From: Polytrichum commune
Taxonomy: Eukaryota; Streptophyta; Polytrichopsida; Polytrichales; Polytrichaceae
DNA: 64,000 nucleotides
Direction of reading: 5' to 3'
NCBI GenBank assembly: GCA_950295325.1
Contig: OX485805.1
Location: 3,348,501 to 3,412,500 of the forward strand
In this document: one piece after another, positions 1 to 64,000 of the stretch
Numbering within the stretch: position 1 is the first letter of the stretch
Layout: every line of letters begins with the position of its first letter
The notes under the pieces: generated by a model
The model's database searches: none
What the model was told of the DNA's origin: nothing
Seen by the model: only the letters and a program-made list of their open reading frames with translations
Program-made: the position numbers and the translations under genes

Positions 1-225
1 GTGGGTATGGGTGGGGCACAATTACACAACTACACAATTACACAATTACACAATACACATTACATAATTTTTGAATACATGGGCGCAATTTGAATAGCAT
101 GGGTGGGCATGGGTGGGCACATGTCATGCTATGTGTGGGCATGGGTGGGCATGGGTGCGCACATGTCATGCTATGGGTGGGCATGGGTGGGCATAGGTCG
201 CTGCTGATGGGCATGGTCTGGGTAT
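1..225. repeat. Degenerate short tandem repeat (GGGTGGGCAT-rich)
   Basis: The first 225 bases are built from repeats of a roughly 10-base GGGTGGGCAT word mixed with ACATGTCATGCTATG and, at the left edge, ACACAATT words. The array probably continues beyond the window. No gene is visible in it. Confidence 0.75.
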
Positions 226-3200
226 GGGTGCAATTAGAAAGAAAAATGTTGGGCTCTGCTCCCTAGTCGATCCCTTTTCTCCTCAATGCAGCGCCGAATT
301 GGACCTGGCAGCCCCCGCCCTGTCCACAAAATTCTACCTTTTCTGCCGCATCTGCCCCTGTTTCCCCTCATTCCACTCTCTTTCTGCCGCATTCACCCCT
401 GGTTGGGTGCTGGCATCCCCCGGCTACTCATCCCCGTAGAGATCCCTTAGCAGATTCGCCAACGGCTGCTCCCTCCGTCCGCAGCCATTCTTCTTCAGAG
501 AGAGAGAGAGAGGAGGTCGGCCCAGGCCTCCTCCCTGGAACCGGCCCGGGAATTTTTAGGGGTACAACGCACCTCTCCTAAAACGAACACAAGTCTAGTC
601 TAAAACACACCGGGTCAGCCGGCCCAGCTCTATAACCTCACTCCTTAAATCCTACTACACTTAACCCGTTCCCTACCAATTTCTTCACTACTTCCAACTA
701 ATAAACACGACAATCACACCTAAAGCCTAAAACCACAACACAACTTACTCTCCACTCTTTTACGTTTTAAGATAATCAATGAAAAATCAAAGCACAAGCT
801 TTAGTATATTTTCAGGTTTAAGAACCTGTGTACGTGGGTCCGATTTTTGGGCTCACACTCTTCACCTTGGTAACAATGGTGGGCCCAAAACAAATAGGTG
901 GGCACCTAGCGCTGGTCATAAGGTAGAGTGTGCTAATTTGAACACCTTCCTAAAAGTGTTGCATGTGCACGCCTTCTAATCATGTAATTGTAGCACACCT
1001 TAAACCGTTTGAATGCTTCGGTGCAAAGCGGGCGGATTTGGGTGAAAAATGAGGCGGTTCTAGGAGAATGTGGGTTTGGTTTTGGGTGAATGTCAAGTTG
1101 AATGTGACAATTGGGACATAGCTAGGTGTGGGTCACCTATATGTTTTGTTTATTTTATTCTATTTTAAAGATCACGTATGCTAAAGTAATGAAGGCATAG
1201 TTCTTATTGGTTGGAGTGTTTATTTAGTGCAGAGGTGGTTTGAGCGAAATGTGGGGATGCTTTTGAGAAAATGAGGGGTTCGATTTGGACAACAAACGGT
1301 GCGGTTTTGGGTGAGTGGCAGCATGAATTTTGGAACCATTTATAACGGAGGCAATGTAGATATGGGAAGGGTTTTAAGAAACTAGGGGAAAGAGACTTTA
1401 AAAAAATGTGATACATATTTATATAATGTGCAATTTATTTTGTTTTTGTCTGTATCGTGTCTAAGCCAATTTGCTAAGCCAATCCTACACACCACTAATC
1501 CAAATAGAATCTCAAAATAGGCTAAATCAACCAAAAGGTTGGTTTTAGCACCCTCTACCTTATTGGGAATTTCGGACCACCCTCTTTGTGAATAATGGAA
1601 ATAAGTGCAGAACATAATAATTCTATCATAGTACTATGTCGAATGCACATTAAGATAGTAATTTACTTATCAATAGATGCTCATTGTCAAAGGGCTGATG
1701 ATTTGTGTGGTCCAGATAGCATTGCAAGTGTAAAACTCACGGTACTACTAGTAGTTAGTACAAGAAGTACTCATGGTTATAGTCATCAAAGATATCAACT
1801 AACACTTCGTCTCCACTCATGTGGATAATGTATAAGTATTTACTTACATAACACTTCAATTCGATATTGGCAATATTGAATTTGAAATTGCCTATCAAGT
1901 CCACAAATTGTTAGAGTAATTTGAAGCTTGTTTGATCATGGCCTCTCATTATAATCAATCTGATTGACCTAACCAACATATTTAACCCCTTCACAAAGAG
2001 GTTGATTAATTATTTATTGCCTACGGGTGCATTCCAATAAGCTTGAAAATTTCACACCACCCTTCATGTTGAGGGGAATTTAATGATCCACTATCACCAA
2101 CATGTTTTTATAGTATTTGTATGTGGATATCAAGTCCAATAAGAAGTTTGGGAAAGAAATATTCTTTGTTTCAACAAAAATTGAGAAGATCTAGTGGTCA
2201 CAAAGTGGGAAATTCCCATGTTGGGGCAACTAATGAAAATCATGTTTTGTAAATTTGGGTGACAAGATGGAGTAGGAAACTTGATAAGATAATTTACATA
2301 TATTCAAAATACATGTACATGAGAATCTGATTATCCAAATTTGAAGTTCATATACTTGTTCTAGAGGTGATTAGAGTGCATTGACCAAATGGTAAGTGTC
2401 ACTCATAATTTATTTGAATGCCAATTTTTTGAAATGTTTTTGGGTAACACCCCGGGCATGAAGATTCACTTCCTCCTTCTAGTCTTAGCGACATTCTACG
2501 AGTTGTAAAAAACTTTGGGGCATCATTATCCTTTATAATAAAACGAAATTGAACGAGGCTTGCACCTTACTATTCTTGAAACATTAAACAATTTGCATGT
2601 CGAACGGGTAACTAGGATGAAGACATGAGGTGGCTCCTTGGTGATTTTTTATTTTAAAAAATTAATCTAAAAATTAATTATCCAAGAGTGAGAACATGTG
2701 GCGCTCTTGCAAGTAATAAAGGGTTAAACTACGTTAAACTGACAAAAACAGAGCTATCAACCTCCTTAAGATGACCATATCCTTGGATAATCTATGTTTG
2801 GTCACTTACATGACGAGGTATTAATACGTGGGTATTATGTAGTGTGTCTTCATGATTAGATGCATGAATTCAAGTAGTAAGCTTAAGAATGGACACCAAA
2901 AAGACACATGTTTCAATGAACTTGGGCTATGTGCATGGAACCCCTTATCATGGAGCTTTAGTTAAGCTCAACAAGGTCATTTGAATAAGGCCCCCGCCTC
3001 TACTCTAGAGAGGGTTTAGGGTTTGGGAGCATATGATGCCTATTGAGATTGAGGAGAGCCTCTCAATTTGAGATTGAGATCTCAGCTAAATAATGTTACA
3101 AGGTTCGAGTTCTTTAGGTTCTCTTTAAAATAGACATGTTGTGAGCTCGGAGAGAGACTGAGACCTTAGGCCCCCCCTATTCACTCAATAGGTTGTGAGC

Positions 3201-3226
3201 TTGAGTCTAAGGCTTGTTGATTTGGT
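226..3226. other. Intergenic, no convincing gene
   Basis: I see only short random-looking open frames here. There is a (GA)n tract near 500-515. Two related stretches occur at about 1035-1130 and 1235-1330, both with 'tgaggNGgttc' followed by 'ggttttgggtga', suggesting an old local duplication. Around 2820-2950 there is a weak member of the dispersed repeat seen again at 35.8, 45.3 and 62.6 kb. Confidence 0.5.
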
Positions 3227-3519
3227 GTGAGGCCTTTAAAGTCATGGCGGAGTGGAGGGGGATAGGGCTGTAGGGGATAAGGGAATCCAAGACCACGCCT
3301 ACGTGGCATCCAATGTGGCATTTAACTTAGGGTGGATTAACATTGTAGTCCGGGTCCAAGAAAGTTGGGGTTCACAAACATCTCTTAAAGAATGTTATTC
3401 TCGGACTCAAGATTGCATCCAAGCTTGAGGATTGGTTTCGTAGATTGGGTGGAGTACTTTTCTTGAGTTGGGACCGACAAGATTTGGGTGAAAAAATGAT
3501 GTCACATGAATGTCGCTTT

Positions 3520-3606
3520 TTTTTTTTTCGCGTATCTTGGACTTGAACCCCAATGGAAACTCCTTGGGACCAACTTTTTGCTCTTAACCAATACGACCAC
3601 TCGGTT
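3520..3606 (-). mobile_element. tRNA-derived SINE or retroposed tRNA pseudogene
   Basis: Read on the minus strand, the segment begins GAGTGGTCGTATTGGTTAAG, which resembles the 5' half and A box of a tRNA-Leu/Ser. About 45 bases later comes GGGGTTCAAGTCC, a good match to the RNA polymerase III B box (GGTTCRANTCC). It ends in an 11-base A run (the T run at about 3520-3531). A box, B box and A tail in this order fit a short SINE or a retroposed tRNA pseudogene. The intact cloverleaf of a functional tRNA was not seen, and I found no clear target duplication. Confidence 0.55.
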
Positions 3607-3656
3607 TTAAAGTTTCTTCGATCTCGGACCCTTGCGTAAACCCATCCTTAAAGACC

Positions 3657-3835
3657 CCTTTACACTAAGTTAGAGAGGTAGTGAACTCGAGAGAGATTTG
3701 TGTTCTTAGGCCCGCTTTACACTAAGTTGGAGAGGTAGTGAACTCCAGAGAGATTTGTGTTCTTAGGCCCACTTTACACTAAGTTGGAGAGGTAGTGAAC
3801 TCCAGAGAGGTTTGTGTTCTTAGGCCCGCTCATAG
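3657..3835. repeat. 58-bp tandem repeat, three copies
   Basis: The word ACTAAGTT recurs at 3663, 3721 and 3779, a 58-bp period. Each unit carries GAGAGGTAGTGAACTC and TTGTGTTCTTAGGCCC. A fourth detached copy lies at about 4335-4392 and a degenerate inverted trace near 4470-4490. Confidence 0.85.
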
Positions 3836-4334
3836 GTAGATCACTTAGTGCATTTTAAAAACGATGTGCGGCATAATATAGAGAGGATTAAAATCATTTG
3901 AAATAAAAATTATAAAGGAATTCCAAGTAATGAAGGGGCCATTAAATGTAGACAATCCCATTATAAGTAAGTTAGATGGACATAAAACGTGGGCCATTAT
4001 TTTTTTTGTAAAATTAATATAGGGGCTGAAGATAAGGATCCTAGAAGGTATGTTTAGTATGGTATGTAAATGGGTTTAGGACTCACGGGGATGGATGATA
4101 ATTGGGATTTCCGTCTGTCCAAAAATGGCTTAAAAGGAATATAGAATACAAAAAATTGCAGTGACTTGGACAATATAAGTAATGAAAGGGTGCAAACAAA
4201 TGGGCCATTTTTGAAATTTAAGTAATTATAGGGAGGCTTTAATTCAACCCTTGAAGGTAAATAGCCCCAAAACAAAAAACCCCCAGCCGCACGTGGTGCA
4301 CAAAAATGCCTTAGAGTGATCTACCCGTGGGCCT

Positions 4335-4392
4335 GCTTTACACTAAGTTAGAGAGGTAGTGAACTCGAGAGAGATTTGCGTTCTTAGGCCCC
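4335..4392. repeat. Detached copy of the 58-bp repeat
   Basis: It matches the array at 3657-3835 almost base for base but lies about 500 bp away, just upstream of the CT-rich leader of the GUN4-like gene. Confidence 0.8.
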
Positions 4393-4489
4393 CTTTACAC
4401 TAATTAAGTGAAGACGGGTAGTGAGGTTAGAAGGACTGAATGTCTTTTGAAGCTCACAACCTGTCAAGTGTAAAGGGCCCCTAAGAACT

Positions 4490-4884
4490 ATCTCTCTCTC
4501 TCTCTCACACAACCTCTCTTAATTAAGTGTTCCCCCTTGCAAGATGAGGCCCCCAGGTGCCACATCGGATGCCACGTAGGCGTGGTTTCGGATTCCCTTA
4601 TCCCCCTAGCGGCCTTCTCTCTCCCTCCCTCCCTCCGCTCTGCCATGCCATTGAAGGCCCCGCAACGAGCCAACGAGACACCGTCTCAGACTCCATTTCT
4701 CTCTCTCTCGCAAGCTCGCCCTCTCTCTCTTGCGTCCTCAATCCCAATCTCTTCCTCTTCCTCGTCGTGCCTTCTCTCTCTCTCGCGCTCACCTCTTGAA
4801 ATCCCTTCGCGAATGAGCCACAGCAGGATTTCCGCTTAGGGTTCTGCGCAACCTGCAAGGAAGTGCGTCGGGCGAAGGCCAGCC
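4490..4884 (+). promoter_or_regulatory. CT-rich leader and promoter region of the GUN4-like gene
   Basis: The 400 bases before the start codon contain several CTCTCT tracts (4490-4505, 4617-4635, 4700-4790). Pyrimidine-rich patches of this kind are common around plant transcription starts and in 5' leaders. No clear TATA box was identified. The long open frames on both strands here reflect low complexity, not genes. Confidence 0.4.
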
Positions 4885-7800
4885 ATGGCGTTGCTGCGCG
4901 CATCAGCCTTGTCGCTCTCGGCCGCGGCTTCTGCTCTTCAGCAGCCGCAGGGAGCCGCAGGAGGGGGTGCTTCCGGGCGCAATTCGGGAGCCGCAGGAGG
5001 GGGTGCTTCCGGGCGCAATTCGGGAGCCCGCCTGTTGTCGACGACGGCGACGACGAGCAGCAGCGGGAGAGGGGGAGCAGCGTTGAGTGCTTCTGTGCCG
5101 GCCGCGGCGTGGTTTGCGAGGAAGGGAGATAATGGGAGCCAGTTGCGGAGTGTGGGGATTTGCTGCAGCCAGAACCAGGACGTAATGCAGGTTTGGCTTC
5201 CTCCCGGCTCATTTCTGTGTCGTAGAGTTCGAGGTTCTGTGTGTGTGTGTGTTTGTCGGAGTTATCAGACGGGGTGTGGTGTGTGACCCAGTACGAGCTT
5301 GTTGTGGTAGAGTTGCCTCAAGGCGGACTGGAGTGGTCTTGTTGTAAGGTAACCGCGGAAAGGAAGCTGCGTAGTTTGAATTGGTTCTCGCTCCCTCGAA
5401 GATGTCGTAGCCGCGGAGGTTCTAAGTTGAAGGACGATTTCACTTCAGTAGTACTCTCTTGGCAATGCGGTCATGTGCTTGATGTTTTGCATTGTACGTC
5501 CACTCCTCTCAAAGCTGGAGGAATGCGACCAAATTCGCTCGTCCGGCTCCTTGCTCTGGTCGTTGTAAGGTAGGCGCAGAAAGAAAGTTCGTGTGAGCTG
5601 CGTAGTCTGAATTTGCTGCTTGATGTTTAGAAGATATTGTCGACGCGGTCAGGCGGAGACGACCTTACCCGGAGCTCTAAGCTCGAAAACGATTTGACTT
5701 CAGTATTTGCTCTTAGCAATGCGGTCATGTGCTTGATGTTAATCCTTCAATGTCCACTCCTCTCAAATTTGGAGGAACGCGACCAATTATCTTCTGGAGA
5801 GAGTTATCGTATCGCGGGTGTATGCTGCACACGTTAATATGGCACCCAGTACTTTTGAAGTACTCAGATTGCCGCGGGCACAAGAGCGGTCTTGTAAGGT
5901 GAGCGCAGAAAGAATTTGCGTGTGAGTTGAGCTTGAATTGCTGCTTGGTCTTTCTCGAAATGTCGTCGCCACGGTCATCCGGAGAGGACCTTACCCGGGT
6001 CTCTAAGTTGGGGTGCAATTTGGCTTTAGTAGTTTGTCTTGGCAATGCGGTCATGTGCTTGATGTTTAGCCCTGAACGTCCACTCCTCTCAAACTTGGAG
6101 GAACGAGACCAATTTCGCACCCCCAACTCCTTAGTCTGGTCGTTGTAAGGTAAGCGCAGAAAGAAAGTGCGTTTAAGCTGCGCAGTCTGAATCCGCGGCT
6201 TGCTCTCTTGAAGAGGTTGTCACCACTCTTATTTCGGGAGACGACCTTACCGGGGGCTTTAAGTTGAACGAAGATTTGAATTCAGTGGTTCTGCTCTTGG
6301 CAATGCGCTGATGTGCTTGATTTTGGCCTCGAACGTCCACTCCTCTCAAATTTGGAGTCATACGACCAAAACTGTTAGGTAAGCGCAGAAAGAAAGAAAG
6401 TGTGAACTGCGTCTGAAATTGCGGATTACTCTCTCGAAGACGTCGTCGCGACGGTTATCCGGAGACGACCTTACACGGAGCCTTAAGCTAGAGGACGATT
6501 TGACTTCAGTAGTTTTTCTCTTGGCAATGCGGTCATGTGCTTGATGCTAAGCTTTGAACGTGCACTCCTGTCAAATTTGGAGGAATGAGATCAATTTCGC
6601 TCCCCGACTCCTTGCTTCACCAGGTTGCATGCTGTGACGTTTGATGTGGCACCGAGTTTTTATTTACTTGGATTGCCACGGGCACATAGGGATACATGTG
6701 TTCGAGGTATACCTGTTTCTGTGGAATCATGTCTTATCTAGAGGATGACTTGAATGGAATGGTCATGTTTGTATTAAATATAGGGTTTCCCCTCGATTAA
6801 TTGAAACTTCAGAGTTTGTTTTGGTTTTTTCTACATCAGAGTTTTGTCTTATGTCTTTTGGTTTCCTTGTGTCAAAATTGAGGTCTTAGTATACTTGCTA
6901 CACAACTTTTGCTTTAGTCTTCCCGTTACATTTGGAGAGCTGTAGGAGAAACTCAAGTCAAGGATCCACCGGTGAACTCCAGTGGGGATGTCGAGGGAGT
7001 TGGCTTCTTCCGTCCAGGCAGTTTATTGGGGAGCTTATCCAGGCCCTATTCAAATGGCTTGCCGCCATTGGGCTATTACCTCTTGTGTGATGTCATTTCT
7101 ATATCAATCTGTTTATAGATTGATATTCCTTGTGCTTGCGTTGAACTGAGTGTGTGACTCTAAAAAGCTTCGAATTGATTATCTCTCTTGATTCGTATGT
7201 GGTGGGTTTCTGGTCACACTTGTCTGTAAGTGTTGGCTGAGCCTCGATACTTAAAAGGATAATAGTATTGCAAGTCTGACTTACATAGGGTGCAGCCTTT
7301 GGTAACAAGCCACGTTTATGAGTGCCATCACGGTCAAAGTACCTTGTTCACTAATTTTGAGAAGCTTGTTTCGTGATTGTGAAGGAGCTTGACAAGTCAT
7401 TGGAGACAAAGGGAGGGGTATCTCTCCAAGCCTTGCGGGACAAGCTTGCAGCTGGGGAATGGGAGGCTGCCGACGCTGAAACAAGGAGACTACTATGTGA
7501 ACTGGCTGGGGAGGATGCAGTGAAGAGAAAATGGGTCTTTTTCTCAGAGGTTCAATTCATTTCAGAATCTGACTTCAAGCTTATAGACGGTCTCTGGAGG
7601 GCGTACAGCAACAATAAGTTTGGCTACAGTGTGCAACGTAAGCTTTGGAACAACGCAGGCAAAAACTGGAATGGGTTTTTCAAGAAAGTTGGATGGACGC
7701 GTCCGCTGGATGAGTATCAAGAGACATACAAGAAGTTTCCCCTGGAATTCATGTGGGATGTTGCAGATCCTACCCCGGAAGGTCACTTACCCCTAACAAA

Positions 7801-7936
7801 TGCTTTGAGGGGAACGAGGCTTCTGGAGAATATCCTGAACCATCCAGCTTTTGCTGATGTCGATGAGCAACAGAAACTACGTGCTGAACCGGATCTGCTC
7901 TCAGGCCTCTTTGGGAGCTCACCAAAATCTAGATGA
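4885..7936 (+). CDS. GUN4-like: GUN4-domain tetrapyrrole-binding protein, two exons
   Basis: Proposed exons are 4885-5190 and 7385-7936, both phase 0, giving about 285 aa. Exon 1 encodes an Ala/Ser/Arg-rich, acid-poor leader that looks like an organelle transit peptide; within it a 12-residue unit (GAAGGGASGRNS) is exactly repeated by a 36-bp duplication at 4951-5022. Exon 2 encodes the GUN4 domain: LRDKLAAGEWEAAD, then RRLLCELAGE, FGYSVQRKLW, FPLEFMWDV and GHLPLTNALRGTRLL, close to the family core. GUN4 proteins bind protoporphyrin and Mg-protoporphyrin in plastids and stimulate magnesium chelatase. The first ATG of the leader is used because the upstream frame is low complexity. The splice acceptor (GTGAAG/GAG at 7384) is inferred from phase and is the weakest point. 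The 2.2-kb intron is full of tandem repeats. A plastid GUN4 paralogue is more likely than any other function. Confidence 0.85.
5440..6660 (+). repeat. Five tandem 220-320-bp repeats in the GUN4-like intron
   Basis: The motif GCAATGCGGTCATGTGCTTGATG recurs, with minor changes, at about 5461, 5717, 6040, 6299 and 6523. Each copy is followed by 'cgtccactcctctcaaa(t)ttggagga' and later by 'gtaagcgcagaaagaaag'. Copies differ by substitutions and indels, so this is an old local amplification inside the intron. Confidence 0.85.
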
Positions 7937-10900
7937 TGGTGGCATGACCAGCATCACACTGCCTGAACGAAGTGAAACTGGTTAGCTGCCCTTCTCAATG
8001 ATTCGAAGGCTCTTGTTCTCCATTCCAAGTTCCTGAGAAGTAGTTGCATTAATCCCGAAATGTTCTGAGTAGTCCCCGAGTCTCTGTTGGATTTCCAGTT
8101 AGAAATTAGTTTCTGGGTCATGATGTACTGCTATGTAAAGGAGCTGTTTTTGGAGAACAGTAGGTATATCAGAAATTAGACACCCTTCCCTTTCGGAATA
8201 CAATCTATTCTTTTCTCGCTGAATCTGAAGTTACATTTGTATGCGTGTGATGCATTTGGATTTGTAAGATTGCTCCTGAATGCACGTCTTCCAGTCCTTC
8301 TCAGAATCAGCCAATATCATGGGTCAAGTCACTGTGGTGTGCTTCTGAGTTGGCCAAAACAGACGTGGAGTTGACTTCTAGATGGTTGACTGGAATGCAT
8401 TCCAATAAAAACCTGAATCTACCATTTTTTAACCTTGCATGGATGGAGTCCTTGTTTAAGCTTCAAGCTGCTTGTGTTGATTTGTAAGGAATACTGTTTG
8501 CAGGTTCTGGCAGAATCAATATGGGATGAGAGAACCAACATATTGCCAATATGACAGGGCGGCAACATTGGTGTCATTTACGATAGCAAAGAGGTGGATC
8601 AATAAGCCGAGCAATCAATTCACACAGCTGCTCAGGTTCATCAGCTGTAAATTTTGTTGCCCATTGTTGGGTGATTTTACTTCACAAAAATAGGTGTGAA
8701 GTCGTGATGACTCATGATGAATATCACACAGCCTTAGTTGTATATAGGTTGGTGCAGTGGAAGATGACATTTAGGCTCCTGCACTCTTTGGGCTAGAATG
8801 TGAGACTCAACTTCTGAGGCTCTTGCCAATAGCGTTTTTTGCTGCCTTGCATATGCTACATTTATGCTAATGCAAGATATTAATGCCCACTGGATCGGAA
8901 AGTTTTGTGTAACCTTGTAGCCAGTTGAATTGAAGGATCTTGTTTCTAGAATGTGCTGAAAGCCATCGCATCCTTTTGAGCTGTATTTACAAAGTAATCA
9001 GCATCCATTTTGAGTAGTTTCAGTCAATCTCAAGTACAAGAACAGGTATCTCGGATTGAATATCCCTAAGGATAAAATGTGCTCTGGATTCTATGTTCTG
9101 TCCTTGACAGGTCCCTGACTGATTTGTGGGGTATGACGGTTGGGGCACAATTTTCCTCCCATGTGTTCCAGTCATTGCAGTAGACTTCAGTCAATTCCAT
9201 TACAAAACAGTTGTAAGTCAAGCCTCGAATTCTGAGAAGGATACATGAGAATAGTGGAAAATATGCTCAGAATGTAGAAATGAAATTTGTTGATGGTTTT
9301 ATCTTTCTGCACAAAACCGGTAGTTTGTCACCAGTTATCCTGTAATGCTTCCTAATTCTCTCATCTTCAGCTTCAGTCAAATGTTATTCTCTGGTCAAAA
9401 GGTCAAGTCTTTCTAGACGTAATAGAGGTTCATTCACCATGAAACAATAGGTAAGCTTATCTGCCTACCAACTTTCTACAATTGGAACATACCTTTTTAT
9501 CATTAACTTCAAAGTAGGCCCTTACGTTTAACAGAATTTGTCCATCTTGAGGTTGACCGGATGGTGAGAGAAATCCCCTCGACCAATTTAGTGAAAGAGG
9601 GAAATGAGGACGTGTAAAGGAGGTTGGATGTGAGCCATTTGAATAGTCATCCTACACTATCTTTTCCTGCCCTCTACTTTCTCAGTTTCAAATGGAAAAG
9701 CCAACCTCTTTAACCATTGAATAAATCCCATGGAGTGGAGCGAGGGAATTATTGTATACTAGTGTACTTCACTCATCCAACATAAAAGCTTTGAGATAGT
9801 ATGCAGTCCAGAGAGACTATTTTCAGTTGATTTGACGCTGGAATTGGCTTTAAAGACCCCACATTAGTGTGGTCCAAGTCATCTACGATGAATCGGTCAC
9901 AAATTTATAGAGGGTCAAGATTTTTGTCGGATAGATGAGAGGTACGCTCGTATATGATAATACCCTCTATCTGGCATCCAAACTATGTATTTGAACTTAA
10001 AGTTTCAATTATATCAAGGTATGCAACCAATTCAAAAAGTTTACTAGAAAAGTAAGCTAACTATAGAAAAGGTGCACTTTTGACATAATTTTTGTATATC
10101 ACGGGTCGAGGGCCCTCAAGCTCTAGTGTAAAGTGACCGTTAGGGCATGTTTACACGGAAGCCAGAGTATTCAATAGAAGTAACAAATGAATGCTTCTTG
10201 TAGGTAGGAAATGAAGGCGACACATGCACACGAGTGGGTGCACCACGCACACGGCACTCGCTCAACCGAATGTACATGCGACGTAGATAACAGTCTCCAT
10301 ATCTACCCTTGGTGAACATAATGAAGACCTGAACTTAGGCTCTGGCCAGCTGGCCTTCTTGCAGCTCTAGCTGCCACCCGAGTCCCTTTCGCGCTAACTT
10401 ATAGCTTTCGGTCGCGCAGACTCTACTAGATCGACGAGGCATGTTGAAGGTTCTACCGAAATTCATCGCAGCCCCTCTTATTGGATCTCGGAGTTGGTGA
10501 GCTGAAAGTTGATCACAATTTAAAACAGGAAATTCCAAGTGAATTTGGAGCAAGCAAATTAGTAGAATGGTGTTCCGGTATTTAAACTTAGACGCTTAAT
10601 TCATTCTTTTCAAGGTTTAGGTCTGTGGTGAGATAGAGGAGAGCGCAACTGAAGCCTTTTACATACGAGACGCGTGGAGGGTCTTCTGCAATCTCCATTT
10701 TATGCCCACATTCCGGGGTTGAACGTGTGATATAATTTCGGTGGGTGAAATTCTTTTCCTATTACAATTGGCATAGGAATGCGAAATGATTCTCGAGCTA
10801 CCGGATAGTGCCAGTGTTGTGTTGAGGTTACTTGGAAGATTGATTCTATTGCAGAGACGTGTGTAGTTCCATTGCAAGTTCTCTACTTCTTTTCTTGCAT

Positions 10901-11040
10901 TCACTGCATTGGACTACTTTGATGGATCGAAATTTTGGCATGCGTGTACCGTCGTTGGTAAGCTGAAATCCATGTACAATTTGAACGCAAAATTTCAACG
11001 AAAGGTAGCACCGGATTGTGATTTATGTACTACTGTTTTG
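7937..11040. other. 3' flank and intergenic DNA, no gene seen
   Basis: The first few hundred bases probably hold the 3' UTR of the GUN4-like gene; the polyadenylation site was not placed. Beyond about 8.3 kb the sequence is AT-rich with stop codons in all frames. Near 10140 there is a GGGCATGTTTACACGG segment that resembles a Tourist-type terminus, but I could not find its partner end. Confidence 0.5.
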
Positions 11041-11900
11041 GAGGATTCTGCGGTGATGAGATAAAGGAAGCACCGCATTAGTTTGTTCGGTGTGGAATTT
11101 TAGGACCGCTTCTTGATTAGTGTACGGCAGGTGTTTTAAAATTAGAGCCGAACCTTGCCATTCTGGGTTATAATTGGTGTGCAGATGTCGACGAACTCAT
11201 GCATGTCGACGCCTGAAGTGTTCAGATGTTGCGAAGTGAGTTCTTTTCAGTAGTGCTAAAAGGTGGAGGAATTTTCGAGGTTATTGGTCTTCTGTTGCGA
11301 AGCTAGGAGAAGACGTTTTGCGAGTTTTCTGTTTCAAATCCTTGGAGCTTCGTATGACAAGAGGGTGTTTTTTCTTTCTTCTTGTGTTCATCGGCAAGTT
11401 CGAGTAATTTTCATCGTGGTGCCTGCCTGCTTGCGAAGGCTAAATTTTTGTGATGGACTGTGAGGATTCTCAGATGGTGAGATAATGGAAGCGCCACATT
11501 AGTTGTTCCGTGTGGAACTTTCAGTTTGCTTCTTGATTAGTGTACGACGTTCCAGAATCAAATCTTCCTCGCCTACTCTCTCCATTAGTGTATGACAGAT
11601 CTTTCAGATCACAGCTTCCCCGCGAACTCTGATTATAATTAGTGTGTAGAAGCTGGAGAATGCATGCATGTCTATCCCTGAAGTGCGCCGTCTTGATTAG
11701 TCTACGACTGGTGTTTTAGATTAGAGCTTCCCGCGGACTCTGAGTATAATTGGTGCGTAGAACCTGCAGAATTAACGAATGTCGATGCCTGGCGTGCTCA
11801 GATGTTGCCAAGTGAGTTGTTCTTAGTAGTGCTAAAAGCTTTGCGAGGTTTCTTGGTGTTCTGTTTTTGCGAGGCTAGGAGAAGAGGTTCTGTGAATCCT
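11040..11900 (+). repeat. Duplicated block upstream of the reductase gene
   Basis: The segment containing 'gatgagataaaggaagcaccgcattag' near 11054 recurs near 11477. The words 'cttgattagtgtacg' and 'agtgctaaaag...ttgcgaggtt' recur several times between 11110 and 11870. The unit is about 420 bp with shorter internal repeats. It lies where the 5' UTR or a leader intron of the downstream gene could be. Confidence 0.7.
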
Positions 11901-12118
11901 CGACAAGAGCTAACTTATTTGTATGACAAGAGCTAACTTGTTTTCATCGGCAAGTTCGAGTAATCTTCATCGTCATGTCTATCTGCTTGTGCAGGCTTAA
12001 GAGCAGTGGCAGAGTCCACACACTTATGCCAGTTGTATGAGCTATCAAGCTTAAACGCGGCGAGGCATTGCGCAGTTCTTCTCTGACGAGAGGAAGGAGT
12101 TCATCTGCAAGTAAGAAC

Positions 12119-13898
12119 ATGCATCGAGCAGTTGTAATCAACGGGTTCAATGAGAAGGACCCCGACAGTTCTTTGCAGTTGGTGACGAAGCCGATTCCGA
12201 CGGCCGAGCCGGGCCAGGTGGTGGTCCACCTCACTCTGCGCCCTGTGAATCCTACAGACATTATCGCCATCCGCACTGGCCGAGCCGCTCGAGGTATCGT
12301 CGGGCCTGCGACTCCAGGATCGGAAGGATTTGGCATCGTCCATGCTGTAAGTTAGTTGTCCTGTGAACAAGAATTTCTTCGCATTTCGTTTGAGCCTCGT
12401 TTGCATTTATTCACCTGTTTTCACTACAGCAATTTTTTCTTTTGAAGGACGTTTTCAGAGGTAATAGATTGTCCTGTGGACAGCTGGATCATGGATAGAG
12501 ATGTCTAATACATCACATATGTCCAGTTCCTGAAAAGGTGTTAATAGAAAAACTCGACATTCTTGTACATTGAATTATCTTCGCATTTGTTTGAGCCTCG
12601 TTTGCATTTATTCACTTGTTTTCACTACAGCAAGAAGAACGACAATTTTCTGAGGTAATAGACTGTCTTGTCGACAATTTGAACGTCGATAGAAATATCT
12701 TATAGATCGTATATCTTCGGTTCTGGAAAAGTAATTAAGAGAAAACCCAACATTCTTTTATATCGAAGTATCGACAAGGATAACAAGAAGATATCTTCAT
12801 ACATGCCATGAGTTAATTTCTCCGTGAGCAATTGTTTTTCGCTTTCGTTTGAGCCTTGTTTGTGTTCATCCACCCGTTTTCATTACAGCAAATGGTCTTT
12901 TGAAGAAAGAAAGTTTCTGAGATAATAGTCTGCCCTATCAACAAGTGGAACGTGGATAAAGATGTCTTCATAGATCATACATCTTTGGTGCTTGAAATGG
13001 TATCAAGAAAAAAATTCGACATTTATGTACATCGAAGTAACGCCAAGGATAACATGAAGATATCCTCTTGCATTGTACTTAACATCCGAATTATTTGACA
13101 GAAAGATGTTTGCGTGATTGGATGCAGGTTGGGGAGGGAGTGACAAAGGTTAAGCCAGGGCAACGAGTGGTGCCCTTCTTCGTTGAAGCCGGGAAGAGGG
13201 GGGACGGCTCGTGGCAGCAATATGTTTCGGTGCGAGAGGATCTTGTTTGGCCCGTGCCAGATACAATATCGGACGAAGCAGCCGCGCAATTTGTGATCAA
13301 TCCGTGGACAGTTTACGGTATGCTAAGTGACCTGCAAGTGCCTAAGGGCGAATACGTGTTACAAACCGCCGCGGGTTCGGTGCTCGGCAGGCAAGTCATC
13401 CAACTGGCCAAACACTGGGGCCTCAAGACGATCAATGTTGTCCGCCGCGCAGAGCAGAAGCAGGAGCTACTTGCTCTCGGTGCGGATGTGGTCATCTGCT
13501 CCGCTGAAGAGGATATAGTTGCAAAAGTGAAAGAAGTCACGGGGAAGAAACTTGCTTGGGGTGCTTTGGATGCCGTCGGCGGTGAGATCACCAAAAAGGT
13601 TTGTGCAAGTGTGAGATGGGGCGGGCAAGTCTTCGTCTACGGCGTCTTGTCTAGCTTTGACGCCTCAGTGGCTATCACAGATCTGTTCCGAGGAGTTCGT
13701 CTGTCAGGGTGGATCCTGTATAATTTCAGCCCTGATGAAGCAAAACAAAAGGAGTACACCGATGCCGTTGCCAAGCTTTTGGAGGAGAAAGTGATCGAAC
13801 CTCTCGTTGGAGAGAAATTTGATCTGGCTGATTTTAAGGCTGCCATTAAGAAGACGGAGGAAGTTGGTCGAGGTGGAAAGGTACTGCTCACAAGTTGA
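12119..13898 (+). CDS. MDR-family enoyl-thioester/quinone reductase, two exons
   Basis: Exons 12119-12346 and 13128-13898 join in phase 0 (donor GCT/GTAAGT, acceptor GCAG/GTT) to give 332 aa, the usual size for a medium-chain dehydrogenase/reductase. The N-terminal GroES-like domain has VNPTD and TPGSEGFG; it lacks zinc-binding cysteines, as in quinone oxidoreductases and 2-enoyl thioester reductases. The Rossmann half carries AAGSVLGRQVIQLAKHWG followed by TINVVRR, the dinucleotide motif of the Etr1/MECR-like branch, where the Arg residues favour NADPH. The family reduces activated double bonds of enoyl thioesters or quinones. An upstream in-frame extension without ATG exists, so an earlier leader exon with a targeting signal is possible. 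Substrate cannot be assigned from sequence alone. The 3' end faces the Dpy-30-like gene about 0.8 kb away. Confidence 0.88.
12370..13060 (+). repeat. Three tandem repeats in the reductase intron
   Basis: The word 'gagccTCGTTTGCATTTATTCAC...GTTTTCACTACAGCAA' appears near 12389, 12592 and (diverged) 12852. Each is followed by an AATAGNNTG...GATAGANATNTCTTA block. The 200-260-bp units fill almost the whole 781-bp intron. Each contains a CTACAG or TTACAG, so the repeats multiply potential 3' splice sites. Confidence 0.82.
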
Positions 13899-13974
13899 TT
13901 CCAATCTGAGGTTATAGGAGTACTATATGAGGCTTTCTGCAACAATGATGGAACATTGATCTTCCTCAAACAGC

Positions 13975-14475
13975 ATCAAGGTGCTACACAAGTTTTTTCT
14001 ATTGTTCATCATTTCCTGGCATCTTGATTGCATGGTGGCAAATATGGTATACAACATTCTTTCTGGGGTGCAGTGGGTGGAGTTTCCATTAAAATCTTTG
14101 TCGATTTGGGTTCGACTTCTCCGCATGACCAATTTTGCAGGTAGTGTTTTGTGCTTCAAAGAAAGTATTATATTTCAGAAACTTCTCCTCCGAAGATGTA
14201 CACTCAATTTGTCAACAGATGACCTTGCTCAAACGGTATCGAGGTGGTACACAAGTTGTTCCTATTGTTCATTATTTGCTGGTATGCTGATTGCATGGTA
14301 GCAAATATAGTACACAACATTCTTTCTGGGGTGCACTGCGTGCAGTTGCCAAAAAACTTGGTCAATTTGGGTTCCACTTCTCTTCTGCAGTGATAATTCT
14401 GCAGGTAACATTTTGTGCTTCGAAGGAAGTGTTACATTTGAGAACTTCTCCTCCGAACATGGACTCTCAATTCGG
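13975..14475. repeat. Tandem duplication (266 bp) between convergent genes
   Basis: The segment 13979-14217 is repeated at about 14245-14475: both have 'ctacacaagtt..ttctattgttcat', 'acaacattctttctggggtgca' and 'gaaacttctcctccgaa'. It lies between the 3' ends of the reductase and the Dpy-30-like gene and may form part of either 3' UTR. Confidence 0.85.
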
Positions 14476-14692
14476 CAACATTGCAACTATGTCACCTTTT
14501 GTTGGTCCTCCTGATTTCCACTGCAGTTCATTCTACCTAATAAGTTTCACGTGTGAGCTACCTCGCGGAACTTCATGTCTACTTACTGCTGCAATAAGAG
14601 ATCTGCGGGCATCATCATGCAATGTACTCTTGGTAGCGCTTTGATAATACCCTGCATGTTGTTGATTCAGAACCATCCATACACAGAATTTT

Positions 14693-17049
14693 TTATTTTC
14701 TCCACGCCGGATTCTTTGGTCTTCCAGGTCTCTCAGGCTCTTTCTTCTTATCGCCTTTGGGACTCTTGGGCTCTTCTGCTGCAGGTTTTTCTGGCTCTTT
14801 CTTCTTCGTGTTCTCGACTTTGAGGTTTTCCTTGAACGCTGCCGTGGCCGATTCCGCCGCTGCCTTGATGTCTGCCAACGCCTTCGCTTCCTTCGCTGCC
14901 TGCGCAGCCGCTTGTGCAGGGAGGGCGAGCCTCGCATTCTCTTTGTCGCGCTTCGCCTTCTCCGCTGCTTCCCGTGCAGCTCTTTCAGCATCCAGCCTCG
15001 CCTGTTCGTCGGAGGCGCGCGTTGCTTTCTTGCGTAGGTCGAGTAGTCTGCATCGCTCCAGCTCCTCTCCAATCTTAGGTCCCTCTTCGCGGTAAAATCT
15101 GGCCAAGTATGTGAAGGAGTCCAGAGGCCTGTCACGACAATCATCGCGACACAGCAGCAGGAGATTGAGCTTGTCACACCTTTTGTGAACGTTTCATTGC
15201 TATGCACAAACAATACGTTGGAAAACAGACTTCGCTCACTACAGTAACACCTATATGAACATTGAAAGGGTAAAGTCAATAAATTTGTTTTACATCATGT
15301 GCCCAGTAAGGCTGGAATTGAATGGTGGGCGCATATTCATGACAAGAGAGAGTGACAACCTTTTATCCGTGCAAATGCTATAAGGTGGACCACCTACCAA
15401 TGTTAGATCGGTATTTGGGTGAATGCATGATATCAATACCCAATATCAGAAATGGTATAAAAGGACGTACCTGGCGGGTATCAAAATTGCTTACTACACT
15501 GAACATCTAATTTTGTTGATTTAGTGTGACCACACTATTCATAATTGACCCACATTGGTCGTCTTGCAATCGGTGGGTGGCAATTAGAGAGAATATATCA
15601 TATGACACTTGGTGCGACATGATAAGTTATAAAGAGCATCCTGATCAAGATGGCACACTAAATCAGATGATAGTGTAGTCAAATATTGACACTTGATGGG
15701 TATCACAAGACTAGAGAATTATTGTATACCCAAGTCATCACATGGGTTCACTACCATTCTAATACTTTATTGGTACTAGGGTAATTATTACCTGAGGTAC
15801 AACGGTTTTAGCATGGTGTATAGACCCAGATGGTATCATAAACAAAATTGTCATTAACTACCCTACCCTAACAGTATCAAAAATAAATGGACATCTTCAT
15901 TATATATACTTCAAAAACGGTGGTACGAGTCCTACCTGTCGATGAGAAGATGCTGGAGAGCTTGCATTGTCAATATCGCCATATTTGTATCCTCCTACAG
16001 ACAAATATCATCTTCCTGGATGATCAAGAATGTCAAGTCGCGTCCGAATAAAATTCAAAGTAGCAACAATCAATAACGCAATCACATGTATAGCTGCAAC
16101 AGATGTAGTCGTGTATATATGCACAGCACACCGATTCTGGAACAAACAACTTCGAGCATATTCCTCCAACCTACAAGGTAAGTCCGTATCTCCGCAGCTT
16201 TCGACATGAGATGTGTCTTCAAATCTTGAGCAACTTTCTTCTCCTCCTCATCCTGAACAGGGTAGCAAATCCACCATCAATCATCAACAACTCCCTTTGA
16301 CATATGTGTTGTATGAGTTCATACAAGTTGAGCAATGGGTAAATGAATGGCACACAAGTAGAATACTGGAAGTCATAGCATCGATTGCGGAGGCTATGCT
16401 AGATGCCGTTACCTCAATCTCGTTGTCTGCATCATACCATAACTCCTCAAAAGTGAGTGGTAGCGAGGGATCCCTTGGCGGAGGCGGTGGTGGTGGCGGC
16501 GGCTCTGTGGCAGAGTTTGGTGTTAAATTTTCCAATTGAAATAGAGTGTACGAAACATCATCTCAGTTAGTGCCAGGCTTTGAGAGCTTTTGAGAATCTT
16601 AGTAAAATTCTGTCAGCAATTGTGGGCGATTGTTTGCAATTTAGTAGTTGAAAGGCAATTTCGTCTTGCGCAACAATGCAAACAAAAGCTGTGTCCATTG
16701 TATCCATATTTACATGCTTGAACTTCATCGATTGCAGTCTGCGATTCCTCCGGGCCATGGTAAACTACACTAGGTTTTAGGAGAAATTAAGGTCTCAACA
16801 ACAACGATGAACAAGGAGCATGTTTCCATCCTTGGAATTGGGGAAAAGCTTCTGTAAGTCGCACCGTTGTCATAGCATCATCAATCGTTTCATGATTTCA
16901 GATTCTCTTTTGTGTTTTCAGCCAAAATTTTGAAAAGTCAGAAACCCTACTACGTTCTGGAAGATAGGATTGTGATCATCCTTACCAGGCTCGCCTTCCA
17001 CAATTGACTGTAACGATGCCTTCTTCAAGATTGACTTCTTCGGAGCCAT
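14693..17049 (-). CDS. Dpy-30-motif protein with basic/alanine-rich coiled-coil tail, five exons
   Basis: Minus-strand exons 17049-16986, 16561-16413, 16252-16175, 15994-15936 and 15128-14693 join with matching phases and GT-AG borders, giving about 261 aa. The start is ATG at 17049 (MAPKKSILKK...). After a polyproline stretch near residue 45, residues 94-128 read RTYLEDTNMAILTMQALQHL then IDRPLDSFTYLARFY. This fits the Dpy-30 pattern YL...L..L..RP.D...YLA..Y. The tail is a charged Ala/Glu/Lys helix with an E-K-P-rich end. Dpy-30 motifs dimerise and dock onto amphipathic helices; they occur in chromatin methyltransferase complexes and widely in radial-spoke and other ciliary proteins. The protein lacks other recognisable domains. 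I infer an axonemal role in motile sperm, which is unproven. Introns are 77-424 bp except the last, 807 bp, which contains a MITE. Confidence 0.72.
15492..15680. mobile_element. 188-bp CACTA-terminus MITE, copy 1
   Basis: The element starts ACTACACTGAACATCTAAT and ends ATCAGATGATAGTGTAGT, which is inverted. A sister copy lies at 38271-38454, with shared interior words such as 'ttagtgtg', 'ttgcaatc' and 'gtggcaa(t/c)tagagag'. Termini beginning CACTA suggest a non-autonomous CACTA-type element. It sits in the last intron of the Dpy-30-like gene. Confidence 0.65.
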
Positions 17050-17304
17050 GTTAATAATAACTTAGGGTTGCAGCACAAGAAATTCTGAAGAAAAGAGCTC
17101 TTTGTCAAATGACATACAAAGCAACTCAGGGACTCATGAGATTTGTGTGCTAAGGGAATTAGAAGGTGCTTAAACCAACCCTTTGGCCAATTTAACCTAT
17201 TTATGTAGCATCCTAGATGTATAAGTGAGCACAATAATAACTTTGTAAATGGGAGCACATTGCCATAAGAAAATAAGAAACTATTTCAATCCCAACATGA
17301 ATAT

Positions 17305-17656
17305 GTACATTTTAACCTCCCTAATGTCACGCCTGTGGTAACCAAAGTGCACATGATATTAAGGTGGTTGGCAATGGTAACATGAATGCATGATAATAGA
17401 GAATTAGTGTATTGTTTGACATTATGGAATAACACAAAGTCAACATTACAATTAATTGCAAGAATGACAATGATGACAACGTGATGTGTGTGTGAGTGTG
17501 TGGTTCAAAATCTTTGATGGATTGTTTTAATGTCAAAATCTGTGATATATGGGAGGGAAATGTGACAACAAGGAGGGATATTTAAAATGAGCACATATGT
17601 TCCATAGGATTCTGGGACATGAGAGAGGGAGTGACATTATGGGGGTTGGAGTATAT
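17305..17656. mobile_element. 350-bp MITE with AACCTCCNTAATGTCAC ends, copy 1
   Basis: The left end reads AACCTCCCTAATGTCAC and the right end is the inverse of CCAACCCCCATAATGTCAC. Interior words 'gcatgataatagagaa.tagtgta' and 'gacattatggaataacacaaagtcaacatt' are shared with copies at 18231-18456 and 58025-58294. Superfamily not assigned; no target duplication is clear. Confidence 0.65.
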
Positions 17657-17659
17657 TAG

Positions 17660-18225
17660 GCAGTTTTTTTTCACCAATTCTATATGTCTTACTCATTATT
17701 GCTAATCTTAAACCGGCCATGTAGTGTCACTAGCACGAAATGTAACCTAACAGTAAACAAAATATGATATTTAGTGTTTGATACACTAAATACGAATGCA
17801 TACACTAAATATCAATAACCCTATCAAAGTAAGTAACATTAAATGTAAACTCAAACACTAAATATCAACTATGGTAATATGTGGAAGTTACCTGTTTGAA
17901 TTTAGTGTTAGCTAGTAAGGATATGAAAAAAAAAAGGATATAATAAGGGAGGTGGCAGTAGGGAAGGTAGCGGCACATTTATGTCTAACACTAATTATCA
18001 AAGAATTGAAAATTAGTGTTGAGCATGGTAGGGTGGTAACAACACTGAATATAATTAAACATTAAATATCATATTTTGTGTAGTTGCCATTCCTTGTCAA
18101 AAAAAATTTGGTCATTGAAGATTTACAATGTTGCAATTATTGTCACTTACTAAGTGACTTTTCATCCAAATTTCAACTATCCATGAATATATTTCATTAC
18201 ACAATTCTTGGGGTGCAGAATACAA
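17660..18225. other. Intergenic with many CACTAAATATCA words
   Basis: Between two copies of the same MITE, the words 'acactaaatatca' and 'gtgttagc/aacactaa' occur at least eight times in both orientations (about 17770-18080). They look like degenerate CACTA-type ends. No ORF of note. Confidence 0.45.
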
Positions 18226-18230
18226 TCTAA

Positions 18231-18456
18231 ACTCCATAGTATCACGCCTGTAGCAATCAAAGTGCACATGATATTACGGAATTCCGTAGTGTTAATACGG
18301 ATGCATGATAATAGAGAATTAGTGTATCGTGTGAATTATGGAACATGATATAAGGGGGAGAAATGTGACATTAAGGAGTAAAATTTGAATTGAGAACATC
18401 CATTTCCTAAGGTTTCAAGATATTAGAAAAAGAGTGACACTATGAGGGTTGATATT
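18231..18456. mobile_element. MITE with TCACGCCTGTAGC end, copy 2
   Basis: It begins ACTCCATAGTATCACGCC and ends GTGACACTATGAGGGTT (inverse AACCCTCATAGTGTCAC). It shares the internal 'gcatgataatagagaattagtgtat' with copy 1 but lacks its central approximately 120 bp, so it is a deletion derivative. Confidence 0.6.
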
Positions 18457-19424
18457 ACAAAACTATGAGGTGTATACCAAACTTTGTTTCAATCAATGTC
18501 AGTTGGGATGACAATAATTGTAAACTTATCACTAAGAAGTGTCGATAGAAAAGTCACCACAATGACAAACGCACTATATGACACTAAATGAATATCAAAT
18601 GTAGCTTCTCAAAACTACCATCCTATAAGGGGTGCTTGACTAGCACATTGGGTGCCTACAATGCAAGTCTTCTATGACATTATTCCATCCTTCCTAGCCT
18701 TATTCCATCCTATTCTACCCCAAAGCCGGCCTTTATATAGCTTTATAATTCTATCCGCCCTACAAACCGCATGAACTAGGGTGTCATGAGCCTTAATCCA
18801 TCCCCAAAGGCCCACAACACTTACTAACTCATGTGTCTTGAAATCCTTACCCTTATTAGTCTTCACTGACTATTTCTAGAGCCCAACATGCATGTTGAGA
18901 GTCTGACATGCCCGTTGTGAGGCCCCCTCAACATGCACCATACTTCATGCCAACCCTTGAGCCATGTAGTTAGCATAGGACAACATTAAGCTCAATAAAG
19001 GTACACTAATGGGAGGTGAGCATAGGAGCAAGAATAACCTTATTCCTCCACAATAATGAGACATGGTGGTTGCGAATTCAAAATGGTGCCTATATTTTGA
19101 GCACATAATCCAATCTCATTATAACATGTGTCTTTCTAGTATCCATTCTTAACTATATATAAACCTTGCCATGTACAACTGAAATATAGGTGTCTAATCA
19201 AGAAGAGTGACCACTAAGGTCCATATACCTTGGTAAATTAGCATTGCCACATCACCAACAAGTAACCAAAAGAGGTCCATCTCAATTGAATATGAGCCCA
19301 TGTGAAGCTAGATTGCCCATATGAAGCAATGCTAGAATTGGATCACAAAAGATTTTGTCGATGTGTTTATTCAATTTTTAATAACCAAGAGGCACATTAT
19401 CACCCGTAATCAATGACCTTGCCA

Positions 19425-19556
19425 TGGCCTGACCACTATGTCTAATAATGGACACATGTCGCCCTACCATTGATTGTAGTATGCACCATGGCTTGACCAC
19501 GACGTCTAATAATGGACACATGTCACCCTGCCATTAGTTGTAGTATGCACCAAGTG
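19425..19556. repeat. Tandem duplication of about 67 bp
   Basis: The sequence 'catggc(c/t)tgaccac.a.gtctaataatggacacatgtc' followed by 'taccatt...tgtagtatgcacca' is present twice, starting near 19425 and 19491. Part of it (ccatggcctgaccact, inverted) recurs near 20200 inside the kelch pseudogene, so it may derive from that locus. Confidence 0.75.
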
Positions 19557-19639
19557 CCTACCTCACAACAGCTCAGTAGGTTAGGCTGTGACATGGCTCC
19601 TCCAATGCATTACCTATTCTCAAAATTTGAGTCTAGGGC

Positions 19640-20243
19640 TCGTCCAAAGGTAGAAGAAAAATGTCATTGAGCTGATCATTGGAGTCAGAACCACCACCAT
19701 ACACAAGCATGAAATTCCCAAACGCAGCAATCTCATACCACCCACACGCACCCAGATCCGATCCCTTCTTCCACAACCACATCGGATCAACTTCAAATCA
19801 TTTCAAGACTGTCAAACATTCAAACATCGCTTGAAAATGTGCCAGCGCCCATGTGATCTTGGACGCTTGGGTCCACCTCACCTCCATAGAGCAGTATCTT
19901 GTTGTTGATAGTGAAAGTGCCAAACACGCTCCGGCCCATGGAAATCTTCTCCCCACCGTATGTAAACCTCTCCCGCTTTTGTTGCTCAGGTTCAAACCTG
20001 GGAATATCTGTCAACTTGTTACAACAAAACCCAAAAAGACCCAAACATTGTTGTCAGAGTACACTAAGCCAGTGCCACCTCTTGGCACAAGGTTGTTGGT
20101 AGGGGAAGATGATGGCAATTTGGACCACTTTCCATTGCCAATGTCACAGCACCATGATGATGGAGCAACACGTGTCCATTGCCTAACTTTAGTGGTCAGG
20201 CCATGGCAAGGTCTGTGGATCCAAAAACTGCAAAAATCACAGA
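19640..20243 (-). pseudogene. Decayed kelch-repeat protein (nitrile-specifier-like)
   Basis: Minus-strand translations give kelch pieces in order but in different frames: GNGKWSKLPSSSPTN then LVPRGGTGLVYSDNNVWVF (about 20150-20040), ISMGRSVFGTFTINNKILLY then GGEVDPSVQDHMGAG (about 19940-19840), and WYEIAAFGNFMLVYGGGSDS then NDQLNDIFLL (about 19740-19645). The GGEVDPS..HMGAG signature resembles epithiospecifier/nitrile-specifier-type kelch propellers. At least two frameshifts and in-frame stops separate the blocks. A plausible 3' splice site (TTTTTGCAG near 20243) begins the fragment. A neighbouring segment at 20640-20800 repeats this border. Non-functional as it stands. Confidence 0.7.
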
Positions 20244-20810
20244 GCACCCAATACTTATTTATTTGATCGAAAATTAAAAATGAGATATAAATATCTTAAT
20301 TGCTCAAATGCCAACTCCAGTCCTGAAACCCACACAGAGATGATACAAAGTCCAATGAATACTAAAGTAAATGATGCTACCAACAAATTCCACAACCCTA
20401 GGAGACTGGCTATGGAAATGCAAAGTGCATCATCATCATCACCAGCAGCATCTTTCTGAATCCGAACACAGCAAAAAAAAAATTAAAAAACCGAGTAAAA
20501 AACCCTCAGACACATAGATGATCCACAAATCACCATCAAAGCATCTGGAGACTTGATTTTTTGTAAGCCTTGTTGATGCCAAAACTCTACTTCTTCATTG
20601 TCAGACTTCCAGGTTGGACATATAAATGCAAGACACAAAATTTAATTCCAACAATAACAAAAATCTCTGGATCCAAAAAATGCAAGAATAGTATAGCACC
20701 AAACTAAGAAGCTATGAATTTCTCAAATGCCACATCCACTACCATAACCCACACAAAGACAATAATTTCCAATAAATTGATGCTACCAACAAATTGCATG
20801 AATTCAAATA
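20220..20810 (-). repeat. Duplicated intron/exon border of the kelch locus
   Basis: The stretch 20215-20400 (GGATCCAAAAACTGCAAAAA, then 'ctcaaatgcca...ccacaca.agac', then 'tgatgctaccaacaaatt') recurs at about 20668-20805. The copies are about 450 bp apart. Downstream at 20840-21025 only short frames remain. Confidence 0.7.
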
Positions 20811-20999
20811 CAGAACAAGATTTTCATACCTCACGCCATCAAGCTTGCGGTGACGTTGCTGGAGCCATGATGGTGCGTGGAAGTGCGATGAGCTCTGCTT
20901 CCCAGCACCATAAAGAGAAAGAGAATGAATCCTATGTATCCTACCGGTACATTTCGGAAGCTCTATGTACCCGGAGGCTACAATTCAGGAATGGTTTCG

Positions 21000-21598
21000 A
21001 CATCAAATCCACCCTTCTCACGTAGAAGTCTCTGGCTACACCAAGTATTACTTGTCCCTAATGTTACAGGGACAAGCTACAGGTGGGCTTGCAGGGCGTT
21101 ATAAGACCTTCAGTGTGTTAGACTGATAAGCTTGCAGGGGGTTTTTATCTTGAAATATAATTTGTGTGCGTACCAGAAAGACAAAGCTGCAAAACAGATA
21201 ACCGCGGGGATTGCCTTCGTCTTCTTGATTCGAAGTCGATCTTAATAATGCTGATATGAATGTGGGAAAAAAGATCTCCAAATTACAACACTTGTGCTAG
21301 AAGTCTGAACCCACCTCATCTTCTCAGATTCTACAGTTACGAAAAACACTTATAATTCCACGAGTGCAATTCTATCCTCTCTGAGGGCTCAAGATCTCCT
21401 AATTTGAGTTCGATAAACCCTCAAATGGAGCATTCGGCTTGCACTAGTTGCCCATGACACGCAGCCACCTCCATAGCTTGTTCCGAAATCTCTTCTGAAT
21501 TGACATATGAAGTACATGAGATGGAAGGTGCCAGTAAAAACCATCTTCAAGCGTCTTGTTTCTTCAAGCGCTACATCGCCGGTGGTGTCGACACATTG
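21000..21598. other. Intergenic / 3' flank of the F-box gene
   Basis: No gene is supported. The last 100-200 bases next to 21599 are the probable 3' UTR of the minus-strand F-box gene. Confidence 0.4.
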
Positions 21599-23029
21599 CT
21601 AGACTAAAGTCGTCAACTGAAGCTCGATGGAAAACTGAATAGGCTCCGCATTATCCCAATTTCCACTTGGTCCGACAGCCTGAGAAAGTGACGGTGCTTT
21701 ACTCCAGACATCTAGGTTTACATCGTACACTAGGAGCAAGGATGTACCTGCTACAATGCAAATTTGACTCCCATGTCCAACACAAGCAACAGCAGCATCG
21801 TCTTCCCCAAACCACACATCACGTAAATCTTCAAGAAAATTCTCGGTTAACCTCGTGACCTGCCTCCATACCTTCTCCATTTTTTCTCCACGCACATTCT
21901 CATTCCCTCTGCTTCTAATCCCCTCCAAAGTTTCGCTCTCCAGCTTGAGGATGTAAACAAGGGTCACAATTCCCCCAAAACCGCGCCCAAGAACCATGTA
22001 AATCGACCCGCCACATTCCACCACTTGCGTCAACTGATAATCCCCGCGATCATCACGAGAGATTTCGTGCAAATTATTATCCCACACCTCGTTCTCTATA
22101 TCATACACCATCACACCAAGCTCACCACGGCTACAAATGGCCTCACAGTACAAAAAATTCCCACACACTGCAGCAGTCCGTCCATACGAGAACACATGCA
22201 ACGGGTGCTGTGCATCCACAACTCTCCACGCATTTGTCTTCGACTCATACACAGCAACACTTCGGACCATATCCGTGACGAAGTTGTGTCGAATCTTCCC
22301 GGCGATGATCAATTTGTAAGAATCAGTAGAGCAGTCTACCACAATGTGCGCTGACACGGACGGTGGCCATTTGTATGTAATCAATGGTAATTCCTTCCAT
22401 GTTCGAATTACGGGGTTGCACAAGAAGAGGCTAGCGTCGCCTCTAAAACATACAAGTCCTTTAGATGAGGCTACAGGCACCCGTGCCTCCTGAGGAAGAA
22501 AATCTAAAGGAGGCAGCCTCTGCCACTTCTTCAAACTGTGATTGTATCCAAAGAACACATTAAGAAAAGTGTTCCTATTCCTATTTCCCTCGCTCCTACT
22601 CTCAATATTCCTCCCTACCCTCGGAGTGTAATACTGTGCGCGTGATGCAATCACAGGGAAATAGGAATATTGCGGGACAAGCATCACGCGAGAAACCTTA
22701 AGAAATTCCGGAGTTAACGTAAGATTGTTCCACTGCTTACAAACTGCACGAGCTCGAAAGAGCTGCGCCACTGGTAGTCGCGCCAACACTCTTATTACAA
22801 TCTCTTCTGGTAATTTCGCCATTTCGCAACCTTCACTAGAGTTTTCATCCCCTTCGTTGCCTAAAACCATTTCCGTTGCCTGTATACTTGAAGGTTTCTC
22901 CGATTTTGAAGAATCCTGAACTACGTTTCCTAAGGACTGATCGATGACAACATCTGAAATCCTATGGTCGATGGTGCCGTGCCTCGGCAGTAAATTATCA
23001 GGCGCGTTTGAGGTGTGATCTTCATGCAT
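21599..23029 (-). CDS. F-box/kelch-repeat protein
   Basis: A single 476-codon exon is read from ATG at 23029. The open frame runs 29 codons further upstream, but a good 3' splice site (TTTGCAG) lies there, so the extra part is probably leader intron. Residues about 70-112 form an F-box: LPEEIVIRVLARLPVAQL, then RAVCKQWNNL. Kelch/galactose-oxidase-like blades follow: SLKKWQRLPPLDFL, GLVCFRGDASLFLCNPVIRTW, AVYESKTNAWRVVD, LGVMVYDIENEVW and WRQVTRL. Plant proteins of this type act as substrate receptors of SCF ubiquitin ligases; the F-box binds Skp1/ASK and the propeller binds the target. The acidic, Ser-rich first 65 residues look disordered. No premature stop. The target cannot be inferred. 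Confidence 0.9.
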   Translation of the reverse strand: MHEDHTSNAPDNLLPRHGTIDHRISDVVIDQSLGNVVQDSSKSEKPSSIQATEMVLGNEGDENSSEGCEMAKLPEEIVIRVLARLPVAQLFRARAVCKQWNNLTLTPEFLKVSRVMLVPQYSYFPVIASRAQYYTPRVGRNIESRSEGNRNRNTFLNVFFGYNHSLKKWQRLPPLDFLPQEARVPVASSKGLVCFRGDASLFLCNPVIRTWKELPLITYKWPPSVSAHIVVDCSTDSYKLIIAGKIRHNFVTDMVRSVAVYESKTNAWRVVDAQHPLHVFSYGRTAAVCGNFLYCEAICSRGELGVMVYDIENEVWDNNLHEISRDDRGDYQLTQVVECGGSIYMVLGRGFGGIVTLVYILKLESETLEGIRSRGNENVRGEKMEKVWRQVTRLTENFLEDLRDVWFGEDDAAVACVGHGSQICIVAGTSLLLVYDVNLDVWSKAPSLSQAVGPSGNWDNAEPIQFSIELQLTTLV

Positions 23030-23690
23030 TGTGATCAAAATTGAATCACCAGCCTGCAAAGCAAAGGCACAAAAATCCTCCTCAAGATGCCTTCCACTAA
23101 AAGGGACTAAAAGCAAGCCTCGGTACTTCGGTACTTAGATTTTCACCAATTTAACAATTCACGTGTAGAATTTGTTTGCTCCTTGGTTGATCAAAATATA
23201 AGCTTAATCATGTGAATAAGTTCTGCGCAATTCGAAAAGCACTCACTCCGCAGCTTCAGCTTCAAGGAAACTGGAAACCACCAAGTTTCACGACACACAA
23301 ACACCTCTATCCATCTACAAGGAATCCGGCGCAGAAAACAGGGGATAAGATGAGGTGCTTGTCACACATATCGTCACATACCTATTGGAAGGCTTATTAT
23401 TCATTCAAGGATCTCCCAACTTTACTGCTTAGGTGACCTACGCCATCCTCCGCCACTTACACCTACGTACACAAAACTTGCCTCTACTTACACCTTCAGA
23501 AACAGCTTGATAACAAGAAGCACCACATACACTCTACTTACACAGAAATCGCCGCAACTTACACTTCAAATACAGCTTGACCCACAAGCGTCGGAATCAC
23601 AAATGCCTCTAGCACAGAGAGAGCACAGAAAGCAACCCTGCGCTCCCAAAACCTCGCAAAGCCTCCGCCCTCGCAAACACGCCGCAACTC
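23030..23690. other. Upstream region and leader intron of the F-box gene
   Basis: The sequence reads as a minus-strand leader: a 3' splice site just before the ATG and several ATG-less short frames. From 23440 to 23690 it is CA/CT-rich with repeated 'cttacac' words. No other gene is visible. Confidence 0.4.
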
Positions 23691-24440
23691 ACAAGAACTA
23701 ATTATCTTTCCCTCACATCTTACCATGTGTCAGTCTTACATTGGCTTTCACCCCATGAATCTCACGTGGAAATTACATTCCGGTACTAGGAAGGATGAAT
23801 CAGAGCGCTGCGAGGGTTCCTTGCAGAGCCTCCGAGAGCGCAAGAAGCCGCGATTCACAACAACAAAAAGCGTGTCCCCCTCATAGGTCTACCACGTGTC
23901 GGCGTTAGATTGGCTGATACCTCTTGAATAAACACATGGAACTTGCATTCCGGCAACTTAGTAGAGGCGCCTATTCCTAATCAAGACCCATCAGTAATCT
24001 ATAGATCACCACGATTTCAATACGCTTGGGATCGAATTTCGATAAGGTCGGAACCAATAGTGCCATGACACATGTCCTAGTTTTTGAGTGCTAAAGTGAG
24101 GAGGAATGAGTGGTTATGGCAAGCTCCAGACATTGATAATATATTTGGGCCAACTTTTGGCTTCAAAAATTCACAATAATTTCGTTTTAAAGATTAAACT
24201 TACCCCAAAAAAATTTACAATTTTGCACTGCCTTATACTTCTCAAGATTTGGCGCAAAATCTCATAAGTGATTAGTTATGGATGCCTCTACTCTAATAAT
24301 GATGAAATAGAAGACGGGTTCCTCATAGAGCCTCCACAAGCGCAAGAAGCCATAGTTCATCCTCTACCACGTGTCAGTCTCACATTGATTGAGACATGCT
24401 AAATCCCACGTGGAAACTATGTTCCGGCACTACACTAAAA
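23690..24440. repeat. Block upstream of the F-box gene present three times
   Basis: The order 'cctc..agagc..caagaagcc', '(t)accacgtgtcag/c.(t)', 'ttagattggct' and 'cacgtggaaact..attccgg' occurs at about 23620-23790, 23820-23955 and 24310-24430. The second and third copies are separated by an inserted element (23958-24296). Each copy carries a CACGTG-type word, the core of plant G-boxes, so they may be promoter duplications. Confidence 0.65.
23958..24296. mobile_element. MITE with TAGAGTAGAGGCGCC ends, copy 1
   Basis: The ends are TAGTAGAGGCGCCTATTCCT and the inverse of TAGAGTAGAGGCATCCATAAC. Interior words 'aattCGATAAGGTCGGAACCAATAGTGCC.TGACACATGTC' (with changes) and 'ttggcgcaaaatctca' match copies at 38845-39229, 57289-57672 and 61644-62049. 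Here it interrupts a duplicated promoter-like block. Confidence 0.7.
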
Positions 24441-24826
24441 ATTGTACTTAGTGTTGCATGGTGTATTATGTCATTGTGGTAACTTTATTGAAACAAAGTT
24501 TGGTATATGTTGCATCCTAACACTCATGTAATGAAATGTGGTCACCCATTGTGACATGTTTGCTAATCTATCTTTCTTTTCAAAATGCTTTTACAGAACA
24601 GGATTAAGGTTTTTATAGAGCTACCCATAAATTGAAGGATGATTGAAATTTGGATGAAAAATCACTTAGTAAAATCTGTAATTTCCAACATCCTTTACAA
24701 GGAATGATAAACAATGTTAAATTTACATGTAGTATAAGTGACACTACATGGGCAGTTTGTTTGAAAAGTATGAAGAGAATGGCTACGGCCTCGATATGGA
24801 ATTGTTAGTCATCTTAGGGCCACTTC

Positions 24827-25316
24827 ACACACGAGACTGAGGGCCCATGACCATTACACTTCAAGCACTCTCATTGGTGGGAAAGGCGGAGCCAGTCCAA
24901 ATTCGCTTCACACTACGCTTGAGGGTTCAATAGAGTATGTGAATGCAAGATGGATGTAAAGTCTACATGGATTCCTACATGGCATCCAATGGACCATGTT
25001 TGATGGTCAATTGGACTATTGTTAAAAACCACCTCTTGGAGATAGGCCTAACACAAAACCAGGAGACCATGACACTCTGAACGCTCACAACCGTTGATTT
25101 ATTCTATTTTATTATGTGTGTAGATACCACATGAATATAATTTCATTGAAATAGCATTTGGTTGAGGGCCCGGTCACATATGACTTCACACTACACTTGA
25201 GGATCCATGACAACACTACATGATTTTGGAGGTGTGTTGGGACGGCCTTCGGACACTTTCTTTTGGGCTCTCACAATTTCATGGTCACGGCTCATGGCTC
25301 GTGTGTGAAGTGGCCC
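24827..25316. mobile_element. 490-bp Tourist-like MITE with TTA target duplication
   Basis: The element begins GGGCCACTTCACACACGAG and ends with its exact inverse CTCGTGTGTGAAGTGGCCC, flanked by TTA on both sides (24824-24826 and 25317-25319). A GG(G)C start and a 3-bp TTA duplication are typical of Tourist/PIF-Harbinger MITEs. Relatives lie at 36829-37310, 55591-56641 and 59200-59712. No ORF. It ends about 60 bp before the large Harbinger element. Confidence 0.9.
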
Positions 25317-25374
25317 TTATACTAATGGCTTGTTTAAAACCCTAGTACCTTCAAAAGTAACGAAATTGTTCTAA

Positions 25375-25391
25375 AACCCCTTCCCCACCTG
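25375..25391 (+). repeat. Left terminal inverted repeat of the Harbinger element
   Basis: AACCCCTTCCCCACCTG is preceded by the TAA target duplication. It pairs with 33721-33737 with two mismatches. Confidence 0.88.
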
Positions 25392-26026
25392 GTCTTAGCT
25401 AAGACCAGGTCTTAAGGCTAAAACCGCCTTTAGTGCCGGGCATTGGGTGGTACTGTATAAAGGTAGGCTTGGAAAGCCTGTACAGGCTGGGCCCTAATAC
25501 CCGGCCTGGTATTAGCTTAAGACTTTAACGACCTTCTTCACCTACGACCTTCACTAACGGGTTTATCCCAGCTTTCCGGCGTCGAAGCAAACTGTAAATC
25601 TGAAGCGGGCACATAGATAAAACGCAGGATTTTTCGGGAATCTGTAACGGCTTTCTAACTGCCATTCCAGACTGCGTGAACTCTTGCGGCCAACGGCAGG
25701 GTGATCGCTGAAACCACAGGGTTTAAGGGTCCTTCATAAGTAAACCGGTGCCGCAATCCACAAAAAATTTCTGGGCCTATGATTATATCGTTGGTGAGTG
25801 TTAAGTGTTTCGGCGGAAATTTGCGAGTTCCAATAGCCTGGGTGAGCTCAAGTGAAATTTGTGAGCCCAAGAGAAGGTTAGGAGCGCATCAGTGTTGGGT
25901 GTTCGCCGGGCTGCACTTCTCGCAGACCCGAGCTCTGTTCGCAGACGCCTCCTCCGAAAACTGCCGCCTTCGGCGCTTGTGACTGTGAATTTGGGTTTAG
26001 CCGTATGTGTGGGTGCAGGGTCCCTC

Positions 26027-26170
26027 ACCTGTAATTGGGTAGCCTCTGTAAATTGGGTAGCCTCTGGAATTTCAGTAGCTTCTGTAATTCGATAGCCTCT
26101 GCAATTCGGTAGTCTCTGCAATTCGGTAGCATCTGGAATTTCGGCGCCTCTGCAATTCAATCTGTCCCCG
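26027..26170 (+). repeat. Minisatellite of about 20 bp upstream of the transposase
   Basis: Six or more units of the type 'gcctctgNaattcggta' follow one another, degenerating at both sides. The array lies in the probable leader of the transposase gene; an unrelated 42-bp array occupies the matching position before the partner gene. Confidence 0.8.
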
Positions 26171-26702
26171 CAATCTGCAATTTCGGCGCCCCTCTTCCCC
26201 TTCCCAGCATTCGGCGCTACCAATTTCGCAGCCTGCTGCTCGTGGCCGAACCTCCCAGTATTGTTAGCTCATTCCGAAGCTCCTGTTAGCAGTCATGTAA
26301 CTCCCTCTCACTGGGTGCTGCCCATTTGCCGCCCTGCCTACTCCGATATTCAACACTGTTCTGTAGAAGCAGGGTTTCCAAACAATAACAGAGTCAATCC
26401 CTTTTTGCTCATACAGTGCAGTTCCCGATCCAATATATTGTTTTCAGATTCGCAAAAAAAACCAGAGTGTGGGGGAGCTGCCATAGCCACTGCCCAGAAG
26501 GTTGAGGTTGGAGGGTTTAAGGGCAACGTTGTCAACAAGACCTTGTGAAGTAATGATGACTATGGGTGGGTTGGGTGTTTAGAAGTGGGTTAATTGCTTC
26601 GGGGTGGTCCAATATTTGGATGACAAACAAGGTTTTACCTTAATGAAACAAAATTTTAATGTTGGTATTCTCATATTTATGATTGCAATTTCATGTGCAG
26701 GT

Positions 26703-28055
26703 ATGGATGGAGTTAATGATCCTGTAGAGCTCCTTTCTATTGTCTCGGCATTATTAATGATTCTTCTTAATGCCCACAATCTCCTAGTTGTGGCCTCCAT
26801 CCCTAATGAACCTCCCGCACATGACGATTTTAATGTGGATATGGAAGAGGGTGTGAGTCACATGCACAACATCCATTGCACCTCAATAGCCGCATTATAC
26901 TCCTTTCAACTATGGAATAACCTTCTACTAGGTGATCATGAATTACGGTATTGGGTGAAGCCACGATCTACTACATGGTTTTCTAGATTTGTCATTGAGG
27001 AGTACGATGACGACCGATGGTCCTCTTTGTTTAGGATGACCAAAGCGTCCGTTTTTGAACTCTCCCACCAACTTCGGCCTTTTATTGAAAAACAAAATAC
27101 TAACTACCGACTTGCAATTCCCGTTGTGGTACGTGTTGCATGTACGCTATTAAAGTTAGCACATGCAACTAATACGCGATTGTGTTCGGAACTATTTGCC
27201 ATTGGTCCCTCAACGGTGTCTAATGTGGTACATGATACATGTCGTGCTATTAACCTTGCCTTACGTCATGAAATTGCTTGGCCGATTGGAAACCGCCTTC
27301 TTCAAGTTCAAAATGATTTTAAGGTCTTGTGTGGATTGCCCGCCGTAAGTGGCGTTATTGATGGCACCCACATCCATATTTCCAAACCTAGGGTAGGCCC
27401 CGAGGATTACTTTTATTTCAAAACTCATGGTTATACAATGAATTGCCAAGCCGTAGTTGATAGTAGGAAGGTCTTTTTAGATTTGTTTTTAGGCATGCCC
27501 GGTTCGACCAATGATGCTAGGATGCTTCGACGCTCTAGCCTTTACCAACTTGCTATGAGAGGTGAATTATTTTCTCCATCCCTAGTTAGAGATGGATTTC
27601 CACCCTATCTTTTGGGTGACTCGGGGTACCCAAATCTATCTTGGTTAGTGACACCGCACCGTGGTAATAACCTCACTATGTTAGAAGCCCTCTATAATAG
27701 GAAACTACGTAGGGGTAGGGGGGTTGTGGAAAATGCCTTTGGGATTTTGAAAACGACTTGGAGAGAACTCTTAATAAAATCCGACCTTAATGTTGTGTAT
27801 ATGCCCGATGTTATTACCGCGTGTGCTATATTGCACAATATTCTAAGAAAACAAGTGAATGAAGATTTGGAGGCTTTGGGCGCTATGGTCAACAATGGAG
27901 GAGTGGAGGATGATGATGTTGATGCCTATTCGGATTCGGAAATTTATAATGCTTGTGATGACGGGGAACCCCATAGTAGAATTATAAATGACGGAGATGA
28001 ACTTCAACGTTTATTAGCCTTTTATCTAGGATCCCAAAGAGGTATAATAACATGA
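26703..28055 (+). CDS. PIF/Harbinger (HARBI1-like) DDE transposase
   Basis: The 450-codon frame encodes a DDE_Tnp_4 transposase. Catalytic residues are visible in order: D in SGVIDGTHIHISKPR, D in GMPGSTNDARMLRRS and E in GRGVVENAFGILK. Also present are ITACAILHNILRK near the end and an N-terminal helix-turn-helix-like part (LLKLAHATNTRL...GPSTVSNVVHDTCRAI). The start chosen is ATG 26703, because a strong 3' splice site (CATGTGCAG) ends at 26700. The frame is also open to ATG 26604, which would add 33 hydrophobic residues, and a spliced upstream start is possible. No frameshift or stop. The acidic C-terminal tail (EDDDVDAYSDSE) is common in the family. The protein cuts and rejoins DNA at the element ends, normally with a Myb-like partner that supplies end recognition and nuclear import. 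Confidence 0.95.
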   Translation: MDGVNDPVELLSIVSALLMILLNAHNLLVVASIPNEPPAHDDFNVDMEEGVSHMHNIHCTSIAALYSFQLWNNLLLGDHELRYWVKPRSTTWFSRFVIEEYDDDRWSSLFRMTKASVFELSHQLRPFIEKQNTNYRLAIPVVVRVACTLLKLAHATNTRLCSELFAIGPSTVSNVVHDTCRAINLALRHEIAWPIGNRLLQVQNDFKVLCGLPAVSGVIDGTHIHISKPRVGPEDYFYFKTHGYTMNCQAVVDSRKVFLDLFLGMPGSTNDARMLRRSSLYQLAMRGELFSPSLVRDGFPPYLLGDSGYPNLSWLVTPHRGNNLTMLEALYNRKLRRGRGVVENAFGILKTTWRELLIKSDLNVVYMPDVITACAILHNILRKQVNEDLEALGAMVNNGGVEDDDVDAYSDSEIYNACDDGEPHSRIINDGDELQRLLAFYLGSQRGIIT

Positions 28056-28531
28056 CCTTAGTTTACCTTTGGGAGAGTTATATATTATAGTACTTCTAGT
28101 GAAGCCTTATGGTTGTCAATGATACAATATAGTGTAGAAAAGTTGGTTATCAATCTAGTCTTTTGATGTATACATAATTTTCATTTATTATAATATATGC
28201 ATTATTTACATCGCATATGACCTTTAAACATATGTACAAAGTTTGAATACAAACACCACCATCCATATAGACTTCATTCATTGTATGTCTTCAAATGCAT
28301 TCAATATGGATTCATAGAATATGTTAATGTTACCTTCTCTAAATGTTACCTTCTCTAAATGCTATCTTCAAATTCATTCTATTAATGTTACCTTTTATAA
28401 ATGTTATCTTTCTTCTAGTCCCCACATATTGCACACTATAAATGTTAAACATGTTTAGTGTTATCAAAATGGTACACTATTCTTTTGAGACTTGACTATA
28501 TAAACGTTAACGAATGAACTATAACCCCAAT

Positions 28532-28741
28532 CACTAGAAGAAAGCTTATCCATTTCAACCGGCCTTGCGACTAGGTTATGGCGACTCGCACCCAAAATAT
28601 GCATAAACAAATCAATTTGGTTGGCACCCGGGGGGCACCCATGGGTGCCCCCCGGGTGCCAACCAAATTGATTTGTTTATGCATTTTCCCACCCACGAGT
28701 CGCGATGGCCTAGGTTGAAATGGACAAGTTTTCTTTTAGTG
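28532..28741. mobile_element. 210-bp CACTA-type foldback MITE with AAT target duplication
   Basis: The left end CACTAGAAGAAAGCTTATCC and the inverse of the right end CACTAAAAGAAAACTTGTCC match at 17 of 20 bases and resemble En/Spm (CACTACAAGAAAA) termini. AAT flanks both sides (28529-28531 and 28742-28744); CACTA elements make 3-bp duplications. The other inverted-repeat arm (about 30335-30375) lacks the insert and reads across the site, so it acts as an internal empty-site control. The core is an 86-bp perfect palindrome. Confidence 0.9.
28599..28684. repeat. 86-bp perfect palindrome
   Basis: Forty-three bases are followed directly by their exact inverse, with no spacer, centred on CCCATGGG at 28641/28642. 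It contains the G/C-rich core CACCCGGGGGGCACCC. Outside the 86 bases the stem continues imperfectly to the MITE ends. Confidence 0.95.
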
Positions 28742-30630
28742 AATATGGATGATAAAACCACACCTTCAAAATCATTCCCCTCTCTCTCTTCTAGATTTGT
28801 AAACCTCATATCGAAGCAAGTTTTGATTGGGTATGCTATTTTATGAATGGTATTATCTCACTAGGACTCTTCACAATTGCTTATATTTATAAATGCTAAG
28901 ATATGTATATTGCAAAAATAACTAATTTTATAGTTGTCAATTGTTAACACACTATAAGAAAATGGATGTCGAAATGATAGCCCAATTCCATGGTTCTAGA
29001 GATGGTTCTATTCCATGCAATTATAGAGTTTATAAATAACAAGCATGAAATATTGTAATGAAATTTTAGAATGAATATGTAGGAGTCATGGAAGATGTAG
29101 TACGTAGTGACTAATGTCACTAATTCCTTAATGGGACTTTAGTCACATTACTCACATCGCACTAACTTCATTGTCAATTTAGCGAAGACAAGTGAAAACG
29201 AGCATGACAAAGGGAAATGAAGATGGAAAAAATAACCAACACAAAATACACAACAAACACCCTGATAATCATTATGAAGCAGGCAAAAGCCCATGACAAA
29301 CAAATGTATAAAAAAACCCATAGTTGTATGCAACATGATGGAACAAGGCTAAAACTTTGAGTAACACTATTATGGGTGGACTTGGATCTAAGAATACACA
29401 CCAAAAGGACACGTGTTTTCATAGAGATTGGATTGCATTCTAGAAATATGCTAACGATGTTAGTTTCAATAATCAACATCATTGGGAAGACGAACCTAAC
29501 AACTTCATCAATAAGCACGAGAATTTTCATTTTCTCAATCAATAAGAAATTGATATGAGCTTCAAGATTAAGAGGTAAATGTCTCCATGCATGATTTAAA
29601 TGTAATTTTACGAAAGGTAAAATCTCACAAGAATATTTTACTATTGGTTATATCTACAAAAGTTAAGATTTGTATAATTGCGTCAAAAACTTATTTAGAG
29701 TTGTTCACTTTGATCCACTCCCGAGTGTTAACTTTTATAGAGGGTACACTGTATTAGTGTATACTACATTAAATATTCTTGAAATAAAGTTCATGTTTTC
29801 ACCTTTCCCCCTAAACTAGTGTACTTGGGAGTCATTTGCAAATACTTTTATAAAATTTATAGTTATGTAGGAATTTAATGGAACCCATAAGTACAAAGCC
29901 GAAACAAACTTATCACGCAAGATGTGCAATAAGGAAGACAAGCATGTAGACATTGTCCTTACATGATGGGATTTCAATTTAATAATATGATAATCACAAG
30001 TACGTTTACATAGAAGTGAAAGTGGCAAGCTCATGTTACAAAATATCTACATTGAAGGATTGTAAAAGCCACATATATTGTTTAGTGTACCCTCTATAGA
30101 GTTAAACCCTCAAGTGGATGAAAGTGAACACTTGTAGAAGTTGTAACAATTAACAACTATAAAGTAACGATTTTTTGCAATATACAAATGTTAACATTTG
30201 TGAATATAACCAATTGTAAAGAGACCTAGAGATATATTATTATTCATTAAATTGCCAAACCCAATCAAAACTTTATTTTATATGAAGTTTACCAATCTCA
30301 AAGAGATAGAGGGGAATCAAGTTTGAGGTGTGGTTTTATCTTCCACATTATGGTTGTATTACATTCGTTAACATTTATAGAGTCAAGTTTCAAAAGAATG
30401 GTGTACCATTTTCAAAACATTAATATGTTTAACATTTATAGTGTGCAATATGAGGGGACTAGAAGAAAGATAACATTTAGAGAAGGTAACACTCATATGT
30501 ATAACATTAATAGAGGGTGGACAATATTTAGGCAAGGTCATAACATCAAAAGGAAAAAAATGCTTATATTTAAATTTGTATTATATGCTTGAACTATTAC
30601 AAAAGAGAACACCCTATTAGCACACATAAT

Positions 30631-32598
30631 CTAAGGAGCCTCATTACTAGGTTCCGGGGAGGAAGCCCTCCGGGGAAAGTCATTGTGGCCCCTCAAACCT
30701 AGAGACAACACGCTAGAAATATTTCCTAGAGCTTTCACTATTTCTCCTTGTTTTAGAATCGCAAGGCGGGCGTTGTCGGCCGCAAGTAGACTTTGTTCAT
30801 ACACACGCATGTCACGTTCGCGTTGATACGCCATTTGCTCCGAAAAAAGTCGAAGTTGCACCTCTAATTTATTAGATTCTGTTTCTTTTGTCACGGATGT
30901 CATTTCCCTCATTGTGGTTGCAATAGCCTCCCCGGATGATTTAGCAACCTCTAGTAATGCCGATACTCCTACGGAAGACTTCTTCCTAATGGCCGTATTA
31001 GCAATTCTCCGTTTCGTAATGGAATGTGACGAGTCGGATAACAACACGGTACTCCCTTTTGGAGGAGGGGTAACTCCATACAATGGAGTACCATTTGGGA
31101 CACTCACCCCACCTAAAGGGTTAAGTCCTTGGCGGGACAACAAGGAGGGAGGTACCGGCCTAATGGGGGATCCATCCAACGGGTCACAATCCGTTGGAGG
31201 ATCTCTACTATCAATAACTTTTTTTCACTTGGTCAATATTTGGAGTAACATCCAAGCCTTCAATACTTGGCTCATTAATACTAAGGTCTACGACCTCTAC
31301 ATCATCCTCCATACTATCAAACTCCCCATGTGGAAACACATCATCATGGGGATTCAACAAATCCCGAACATAAGGTGGTTGAATTTGGGGCCTACGCCCA
31401 AACCACTCATGAATTTTTACATATATTTCTTTAGAAAAGGCTTTTGGTAATTTCTCCGCGGTAATTTCATTAGGGCTTAGTATCCAATAGTCCTCATTAT
31501 TTATACCCATGCGAGCATGGTAATCCGCAACACGGCGGTAATCGGGTAGGAGTAGGTGCCACTTACCCTTACAAGCCATACCATCACGGTAATGGGTAGA
31601 GAAACCGGAAGACATTATCTTATCCGAGATGCGGCTCCATTTCGTGACCTCGGAATCCATGAGGTCACGCCCATCAATTGCGTCAAGTTCTTCTAGGAAT
31701 TCCTCTCGTTTTGCGTCCACAAGCGCTATCATCTCATTCAAACTCCAATTTGGCCGCCTATCCCTACGTGCCTTTTGAGAATTCTCCCCTTGTGAATCAG
31801 AGGTAGATGGCCGCTTGCCGCGACTACGTGCGGGAGAAGCCATCGGAGCATGTTGTTGACGGCCCATACCTACCAAAATTATTATAAATTATAAATTTCC
31901 AATACATTTACCAACAAAGTGCCCCCCCTCCTAAACAGTTTCAAATATATACAATTTCAGTTTTGTTAATGAACACCAAATATGAATTCCAGCTTTTTCA
32001 AAACGCAGCTTAAACAGTTCACCCAAAAAACAGAGTAGTGAGCACACAGTGCACCCTAAACCTCTCTGTAACCAACCCCCTTCGGTGTACAGTGCAAAAG
32101 AAACCTCTCTATAACCAGCCCCTTCGGTGTACAGTGCAAAAGAAACCTCTCTGTAACCTACCCCCTTCGGTGTCCAGTGCAAAAAAACCTCTCTGTAACC
32201 AGCCCCTTCGGTGTACAGTGCAAAAAAACCTCTCTGTAGCATAGCCCCTTCGGTGTACACTGCCTTGTATCTTCAAGCAGGGATGGTTTCCAGGGCAGTT
32301 CAATCTGCAGCTAAACCCCAAAACCGGTATCCCTGTGGCCTAATTGCCGCTGTAGCCTAACCGCATCCCCCAGCTGAGCTCCTAATGAGGTGAGCAGTTC
32401 CTTCGAGAGGGGAATTCAGGAGCGGAAGATGAATTCTAAGTGAACACCGAAGGGGCGAAAAAACCAGCAAGCAAGCAAGCACTGAGAAAAAAAAAGTGTA
32501 AGTGCAGGTGAGTGGGACTCACCAAGGTGGGCGCCGAAGGGGGCATTAGGACTTGTGGGAACTCCACCGAAGGCCCAACCGCCACTGGGAGCTGCCAT
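30631..32598 (-). pseudogene. Harbinger Myb/trihelix-like partner protein with a one-base frameshift
   Basis: Exon 1 (32598-32523, starting MAAPSGGWAFGG) joins in phase to exon 2 (31869-30631) across a GT-AG intron. The first 220 residues include a trihelix/Myb-like domain: RRPNWSLNEMIALVDAKREE, then KWSRISDKI, GKWHLLLPDYRRV and EDYWIL. After Q-V-K-K the frame stops; the poly-T run at 31219-31225 (seven bases) is one base too long, and with the other frame the protein would continue into the 180-residue tail (KRRIANTAIRKKSS...SEQMAYQRERDMRVYEQS), a coiled coil. In PIF/Harbinger elements this protein binds the ends and brings the transposase to the nucleus. Either the gene is disabled in this copy or the run is a sequencing error. 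Confidence 0.85.
32061..32262. repeat. 42-bp minisatellite, five copies
   Basis: The word CCTCTCTGTAACC begins units at 32061, 32104, 32146, 32188 and 32229 (period 41-43). Each carries CCCCTTCGGTGTACAGTGCA. The period is close to a multiple of three, so long low-complexity frames appear on both strands; I do not take them as genes. It lies inside the leader intron of the partner protein gene. Confidence 0.9.
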
Positions 32599-32904
32599 AG
32601 CTTTCTGAGCTCCGATTCAGGTTCGGGCGAAAAAAAAACGGGGAAGCAGGTAACCGATTGGAAGCCTGGCCATCTATAACTTCAGAGTTCGAACAGACAG
32701 TGTACAGGCAGGACCTTCAACCATCAGAGCTATGTTTGAACTCAATGTTTACGCATCCCTTTTAAAGGTGGCCCCCGCTGGATTCGGCGACAGAGACCGT
32801 TGCCTTCAGAACGTTCTGCCAAATTGGATTTCGGCGAAGGGTCTTGCGGTAGCTGTAAGGAATGTGGCTCAATTTTGGGTCTCGCCTGTGATCCTCTCCG
32901 GCGA

Positions 32905-33290
32905 GGTGGTCGCCGATTTCGGCGGATTCTAACTGCCGTTGAATCGGAGCTCAGAAACGACTGTGATTTTGGTTGGGCCTGTAAATTGGCGCAAGGGTTC
33001 GACGGGAGGAATTCACTGAGAATCCTGTGAATGTTGAGTGTAAACTCAGTAGGAGTGGTCGCCGATTTCGGCGTTACAGGAATTCGTTGATATGAGTGTG
33101 AATGGCATTTAAATTCTTGGATGGGCCTGTAAATTTGCGCCCGGCTTGAACAGGAGGAATGTACTGAGAATGTTGGGTTTTTAGTGTAAATCCTCACGCA
33201 GGAGGTGGTCGCCGATTTCGGCGCTTGCAGAGTCCGGTGAATCAGACATGTGAAAATCAATTCAAATTTTTGGATGGGCCTGTAAGTTTG
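32905..33290 (+). repeat. Three copies of a 150-bp subterminal repeat
   Basis: GGTCGCCGATTTCGGCG occurs at about 32908, 33057 and 33208. Each is followed at similar spacing by 'tggatgggcctgtaaNttNgcgc', then 'ggaggaat...actgagaat'. Subterminal repeats are typical transposase-binding regions, but the left side of the element has no clear matching set. Confidence 0.8.
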
Positions 33291-33720
33291 CGCAGGGCTT
33301 CAAACAGTGGTTTCGGCGACGGAAAACTGAGTTTGTCTCGGTGCACTGAGTGCACCGTTGGTCGCAGCGGAGGTAGTTTGTTTTTGCGCTCCGAAAACTG
33401 CCGTTGGAGGCAGCGCGACAACCGGGATGCTGGTTTTTTTTTTGGGTTGGTAAGTTTTAGCGGTAATGTATTGTTTTGTGCGACGATAGCTAAGAGTGAA
33501 CCATGGCCAATCAGGTGGCGTCGTTGCTGCGGCTTAAGGACGCTATGATCCCTCCGCAGTGTTAGGGGCCCCCGGAAGCTTTGGAACTAAGACAGGAGGT
33601 TCGGCAGTAATACACCACCCGAACCTTTGTGCCACCTCAGCCCGGGCCCTAAAACCGGCCCCGGTGAAGAGGCCCAGTTTTAAGAACTTGGTTTTAGCTT
33701 AAAACCCATTGAGATAAAGT

Positions 33721-33737
33721 CAGGTGGAGAAGGGGTA
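33721..33737 (-). repeat. Right terminal inverted repeat of the Harbinger element
   Basis: CAGGTGGAGAAGGGGTA is followed by the TAA target duplication and is the inverted match of 25375-25391. Confidence 0.88.
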
Positions 33738-34054
33738 TAAGAAAAGGAAAAAGAAACGAAAACTTTATAGAAAAGAAATTGGGCCACATCACGGGTGGCC
33801 CGAGGAATGGGCCGGCCGGGTGACCCCCCAAAATACCGGGTGACCTCCACGGCGGGAGGACTTGGAAGGTTCTTCCCCCGAGAGCGTCGACGCTTTCTGC
33901 AAGACTACGTTACACACACTCGTAAATCCAAGATCGCAATTCGTTGTGGAGGAATCAAGTTCTATTTGCTACGTTGCACACACCATCTCACACAATCCTA
34001 CGAACAAGAAGAAGAAGAAAAGAAGTACAAGGTCAGCTAAAAGAATTTGCAGCC

Positions 34055-39552
<5,498 letters not shown>

Positions 39553-41190
39553 GCAGTCGACCCTTCAACGTGAAGAAATTTGCCCAAAATGCAACGTAAT
39601 TGAAAGACCCAAAATGGTTCTGCTTCAATTTAGGGGAGGAAAGTGAAGTAAGTCGGACACATATGCCTCGTTGTAGAATTGACCTAAGCTTGTAGGCTTT
39701 TGTTTGCAAGTACCAGTTTTGCAAGCCCTTCGTATAAAGATGTCCAGTGATGGTATGCTGATCAGTAAGTCAAACTCAATAAAGATGGAAAAATGCAAGG
39801 GAAATGAGATGTACAAAAACCCTTAGTAAATTTCTTTTGATGCTTTAGCAAATGGGTGGAGTTTACCTGTTGGTATGTTTAGCAGTATTTTTCTTCTCCT
39901 TTCTTTTCCACTACCTTGGGTGCTGATATAGTTTCTGGGACAAATTTGGCAACGAAAAACCTGTCTATATCATCCCCACACACAACCCACAAAACCTTGG
40001 AATTAACGTTTTTGGCAACAGTGTTTCAGTTGCACCTTGATTGCCTTCACTGCTCATGCTTCTCTTCTTTGTTCAGCCCTAAACTTGTTTGTAGCATGCA
40101 AATTTGAGTGAAATGTATGAAGGTGACCATTAACCAAATGATGCCAACTCACAAATTGATGGACAAGATTCTGAAGGTGCTGAATGTAGAAATTTCGCTC
40201 TTTATCTTAATTGGTGAGGGAGGGCTAATAGTGCGTGTGTGAAATTAGTGAAGGTGAAACTAAATTTCTCTATGCTATGAAGTTATTGCCATATTAACAA
40301 GTATGTGTTTGCATATAAATTGTTTGCATCATTCTACAAGCACCTTAGAGCACGCATTTATGTTCTTGAAACATTTGGTAAATGAGCACGTATTCATGAA
40401 TTTAGTGTCACTTGATAAAAAGTTTGGCCCTCATTAAATGATACTTTGCAAAATAGTGCGTGTTTCGGGAATTATGGTCACATGCACTGTACACCTTTTA
40501 CACCTATTATTGTTGCGCACTCTAACCTTTACATACCATGATAATTTTGGTCAATGTAGCTTTTCTTGACTTAGACCATTTTGAGCCCACAAAATCATAT
40601 GTTCAAAACCAAGAGTATGGAATCAATATTTCTTTTCAAGAACATGAATTATTGTGGGTTTAAAAATATAATGCCAATATGATATTAATATAATATTAAA
40701 AACATCAATAATTAGTTAACATTTTGAACATTTATTGTTTGAATGTAGATTGTTTTATTATTATTTTATAAGCCACCCTAATTTTCAACCCACACATTAA
40801 ATAAAGTGGGCCGTGATATTTTCTACCCACACTAACTTTCATACCATGGTATTAGGAGTAAGTAGTGTAGTGTACAATGCTTTTGGTACTCACCATATTC
40901 GTATGTTTTCAAAAGTGGAGGTCAACATCTCCATGCCTTAGTGAACATATGCATTGTAGTAAGTAAACACTACCCCTACACCCTCTTTGGTATGTGCAGT
41001 GCGTTCATAGGTGTTTATAACCCTTTGCACCAACAATTCTAGCCAAAACTTGTAATGGGAGGTGCTAGACTTAGTTGTGCATTTGACCTATGCCATATTT
41101 TAACTAGATTACTACATTGTATATATGATGTATAAGTTGTGGCATTAAGATTGGTGCCATATTAATTAGGGTGGCCTCCATGACTTTTTT
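39553..41190. other. 3' flank of the PhyH gene and AT-rich intergenic DNA
   Basis: 39553 to about 39850 is the likely 3' UTR. From 40200 to 41190 the sequence is strongly AT-rich with stops in every frame. No gene or clear element end was found. Confidence 0.45.
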
Positions 41191-41195
41191 TTGTA

Positions 41196-41478
41196 CTCCC
41201 TCCAACCCAAAATGATTGTCCTACTTCCCGGATATTTTTGACCCAAAATGATTGTCCGGTTTATTTGCCCGGCTAGAAATTTGAGGCTCAAAGTCAAATA
41301 TTTTCGCAACCAACTTTCATCATCAAGAAGTCTTTCGACACCGCAACTTTGAGAGGCGTTTCGGAGTAGTTGATGTTTCTTATTTTGAGAGTCATACTTA
41401 CAACTACTCAGTAAAAGGTAAGCGGGCCTTAATCTCACCAAAGTTAGGAACATGGACAATCATTTTGGGATGGAGGGA
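41196..41478. mobile_element. 283-bp Stowaway-like MITE
   Basis: The left end CTCCCTCCAACCCAAAATGA (then TTGTCC), preceded by TA, is inverted at the right as GGACAATCATTTTGGGATGG then AGGGA. CTCCCTCC-type ends with a TA target are the hallmark of Stowaway (Tc1/mariner) MITEs. A direct repeat of 'acccaaaatgattgtcc' at about 41231 lies inside the left part. The right TA is mutated. The open frame across it on the minus strand is not a gene. Confidence 0.85.
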
Positions 41479-41689
41479 AAAGCAGCAAGTGTTCCATGCC
41501 ACCTTCTATGGTTGCCACCCAACAAGTGCGAGATTGTTTACATGGATTGATGGGCACATCATGGGTTCAAGACTCCCACTTCTAGATCTTCTAGCACAGT
41601 TAGACTTAAAAGTTTTCATGTCTTGCTTCATACCTCTATTATCCGTGTATGGAAATATTCTAGCGTATGACAACCTTTGATTCCCAAGT

Positions 41690-41930
41690 ACATATTAAAG
41701 CGATTGTAAATAATATGGTGCACAAACAAGTTTATCATTGATACTTCTATACACTTTCATTGTACATTTCCACCTATTTTAATGCTCAAAAGAAATGCAA
41801 TGACATTTGTAGCATATTCGAGTGGGAGTGCAAGCAAATCAATTAAGTCTAGAAATTTTGGACCATGTGACAATCTTTAGTTGTGTAGGGCTTATGTGCA
41901 TATCTCACTTCATGAAACATTTGTGATACA
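41690..41930 (+). pseudogene. Decayed partial copy of the 42.4-kb coiled-coil ORF
   Basis: The words 'ctatacactttcattgta', 'atg(a/g)catttgtag/a', 'gcaa/gacaaatcaatt', 'ctagaaa.tttggaccat' and 'ttgtgtag' occur in the same order and spacing as at 42375-42535. In this copy the frame reads MTFVAYSSGSASKSIKSRNF and soon ends at a stop; the rest of the ORF is missing. Confidence 0.7.
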
Positions 41931-42395
41931 GTATCTTCTGAACGAACATGACAACTTCACAATGCATCGTCATTAGCAACACATAGTCCTCTAGTTTGCA
42001 TGCTATATGATTCAGAGATGTTCTCAAAGGCTTGGGCAAAACTTTTAAAGCACTCACGTGAAAGTTTTGGTTTAACCTTTGTGATTTAAAGTTTGCATTC
42101 AATTTTCACTTTAACTCCTATATGTTGTTTACATCTAATACTATTAAAGTTACAGTTCGGATTTAAAAAAATAAAGCTAGAGTTCAAAAGTTAAAAATAA
42201 AAATAAAAATTGGTGTTTTGGGCTCTGAGTCTCTCTCTCTCTCTATAGATAGATAAATAGATTTAGATTGTACCGATAATTAAAATTCATTAATAGTAAT
42301 AGCAAAAAATATTTATGTAAAATGAAATCGCATAATTCTATATAAATTGGTGGACAAATGGGTTTATCACTGTTACCTCTATACACTTTCATTGT

Positions 42396-43001
42396 ATGTT
42401 ACCAAATTTGTCAATAAGTAACAAAATTATGATGGCATTTGTAAGAGGTTCTAGTGCGAGTGCGGACAAATCAATTGAACCTAGAAATGTTGGACCATCT
42501 ACGGATCTCCAGTTGTGTAGCAATCATGCACAAATATCGCGAGATTCTATTCGTCATTCAAGAACTGAATCTGAACAACCCGAGGGTTCAAGAGCTACCA
42601 AGTTACAAAGACTAAATCAAGACCTTGAGCATACGAATGCTTTAAACAACATCGCCAAAGTCATCGAAAATATGTCCAAATCGTATGCGGCGCAAAGCAT
42701 AGCAATGCGTAATGCTAATAACGATGCATTATTCACTCGTCATGGTCGTGCAGAGGATAGTTTGTCACAAGAATACTTCAAGTTAAGAGAAGAAGAAGCT
42801 AATTTGGAGTTGCAGAATCATGTTGTTGCCATTTTAAAGAGAGAAAAACAAGCTCTTTTGGAGTTGCGAAAACATGTCCCAAAATCAAAGAGAGAAATCC
42901 CATCTCCAACACCAATACCTCCAGTGATAAATGTGGACAATGATGATGATGATAAAGACGAAGAAGAAGAGGAGGAGGAAGAAGAAGATCTCATGTATTA
43001 G
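42396..43001 (+). CDS. Unidentified coiled-coil protein with acidic tail
   Basis: A 201-codon open frame with coding-like composition. Residues about 65-155 form a charged, Leu-rich helix (RLNQDLEHTNALNNIAKVIE..., then FKLREEEANLELQNHVVAIL and REKQALLELRKHV). The last 40 residues are Pro/Val followed by a run of Asp and Glu. There is no known domain. The layout resembles the C-terminal half of plant transposon partner proteins and of the Harbinger partner in this window, but the sequences are not clearly related. The first Met is followed by a second at codon 12-13 (MMAFVRG), where the upstream decayed copy also begins, so the true start may be 42429 or 42432. It could be a remnant of a larger spliced gene. 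Confidence 0.45.
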   Translation: MLPNLSISNKIMMAFVRGSSASADKSIEPRNVGPSTDLQLCSNHAQISRDSIRHSRTESEQPEGSRATKLQRLNQDLEHTNALNNIAKVIENMSKSYAAQSIAMRNANNDALFTRHGRAEDSLSQEYFKLREEEANLELQNHVVAILKREKQALLELRKHVPKSKREIPSPTPIPPVINVDNDDDDKDEEEEEEEEEDLMY

Positions 43002-45114
43002 GAGTGATAAGTACAAATATTAGATTTCATTTCATAATTGTCATTTTTTGGAAATAAATATACATTGGGCACACAATAGTGATGATGATGATATTTTGTA
43101 ATTGAATTCCATTGTGTTTGTGCAAATGTAAATGTTGTGTGGTAAAATTAAAAAACAGATAGCATGAATCTTTTGTCCTATGTGCTATAAACTCTTTGCA
43201 TATTTCTTACTAGGCCAGGCTTCAACAACTTTTCATCCAACCACAAGCAGATGCATGCATGACTTGGGATAGTCCAAATGCAAATGCATGATGAGTGGGC
43301 ATTGCTCATGCTTAAAGACAAGAAAGCTTTTTTTCTTTCTTAATTTTTAATATTTTTTCCAAATAACCACCTCAGACTGGCCATACCAACACACATGTTT
43401 ACATTATAATCTTCCGATTTGGGGACATGTAGACGCCTGAAATTTGTGTGAACAATCCTAACTTTACATAGATAACATTCGTATGGTTAGATTTATCATT
43501 AGAGGTAAAAAATTCTTGAAGAAGCCATTGAATTGGGATGGAATTTTGAAAGCGAGTTTAGAGAGATTTTGCTTGGGCCTTTAGGGGTTAAAGATTCTCA
43601 CTCCTCCACTCCTCACTGCACCATACCCTTGGATCCGGGTATTAACACGAGAAATCAAAGTCTTGTTTATACCCGGATTCCAGGGTGTCGACTTGGTTAT
43701 GAAAAACCTCTTCTCGCTGACTGAGCCAATGCAATCTGAAGAGAAACATAGAAGCTTAATAGAAGTAATGAAACATTCATTAGGGTTTCACTCGTCGTTG
43801 GACCCACTCCGAATGCGAAGTTCCACTCATTTGTTTTTTTAGACCCTCCGCCACCAATCCTACATCAAATTTCTAGGTAACTTCTTCGCAAACGCAGAAA
43901 ATTGTAATTCCTTTTGCAACTTGTTGGAGCGATCAGCTGGTTGTGGATCGTCACAGCTCCATTTGGGGGGTCTCTTCCTCGGATTGTGGAGGGAGGGCGA
44001 ACTGAAGAATCCGCAGGTGGGTGTGTATATTTTGAAGTATTAGATGATCGTGATTTCTCTGGAGTGGTAGGAGATTCAGCCATTTCTGGGTTTTTTTTGG
44101 GCAGTTGCTGGTTTTATGGTATTAATCCGGAGGTGAATTTGGTTCGAGTGATTTGTTAAGTGGGGGAAGGAATTCTTGCCTCGACCTCCATTTTAGTTGC
44201 TTCTACGAAAACCCATCCTTTTGATTTTGATTGATTTTGTAAAAATATATCATAAACTCATTCATGGAGCGTTGAATCGGTTTTGGTGTATCACAGTTCC
44301 ATTTGGAGGTTGAAGTGAAGAATCTGGCAGGGGGTGTACACCTTGAGCGTTAGATGATCGTGTGGTACTTTTGTGGAGTAAGAGGAGTTTGATTGTGTCG
44401 CAAAAAAATAAACTCGGAATTTTATTTTATCTTGGGTTGTTCGGGAGGTGAATTGGTTCAGTTTTAGGAGATTTTTATGTGTTTGGAGAAGAACTCTTCG
44501 TTCGACCTCACATCTTTTCACAAACCCACAAGAAGGGAATCTCCACAAATTCATTTGAGTGATCAACGTCGCGGCTACATTTTGATCGCAATTTTGGAGG
44601 GTTAAGTGAAGAAGAATTTTGCAGACTATAATGACTTCGAGATCGTTATCTTCACATTACTTTAACTTTTTAGCGCACTCCCATGTGCATCAAGCAGTCA
44701 TATTTATTACCTATTTGTCATTCTTAAACTGAAGAATTTTCCATGGTGTCTATAGTTGGAGGATTGTTCATCCCTTTACATATTTTATGTCTGAAATGGA
44801 GGTGATAGTGTAAGGACCAAATGAATTGCCAAGGATATTGGTTAGACTCAATACATCATGTAATGGCTTTTAATCCTGATTCATCTTTCTTATTTTATTC
44901 GTACGAAACTCTTATACTAGCCAACAGCAATTGTAGTACATGTCCTCATGATAATCTGATGGATTTTCTTTATGAAGTAACTCCAGGTTTTTTCCTAGTC
45001 CAGCAAATAAATTCAACATTAGTATAAAATCTGGGATTGGGATACGATGCAAAGATTAGGTTAAGAGTTCAGGGAAGTGTTTCCAGAATGTATGCATACT
45101 TCTATAAGTAACTC
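43002..45114. other. Intergenic and probable leader of the Yip1 gene
   Basis: No coding gene is supported. Between 43860 and 44600 a segment with 'gatcgtcacagctccatttggggg...gtgaagaatc.gcaggtgggtgt' occurs near 43950-44045 and again near 44290-44360, a local duplication. It may be the 5' UTR or promoter of the gene that follows. Confidence 0.4.
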
Positions 45115-45490
45115 AAAGTATGTGGTACTATTGTGAGCACTTCGAACTCCACAAACAATTTTGACCGTTGGATTGAATTGAGAATTCTTTCATCCGGTTA
45201 GCAAGTGCCATGAATCACAAAGACTGTCATGTCAAGTTTCAAATTCAGAGTCTCACAAAATGCAAAAAGTGGTAAGAGGTCAAAGTGAAGATTCTCATTC
45301 TGTTTAATTGATCACATAAGGTCTCCTATTGAACCTAGAAGTGGTGTCTATATTCTGAGCACATGGTCCAATCTTAACATGGCAGGCATCATTTTAGTGT
45401 TTGTTCTTAACTTACAAGCTTTGCCATATACCACTCAAATATAGGTGTTCAATTAAGGAGAGTGATTGCATAAGGCATACATACCTTAGT
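45115..45490 (+). repeat. Dispersed 370-bp repeat upstream of the Yip1 gene
   Basis: This is the full-length relative of 35600-35975, in the same orientation, ending about 110 bp before the first coding exon. Confidence 0.7.
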
Positions 45491-45602
45491 GGAAAATAGA
45501 AAATAGCAATGCTGTGTTTCAATACATTCTTACTGATATATGTATGTACCGAATGCTCGTCTGGTTGCTACAGGTTGTGGTGAGTGTGTTTGAAGGGGGA
45601 AA

Positions 45603-47237
45603 ATGCGGGATGATGTCGCATTATCATTGGATGGCACAGAGGGCTTCAAGGGACAAGCACCGTACATGCGAAGACCACAACCCCAAACACAACCTCAAGG
45701 ACCTATGTCCACAAACAGTGGATCTGGTCCTGGACTTCCTTTTATGACGTTTGATCTAGCCTCGGGCTCAGGGTTGAATGAACAACTGTCTTATGGTGGT
45801 GGATATGGTGCTAGTGGAAGCCATGGAGGAGAATACGCTTCTTTTGAAGATGAACCTCCTCTTCTGGAAGGTATGTATGCATGTAATACTGACTCTTTAG
45901 GATTTAAGGTAACTGGGCCTAAAACGGACACTTTACCTTCACATGCACTTCCTTTAGGATATCAAACATGTGAGTAGTATGAGATGATAGCATCCAAATT
46001 GAGGCCATAGCCACTTTCTTCATAATTTTTGGAGCTCATATCGACTTTCTAATAACAATAAATCTAATAAGGAATTCCTCATAATATCAAAGTAAAGATT
46101 ATTTTTCTTGACTAATGAGCATATAGTTCCCCCCCAATTATGTTGACTATTGTACCTAGATTAGTGAACAAATTTTGAGCATGTAGTCCAATTACTTTGT
46201 AAACATATGTCTATTTGGTGTCCGGTCCATATCCGCAACTAACCACACACCACTCAAATATAGGTGTTCGATTAGTATAGTTGAGTAACTGAATTAGACC
46301 TGCTTACCTATGTGCTAGTACCATGAGTGGATCAACTAACTCACATGAGTTTTCTTTGGTAATCGCAGAACTTGGCATCAACGTCACGCAAATCACACGG
46401 AAGATGCTCTCAATTCTCAACCCATTTAAGATGAACCCAAGCTTACATGAGGACCCTGATCTGTCAGGCCCTTTCTTGTTCTGCATCATGTTAGGATTAG
46501 CACAGCTTCTTTCAGGGAAAGTGCACTTTGGGGTGATCTTAGGGTGGACATCAGTTGCATCAGTGTTCCTGTATATGGTTTATAACCTTCTTGCAGGGAG
46601 AGATGGAAACCTTGATCTATATCGGTGTGTCAGCCTCGTTGGTTATTCCCTCGTGCCAGTCGTGCTCTTCTCGATGCTATCAATTTTTGTGCCTAGCAGG
46701 TATGGTCTCCTATCTGCCATCTTTGCATTATTTTTCTGATATTTACATGGGCATGACTTCTCCTTTATTATGTACCATTGCCCTCCTTGATATCTCACTT
46801 TGAGGATGACCACTTTTACACTTGCTCACATTATTGAAAGCTTTCATGAGGATTGGTAAAGCTCTCAATAGTTTGAGCTTTGAATGAAATCTTGTCAAAT
46901 TCAAGTATGAAACTCCCCAAAGTTTCAAGAGTAAGCTCTCAACTTGAGCTAGAGTTTTCTTGGGGTCTTAGAATTTTTTAAGAATTGTCGCATGTTTTGA
47001 CAAGTTCTTAGCAAATAGCAACTGGCTCTTCTTATACTAACTGTAACTACTTGTGAGAATGTGAATTACAGGAGCATTATCCGGTTCATCATGGCGGCAT
47101 TGACAGTTCTTTGGTGTACAAGAGCTTGTACAACATTGACAGTTGTTCTGATTCCACATGCCGATGAGCACCGTTCATTAATTGCTTACCCTTGCACCTT
47201 GATTTTCACAGCCTTTTCACTCCTTGTCTTATTTTAA
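45603..47237 (+). CDS. YIP1-like: Yip1-family Golgi/ER membrane protein (YIPF5/7-like), three exons
   Basis: Exons 45603-45870, 46369-46699 and 47072-47237 have GT-AG borders and matching phases, giving 254 aa, the normal size. Residues 1-85 are a Pro/Gln/Gly/Ser-rich cytosolic part, ending FEDEPPLLEELGIN. The conserved Yip1 core follows: ITRKMLSILNPF, DLSGPFLFCIMLGLAQLLSG, KVHFGVILGW, then SLVGYSLVPVVL, RSIIRFIMAALTVLWCTRAC and LIAYPCTLIF, with five hydrophobic spans. Yip1 proteins cycle between ER and Golgi, bind Rab GTPases and Yif1, and help form COPII vesicles. A 3' splice site lies just before the ATG (CTACAG at about 45574), implying a leader intron. The C terminus ends LLVLF, as is usual. 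Intact. Confidence 0.92.
46140..46310 (+). repeat. Partial dispersed repeat in intron 1 of the Yip1 gene
   Basis: The words 'attttgagcatgtagtccaatt', 'aacatatgtct', 'accactcaaatataggtgttcgatta' and 'acctatgtg' match the 3' half of the 35.6-kb repeat. Confidence 0.65.
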
Positions 47238-48480
47238 TTTCAACCTTGCGGCAAATGTTTTAGTATATTGTACCTGTAACTGTATTTGGAGCAAACCTCA
47301 GGTTAAGGTAGGGGACATCCTATCAGGTATATGGCTTCAGCTTTGTAGAATGTGATCAAGAGCAGTCCATTAGTTTTGCTAGTTATATAATAAGGTTATG
47401 GGTAGGGAACCTTCCAGTTTCCATTATAAAAAGGCCTTCAGCATTGTAGAATAGTATATGTGATCATAAAATGATTTTTTTCCCCTTTGTAGGGATTGAT
47501 TTTGCACCACCTTTGCAACCTATTTATTCTATGGAAAAGATCAGCACATGTTCTGTGTGTCTGCTTTGGTATATGTCATATTGGCAGTCACTGTATGGGT
47601 TACAATATCAGAATTGGTATTTTTCGTCCATTTTGTAAGCAGGCCTATTTCAGCTACCTATCTTGATCAGGCACCTATATTTGAGTGGTGTGTGGATCTA
47701 AGAACAGACATCCAAAAGACTTGTGTTCAACATAGATTTGACTATTTTTTATTTTTTATTTTGTAATATTCACATCTAATCAAAATCAGCAAACCTACGA
47801 CCTTATAGGTAGTAGCTGGACTTAGTGATGTTAGAAGCTGATGAATCGTATTAATAATCGTTCACCCACAAAGATCTCATGGGTGAATGGCCTACATGGA
47901 AACTAAGTAGTTCAAGATGATGAGCACATCCAAATCGTGTTTGTAGCCATTTGCCTTATAAGTTTGGGACCCATTTGAATATCTTATTCATGATCAAAGT
48001 GAAGATTCTAGTGCTCATTAAGTGGTTCCTCCAATCATGTTGACTATTGAGCATATTTTGAGCTCATAGTCCAATCTCTTAAATGCATGTCATTTTGGTG
48101 CCAATTATTAGATCCACACTTAACAACAAACCAGTCAATAAAAGGTGTTTAAATTATTGTTATGTTCAATTCAAGCACGTCTATCTTAACTACACATGTG
48201 TATTTAACGCTCTACTAACTTAGAACCAACATCTACGAATCCAACACAATAGATACATATTGATTATGAAGATGTTCACCCTTGGAATCACATAGTCCCT
48301 CCCAAACATAGTTATGAACCTAGTATGGTGTCTATATTTGGAGGGCATAGTGCAATCTCATCACAGCACATGTCCGTTTTGTAACTTAAAGCCATGTCAC
48401 ACAATTAATTAGAGTGACGGAATAAGGCCCACATCCCTTTCATTAAAGTTTGGCAATAAGCAAAGGCCTTGTGATGTTCA
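47238..48480. repeat. 3' flank with several partial dispersed-repeat copies
   Basis: After the probable 3' UTR (to about 47500), an inverted partial copy of the repeat lies at 47640-47735 and direct partial copies at 47990-48165 and 48300-48440. The block 47890-48165 also matches 62420-62700 ('gtagccatttg', 'cattaagtggt', 'gttga.tgttgagc'). No gene. Confidence 0.6.
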
Positions 48481-48487
48481 TGGCTGT

Positions 48488-48528
48488 TATATATATATAT
48501 ATATATAGTGTGTGTGTGTGTGTGTGTT
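48488..48528. repeat. (TA)n(TG)n microsatellite
   Basis: About ten TA units are followed directly by about nine TG units. Confidence 0.95.
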
Positions 48529-48689
48529 CCACTGCTATTATTTGGATCATCGTATATATCGACTTTAAAATAACTACATCATCCTGGATTGAGGTGAAGA
48601 GCTCATCAAATGCCTGGAGTTTACGCAACGAGTAATTGATACCCATGGAGTCTAACCCAGCACTTGCCTTCTTTGTGTTGATTTTTGAA

Positions 48690-48895
48690 ATCAATGAACG
48701 ATGAGAACCGACCTCTAGTTACAGAGGAACCGGTTGAAGATCACGACTTCAGGAAAATTTACCGATCATTTTGGGGGAATCTATGGTATATATCTCAAAT
48801 TAATACAGAACTTGAAAGATCACAACATGTAACCAGTTGGACTTGGAAACACTAGGATTTAGACCGATTATGTCCAAAAATCTCCCTGGACGCTG
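48690..48895 (+). repeat. Dispersed 'ACCGGTTGAAG' repeat, copy 1
   Basis: The order is 'gaaccggttgaag.tca.gacttcagga', 'accgatcattt', 'ggaatctatgg', 'atgtaaccagttggacttggaaacactagga' and 'ccgattatg'. Relatives are at 52490-52880, 57900-57990 and 63509-63910. Confidence 0.75.
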
Positions 48896-49559
48896 GTGTC
48901 AAAGTTGGCAACTAAAATTATGTTTTTTTAATATAAAAAATCAAGCTGTTTCTGCATGTTTCAAAGATCTCCTTGCTTTGCCATGATGATGACCTGCGAT
49001 AAAATATGCACGCACACACTGCCCACGGTTCAAGTTGCAAAATATGGACGCTTGTTTCAAGTGCCCAAGTGGAAGAAGAGATTAGAAACATTTTCAGAAA
49101 CATTTACTTGGTAGTGGAGGTTTAAACAACGAAGTTCTATTCTATGATACAGTGGGTTTCGACTGGACCAAAGAAACTCTGAAGTTTTGGGTTAAGAGCA
49201 AAATTTTGGACCCTAGGAGTTTACTCTCCGCCATGAGTTCAAAGTGTGGGAAAACGAAGTGACGTTAAAGTGGCATCCACTTGCCTGCCAAACCTTGATG
49301 GTCCTAGTCAAGAAAAGGTTCCACCCGATTTGAGAACTGGGATCCAATCAACGTTATAGAAAATCCACTGTCTGTCGAGTTATAAGTATTCCGCTCTGTA
49401 ACAGGAAATTAAATAACTTGCCGGCAAGAACTATGGTTTAGTGGAAACTAAAACGCCACAAAGCCCAAGAACTTGTGCAGATCATGCATGCAGTGCGAAA
49501 GATAATGAAGTCCAATCTCTTTGGGGAAGAGATTGTGATGGGGGAGTTCAAATAGGGCT

Positions 49560-50930
49560 CCCACATGCTCAAATCTCCAATCTGACGTTGACACCTCAGC
49601 AGCTACATTAAAACCGAATAATCCCCTTGGCACTAAGATATTCCGTAAGGAGATGATCTTCACAGCGATTGGCAAGGAGACTTGGCCTCCTCATCAAGTC
49701 TCTTCCAGTTAATGCATAATATATAGCCACGTGCGAATCAATGCATGAGCAAATGAAGCACAAGGTTACGGTTTGAAGGTTCACAACTTCTAGTTTGATC
49801 AGATCCCTGCACCATATTCGCACATAGTTTGTATGGCCATCGATATCATTCCGTCAAGAAGGTTGAGTGAGTGTCACTAATTTTTTCTTCAAATAGGCTT
49901 CCACTTGCTCAAATGTTGAACCCGACCTTGACTCCTCAGCAGCTAATTAGAAGCCAAATACTCACCCCCTTTGAAATAGACAATCCATGAGGAGATGACT
50001 GTAACATCGATTGGCAAAGAGGCTCCTCATCACCGAGTCTCTTGAACTTTCAAATGCATAGCCACGCACAAATTCACACACGAGCAAATGAATCAGCACA
50101 GGGTGGAGGTTTCAAATTCTCAACTCTAACTTGATCCGATTCCTGCACCATGGACGTAATCTTGTAATGGCCATCAATATCATTTTGTCGATGAAGGGTT
50201 GAGGTTGAGATGTTTGAGAGAGTGGCCTCTAGTTCTTCCAATAGGTGTCTGACCTTGACCTTGACACCTCAGCAGCTAATAAGGAGCAGAGTATTCAACC
50301 CATTCGAAAAGAGACTCCTTGTCATCAATTCTCTTCCCAAGTTGATGCGCATATATATATATATATATATATATAGAGCCACTCACAAGTCGACACATGG
50401 GCAAATGAAGTATAATTTGAAAGTTTCAAGTTCACATCCCCGCAGAATGGATATAGATTTGGTGTGGTTATCAATATTGATTCGTCCATGAAGGCTTATG
50501 GTGGAGAAGTTTAAGCGAGTGAACCCGATTCTCAAACCTTCAATCTGGCCTTGACATCTCAGCAGCTAATTTGAAGCCAAATAATCACCCCCTTTGTTAG
50601 ACACTCCATAAGGAGATCCTCATGAGCGACTTGCTAAGAGACTCCTCTCGTCATCAAGCCTCTTGAAGTTTTAAATGCATAGCCGCTCACAAATTCGCAC
50701 ATGAGCAAATGAATTAGCACAAGGTGAAGGTCTCAAATCCTAAACTCCAATTTGATCCGATCCCTGCCACTACGGACGTCATCTTGTAGTGGCCATCAAT
50801 ATCATTTTGAGTCGATCAAGTGACGTCGTTGGAAAGTTGGAGCAAGTGGCTCCCCTAGTTCTTCCAATAGGTGTCAGCGTGCTCAAATGCTCGATCCGAC
50901 CTTGACACCTCGGCAGCAAATTAAACAACA
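49560..50930. repeat. Tandem array 1: four units of about 290-350 bp plus a partial one
   Basis: The phrase 'ttgacacctcagcagctaatt' recurs near 49590, 49930, 50265, 50555 and 50905. Each unit continues with 'ccataaggagatgat', 'cgattggcaa.gagac', 'catagccac.cacaaattcgcacatgagcaaatgaa', 'tttgatccgatccctgcacca' and 'ggccatcaatatcatt'. No long frame is open across units. One unit contains a (TA)n tract at 50347-50375. Minus-strand exons from a duplicated gene are possible, but I could not recognise one. Confidence 0.88.
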
Positions 50931-50949
50931 AGTATCTTTGAATTTCCCC

Positions 50950-52150
50950 AGTTCATCACTTTTATCCCAATATCTAGGACATATGGTAGATGTAACCCCT
51001 TCCACCAGTGGTCCTTGTGGAAGCTCCTTGCTAACAAAGATAAAGATGAAGATGAAGATGCAGGGTGCAAGAGGGTGCAGTTTAAAATCTAAATGTTACA
51101 AAACTATGGCCTATACATCTGGAGGTTTTTAGAGAAGATGGAGATTACCATGCATTGAACTTATCTCAAATTATGTTTACAAGCCACTCTGCCAAAAAGT
51201 TCTAATACCAGTGCCTCTGTCCTAATATCTAGGAGTTTTGTAGATGTATCCCTCATACTAGTGGTCCTTGAGGAAGCTCAACATGCCCTTACTGATGAAG
51301 ATAAAGATCACAATCAAGATGGAGATGGGTGCGAGACTACAATCAGACTTCAGAGTTGGAGTGTAGCATTTTACATGTTACGAGCATGTGACATGTATGC
51401 CTGCATGTTTTTATAAAGAACGTGGAGATTAACATGCATACCACAAACTCATGTTACAAGCCACTCTGTCGAAGATGATCAAAACGCGCCTTGGAGTTAA
51501 CCGGTACCTCTGTACTAATATCTAGGAATTTCATAGATGCATCCCTCTTTACAGTGATCCTCGAGGAAGCTCAACATATCCTTGCTGATGAAGAATGAAG
51601 GTGTGGGTGCAAAGAGAAACAAACTTCAGGGAGAAGAGTAGAATTTAAACGTCACAAAAATATCACATGTATATCTGCATGTTATTCAAGATGGGTTCAC
51701 AATCAAAGACATTGATTACATGCGTACCTCAAACCTCATATTATACATCAAAACTTCGGAAGTTGAACACAAGCCACGCTGATCAAGTTGTTTCATTGCC
51801 TCCCAGGTCCCAATATCTAGGGCCGTTTAGATGCAACCCGTTCCCAGGGATAGTGGTCCTTGTGGAAGAACATCAACATCCGATTGACATATCCTTACTG
51901 ATTTTTTAAGAAACTCGACCTGCATACCGCATGGTATTGAAGAAGAAGTGATTATTAATAAACTCACATTTTACAAGTCGAACCTCCGAAGACGAACACC
52001 CATATGGAGGCGCGCCTTGGAGGAGTTTGACATCCATACCTCTGGCCTAATATCTAGGATTGCAGTAGATGTTCGCGCCCTTGGACGCTCGAGCTCGACG
52101 TGAAGAGGGAGATGAAGATGAAGTGATGAGTGCGCAAAAGGAAGCAGACG
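50950..52150. repeat. Tandem array 2: five units of about 240-295 bp
   Basis: The phrase 'aatatctagg' followed by 'tagatg.atccc...agtggtccttg.ggaagctcaacat' recurs near 50970, 51225, 51520, 51813 and 52050. Further shared words are 'gatgaagat', 'tgcatgtt' and 'ttacaagccactctg'. It directly follows array 1, but its unit is different. Confidence 0.88.
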
Positions 52151-52489
52151 TGAGGGTGGAGTGGTGTATTTATATATTACGAAAAGAAATGACTTTGTAA
52201 AAAATTCCATTAATACCAGAAGTTTGACTTGTAATAAAAACAACCTCGCCAAAAGTGGCAAAACCACGATGAGGCTCGTAGTGAGTGACTTATTATTATC
52301 ATACTAATAATAATAACCCGTTCTTTGGATAAGGGCCCACCCTGTCAACCATGTGTATCATCAAAAGCTGAAAGCCTTTATGTCGAGTCTATCCGTTCAT
52401 TAAGTAAGTGTGACGCAAAAGACCGGAAGAAGTGCAGTAAAACTGACACAAGCAGGTCACTTTTAAGCTTTCCTCTGAATCGATGAAAC

Positions 52490-52885
52490 AGGAGAACCAA
52501 TGATCGAGGAGAAACGACAGCTAGTTGCAGGTGAACGAGTTGAGTTTGAGAAACAACCGGTTGAAGTTCAAGACTTCAGGAGAATTACTGATCACTTTAG
52601 AGGAATTTATGGAATTTACCTCAAATTAGTATACAAAAACCGAAGGATGTCAGAATGTAACCGGTTGGACTTGCAAACACTAAGATCTCAACCGATTATG
52701 CCCCAAAATCTCCCCAATCACTGCCACTGATTACAGATGAACCAGTTGAGTTTGAAAGATAGCCAGTTCAAGTTCAAGACTTCAGGAGAACTACCCATCA
52801 TTTTAGAGGAATATATGGAATATATGGAATATACCTCACATTCGATCACAACATGTAACTGGGTGGACTTGGAAACACTGCCTGG
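52490..52885 (+). repeat. Dispersed 'ACCGGTTGAAG' repeat, tandem double copy
   Basis: Two direct copies lie at 52495-52700 and 52735-52880, each with 'cagttgagtttgaaa', 'gacttcaggagaa.tac', 'cattttagaggaat' and 'ttggacttg.aaacac'. The first keeps a frame (VEFEKQPVEVQDFRRITDHF) also seen near 63.9 kb. Confidence 0.75.
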
Positions 52886-54480
52886 AACTACTTCTTTTTG
52901 TTGTTGTTGTTGTGAAGGCCTTCTACAAATTGTCATTTTAGACCATTCGATGTCGAGCTTGAAACGTCGAAGGTGGATTCAGTTAGGTTTTGCCGGAGAT
53001 GGAAGGTTTTCCTCGTTCCGCATCTCAATACTAAAAAGCTCAACATCTTAAACAATATAACCTAGTCAATGTGTACCAAAATCATTGCGGAGGCCGAACT
53101 TCATGTTTAATTTGGACGGTGAATCGCGACTTTTGTCGACACCGTCAACCTCGTGAAGGTCACCCATTGAGTCGGGAGCCGTACATGAAAGCTTGTGGGG
53201 GAGCAACCTAGCTAGGCGATGGCGAGAAATGTATTGCCTCGGACCCACAAAAAAAGAAACACTAATTTTCGTGCGGTATGCTAGTTAGTTAGTGTAGGGC
53301 GTGCAGCGTTGGAGCACTTACTACGACGACATTGCACTCACAAGCATCGGGATGCTTATAATTAAGTCCCGATTCTTTAGGGTTTGATTGAAGGGGCGGT
53401 TTGTTGACACATTCGTTCACCAAGTTGCTTCAACACGGACTTCGAAAGCCCATGTTTCTCCTTAAAAGTTGATTTTTCCACACCCCTTTCATTGAGTCGT
53501 GGACTCTATGAAAAGGGCGCTCGCATCGAAGTGGATTTTCGTTGCCCCATAGCCTAGGCGCCCAAAGCCGAGGGTTTCGATTTAAACTACATATTCACTC
53601 GCTAGTGGTCAGAAAATCTTCTAGCATAATTTGGTGTATTAGATTTCTTAGGTTGAGTAGTTAGCAAGTTTCACTGCCATAACCATCACTAGGTAGTAGC
53701 TTTAAAATATGTAGCTATGTTTCCAACGGCAAACGTGTTTTACAAATTGAGGCAAACATCTCCAAATAGAATATTGTAATCCCATCAATTCTAACTTTCT
53801 TGATTCGACACGTAGATTTTGATTGGTGTGCTTGGTTAAGTGAGGATGAAACAACAAACACCATAAAAACATGATTTTCAATCTGGGTTTTGGTTTGTTG
53901 GTGTTTCATCGTAGACCAATGCTAATGCAACACACATATGAAGATGTAAATATGATTAATAAAAGATGGAGAACAAGAAATAACGAATTAAATAACACCC
54001 GCAATACACATATGATCATGATTGCATCTCAATCCCAACTCTACAAATTGAAGTGACAGCCTTCATAACTTGCAACTTGTTAACCATATGATACAATTCT
54101 CAATCAAATCTAATGATCAAAACCGTGTGCAAGGTTGGAAGTGCCCACAAGTGGGCCATATACTTTCACCCATGACTGACTAAGTAGGTCGCACTAAAGT
54201 ACATGGGTGTTCTCAAACTTCTACCGAGAAGATTTCCACAACGAAACTTGTGTTGCATTAGCAAATCTACAATAAAGCATCAGCAAAAATTGGGTTGATC
54301 CTCCCTAGTTTAATGACAAAGGGAATTATTGTCCCCGAGCATACCTCTCATGCATCCAATATAACAACTTGACCCCCTAGAGGTTTGTTGCCGATTCATC
54401 TCAAATGACTTTGAGTAGACTAATGCAGGGTCTTTAAAGCTAAATCAGATATCAAATCAACTTTGAAAGTAACCTCCAAA
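52886..54480. other. Intergenic, no gene seen
   Basis: A more GC-rich patch at 53080-53590 has no long frame and no family resemblance that I can name. 53600-54480 is AT-rich. Confidence 0.4.
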
Positions 54481-54482
54481 CA

Positions 54483-54504
54483 ATATATATATATATATAT
54501 ATAA
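54483..54504. repeat. (TA)n microsatellite
   Basis: About ten TA units, in an AT-rich stretch. Confidence 0.9.
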
Positions 54505-54893
54505 TTGTATTTAAGTAAATTTAGACATATTCTCAAAAACTAGACTTTTTAGTTGCTTCAATTCTATCCTAGGATCCTGCGATACACTTTTGATATAACT
54601 AAATTTTATGGAAGATGTATGAATCCTTATTGATTGCTTGAGTTTTATGTTTTTGAATGCATATAAATAAGTTTTAAATAATCAAAATACAATCAAAACA
54701 ACTGCTATAATATTATCACTATCAATTCTACATATTCTATCGGAAGATCTTACCATACAATCCTAACACAAGATCCTATAATAGAATTCAACATGTTACA
54801 ATTATGGACATGGACTTAGTTTAATTTTACTTAAATATGTGTTTATTTCATGCCTTTATGTGGGATGAATGACAGGTATCCTCGTATAGGACC

Positions 54894-54920
54894 ACTCTCT
54901 CTCTCTCTCTCTCTCTCTCC
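54894..54920. repeat. (CT)n microsatellite
   Basis: Thirteen CT units, ending CCCTCTCC. Confidence 0.9.
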
Positions 54921-55590
54921 CTCTCCGTGATTAAGTTATGGTTACAATATCGAAAGTGCATGTTTGTTGATTCCTTCACCAAAATAATACATCCTCCCAA
55001 TCGTGCCCACTATTAAGTGCAGAGTAGTTACCCAAAATTTGATGACTTACTCCCATCATGTTCAAACGAGTGTCTTTACATTATTTGTTCATCGTTCCTC
55101 ACCCAACCACACACCAACCAAATGCAGTATACGGGTCCATTTACCCAACAAACACCCGCACGGTGCCTACAATACCACCACTATAACTATTAAATAGATC
55201 GGGTCGTGAATATCTTGTTTACAACATATGTATCTAGTAGACCTTGTAAGTGGATGATGCTTGTTTGGATGGATTTCTCGGGGGTCACGTGTGGCGCTCC
55301 CGCATTGGCCCACAACGGATGCCCAAGAGCCAATTGCCGGGCAAGAGCCACATGGGCACCGGCCTTTCATCCGCATCGGCTCCCAAATGGCACCACACCA
55401 CCCCACCACTTTAAAGCCTATCTTATCCCTCCCACAAGCTGGGAAACCCAACGCCATTTTCCGCATCACAAACTGACTTACCCTTTTCCACCCCATTTAC
55501 TGCCACCGAGCGCGCTGAGCTGGCGACCAGATAAGATTTGACGCGGGTCCAGCCGTGCGGGACGCTAGGCCAACTCGTTGTTGGTATCTA
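54921..55590. other. Intergenic, no gene seen
   Basis: Overlapping open frames on both strands at 55170-55540 fall in a GC-richer patch. They have no recognisable domain and no shared codon bias, so I do not call a gene. Confidence 0.35.
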
Positions 55591-56641
55591 GGGCCACTTC
55601 GCACACGAGCCAAGAGCCGTGACCTTGTCATGGTGAGCACCCTTGCCTCTCGTCCAAAGGCCGTAGCATGGGTGTTGGGGAAGCCGTTTTATGTAGTCAC
55701 GGGCCCTCAAGCATGGTGTGAAGTGAGAATGGATCATGTTGCAGAAGCATTGCGTATTTTGTTGGCGGGAAAAAGAAGGGAGGATGGGGTTTAGGGGTTT
55801 AGGGTTTAGGGTTTAGGGTTTAGGGTTTGATATAACATGTCTCAAATTGTATCAGTTTAAGAGAATTACTTGGTGGTGTTTGCCTGTCCTGGAATTTGTC
55901 CTGCTGGATTTTTTATTTTTTTTAAGTCATGGTCTCCTAGAATTTGCGTTTGGCCCACGTCTTGGAGGTGGGCCTGACTAAAATTCCGGGAGACCGTGAA
56001 ACCTTATCCATAGTCTGCCATGTAGGACTCCATGTAGACTTTTCATCCATAAAATCTCCTTTGGGCCTTTAGGCCTTCACCTTTGTGTGTGAAGTGAACT
56101 TGGACGGTCTCCGCCCTTTCGACCAATGAGAGTTGTTAGATTGTAATAGTCACGAGCCAAGATCCACAACCATGAAATAGTGAGAGCCCAAAGAAAGTGT
56201 CCAAAGACCGTCCCAACACACCTCCAAAATCATGTTGGTCACGGGCCCTCAAATGTAGTGCGAAGCCATATGTGACCAGGCCCTCAACCAAGTGCTATTT
56301 CAATGAATTTCCATCCAAGCGTATCCTCACACATGATAAAACATAATAAATCAACGGTTGTGAGCGTTCGCACTGCCATGGTCTCTCAATTTTGTGTGAG
56401 GCCTACCTCCAAGAGGTGTTTTCGGAAAATAGTCCAAGTAACCATCAAACACGATCCATTCGATGCCATGTAGGAATCCATGTAGACCTTTACCATCCAT
56501 CTTGCATTCACATACTCCGTCGGTCCCTCGAGCGCAGTGTGAAGCGAACTTGGACCGGCTCCGCCTTCTCCTCCACCAATGAGAGTGCTGGAAGTGTAAA
56601 AATGGTCACAGGCTCTCAGTCTCGTGTGTGTGAAGTGGCCC
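55591..56641. mobile_element. Composite Tourist-like element, two related halves
   Basis: The outer ends are GGGCCACTTCGCACACGAG (55591) and the inverse ending CTCGTGTGTGTGAAGTGGCC then C (56641), followed by TTA; the left flank is CTA. Inside, the terminal half 'cacgagcca.gagccgtgacc' recurs near 56150 and the 'ccatgtaggaatccatgtagac' segment occurs twice (about 56020 and 56470). One element therefore seems to have inserted into, or recombined with, another. A telomere-repeat block (55790-55835) lies within the left half. Confidence 0.75.
55790..55835 (+). repeat. Interstitial plant-type telomere repeat (TTTAGGG)
   Basis: Five exact TTTAGGG units run from 55798 to 55832, preceded by one with an extra G and followed by a partial TTTG. 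The heptamer is the canonical land-plant telomere repeat. Confidence 0.95.
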
Positions 56642-56954
56642 TTAGACAAAATAGAGCCGCGGTCGGTTCTCCCCCTTTGAGGAGCCGTTCTCACCTCACA
56701 TGGGGTAACAGCCATCGCGGGCCCCGCGCAAAGTGGTGGGCGCCCACCACGCACCAGGCGGGCGCCCAGTGGCAGGGCAGTCATGACTTGGCACGGGAGC
56801 CGAGACACGTCAGACAAGGGGATGAGCCCCACTTTAAAAGTGAAGTTAAGCAAAGAAAAGAGTGAGTGTGGTGTGGGTGGTGGTCCAAGCCTATCCTCTC
56901 GCCCTCAATATTTGGAGCCAAGGGCTCCCCAACACGCTTGCCTCGCCCCCCTCT

Positions 56955-57010
56955 CTCTCTCTATATATATATATAAATAACACTAAATAATTAACACACA
57001 CACACACAAT
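56955..57010. repeat. (CT)n(TA)n and (CA)n microsatellites
   Basis: A CTCTCT-TATATA tract at about 56950-56977 is followed after about 20 bases by six or seven CA units. Confidence 0.85.
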
Positions 57011-57288
57011 ACTACTTTATAAAGAAGAGCGGAGGATGTGTCGATTGGCTTTCTGTGTCCTGTCACGGCCACTATTAAGTTAGTCCTTTTCAGCTCCCTG
57101 CCAGGGAGTTCTCCCACCTTTCTCCCTTCCCTTTACTTACTTTAGCATTTCCCCACACAACGGATCCGTGAACGGGGAGAACCGCCACCTACTACACTAG
57201 CGTGTAGGGGATTTGGGGGAACCAACCCATACACTCGTTTTTTGTTGGATGTCTAAATCTTTGTATGGGTTGGTTTGCCCCAGCAAGT

Positions 57289-57672
57289 GTAGAGGCGCCC
57301 ATTATTGATCACTTGAGAGATTCTCCGCTCGATTGGTGAGGTATGAGGTGGTGTAAATTTCCCCCCCCCCCCCCGTGAAGGAAGTTAGAGAACACGAGGG
57401 TTGCCCAGAAGAAGAAAAAAATTGGTGATTTTCTTCTTTACTGTGGATGTTTGGAAGCCAGACGTTGGACCCGACATGTTACCAATGTCTAGAGTTTGTC
57501 ATCACCACCACTTGTTTTTTACTGTTCATTTGTTCTCGTTTTGGTACTTGAAACCAGGATATGTGTCAAGGCACTATTGGTTCCAGTTTGGTTGAAATAT
57601 AGTTCCAACATGATTGAAATTACGGTACCCTCTAGATTGCCGATGGGGTATTGGTCGGGAACAAGTGCCTTT
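57289..57672. mobile_element. MITE with TAGAGGCGCC end, copy 3 (inverted)
   Basis: TAGAGGCGCCCATTATTGATCA then 'cttgagagattctccgc' is the inverse of the right end of the 38.8-kb copy. 'gatttgccgatggggt..tggtcgggaacaagtgcc' is the inverse of its left end, where the terminus is damaged. It contains a C14 run at about 57361. Confidence 0.65.
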
Positions 57673-57899
57673 GTTGTGAATAGTTGTGTTACTGTGGGAT
57701 ACAAAAAAGATTCATAGCCCATGTTCAATTTTTAGAGTAAAATTAGAGTGGGCTACGATATAATTGTTTTCCTAGACAATTTATGTGGGTGATTCTTTTA
57801 TTTTGTGCTACTTTTGATTTATGACTGATATCCAATGTGTTGGTCCAAAGTCTTCATGAAGACTTAGAGGGGTCTAGATTGTATATATGAAATTAGTAA

Positions 57900-57990
57900 A
57901 GAACGAACGGAAGATCACAACATGTAAAATTGGTTGGACTTGGAAGCGTTAGGGTCTTGACTGATTTAGTTGTGCCTGCAAATCTCCCCA
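57900..57990 (+). repeat. Partial 'ACCGGTTG' repeat
   Basis: Contains 'gaagatcacaacatgtaaaattggttggacttggaagcgttaggg' with the last part 'aaatctccccaa'. It joins directly to the MITE that follows. Confidence 0.6.
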
Positions 57991-58024
57991 AAAACTATCA
58001 CACGAGTATGTGTAGTAAGTACAC

Positions 58025-58294
58025 TCTAACCTTTCTAATATCATGCACGTGATATTAAGGAAGTATGTAGTTGTTGACATGGATGCATGATAATAGAGAA
58101 GTAGTGTAGCATGTGACATTATGGAATAACACAAAGTCAACATTCCAACAATGACGATAATGAATATGATGACAATGTGATGCGTGCGAGCTTGTGGTTT
58201 GAATGTTTTGGTGGATTATTTTAATGTCGGAAGTTATGATATAAGAGAGGGAGTGACATTATGGAAGGTGACATTACGGAGGTTAGTGTGTATC
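58025..58294. mobile_element. MITE with CTAACC...AATGTCAC ends, copy 3
   Basis: Left end ACTCTAACCTTTCTAATATC, inverse right end ACACTAACCTCCGTAATGTC. The interior 'catgataatagagaa.tagtgta' and 'gacattatggaataacacaaagtcaacatt' is nearly identical to 17305-17656. Confidence 0.7.
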
Positions 58295-58884
58295 TAATGA
58301 TTTTCCACAATCTAGATTCTACACTGATGTATGCGATTAGGGTGGCCCTCACACTACTACTACTCTAGTTACAGATCGACTAGTTCATGTTCCTGAATTA
58401 CCGATTCGTAATCAAAATTTTAGGAAACTATAGTAGTCAAGCCATATTGTAGAAGAGGAAAAGTTGTACTTTAGTAAAAGGTTTGGAACAATTGAAGCAT
58501 TTCCGTCAAGTACAACATAACATTACTCAACGTTCAGCTCTCGTTATGTGGGCTCTCAAAAAATAACAATGATATGCTTGAAATGTTGTGTGGGGAGACT
58601 CGGATTCTAGACGAGGCCACACACGTTTGAAAAATGTTGGTTTGAAAACGGAGTTTGGTAACGCCACCTTCCCACTTGAATTTAGCTAAGCCTAAAAGTT
58701 GGTTCTAGAAACATGGCCTTCACACCATTGAGACTATCTAGTCCTGAGCCTAATCGGCAAATGATGTGGCATGGTTTAAAAGTGGAGGTTTAAAGCCTCA
58801 AGCACCGACCCTCCCATCAGTACCTAGACATGAGGCAAGAATGTAGGAGTTTTGAAAGTGTCGCATCCCACCCTTGTGATTGGT

Positions 58885-58985
58885 TGCTTTTAGTCTTTAA
58901 CCTTGAAGTCCTTTAACCTTTAACCTTGAAGTCTTTTAATCTTTAACCTTGAAGTCCTTTAATCTCGAAGTCCTTTAACCTTGGC
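58885..58985 (+). repeat. Short tandem repeat of about 20 bp
   Basis: The unit CTTTAACCTTGAAGTCCTTT repeats about five times with point changes. Confidence 0.85.
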
Positions 58986-59199
58986 TTACCAAACTCTATT
59001 CCATAACCGACGTTTTTGAACGTGTGCAGCCCCTCCCCTTCAAATTGAACTCCCAACATCTCATTGTTATAGTATGAGAACCCAAATCGAGTCCGGGAAC
59101 TAACGTAATGAATCAGTGAATAACCGATTATAATAATAAAAAGTAAGGATAGCAACCAAGTAGTTGGTTCAACATTCTCCCCCACATGTCCAAGTAAAA

Positions 59200-59712
59200 G
59201 GGCCACTTCACACATGAGCCAAGAGCCTTGACCATGAAACAGTGAGAGCCCAAAAGAAAGTGTCCAAAGGCCGTCCCAACACACCTCCCAAACCACACAG
59301 TGTGATCACAAATCCTCAAGTATAGTGTGAAGTCATACGTGACCGGGCCCTCAACCAAATACTACTTCAATGAATTCTAATCACGCACGGTCCTCACACA
59401 TGCTAAAATAGAATAAATCAACGGTTATAAGCATTCGCAGTGCCATGGTCTCCCGGTTTTCTGTGAGGCCTACCTCTACGAGATAGTTTCTAAAAACAGT
59501 CCAAGTGATCATGAAACATGATCCATTCGACACCATGTAGGAATCCATGTAGACTCTACATCCATCTTGCATTCACATACTCCGTTGGTCCCTCAAGCAT
59601 AGTGTGAAGCAGCGAACTTGGACCGGCTCCGCCACAGTTTTCCACCAATGAGCGTCACTGCTTGAAGTATCATAATGGTCACGGGCTCTCAGTCTCGTGT
59701 GTGAAGTGGCCC
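59200..59712. mobile_element. 513-bp Tourist-like MITE
   Basis: Begins GGGCCACTTCACACATGAG and ends CTCGTGTGTGAAGTGGCCC. It is an inverted-orientation relative of 24827-25316, with 'aacacacctcc.aaa', 'catagtgtgaag' and 'atgtaggaatccatgtagac' in the matching order. The flanking triplets (AAA, TAC) do not match. Confidence 0.82.
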
Positions 59713-59935
59713 TACTAAGTCAGGTGTCTAGATCACCATCGTGACCCAGACCAACACGAGCCACCACATAACATAGAGCCCAATAATAGTAATTCTCAAC
59801 ACAAGTGCAAGCCAGTGAGCTTCCTTAAAATCGCCTCATCATCTTGTGTGTGTGGCCTATTCATCATGCTCGTGATCAGCATGACGCATTCACAATGCAC
59901 GTGACCGAATATTATCGTAATTTTAATATATATAA

Positions 59936-60091
59936 ATGCAACAACAACAGCAACAACAAGAACAACAAGAACAACATCAAGTGAAGCTCAACCACAAGCA
60001 GCCACTTGCTGCTATCTGGGGGAAGAAATCCTCTGTCAGAGGCTGGGGACCGGGACTGGTCATAGACACTTTGCTCCACATTATAATTTAG
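59936..60091 (+). other. Short polyglutamine frame, possible exon remnant
   Basis: From ATG 59938 the frame reads MQQQQQQQEQQEQHQVKLN and ends after about 50 codons. The piece 'gtgaagctca.ccacaagca' recurs at 60185. Nothing else supports a gene, so I regard it as a low-complexity frame or a fragment. Confidence 0.2.
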
Positions 60092-60390
60092 AGGAGTAGA
60101 TTCCAAGGATGTCGATCGAGAAGCTTTTTATAATGCGCCCTCGTGCGGTGGTGATAAGAACACGGTGGAGGAATATGCTCCGTGCAGTGAAGCTCAGCCA
60201 CAAGCACGGCGACACCTGCCTTTAGGACTTTGACAACTAGACACTCCACCAAACGGCCATGAAAGTGTGGATGGATCCCAACTTCCCAAGTTTGAAAGAA
60301 AGTCCGTCCCAACCTCCGTCTCGATTCCCGGTGCAGTGTCCGGGGAATTTGTTGGGGGCAGAATCGGTTGCGATCCTGGTGTTTTTCCAA

Positions 60391-60640
60391 GTCCGATCGG
60401 TTGCATGTTGATGTTTTCGTGTCTGATCGGTTGCATGTTGATGTTTCCATGTCCTATCGGTTGCATGTTGATGCTTTCATGTCCGATCGGTTGCATGTAG
60501 ATGTTTCCATGTCCGATCGGTTGCATGTTGATGTTTTCATGTCCGATCGGTTGCATGGTGATGTTTCCATGTCCGATCGGTTGCATGTTGATGCTTTCAT
60601 GTCCGATCGGTTGCATGTTGACGTTTCCATATACAATCGT
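60391..60640. repeat. 30-bp minisatellite, eight copies
   Basis: The unit GTCCGATCGGTTGCATGTTG then ATGTTTCCAT repeats with an exact 30-bp period from 60391 to 60630, with a ninth broken unit. Units alternate between GTTTTCAT/GCTTTCAT and GTTTCCAT, a 60-bp higher-order pattern. Since 30 is a multiple of three, frames stay open on both strands (minus: repeated MQPIGHGNIN). Confidence 0.95.
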
Positions 60641-61640
60641 GTTTGAAAACCATTTCCTTCGTGATTTTTGAAGCTCATATGGATATCTTATTTGTTATCA
60701 TCGGAAGTGGTGCTTCTAAACCTCGTTACATGTCCCCCCCCCCCCCCTCTCCAACTTATGTTGACAGTTGAGCTTAAGAATGGTTAGTGCATTTTGGGCA
60801 CAAAGTCGAGTCTTTGTTAAATGCAGGTCGTTTTGGTGATTGTTCTTAGTTCACACCTAACGACAAACACCACTTGAATTTAGAGGTGCGATTAAAGAAC
60901 AATGACCGTGAAAGGTTTGCATAGTTTGGGTTGAGGAAGGGCCACGTTCTCATCCCAACCTCAACTCCGACTTCGATACTTGAATATCCCAATATTGGAT
61001 GATAGTATAGGTTGAAGTTGGAGGCATTCCCACCCCTACCTTAAAATCCTGACATAATCCAGATCGACCTCATTAGGCCCCTCCAACTGAACAATATATA
61101 CAATAGTTAAGCATGTTGCTTCTAACTTGCATGAACTTGCAAAGAGGAGCACACCATTTTGATATTAGTTACTATTTGGAGTTACACATGGTTATAAAGT
61201 TTTTACCGTTAATTGAGTTTGTACCAAGTAAACATGTTAATGTTCTATAATGTCCAAACAACCAAGTTTTACCCTCATTGGTGATTAAAAAATAAGATCT
61301 ATAGTAAAATAGTTCTTATAGCCCCGCATAAATCCGAATAGTACGTGACACAAGATAAGATAAATGGTGTACTTTATAAACATAACTGGGAAAGGACGAT
61401 CACTCATATCGCCTGGTGCCAAGTGGAGTATAATAGGAAGGTGACTGTTTAGAGATAAGTGTTGCCACGTGGAGGAAGCTCATTGGTGAAATGATTAGAT
61501 GGGTAGGTACCTCCCCATGACACGTCATAGCAAAAGACAATGTGATGTGGATTTTGTGGTCTTCTTTGGAAGAGCTGTAAAAATTAAGGTAAAGGTAAGG
61601 TAAGGTAGGTGTGTGTTGTTTGGATACTTATTTCTCTTCA
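60641..61640. other. Intergenic with a C13 run and a partial dispersed repeat
   Basis: A run of about 13 C lies at 60734. A partial copy of the 35.6-kb repeat occupies about 60745-60910. The rest shows nothing recognisable. Confidence 0.45.
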
Positions 61641-61643
61641 CAT

Positions 61644-62049
61644 CTAGAGTAGAGATGCCTATAACCAAGCACTTAAGAGATTCTACGCCAAATCTAGAGA
61701 AGTATAAGATGGTGTGATTTTTTCCTCATGTAGGAAGATAGAAGTCAGGAGGGTCTGCAAATAATTTGTAATTTTATTCTTTAAATTGAAGTTATTGTGA
61801 TTTTTTGAAGTCAAAAGTTGGCCTGTACATATTACCAATATCTAGAGTCTACCGTAACCGCTCATTGAACTTCTCATTTCCTCCTCATTTTTAGCACTCA
61901 AAACCAAGACACGTGTCATGGCATTATTGGTTCTCGCCTTTACCAAAAATTAGTTTTAGTCATATCAAAATTTCGTCCCAGCCTAATCGAAATTCTAGTA
62001 CCCTATAGATTGGCAATGGGGTCATGGTCAGGAATAGGCACCTCTATTA
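61644..62049. mobile_element. MITE with TAGAGTAGAG ends, copy 4 (inverted)
   Basis: Begins TAGAGTAGAGATGCCTATAA and ends 'ggtcaggaataggcacctctatta'. The order of interior words is the inverse of 38845-39229 and the same as 57289-57672. Confidence 0.7.
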
Positions 62050-63508
62050 AATAGTGCATAATCCTACTAGTGCAGGTGAAAAATTTGTGTGGAAATAATT
62101 AGCATGGGCCACACTAGGTCTCTAGTCAAGGTGGAATTAACGTGGGTCCAAGATTTCGGGGGTCTTCCCCTAAGTCTTCATGAAGACTTCCAACCAACAC
62201 ATTGAATGTTGGTTTTAGGATAAAAGTAGCACAAACTAAAACATTCACTCACGTTGATTTTAAGGAGAGAAAAAATTGTGGCCCGTGCTCATTATTTCCT
62301 ACTAGAAATGTAGTGTGGGTTGGAAAATAATGTGATTTACATTAATTCTCATTATGAGAATCAGCGTGGGCCCTAGAAAATTATTGTGGCGCACGGAACA
62401 AGCAATAGAGTGAATTGATTAGAAAATCCAAATCATCCATGTAGCCATTTGTGCATTTGTCTCTTAAGTTTTAATGCTCATCTGAATATTTCTTTTTCAT
62501 TACCAAAGTGATAGATTTGCATACTCATTAAGTGGTCACATAAGTCCCCCCCACCCACCCTGATCATGTTGATTGTTGAGCCTATAATGGTTAGCATATT
62601 ATGAGCATGTAGTTCAATATTTGTTGAACACGTGTATTTTTGACATGTCAATTTCTAGACCCACATCTAATTACGTGCCACTGAAAATATAGGTGTCCAA
62701 AGATCCATCATTATGTTGGAATTAGGCATATCTACCTTATGTGGGCCATCTCTTTGCGGATAACACCTTTGACTCCACATACAATGGTGGTTGTTTGATC
62801 AGACCAGAAATCATCTCATCCGCTTAGGAATGAAGAATCACAAATATTGTCATACGCAAAAGTTGTAAGAAGTCACAATGAAAATATTCTTCTTCTTTAA
62901 CCAGTCACGTAGTAAAACACTTGCAATTGTGTCAACAAATGAGCCTAGAATGGTGTCTATATTTTGAGCATACAGTCCAATCTCATTGCGACACAAGTTT
63001 TCTTATCTTTTTTTCTTCTTCTTTCAAATGTCAGTACATGCTGCCACCTTGCATGTAAGTGTCCAAACCCTTAAACATCAAAAAGACCTTGATTGGGTTT
63101 TTAAAACAACAAAACCGAAATTCAATTTTGAGAATCTCATATTCTTTCATTTCTTAAAATTCCCAAAGACTTTATAAATTGATTTTTCAAGACATGGGAA
63201 AAGGCCATATTCCACGGTCCCACTTCACGGTCCATGGTGTAAACCAGCCCTCAAAGGATTCCTTCTCAAACTCAAGTGGTTCAATTTGTAAATTAGCGGT
63301 CAATTGTCCATGTTTTCATTGATGGGCGTGGTTCGCATGGGAGAGAATCACAACTTAAAGCAAGGCACGAGTCCTTTTGTGATCTTTTGCCCTCCTTTTC
63401 AAAAAGGAAGAAAGCCCCCACCAAATCACACTCTTACACCACCTAAATGCCAATATTAAAGAAACCAAAACCATATTGTTATTGTATTCAAGGAGACCGA
63501 AGGGTGCC
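62050..63508. repeat. AT-rich region with two dispersed-repeat copies
   Basis: Partial copies of the 35.6-kb repeat lie at about 62420-62720 and 62745-63010. The rest is AT-rich with no gene. Confidence 0.5.
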
Positions 63509-63910
63509 ATTCAATGCTCGGGGAGATTTGGTGGTTAGTTGGAGTTTGAGAAATAACCGGTGGAAGTTGGAGACTTCACGAGAATTACCGATCGTTTTAG
63601 AGGAATCTATAGAAGAATATACCTCAAATGGATAAAGCAAAACCGGAAGATGTCAACATGTAACCGGTTGGATTTAGAATCACTAGGATCTTAACCGACT
63701 ATGCCTAAGAACTTCCCAATAGTGATTTTAAATCCAACCGGTTATATGTTGACATCTTCCGGTTTTGCTTTCATTCATTGGGGTATATTCTTCCATAGAT
63801 TCCTCTAAAATGATCGGTAATTCTCCTAAAGTCTCGAACTTCCACCGGTTCTTTCTCAAACTCCACCGGCTCATGTGCAACCAACTGCCGATTCTCCCCG
63901 AGCATTGAAT
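63509..63910. repeat. Foldback pair of the 'ACCGGTTG' repeat
   Basis: The left arm (63509-63685) and right arm (63720-63910) are inverted copies with about 34 bp between them. Shared words: 'attcaatgctcggggaga', 'tggagtttgagaaa.aaccggtggaagtt', 'gagaattaccgatc.ttttagaggaatctat', 'aaaaccggaagatgtcaacat', 'aaccggttggattta.aatcacta'. Together they would fold into a hairpin with stem of about 175-190 bp. Confidence 0.88.
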
Positions 63911-64000
63911 GGCTTTCCCAAGCCCCATGTGAAAAGCGTGGGAGCAAAAGCAAGAGACTCATGCACCTTAACCTTGACGTTTATTCTATGCGGTCGTTAG

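Follow-up and report, generated by a model that had tools for sequence, protein, structure and literature searches.

An 8,363-bp element of probable PIF/Harbinger type with convergent transposase and Myb/SANT-like genes in plant DNA

Results

Genes and features of the locus

The window, that is, the whole 64-kb stretch of DNA analysed here, reads as plant nuclear DNA. It carries a GUN4-domain segment, a zinc-binding dehydrogenase and an F-box protein with an At3g26010-like propeller match, and nothing was found in it by a tRNA scan or by Rfam at gathering scores. Positions 25375-33737 are occupied by an 8,363-bp element with a transposase gene and a Myb/SANT-like gene and with TAA on both sides (Table 1). 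The mobile element is recognisable and mostly ordinary in kind.

Table 1. Coordinates of the element and of its parts in the window
Feature	Position	Strand	Remarks
Target-site duplication TAA, left	25372-25374	.	Adjoins left TIR
Left TIR AACCCCTTCCCCACCTG	25375-25391	+	15/17 against right end
Perfect 24-bp palindrome	25387-25410	.	Inner edge of left TIR
Left non-coding flank	25392-26702	.	17-bp tandem array 26029-26158; five TTCGGCG
Transposase reading frame, stop to stop	26583-28055	+	Open
DDE_Tnp_4 domain	27357-27839	+	Pfam match
Spacer inverted repeat, left arm	28380-28946	+	Parts 28380-28531 and 28742-28946, MITE between
Nested 210-bp CACTA-type MITE, CACTAGAAGAAA...TTTCTTTTAGTG	28532-28741	.	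AAT at 28529-28531 and 28742-28744
Third, partial arm copy within loop	29546-29835	+	Alignment
Spacer inverted repeat, right arm	30144-30497	-	Partner of 28380-28946
Myb/SANT-like gene, continuation in another frame	30631-31224	-	197 aa
Myb/SANT-like gene, first frame	31211-31888	-	ATG 31867 or 31843; stop soon after seven-A run
Right non-coding flank	31889-33720	.	42-bp array 32058-32263; 148-bp array 32967-33303; seven TTCGGCG
Near-palindrome GGTTTTAGCTTAAAACC, right-end copy	33690-33706	+	Pattern scan
Right TIR TACCCCTTCTCCACCTG (reverse-complemented)	33721-33737	-	15/17 against left end
Target-site duplication TAA, right	33738-33740	.	Adjoins right TIR

The likely start of the transposase, ATG 26703, directly follows an acceptor-like TTTCATGTGCAG and gives a protein of 450 aa. 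The match to DDE_Tnp_4 (E 2.6e-29, 102.3 bits, cut-off 24.8) identifies the product as a DDE transposase, with further Pfam matches to Plant_tran (1.9e-10) and DDE_Tnp_1 (1.7e-8). Similarity to phrog_4716, also a transposase, reaches E 1e-5, and that to the IS5 family is weak (E 0.0021, far below the cut-off). As originally predicted, all three catalytic acidic residues are kept; assigned by motif and numbered from ATG 26703, these are D220 (codon at 27360), D306 (27618) and E343 (27729). Relatives of the transposase were not found in viral contigs, where none of six peptide patterns matched, and a sequence search of the PDB gave no match at E up to 1. AlphaFold models built without an alignment had a mean pLDDT of 35.1 for the transposase and 38.7 for the first Myb/SANT frame and were not used.

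The partner gene is tentatively classed by a Myb_DNA-bind_4-like stretch (PF13837) at 31756-31517, with E 3.3e-5 and 24.6 bits, under the curated cut-off of 27. Its reading frame changes inside a seven-A run of the minus strand (a T-run at 31219-31225 on the plus strand). The second frame was without Pfam hits up to E 0.1; a single weak match (E 0.0029) leads to a phage family of unknown function.

State of the copy

Autonomy would take both genes open, and the Myb/SANT-like gene is broken as assembled. Characterised relatives require both proteins, so the prediction of a complete element with both required proteins is only partly supported: the transposase is open, but its partner is not. The copy would therefore need the partner protein from elsewhere, unless the frame change is due to sequencing, is spliced out or is bypassed. 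Any of these, whether an error in the homopolymer, removal of an intron or slippage on the A-run, would leave the copy fully autonomous, which we regard as possible though doubtful. The position of the change within seven A's fits such an origin, as do the two frames, each otherwise long and open, but no single frame exists in the assembly. Likewise, 435 GT-AG combinations would restore a single open frame ending at the same stop, yet a number of this size can arise by chance and carries little weight. The element as assembled is probably not autonomous.

Transposase gene and Myb/SANT-like gene, on the plus and minus strands respectively, converge; some other Harbinger elements have opposed genes as well. 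That they do so across an inverted-repeat spacer had been foreseen and holds with one correction, namely that a 210-bp MITE splits one arm. The arms of the spacer are 80-92% complementary by piece. The insertion in the left arm, absent from the original prediction, is palindromic, ends in CACTAG...TTAGTG, and is classed as a CACTA-type MITE by its CACTA...TAGTG ends and 3-bp duplication. At the counterpart place the right arm is uninterrupted; the inverted repeat thus came first and the MITE later. Together with the broken Myb/SANT-like gene, the MITE in the spacer suggests that this is probably an ageing copy, movable only with a partner from another copy.

Two other accounts of the spacer were tried and rejected. 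As a nested transposon with a duplication of its own, the inverted repeat offers only a shared 8-mer, CATATGTA (28229 and 30494), which is unconvincing. An inverted duplication spanning everything between the two stop codons is not supported either, since outside the arms 44 of 200 and 107 of 200 shuffles aligned as well or better. Because similarity there is shuffle-like, the outer parts of the alignment were left uncounted.

Terminal inverted repeats and target-site duplication

The two ends, AACCCCTTCCCCACCTG and TACCCCTTCTCCACCTG, are identical at 15 of 17 bases, and TAA adjoins each of them, both in agreement with the original prediction. A TIR length of 17 bp lies inside the superfamily range of 14-25 bp given in PMC2213677, and the TAA pair is a 3-bp target-site duplication of the TWA type. 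The outermost bases, A and A, are non-complementary, so that the TIR starts with (A/T)ACCCC and reads (A/T)ACCCCTTCYCCACCTG. Elsewhere in the window the core 16-mer is matched only at 7449-7464, with 3 mismatches.

The genes could belong to the superfamily and the true ends nevertheless lie elsewhere or be decayed, the TIRs with their TAA being a chance pair. An identity of 15/17 by itself is not rare: without the TAA condition, among some 8 million pairs near the ends, it is reached by the claimed pair, two one-base shifts of it and one unrelated pair, 25960/32547. Among the 380,989 pairs of the whole window that lie 2-12 kb apart and are flanked on each side by the same triplet, TAA or TTA, however, the claimed pair is the only one with at least 14/17, and 20 locally shuffled windows gave no pair at 15/17 and 0-3 each at 14/17. 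A scan for alternative ends around both genes (left 21001-26688, right 31868-38000) gave none better. With any identical 3-bp flank, 4 pairs there reach 12/14, but only the claimed one is flanked by TWA, and no other TWA-flanked pair with at least 12/14 was found between these two intervals. The only occurrence of the pattern TWA plus G[G/T]NNNNGTTTG in the window is at 63535, far from the element.

Two published observations speak for a chance pair. The TIRs are unlike the 17 plant TIRs tabulated in PMC6327408 and PMC2213677, and in PMC2213677 one element had first been bounded by unrelated TIRs, so that a TIR together with a target-site duplication can mislead. The present ends are kept despite that case because of the subterminal evidence: inverted similarity and near-palindromes lie directly behind both of them. 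A chance pairing of the ends is accordingly improbable.

Subterminal regions

Aligned in inverted orientation, 25392-26000 and 33100-33720 score 86, whereas none of 200 dinucleotide shuffles exceeded its maximum of 68; the direct alignment scores 43, against a shuffle mean of 40. Less favourably, a blastn comparison of the whole flanks recovered nothing but short pieces, some direct and some inverted, with a direct 15-mer as the best (E 0.007). An inverted match at the ends pairs 25376-25425 with 33736-33690 at 74% (E 0.025).

The near-palindrome GGTYTTAGCYTTAARACC or a close variant occurs at 25391-25406, 25408-25425, 25508-25524 and 33690-33706, and when three spellings of it were scanned across the 64 kb with up to 3 mismatches, all matches fell at those four places. 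Single patterns exceed shuffles only modestly. One has 3 matches where 0.59 are expected, with as many in 3 of 100 shuffles; a shorter form has 8 (5 at the ends, 3 elsewhere) against 3.79 expected, equalled in 4 of 100. Of the 13 copies of the heptamer TTCGGCG in the window, 12 lie within the two non-coding flanks of the element. Five are in the left flank, all on the plus strand, and seven in the right, six plus and one minus, making 11 of 12 on the plus strand; whole-window shuffles contained 1.92 on average and 6 at most. None of 349 control segment pairs elsewhere had a comparable 7-mer, defined as at least 4 copies in each segment and 80% of all copies in the window. These motif statistics are descriptive, since the motifs were picked after viewing the sequence.

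Tandem arrays, which the original prediction had not noted, are present in both non-coding flanks. Measured in 400-base steps, the outer non-coding flanks have for the most part a G+C content of 48-54%, and the spacer one of 28-38%.

Within the 64-kb window no second copy of the element was found, and its repeats offered no empty site. The one repeat in the window that covers the left flank reaches to 25323 under one scoring and to 25333 under another, at least 41 bases before the insertion point, and the right flank has no convincing repeat partner in the rest of the window.

Discussion

The gene content, the ends and the bordering TAA most probably mark a plant PIF/Harbinger-type DNA transposon with exactly these boundaries, a degree of confidence that we would call high. 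This identification, already made in the original prediction, is well supported by the ends, the Pfam matches, the D-D-E residues, the subterminal similarity and the scan for alternative ends.

Domesticated copies usually lack TIRs and a target-site duplication. A transposase-derived, domesticated host gene pair in place of a transposon is highly improbable here: the transposase frame is open, and co-domesticated gene pairs from the superfamily are described for insects in PMC9710019, but TIRs and TAA are kept, in contrast to one domesticated cockroach case (PMC9710019), and the partner gene is broken.

Comparison with known elements

The transposon was compared with the plant PIF-like elements maize PIF, OsPIF, DcMaster, MtMaster/MtPH and PePIF1, as described in PMC6327408 and PMC2213677. 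Generally, these share with it TIRs and a 3-bp duplication (mostly TTA/TAA), a DDE transposase and a variable gene order; they also have a second gene with a Myb/SANT motif, to which the Myb/SANT-like gene is the candidate counterpart. According to PMC2213677, subterminal tandem repeats, as found in this element, are known from one Medicago subfamily, and nested insertions, as here, from long plant PIF-like elements. Its size, its tandem arrays and its nested insertion thus all have precedents among published plant elements. Captured host sequence is reported for grapevine Pifvine-3 (PMC2528002) and was considered as a possible source of the long flanks here.

At 8.4 kb the element had been called large for the superfamily. 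Its 8,363 bp do exceed the usual 4-6 kb given in PMC5543537, but fall within the published 2.2-25.3 kb, the span of 22 TIR- and TSD-flanked Medicago elements (2,180-25,288 bp) whose gene order varies (PMC2213677).

Differences concern the termini, the gene arrangement and the introns. All 17 plant TIRs tabulated in PMC6327408 and PMC2213677 begin with G, and 16 of the 17 contain GTTTG; this pattern, a regularity of those tables and not a formal definition of the plant PIF-like type, differs from the (A/T)ACCCC found here. The genes of PePIF1 lie head-to-tail (PMC6327408), and those here are convergent. A limited literature search, by listings and by passages of some papers, gave no description of plant PIF/Harbinger genes as convergent, and the orientation is not claimed as new. 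One or two transposase introns are given for 13 of 13 Medicago core elements listed in PMC2213677, and three transposase exons for PePIF1 in PMC6327408; in the present element the domain and the likely coding region are in one exon as far as seen.

Rice Ping/Pong belong to the same superfamily, and two proteins are required there (PMC2836001, in passages). The present transposase could fall in the PIF or the Pong subgroup; its best Pfam match is to DDE_Tnp_4, and that to Plant_tran is weaker. The animal Harbinger3_DR likewise has a transposase and a Myb-like protein, the latter binding the ends and being needed for nuclear localisation of the transposase, according to the same passages of PMC2836001. 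It differs in host kingdom and in TIR.

Possible mode of transposition and significance

The ends, the TAA on both sides, the open DDE frame and the subterminal motifs shared by the two flanks are directly seen. Most likely the usual superfamily mechanism applies, with binding and movement argued from relatives. The Myb/SANT-like protein would bind repeated sites near both ends and, once bound, may bring the DDE transposase to the TIRs; this enzyme would then excise the element and insert it at TAA, with duplication of the TAA, by cut-and-paste as in relatives.

A further reading, offered tentatively and judged rather unlikely, is that the element represents a distinct plant PIF/Harbinger lineage. 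Its marks would be termini that start (A/T)ACCCC, genes that converge, and long subterminal regions, in which TTCGGCG in the same orientation at both ends and the GGTYTTAGCYTTAARACC near-palindromes might constitute a two-part end recognition, different from the one in PIF and Pong elements, whose ends are short.

Though a single copy, the element enlarges the set of well-delimited plant PIF/Harbinger transposons by one that has unusual termini and candidate binding sites. Should it belong to a family sharing these ends, a comparison among the members would tell whether the subterminal TTCGGCG sites are recognised by the Myb/SANT-like protein.

Other repeats and features in the window

Beside the 8.4-kb PIF/Harbinger element, 58 bases to its left, lies a 500-bp MITE-like repeat, which we take to be Tourist-like. 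Its termini (GGGCCACTTCACACA, 15 bp) are perfect and TTA flanks it on each side. Within the window it is 82-84% alike to two relatives, one sharing the same ends but flanked by AAA and TAC, without a duplication, and the other having one good end. A further dispersed repeat family is represented at four places, with likeness varying from 66 to 83% by piece. Inside the PIF/Harbinger element is a palindromic CACTA-type MITE with an AAT duplication, the 46-bp inner arms of which are 98% complementary.

Tandem and direct repeats also occur, including GGGTTTA units, of the plant telomere repeat type, at a site internal to the window. Separately, one gene segment carries a GUN4 domain (PF05419, E 7.3e-51).

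Positions of repeats and other features within the window
Feature	Position	Details
Overlapping direct repeats, clustered	5421-6616	224-bp period in one of them
GUN4-domain gene segment	7361-7936	
MITE-like repeat	24817-25316	
Relative, same ends	59200-59712	
Relative, one good end	56151-56641	
Dispersed family	23960-24297, 38849-39229, 61645-62046, 57286-57670	
CACTA-type MITE	28532-28741	
GGGTTTA repeat	55787-55828	5.9 units
30-bp tandem repeat	60363-60639	minus strand, within open frame; units MQPIGHENIN-like
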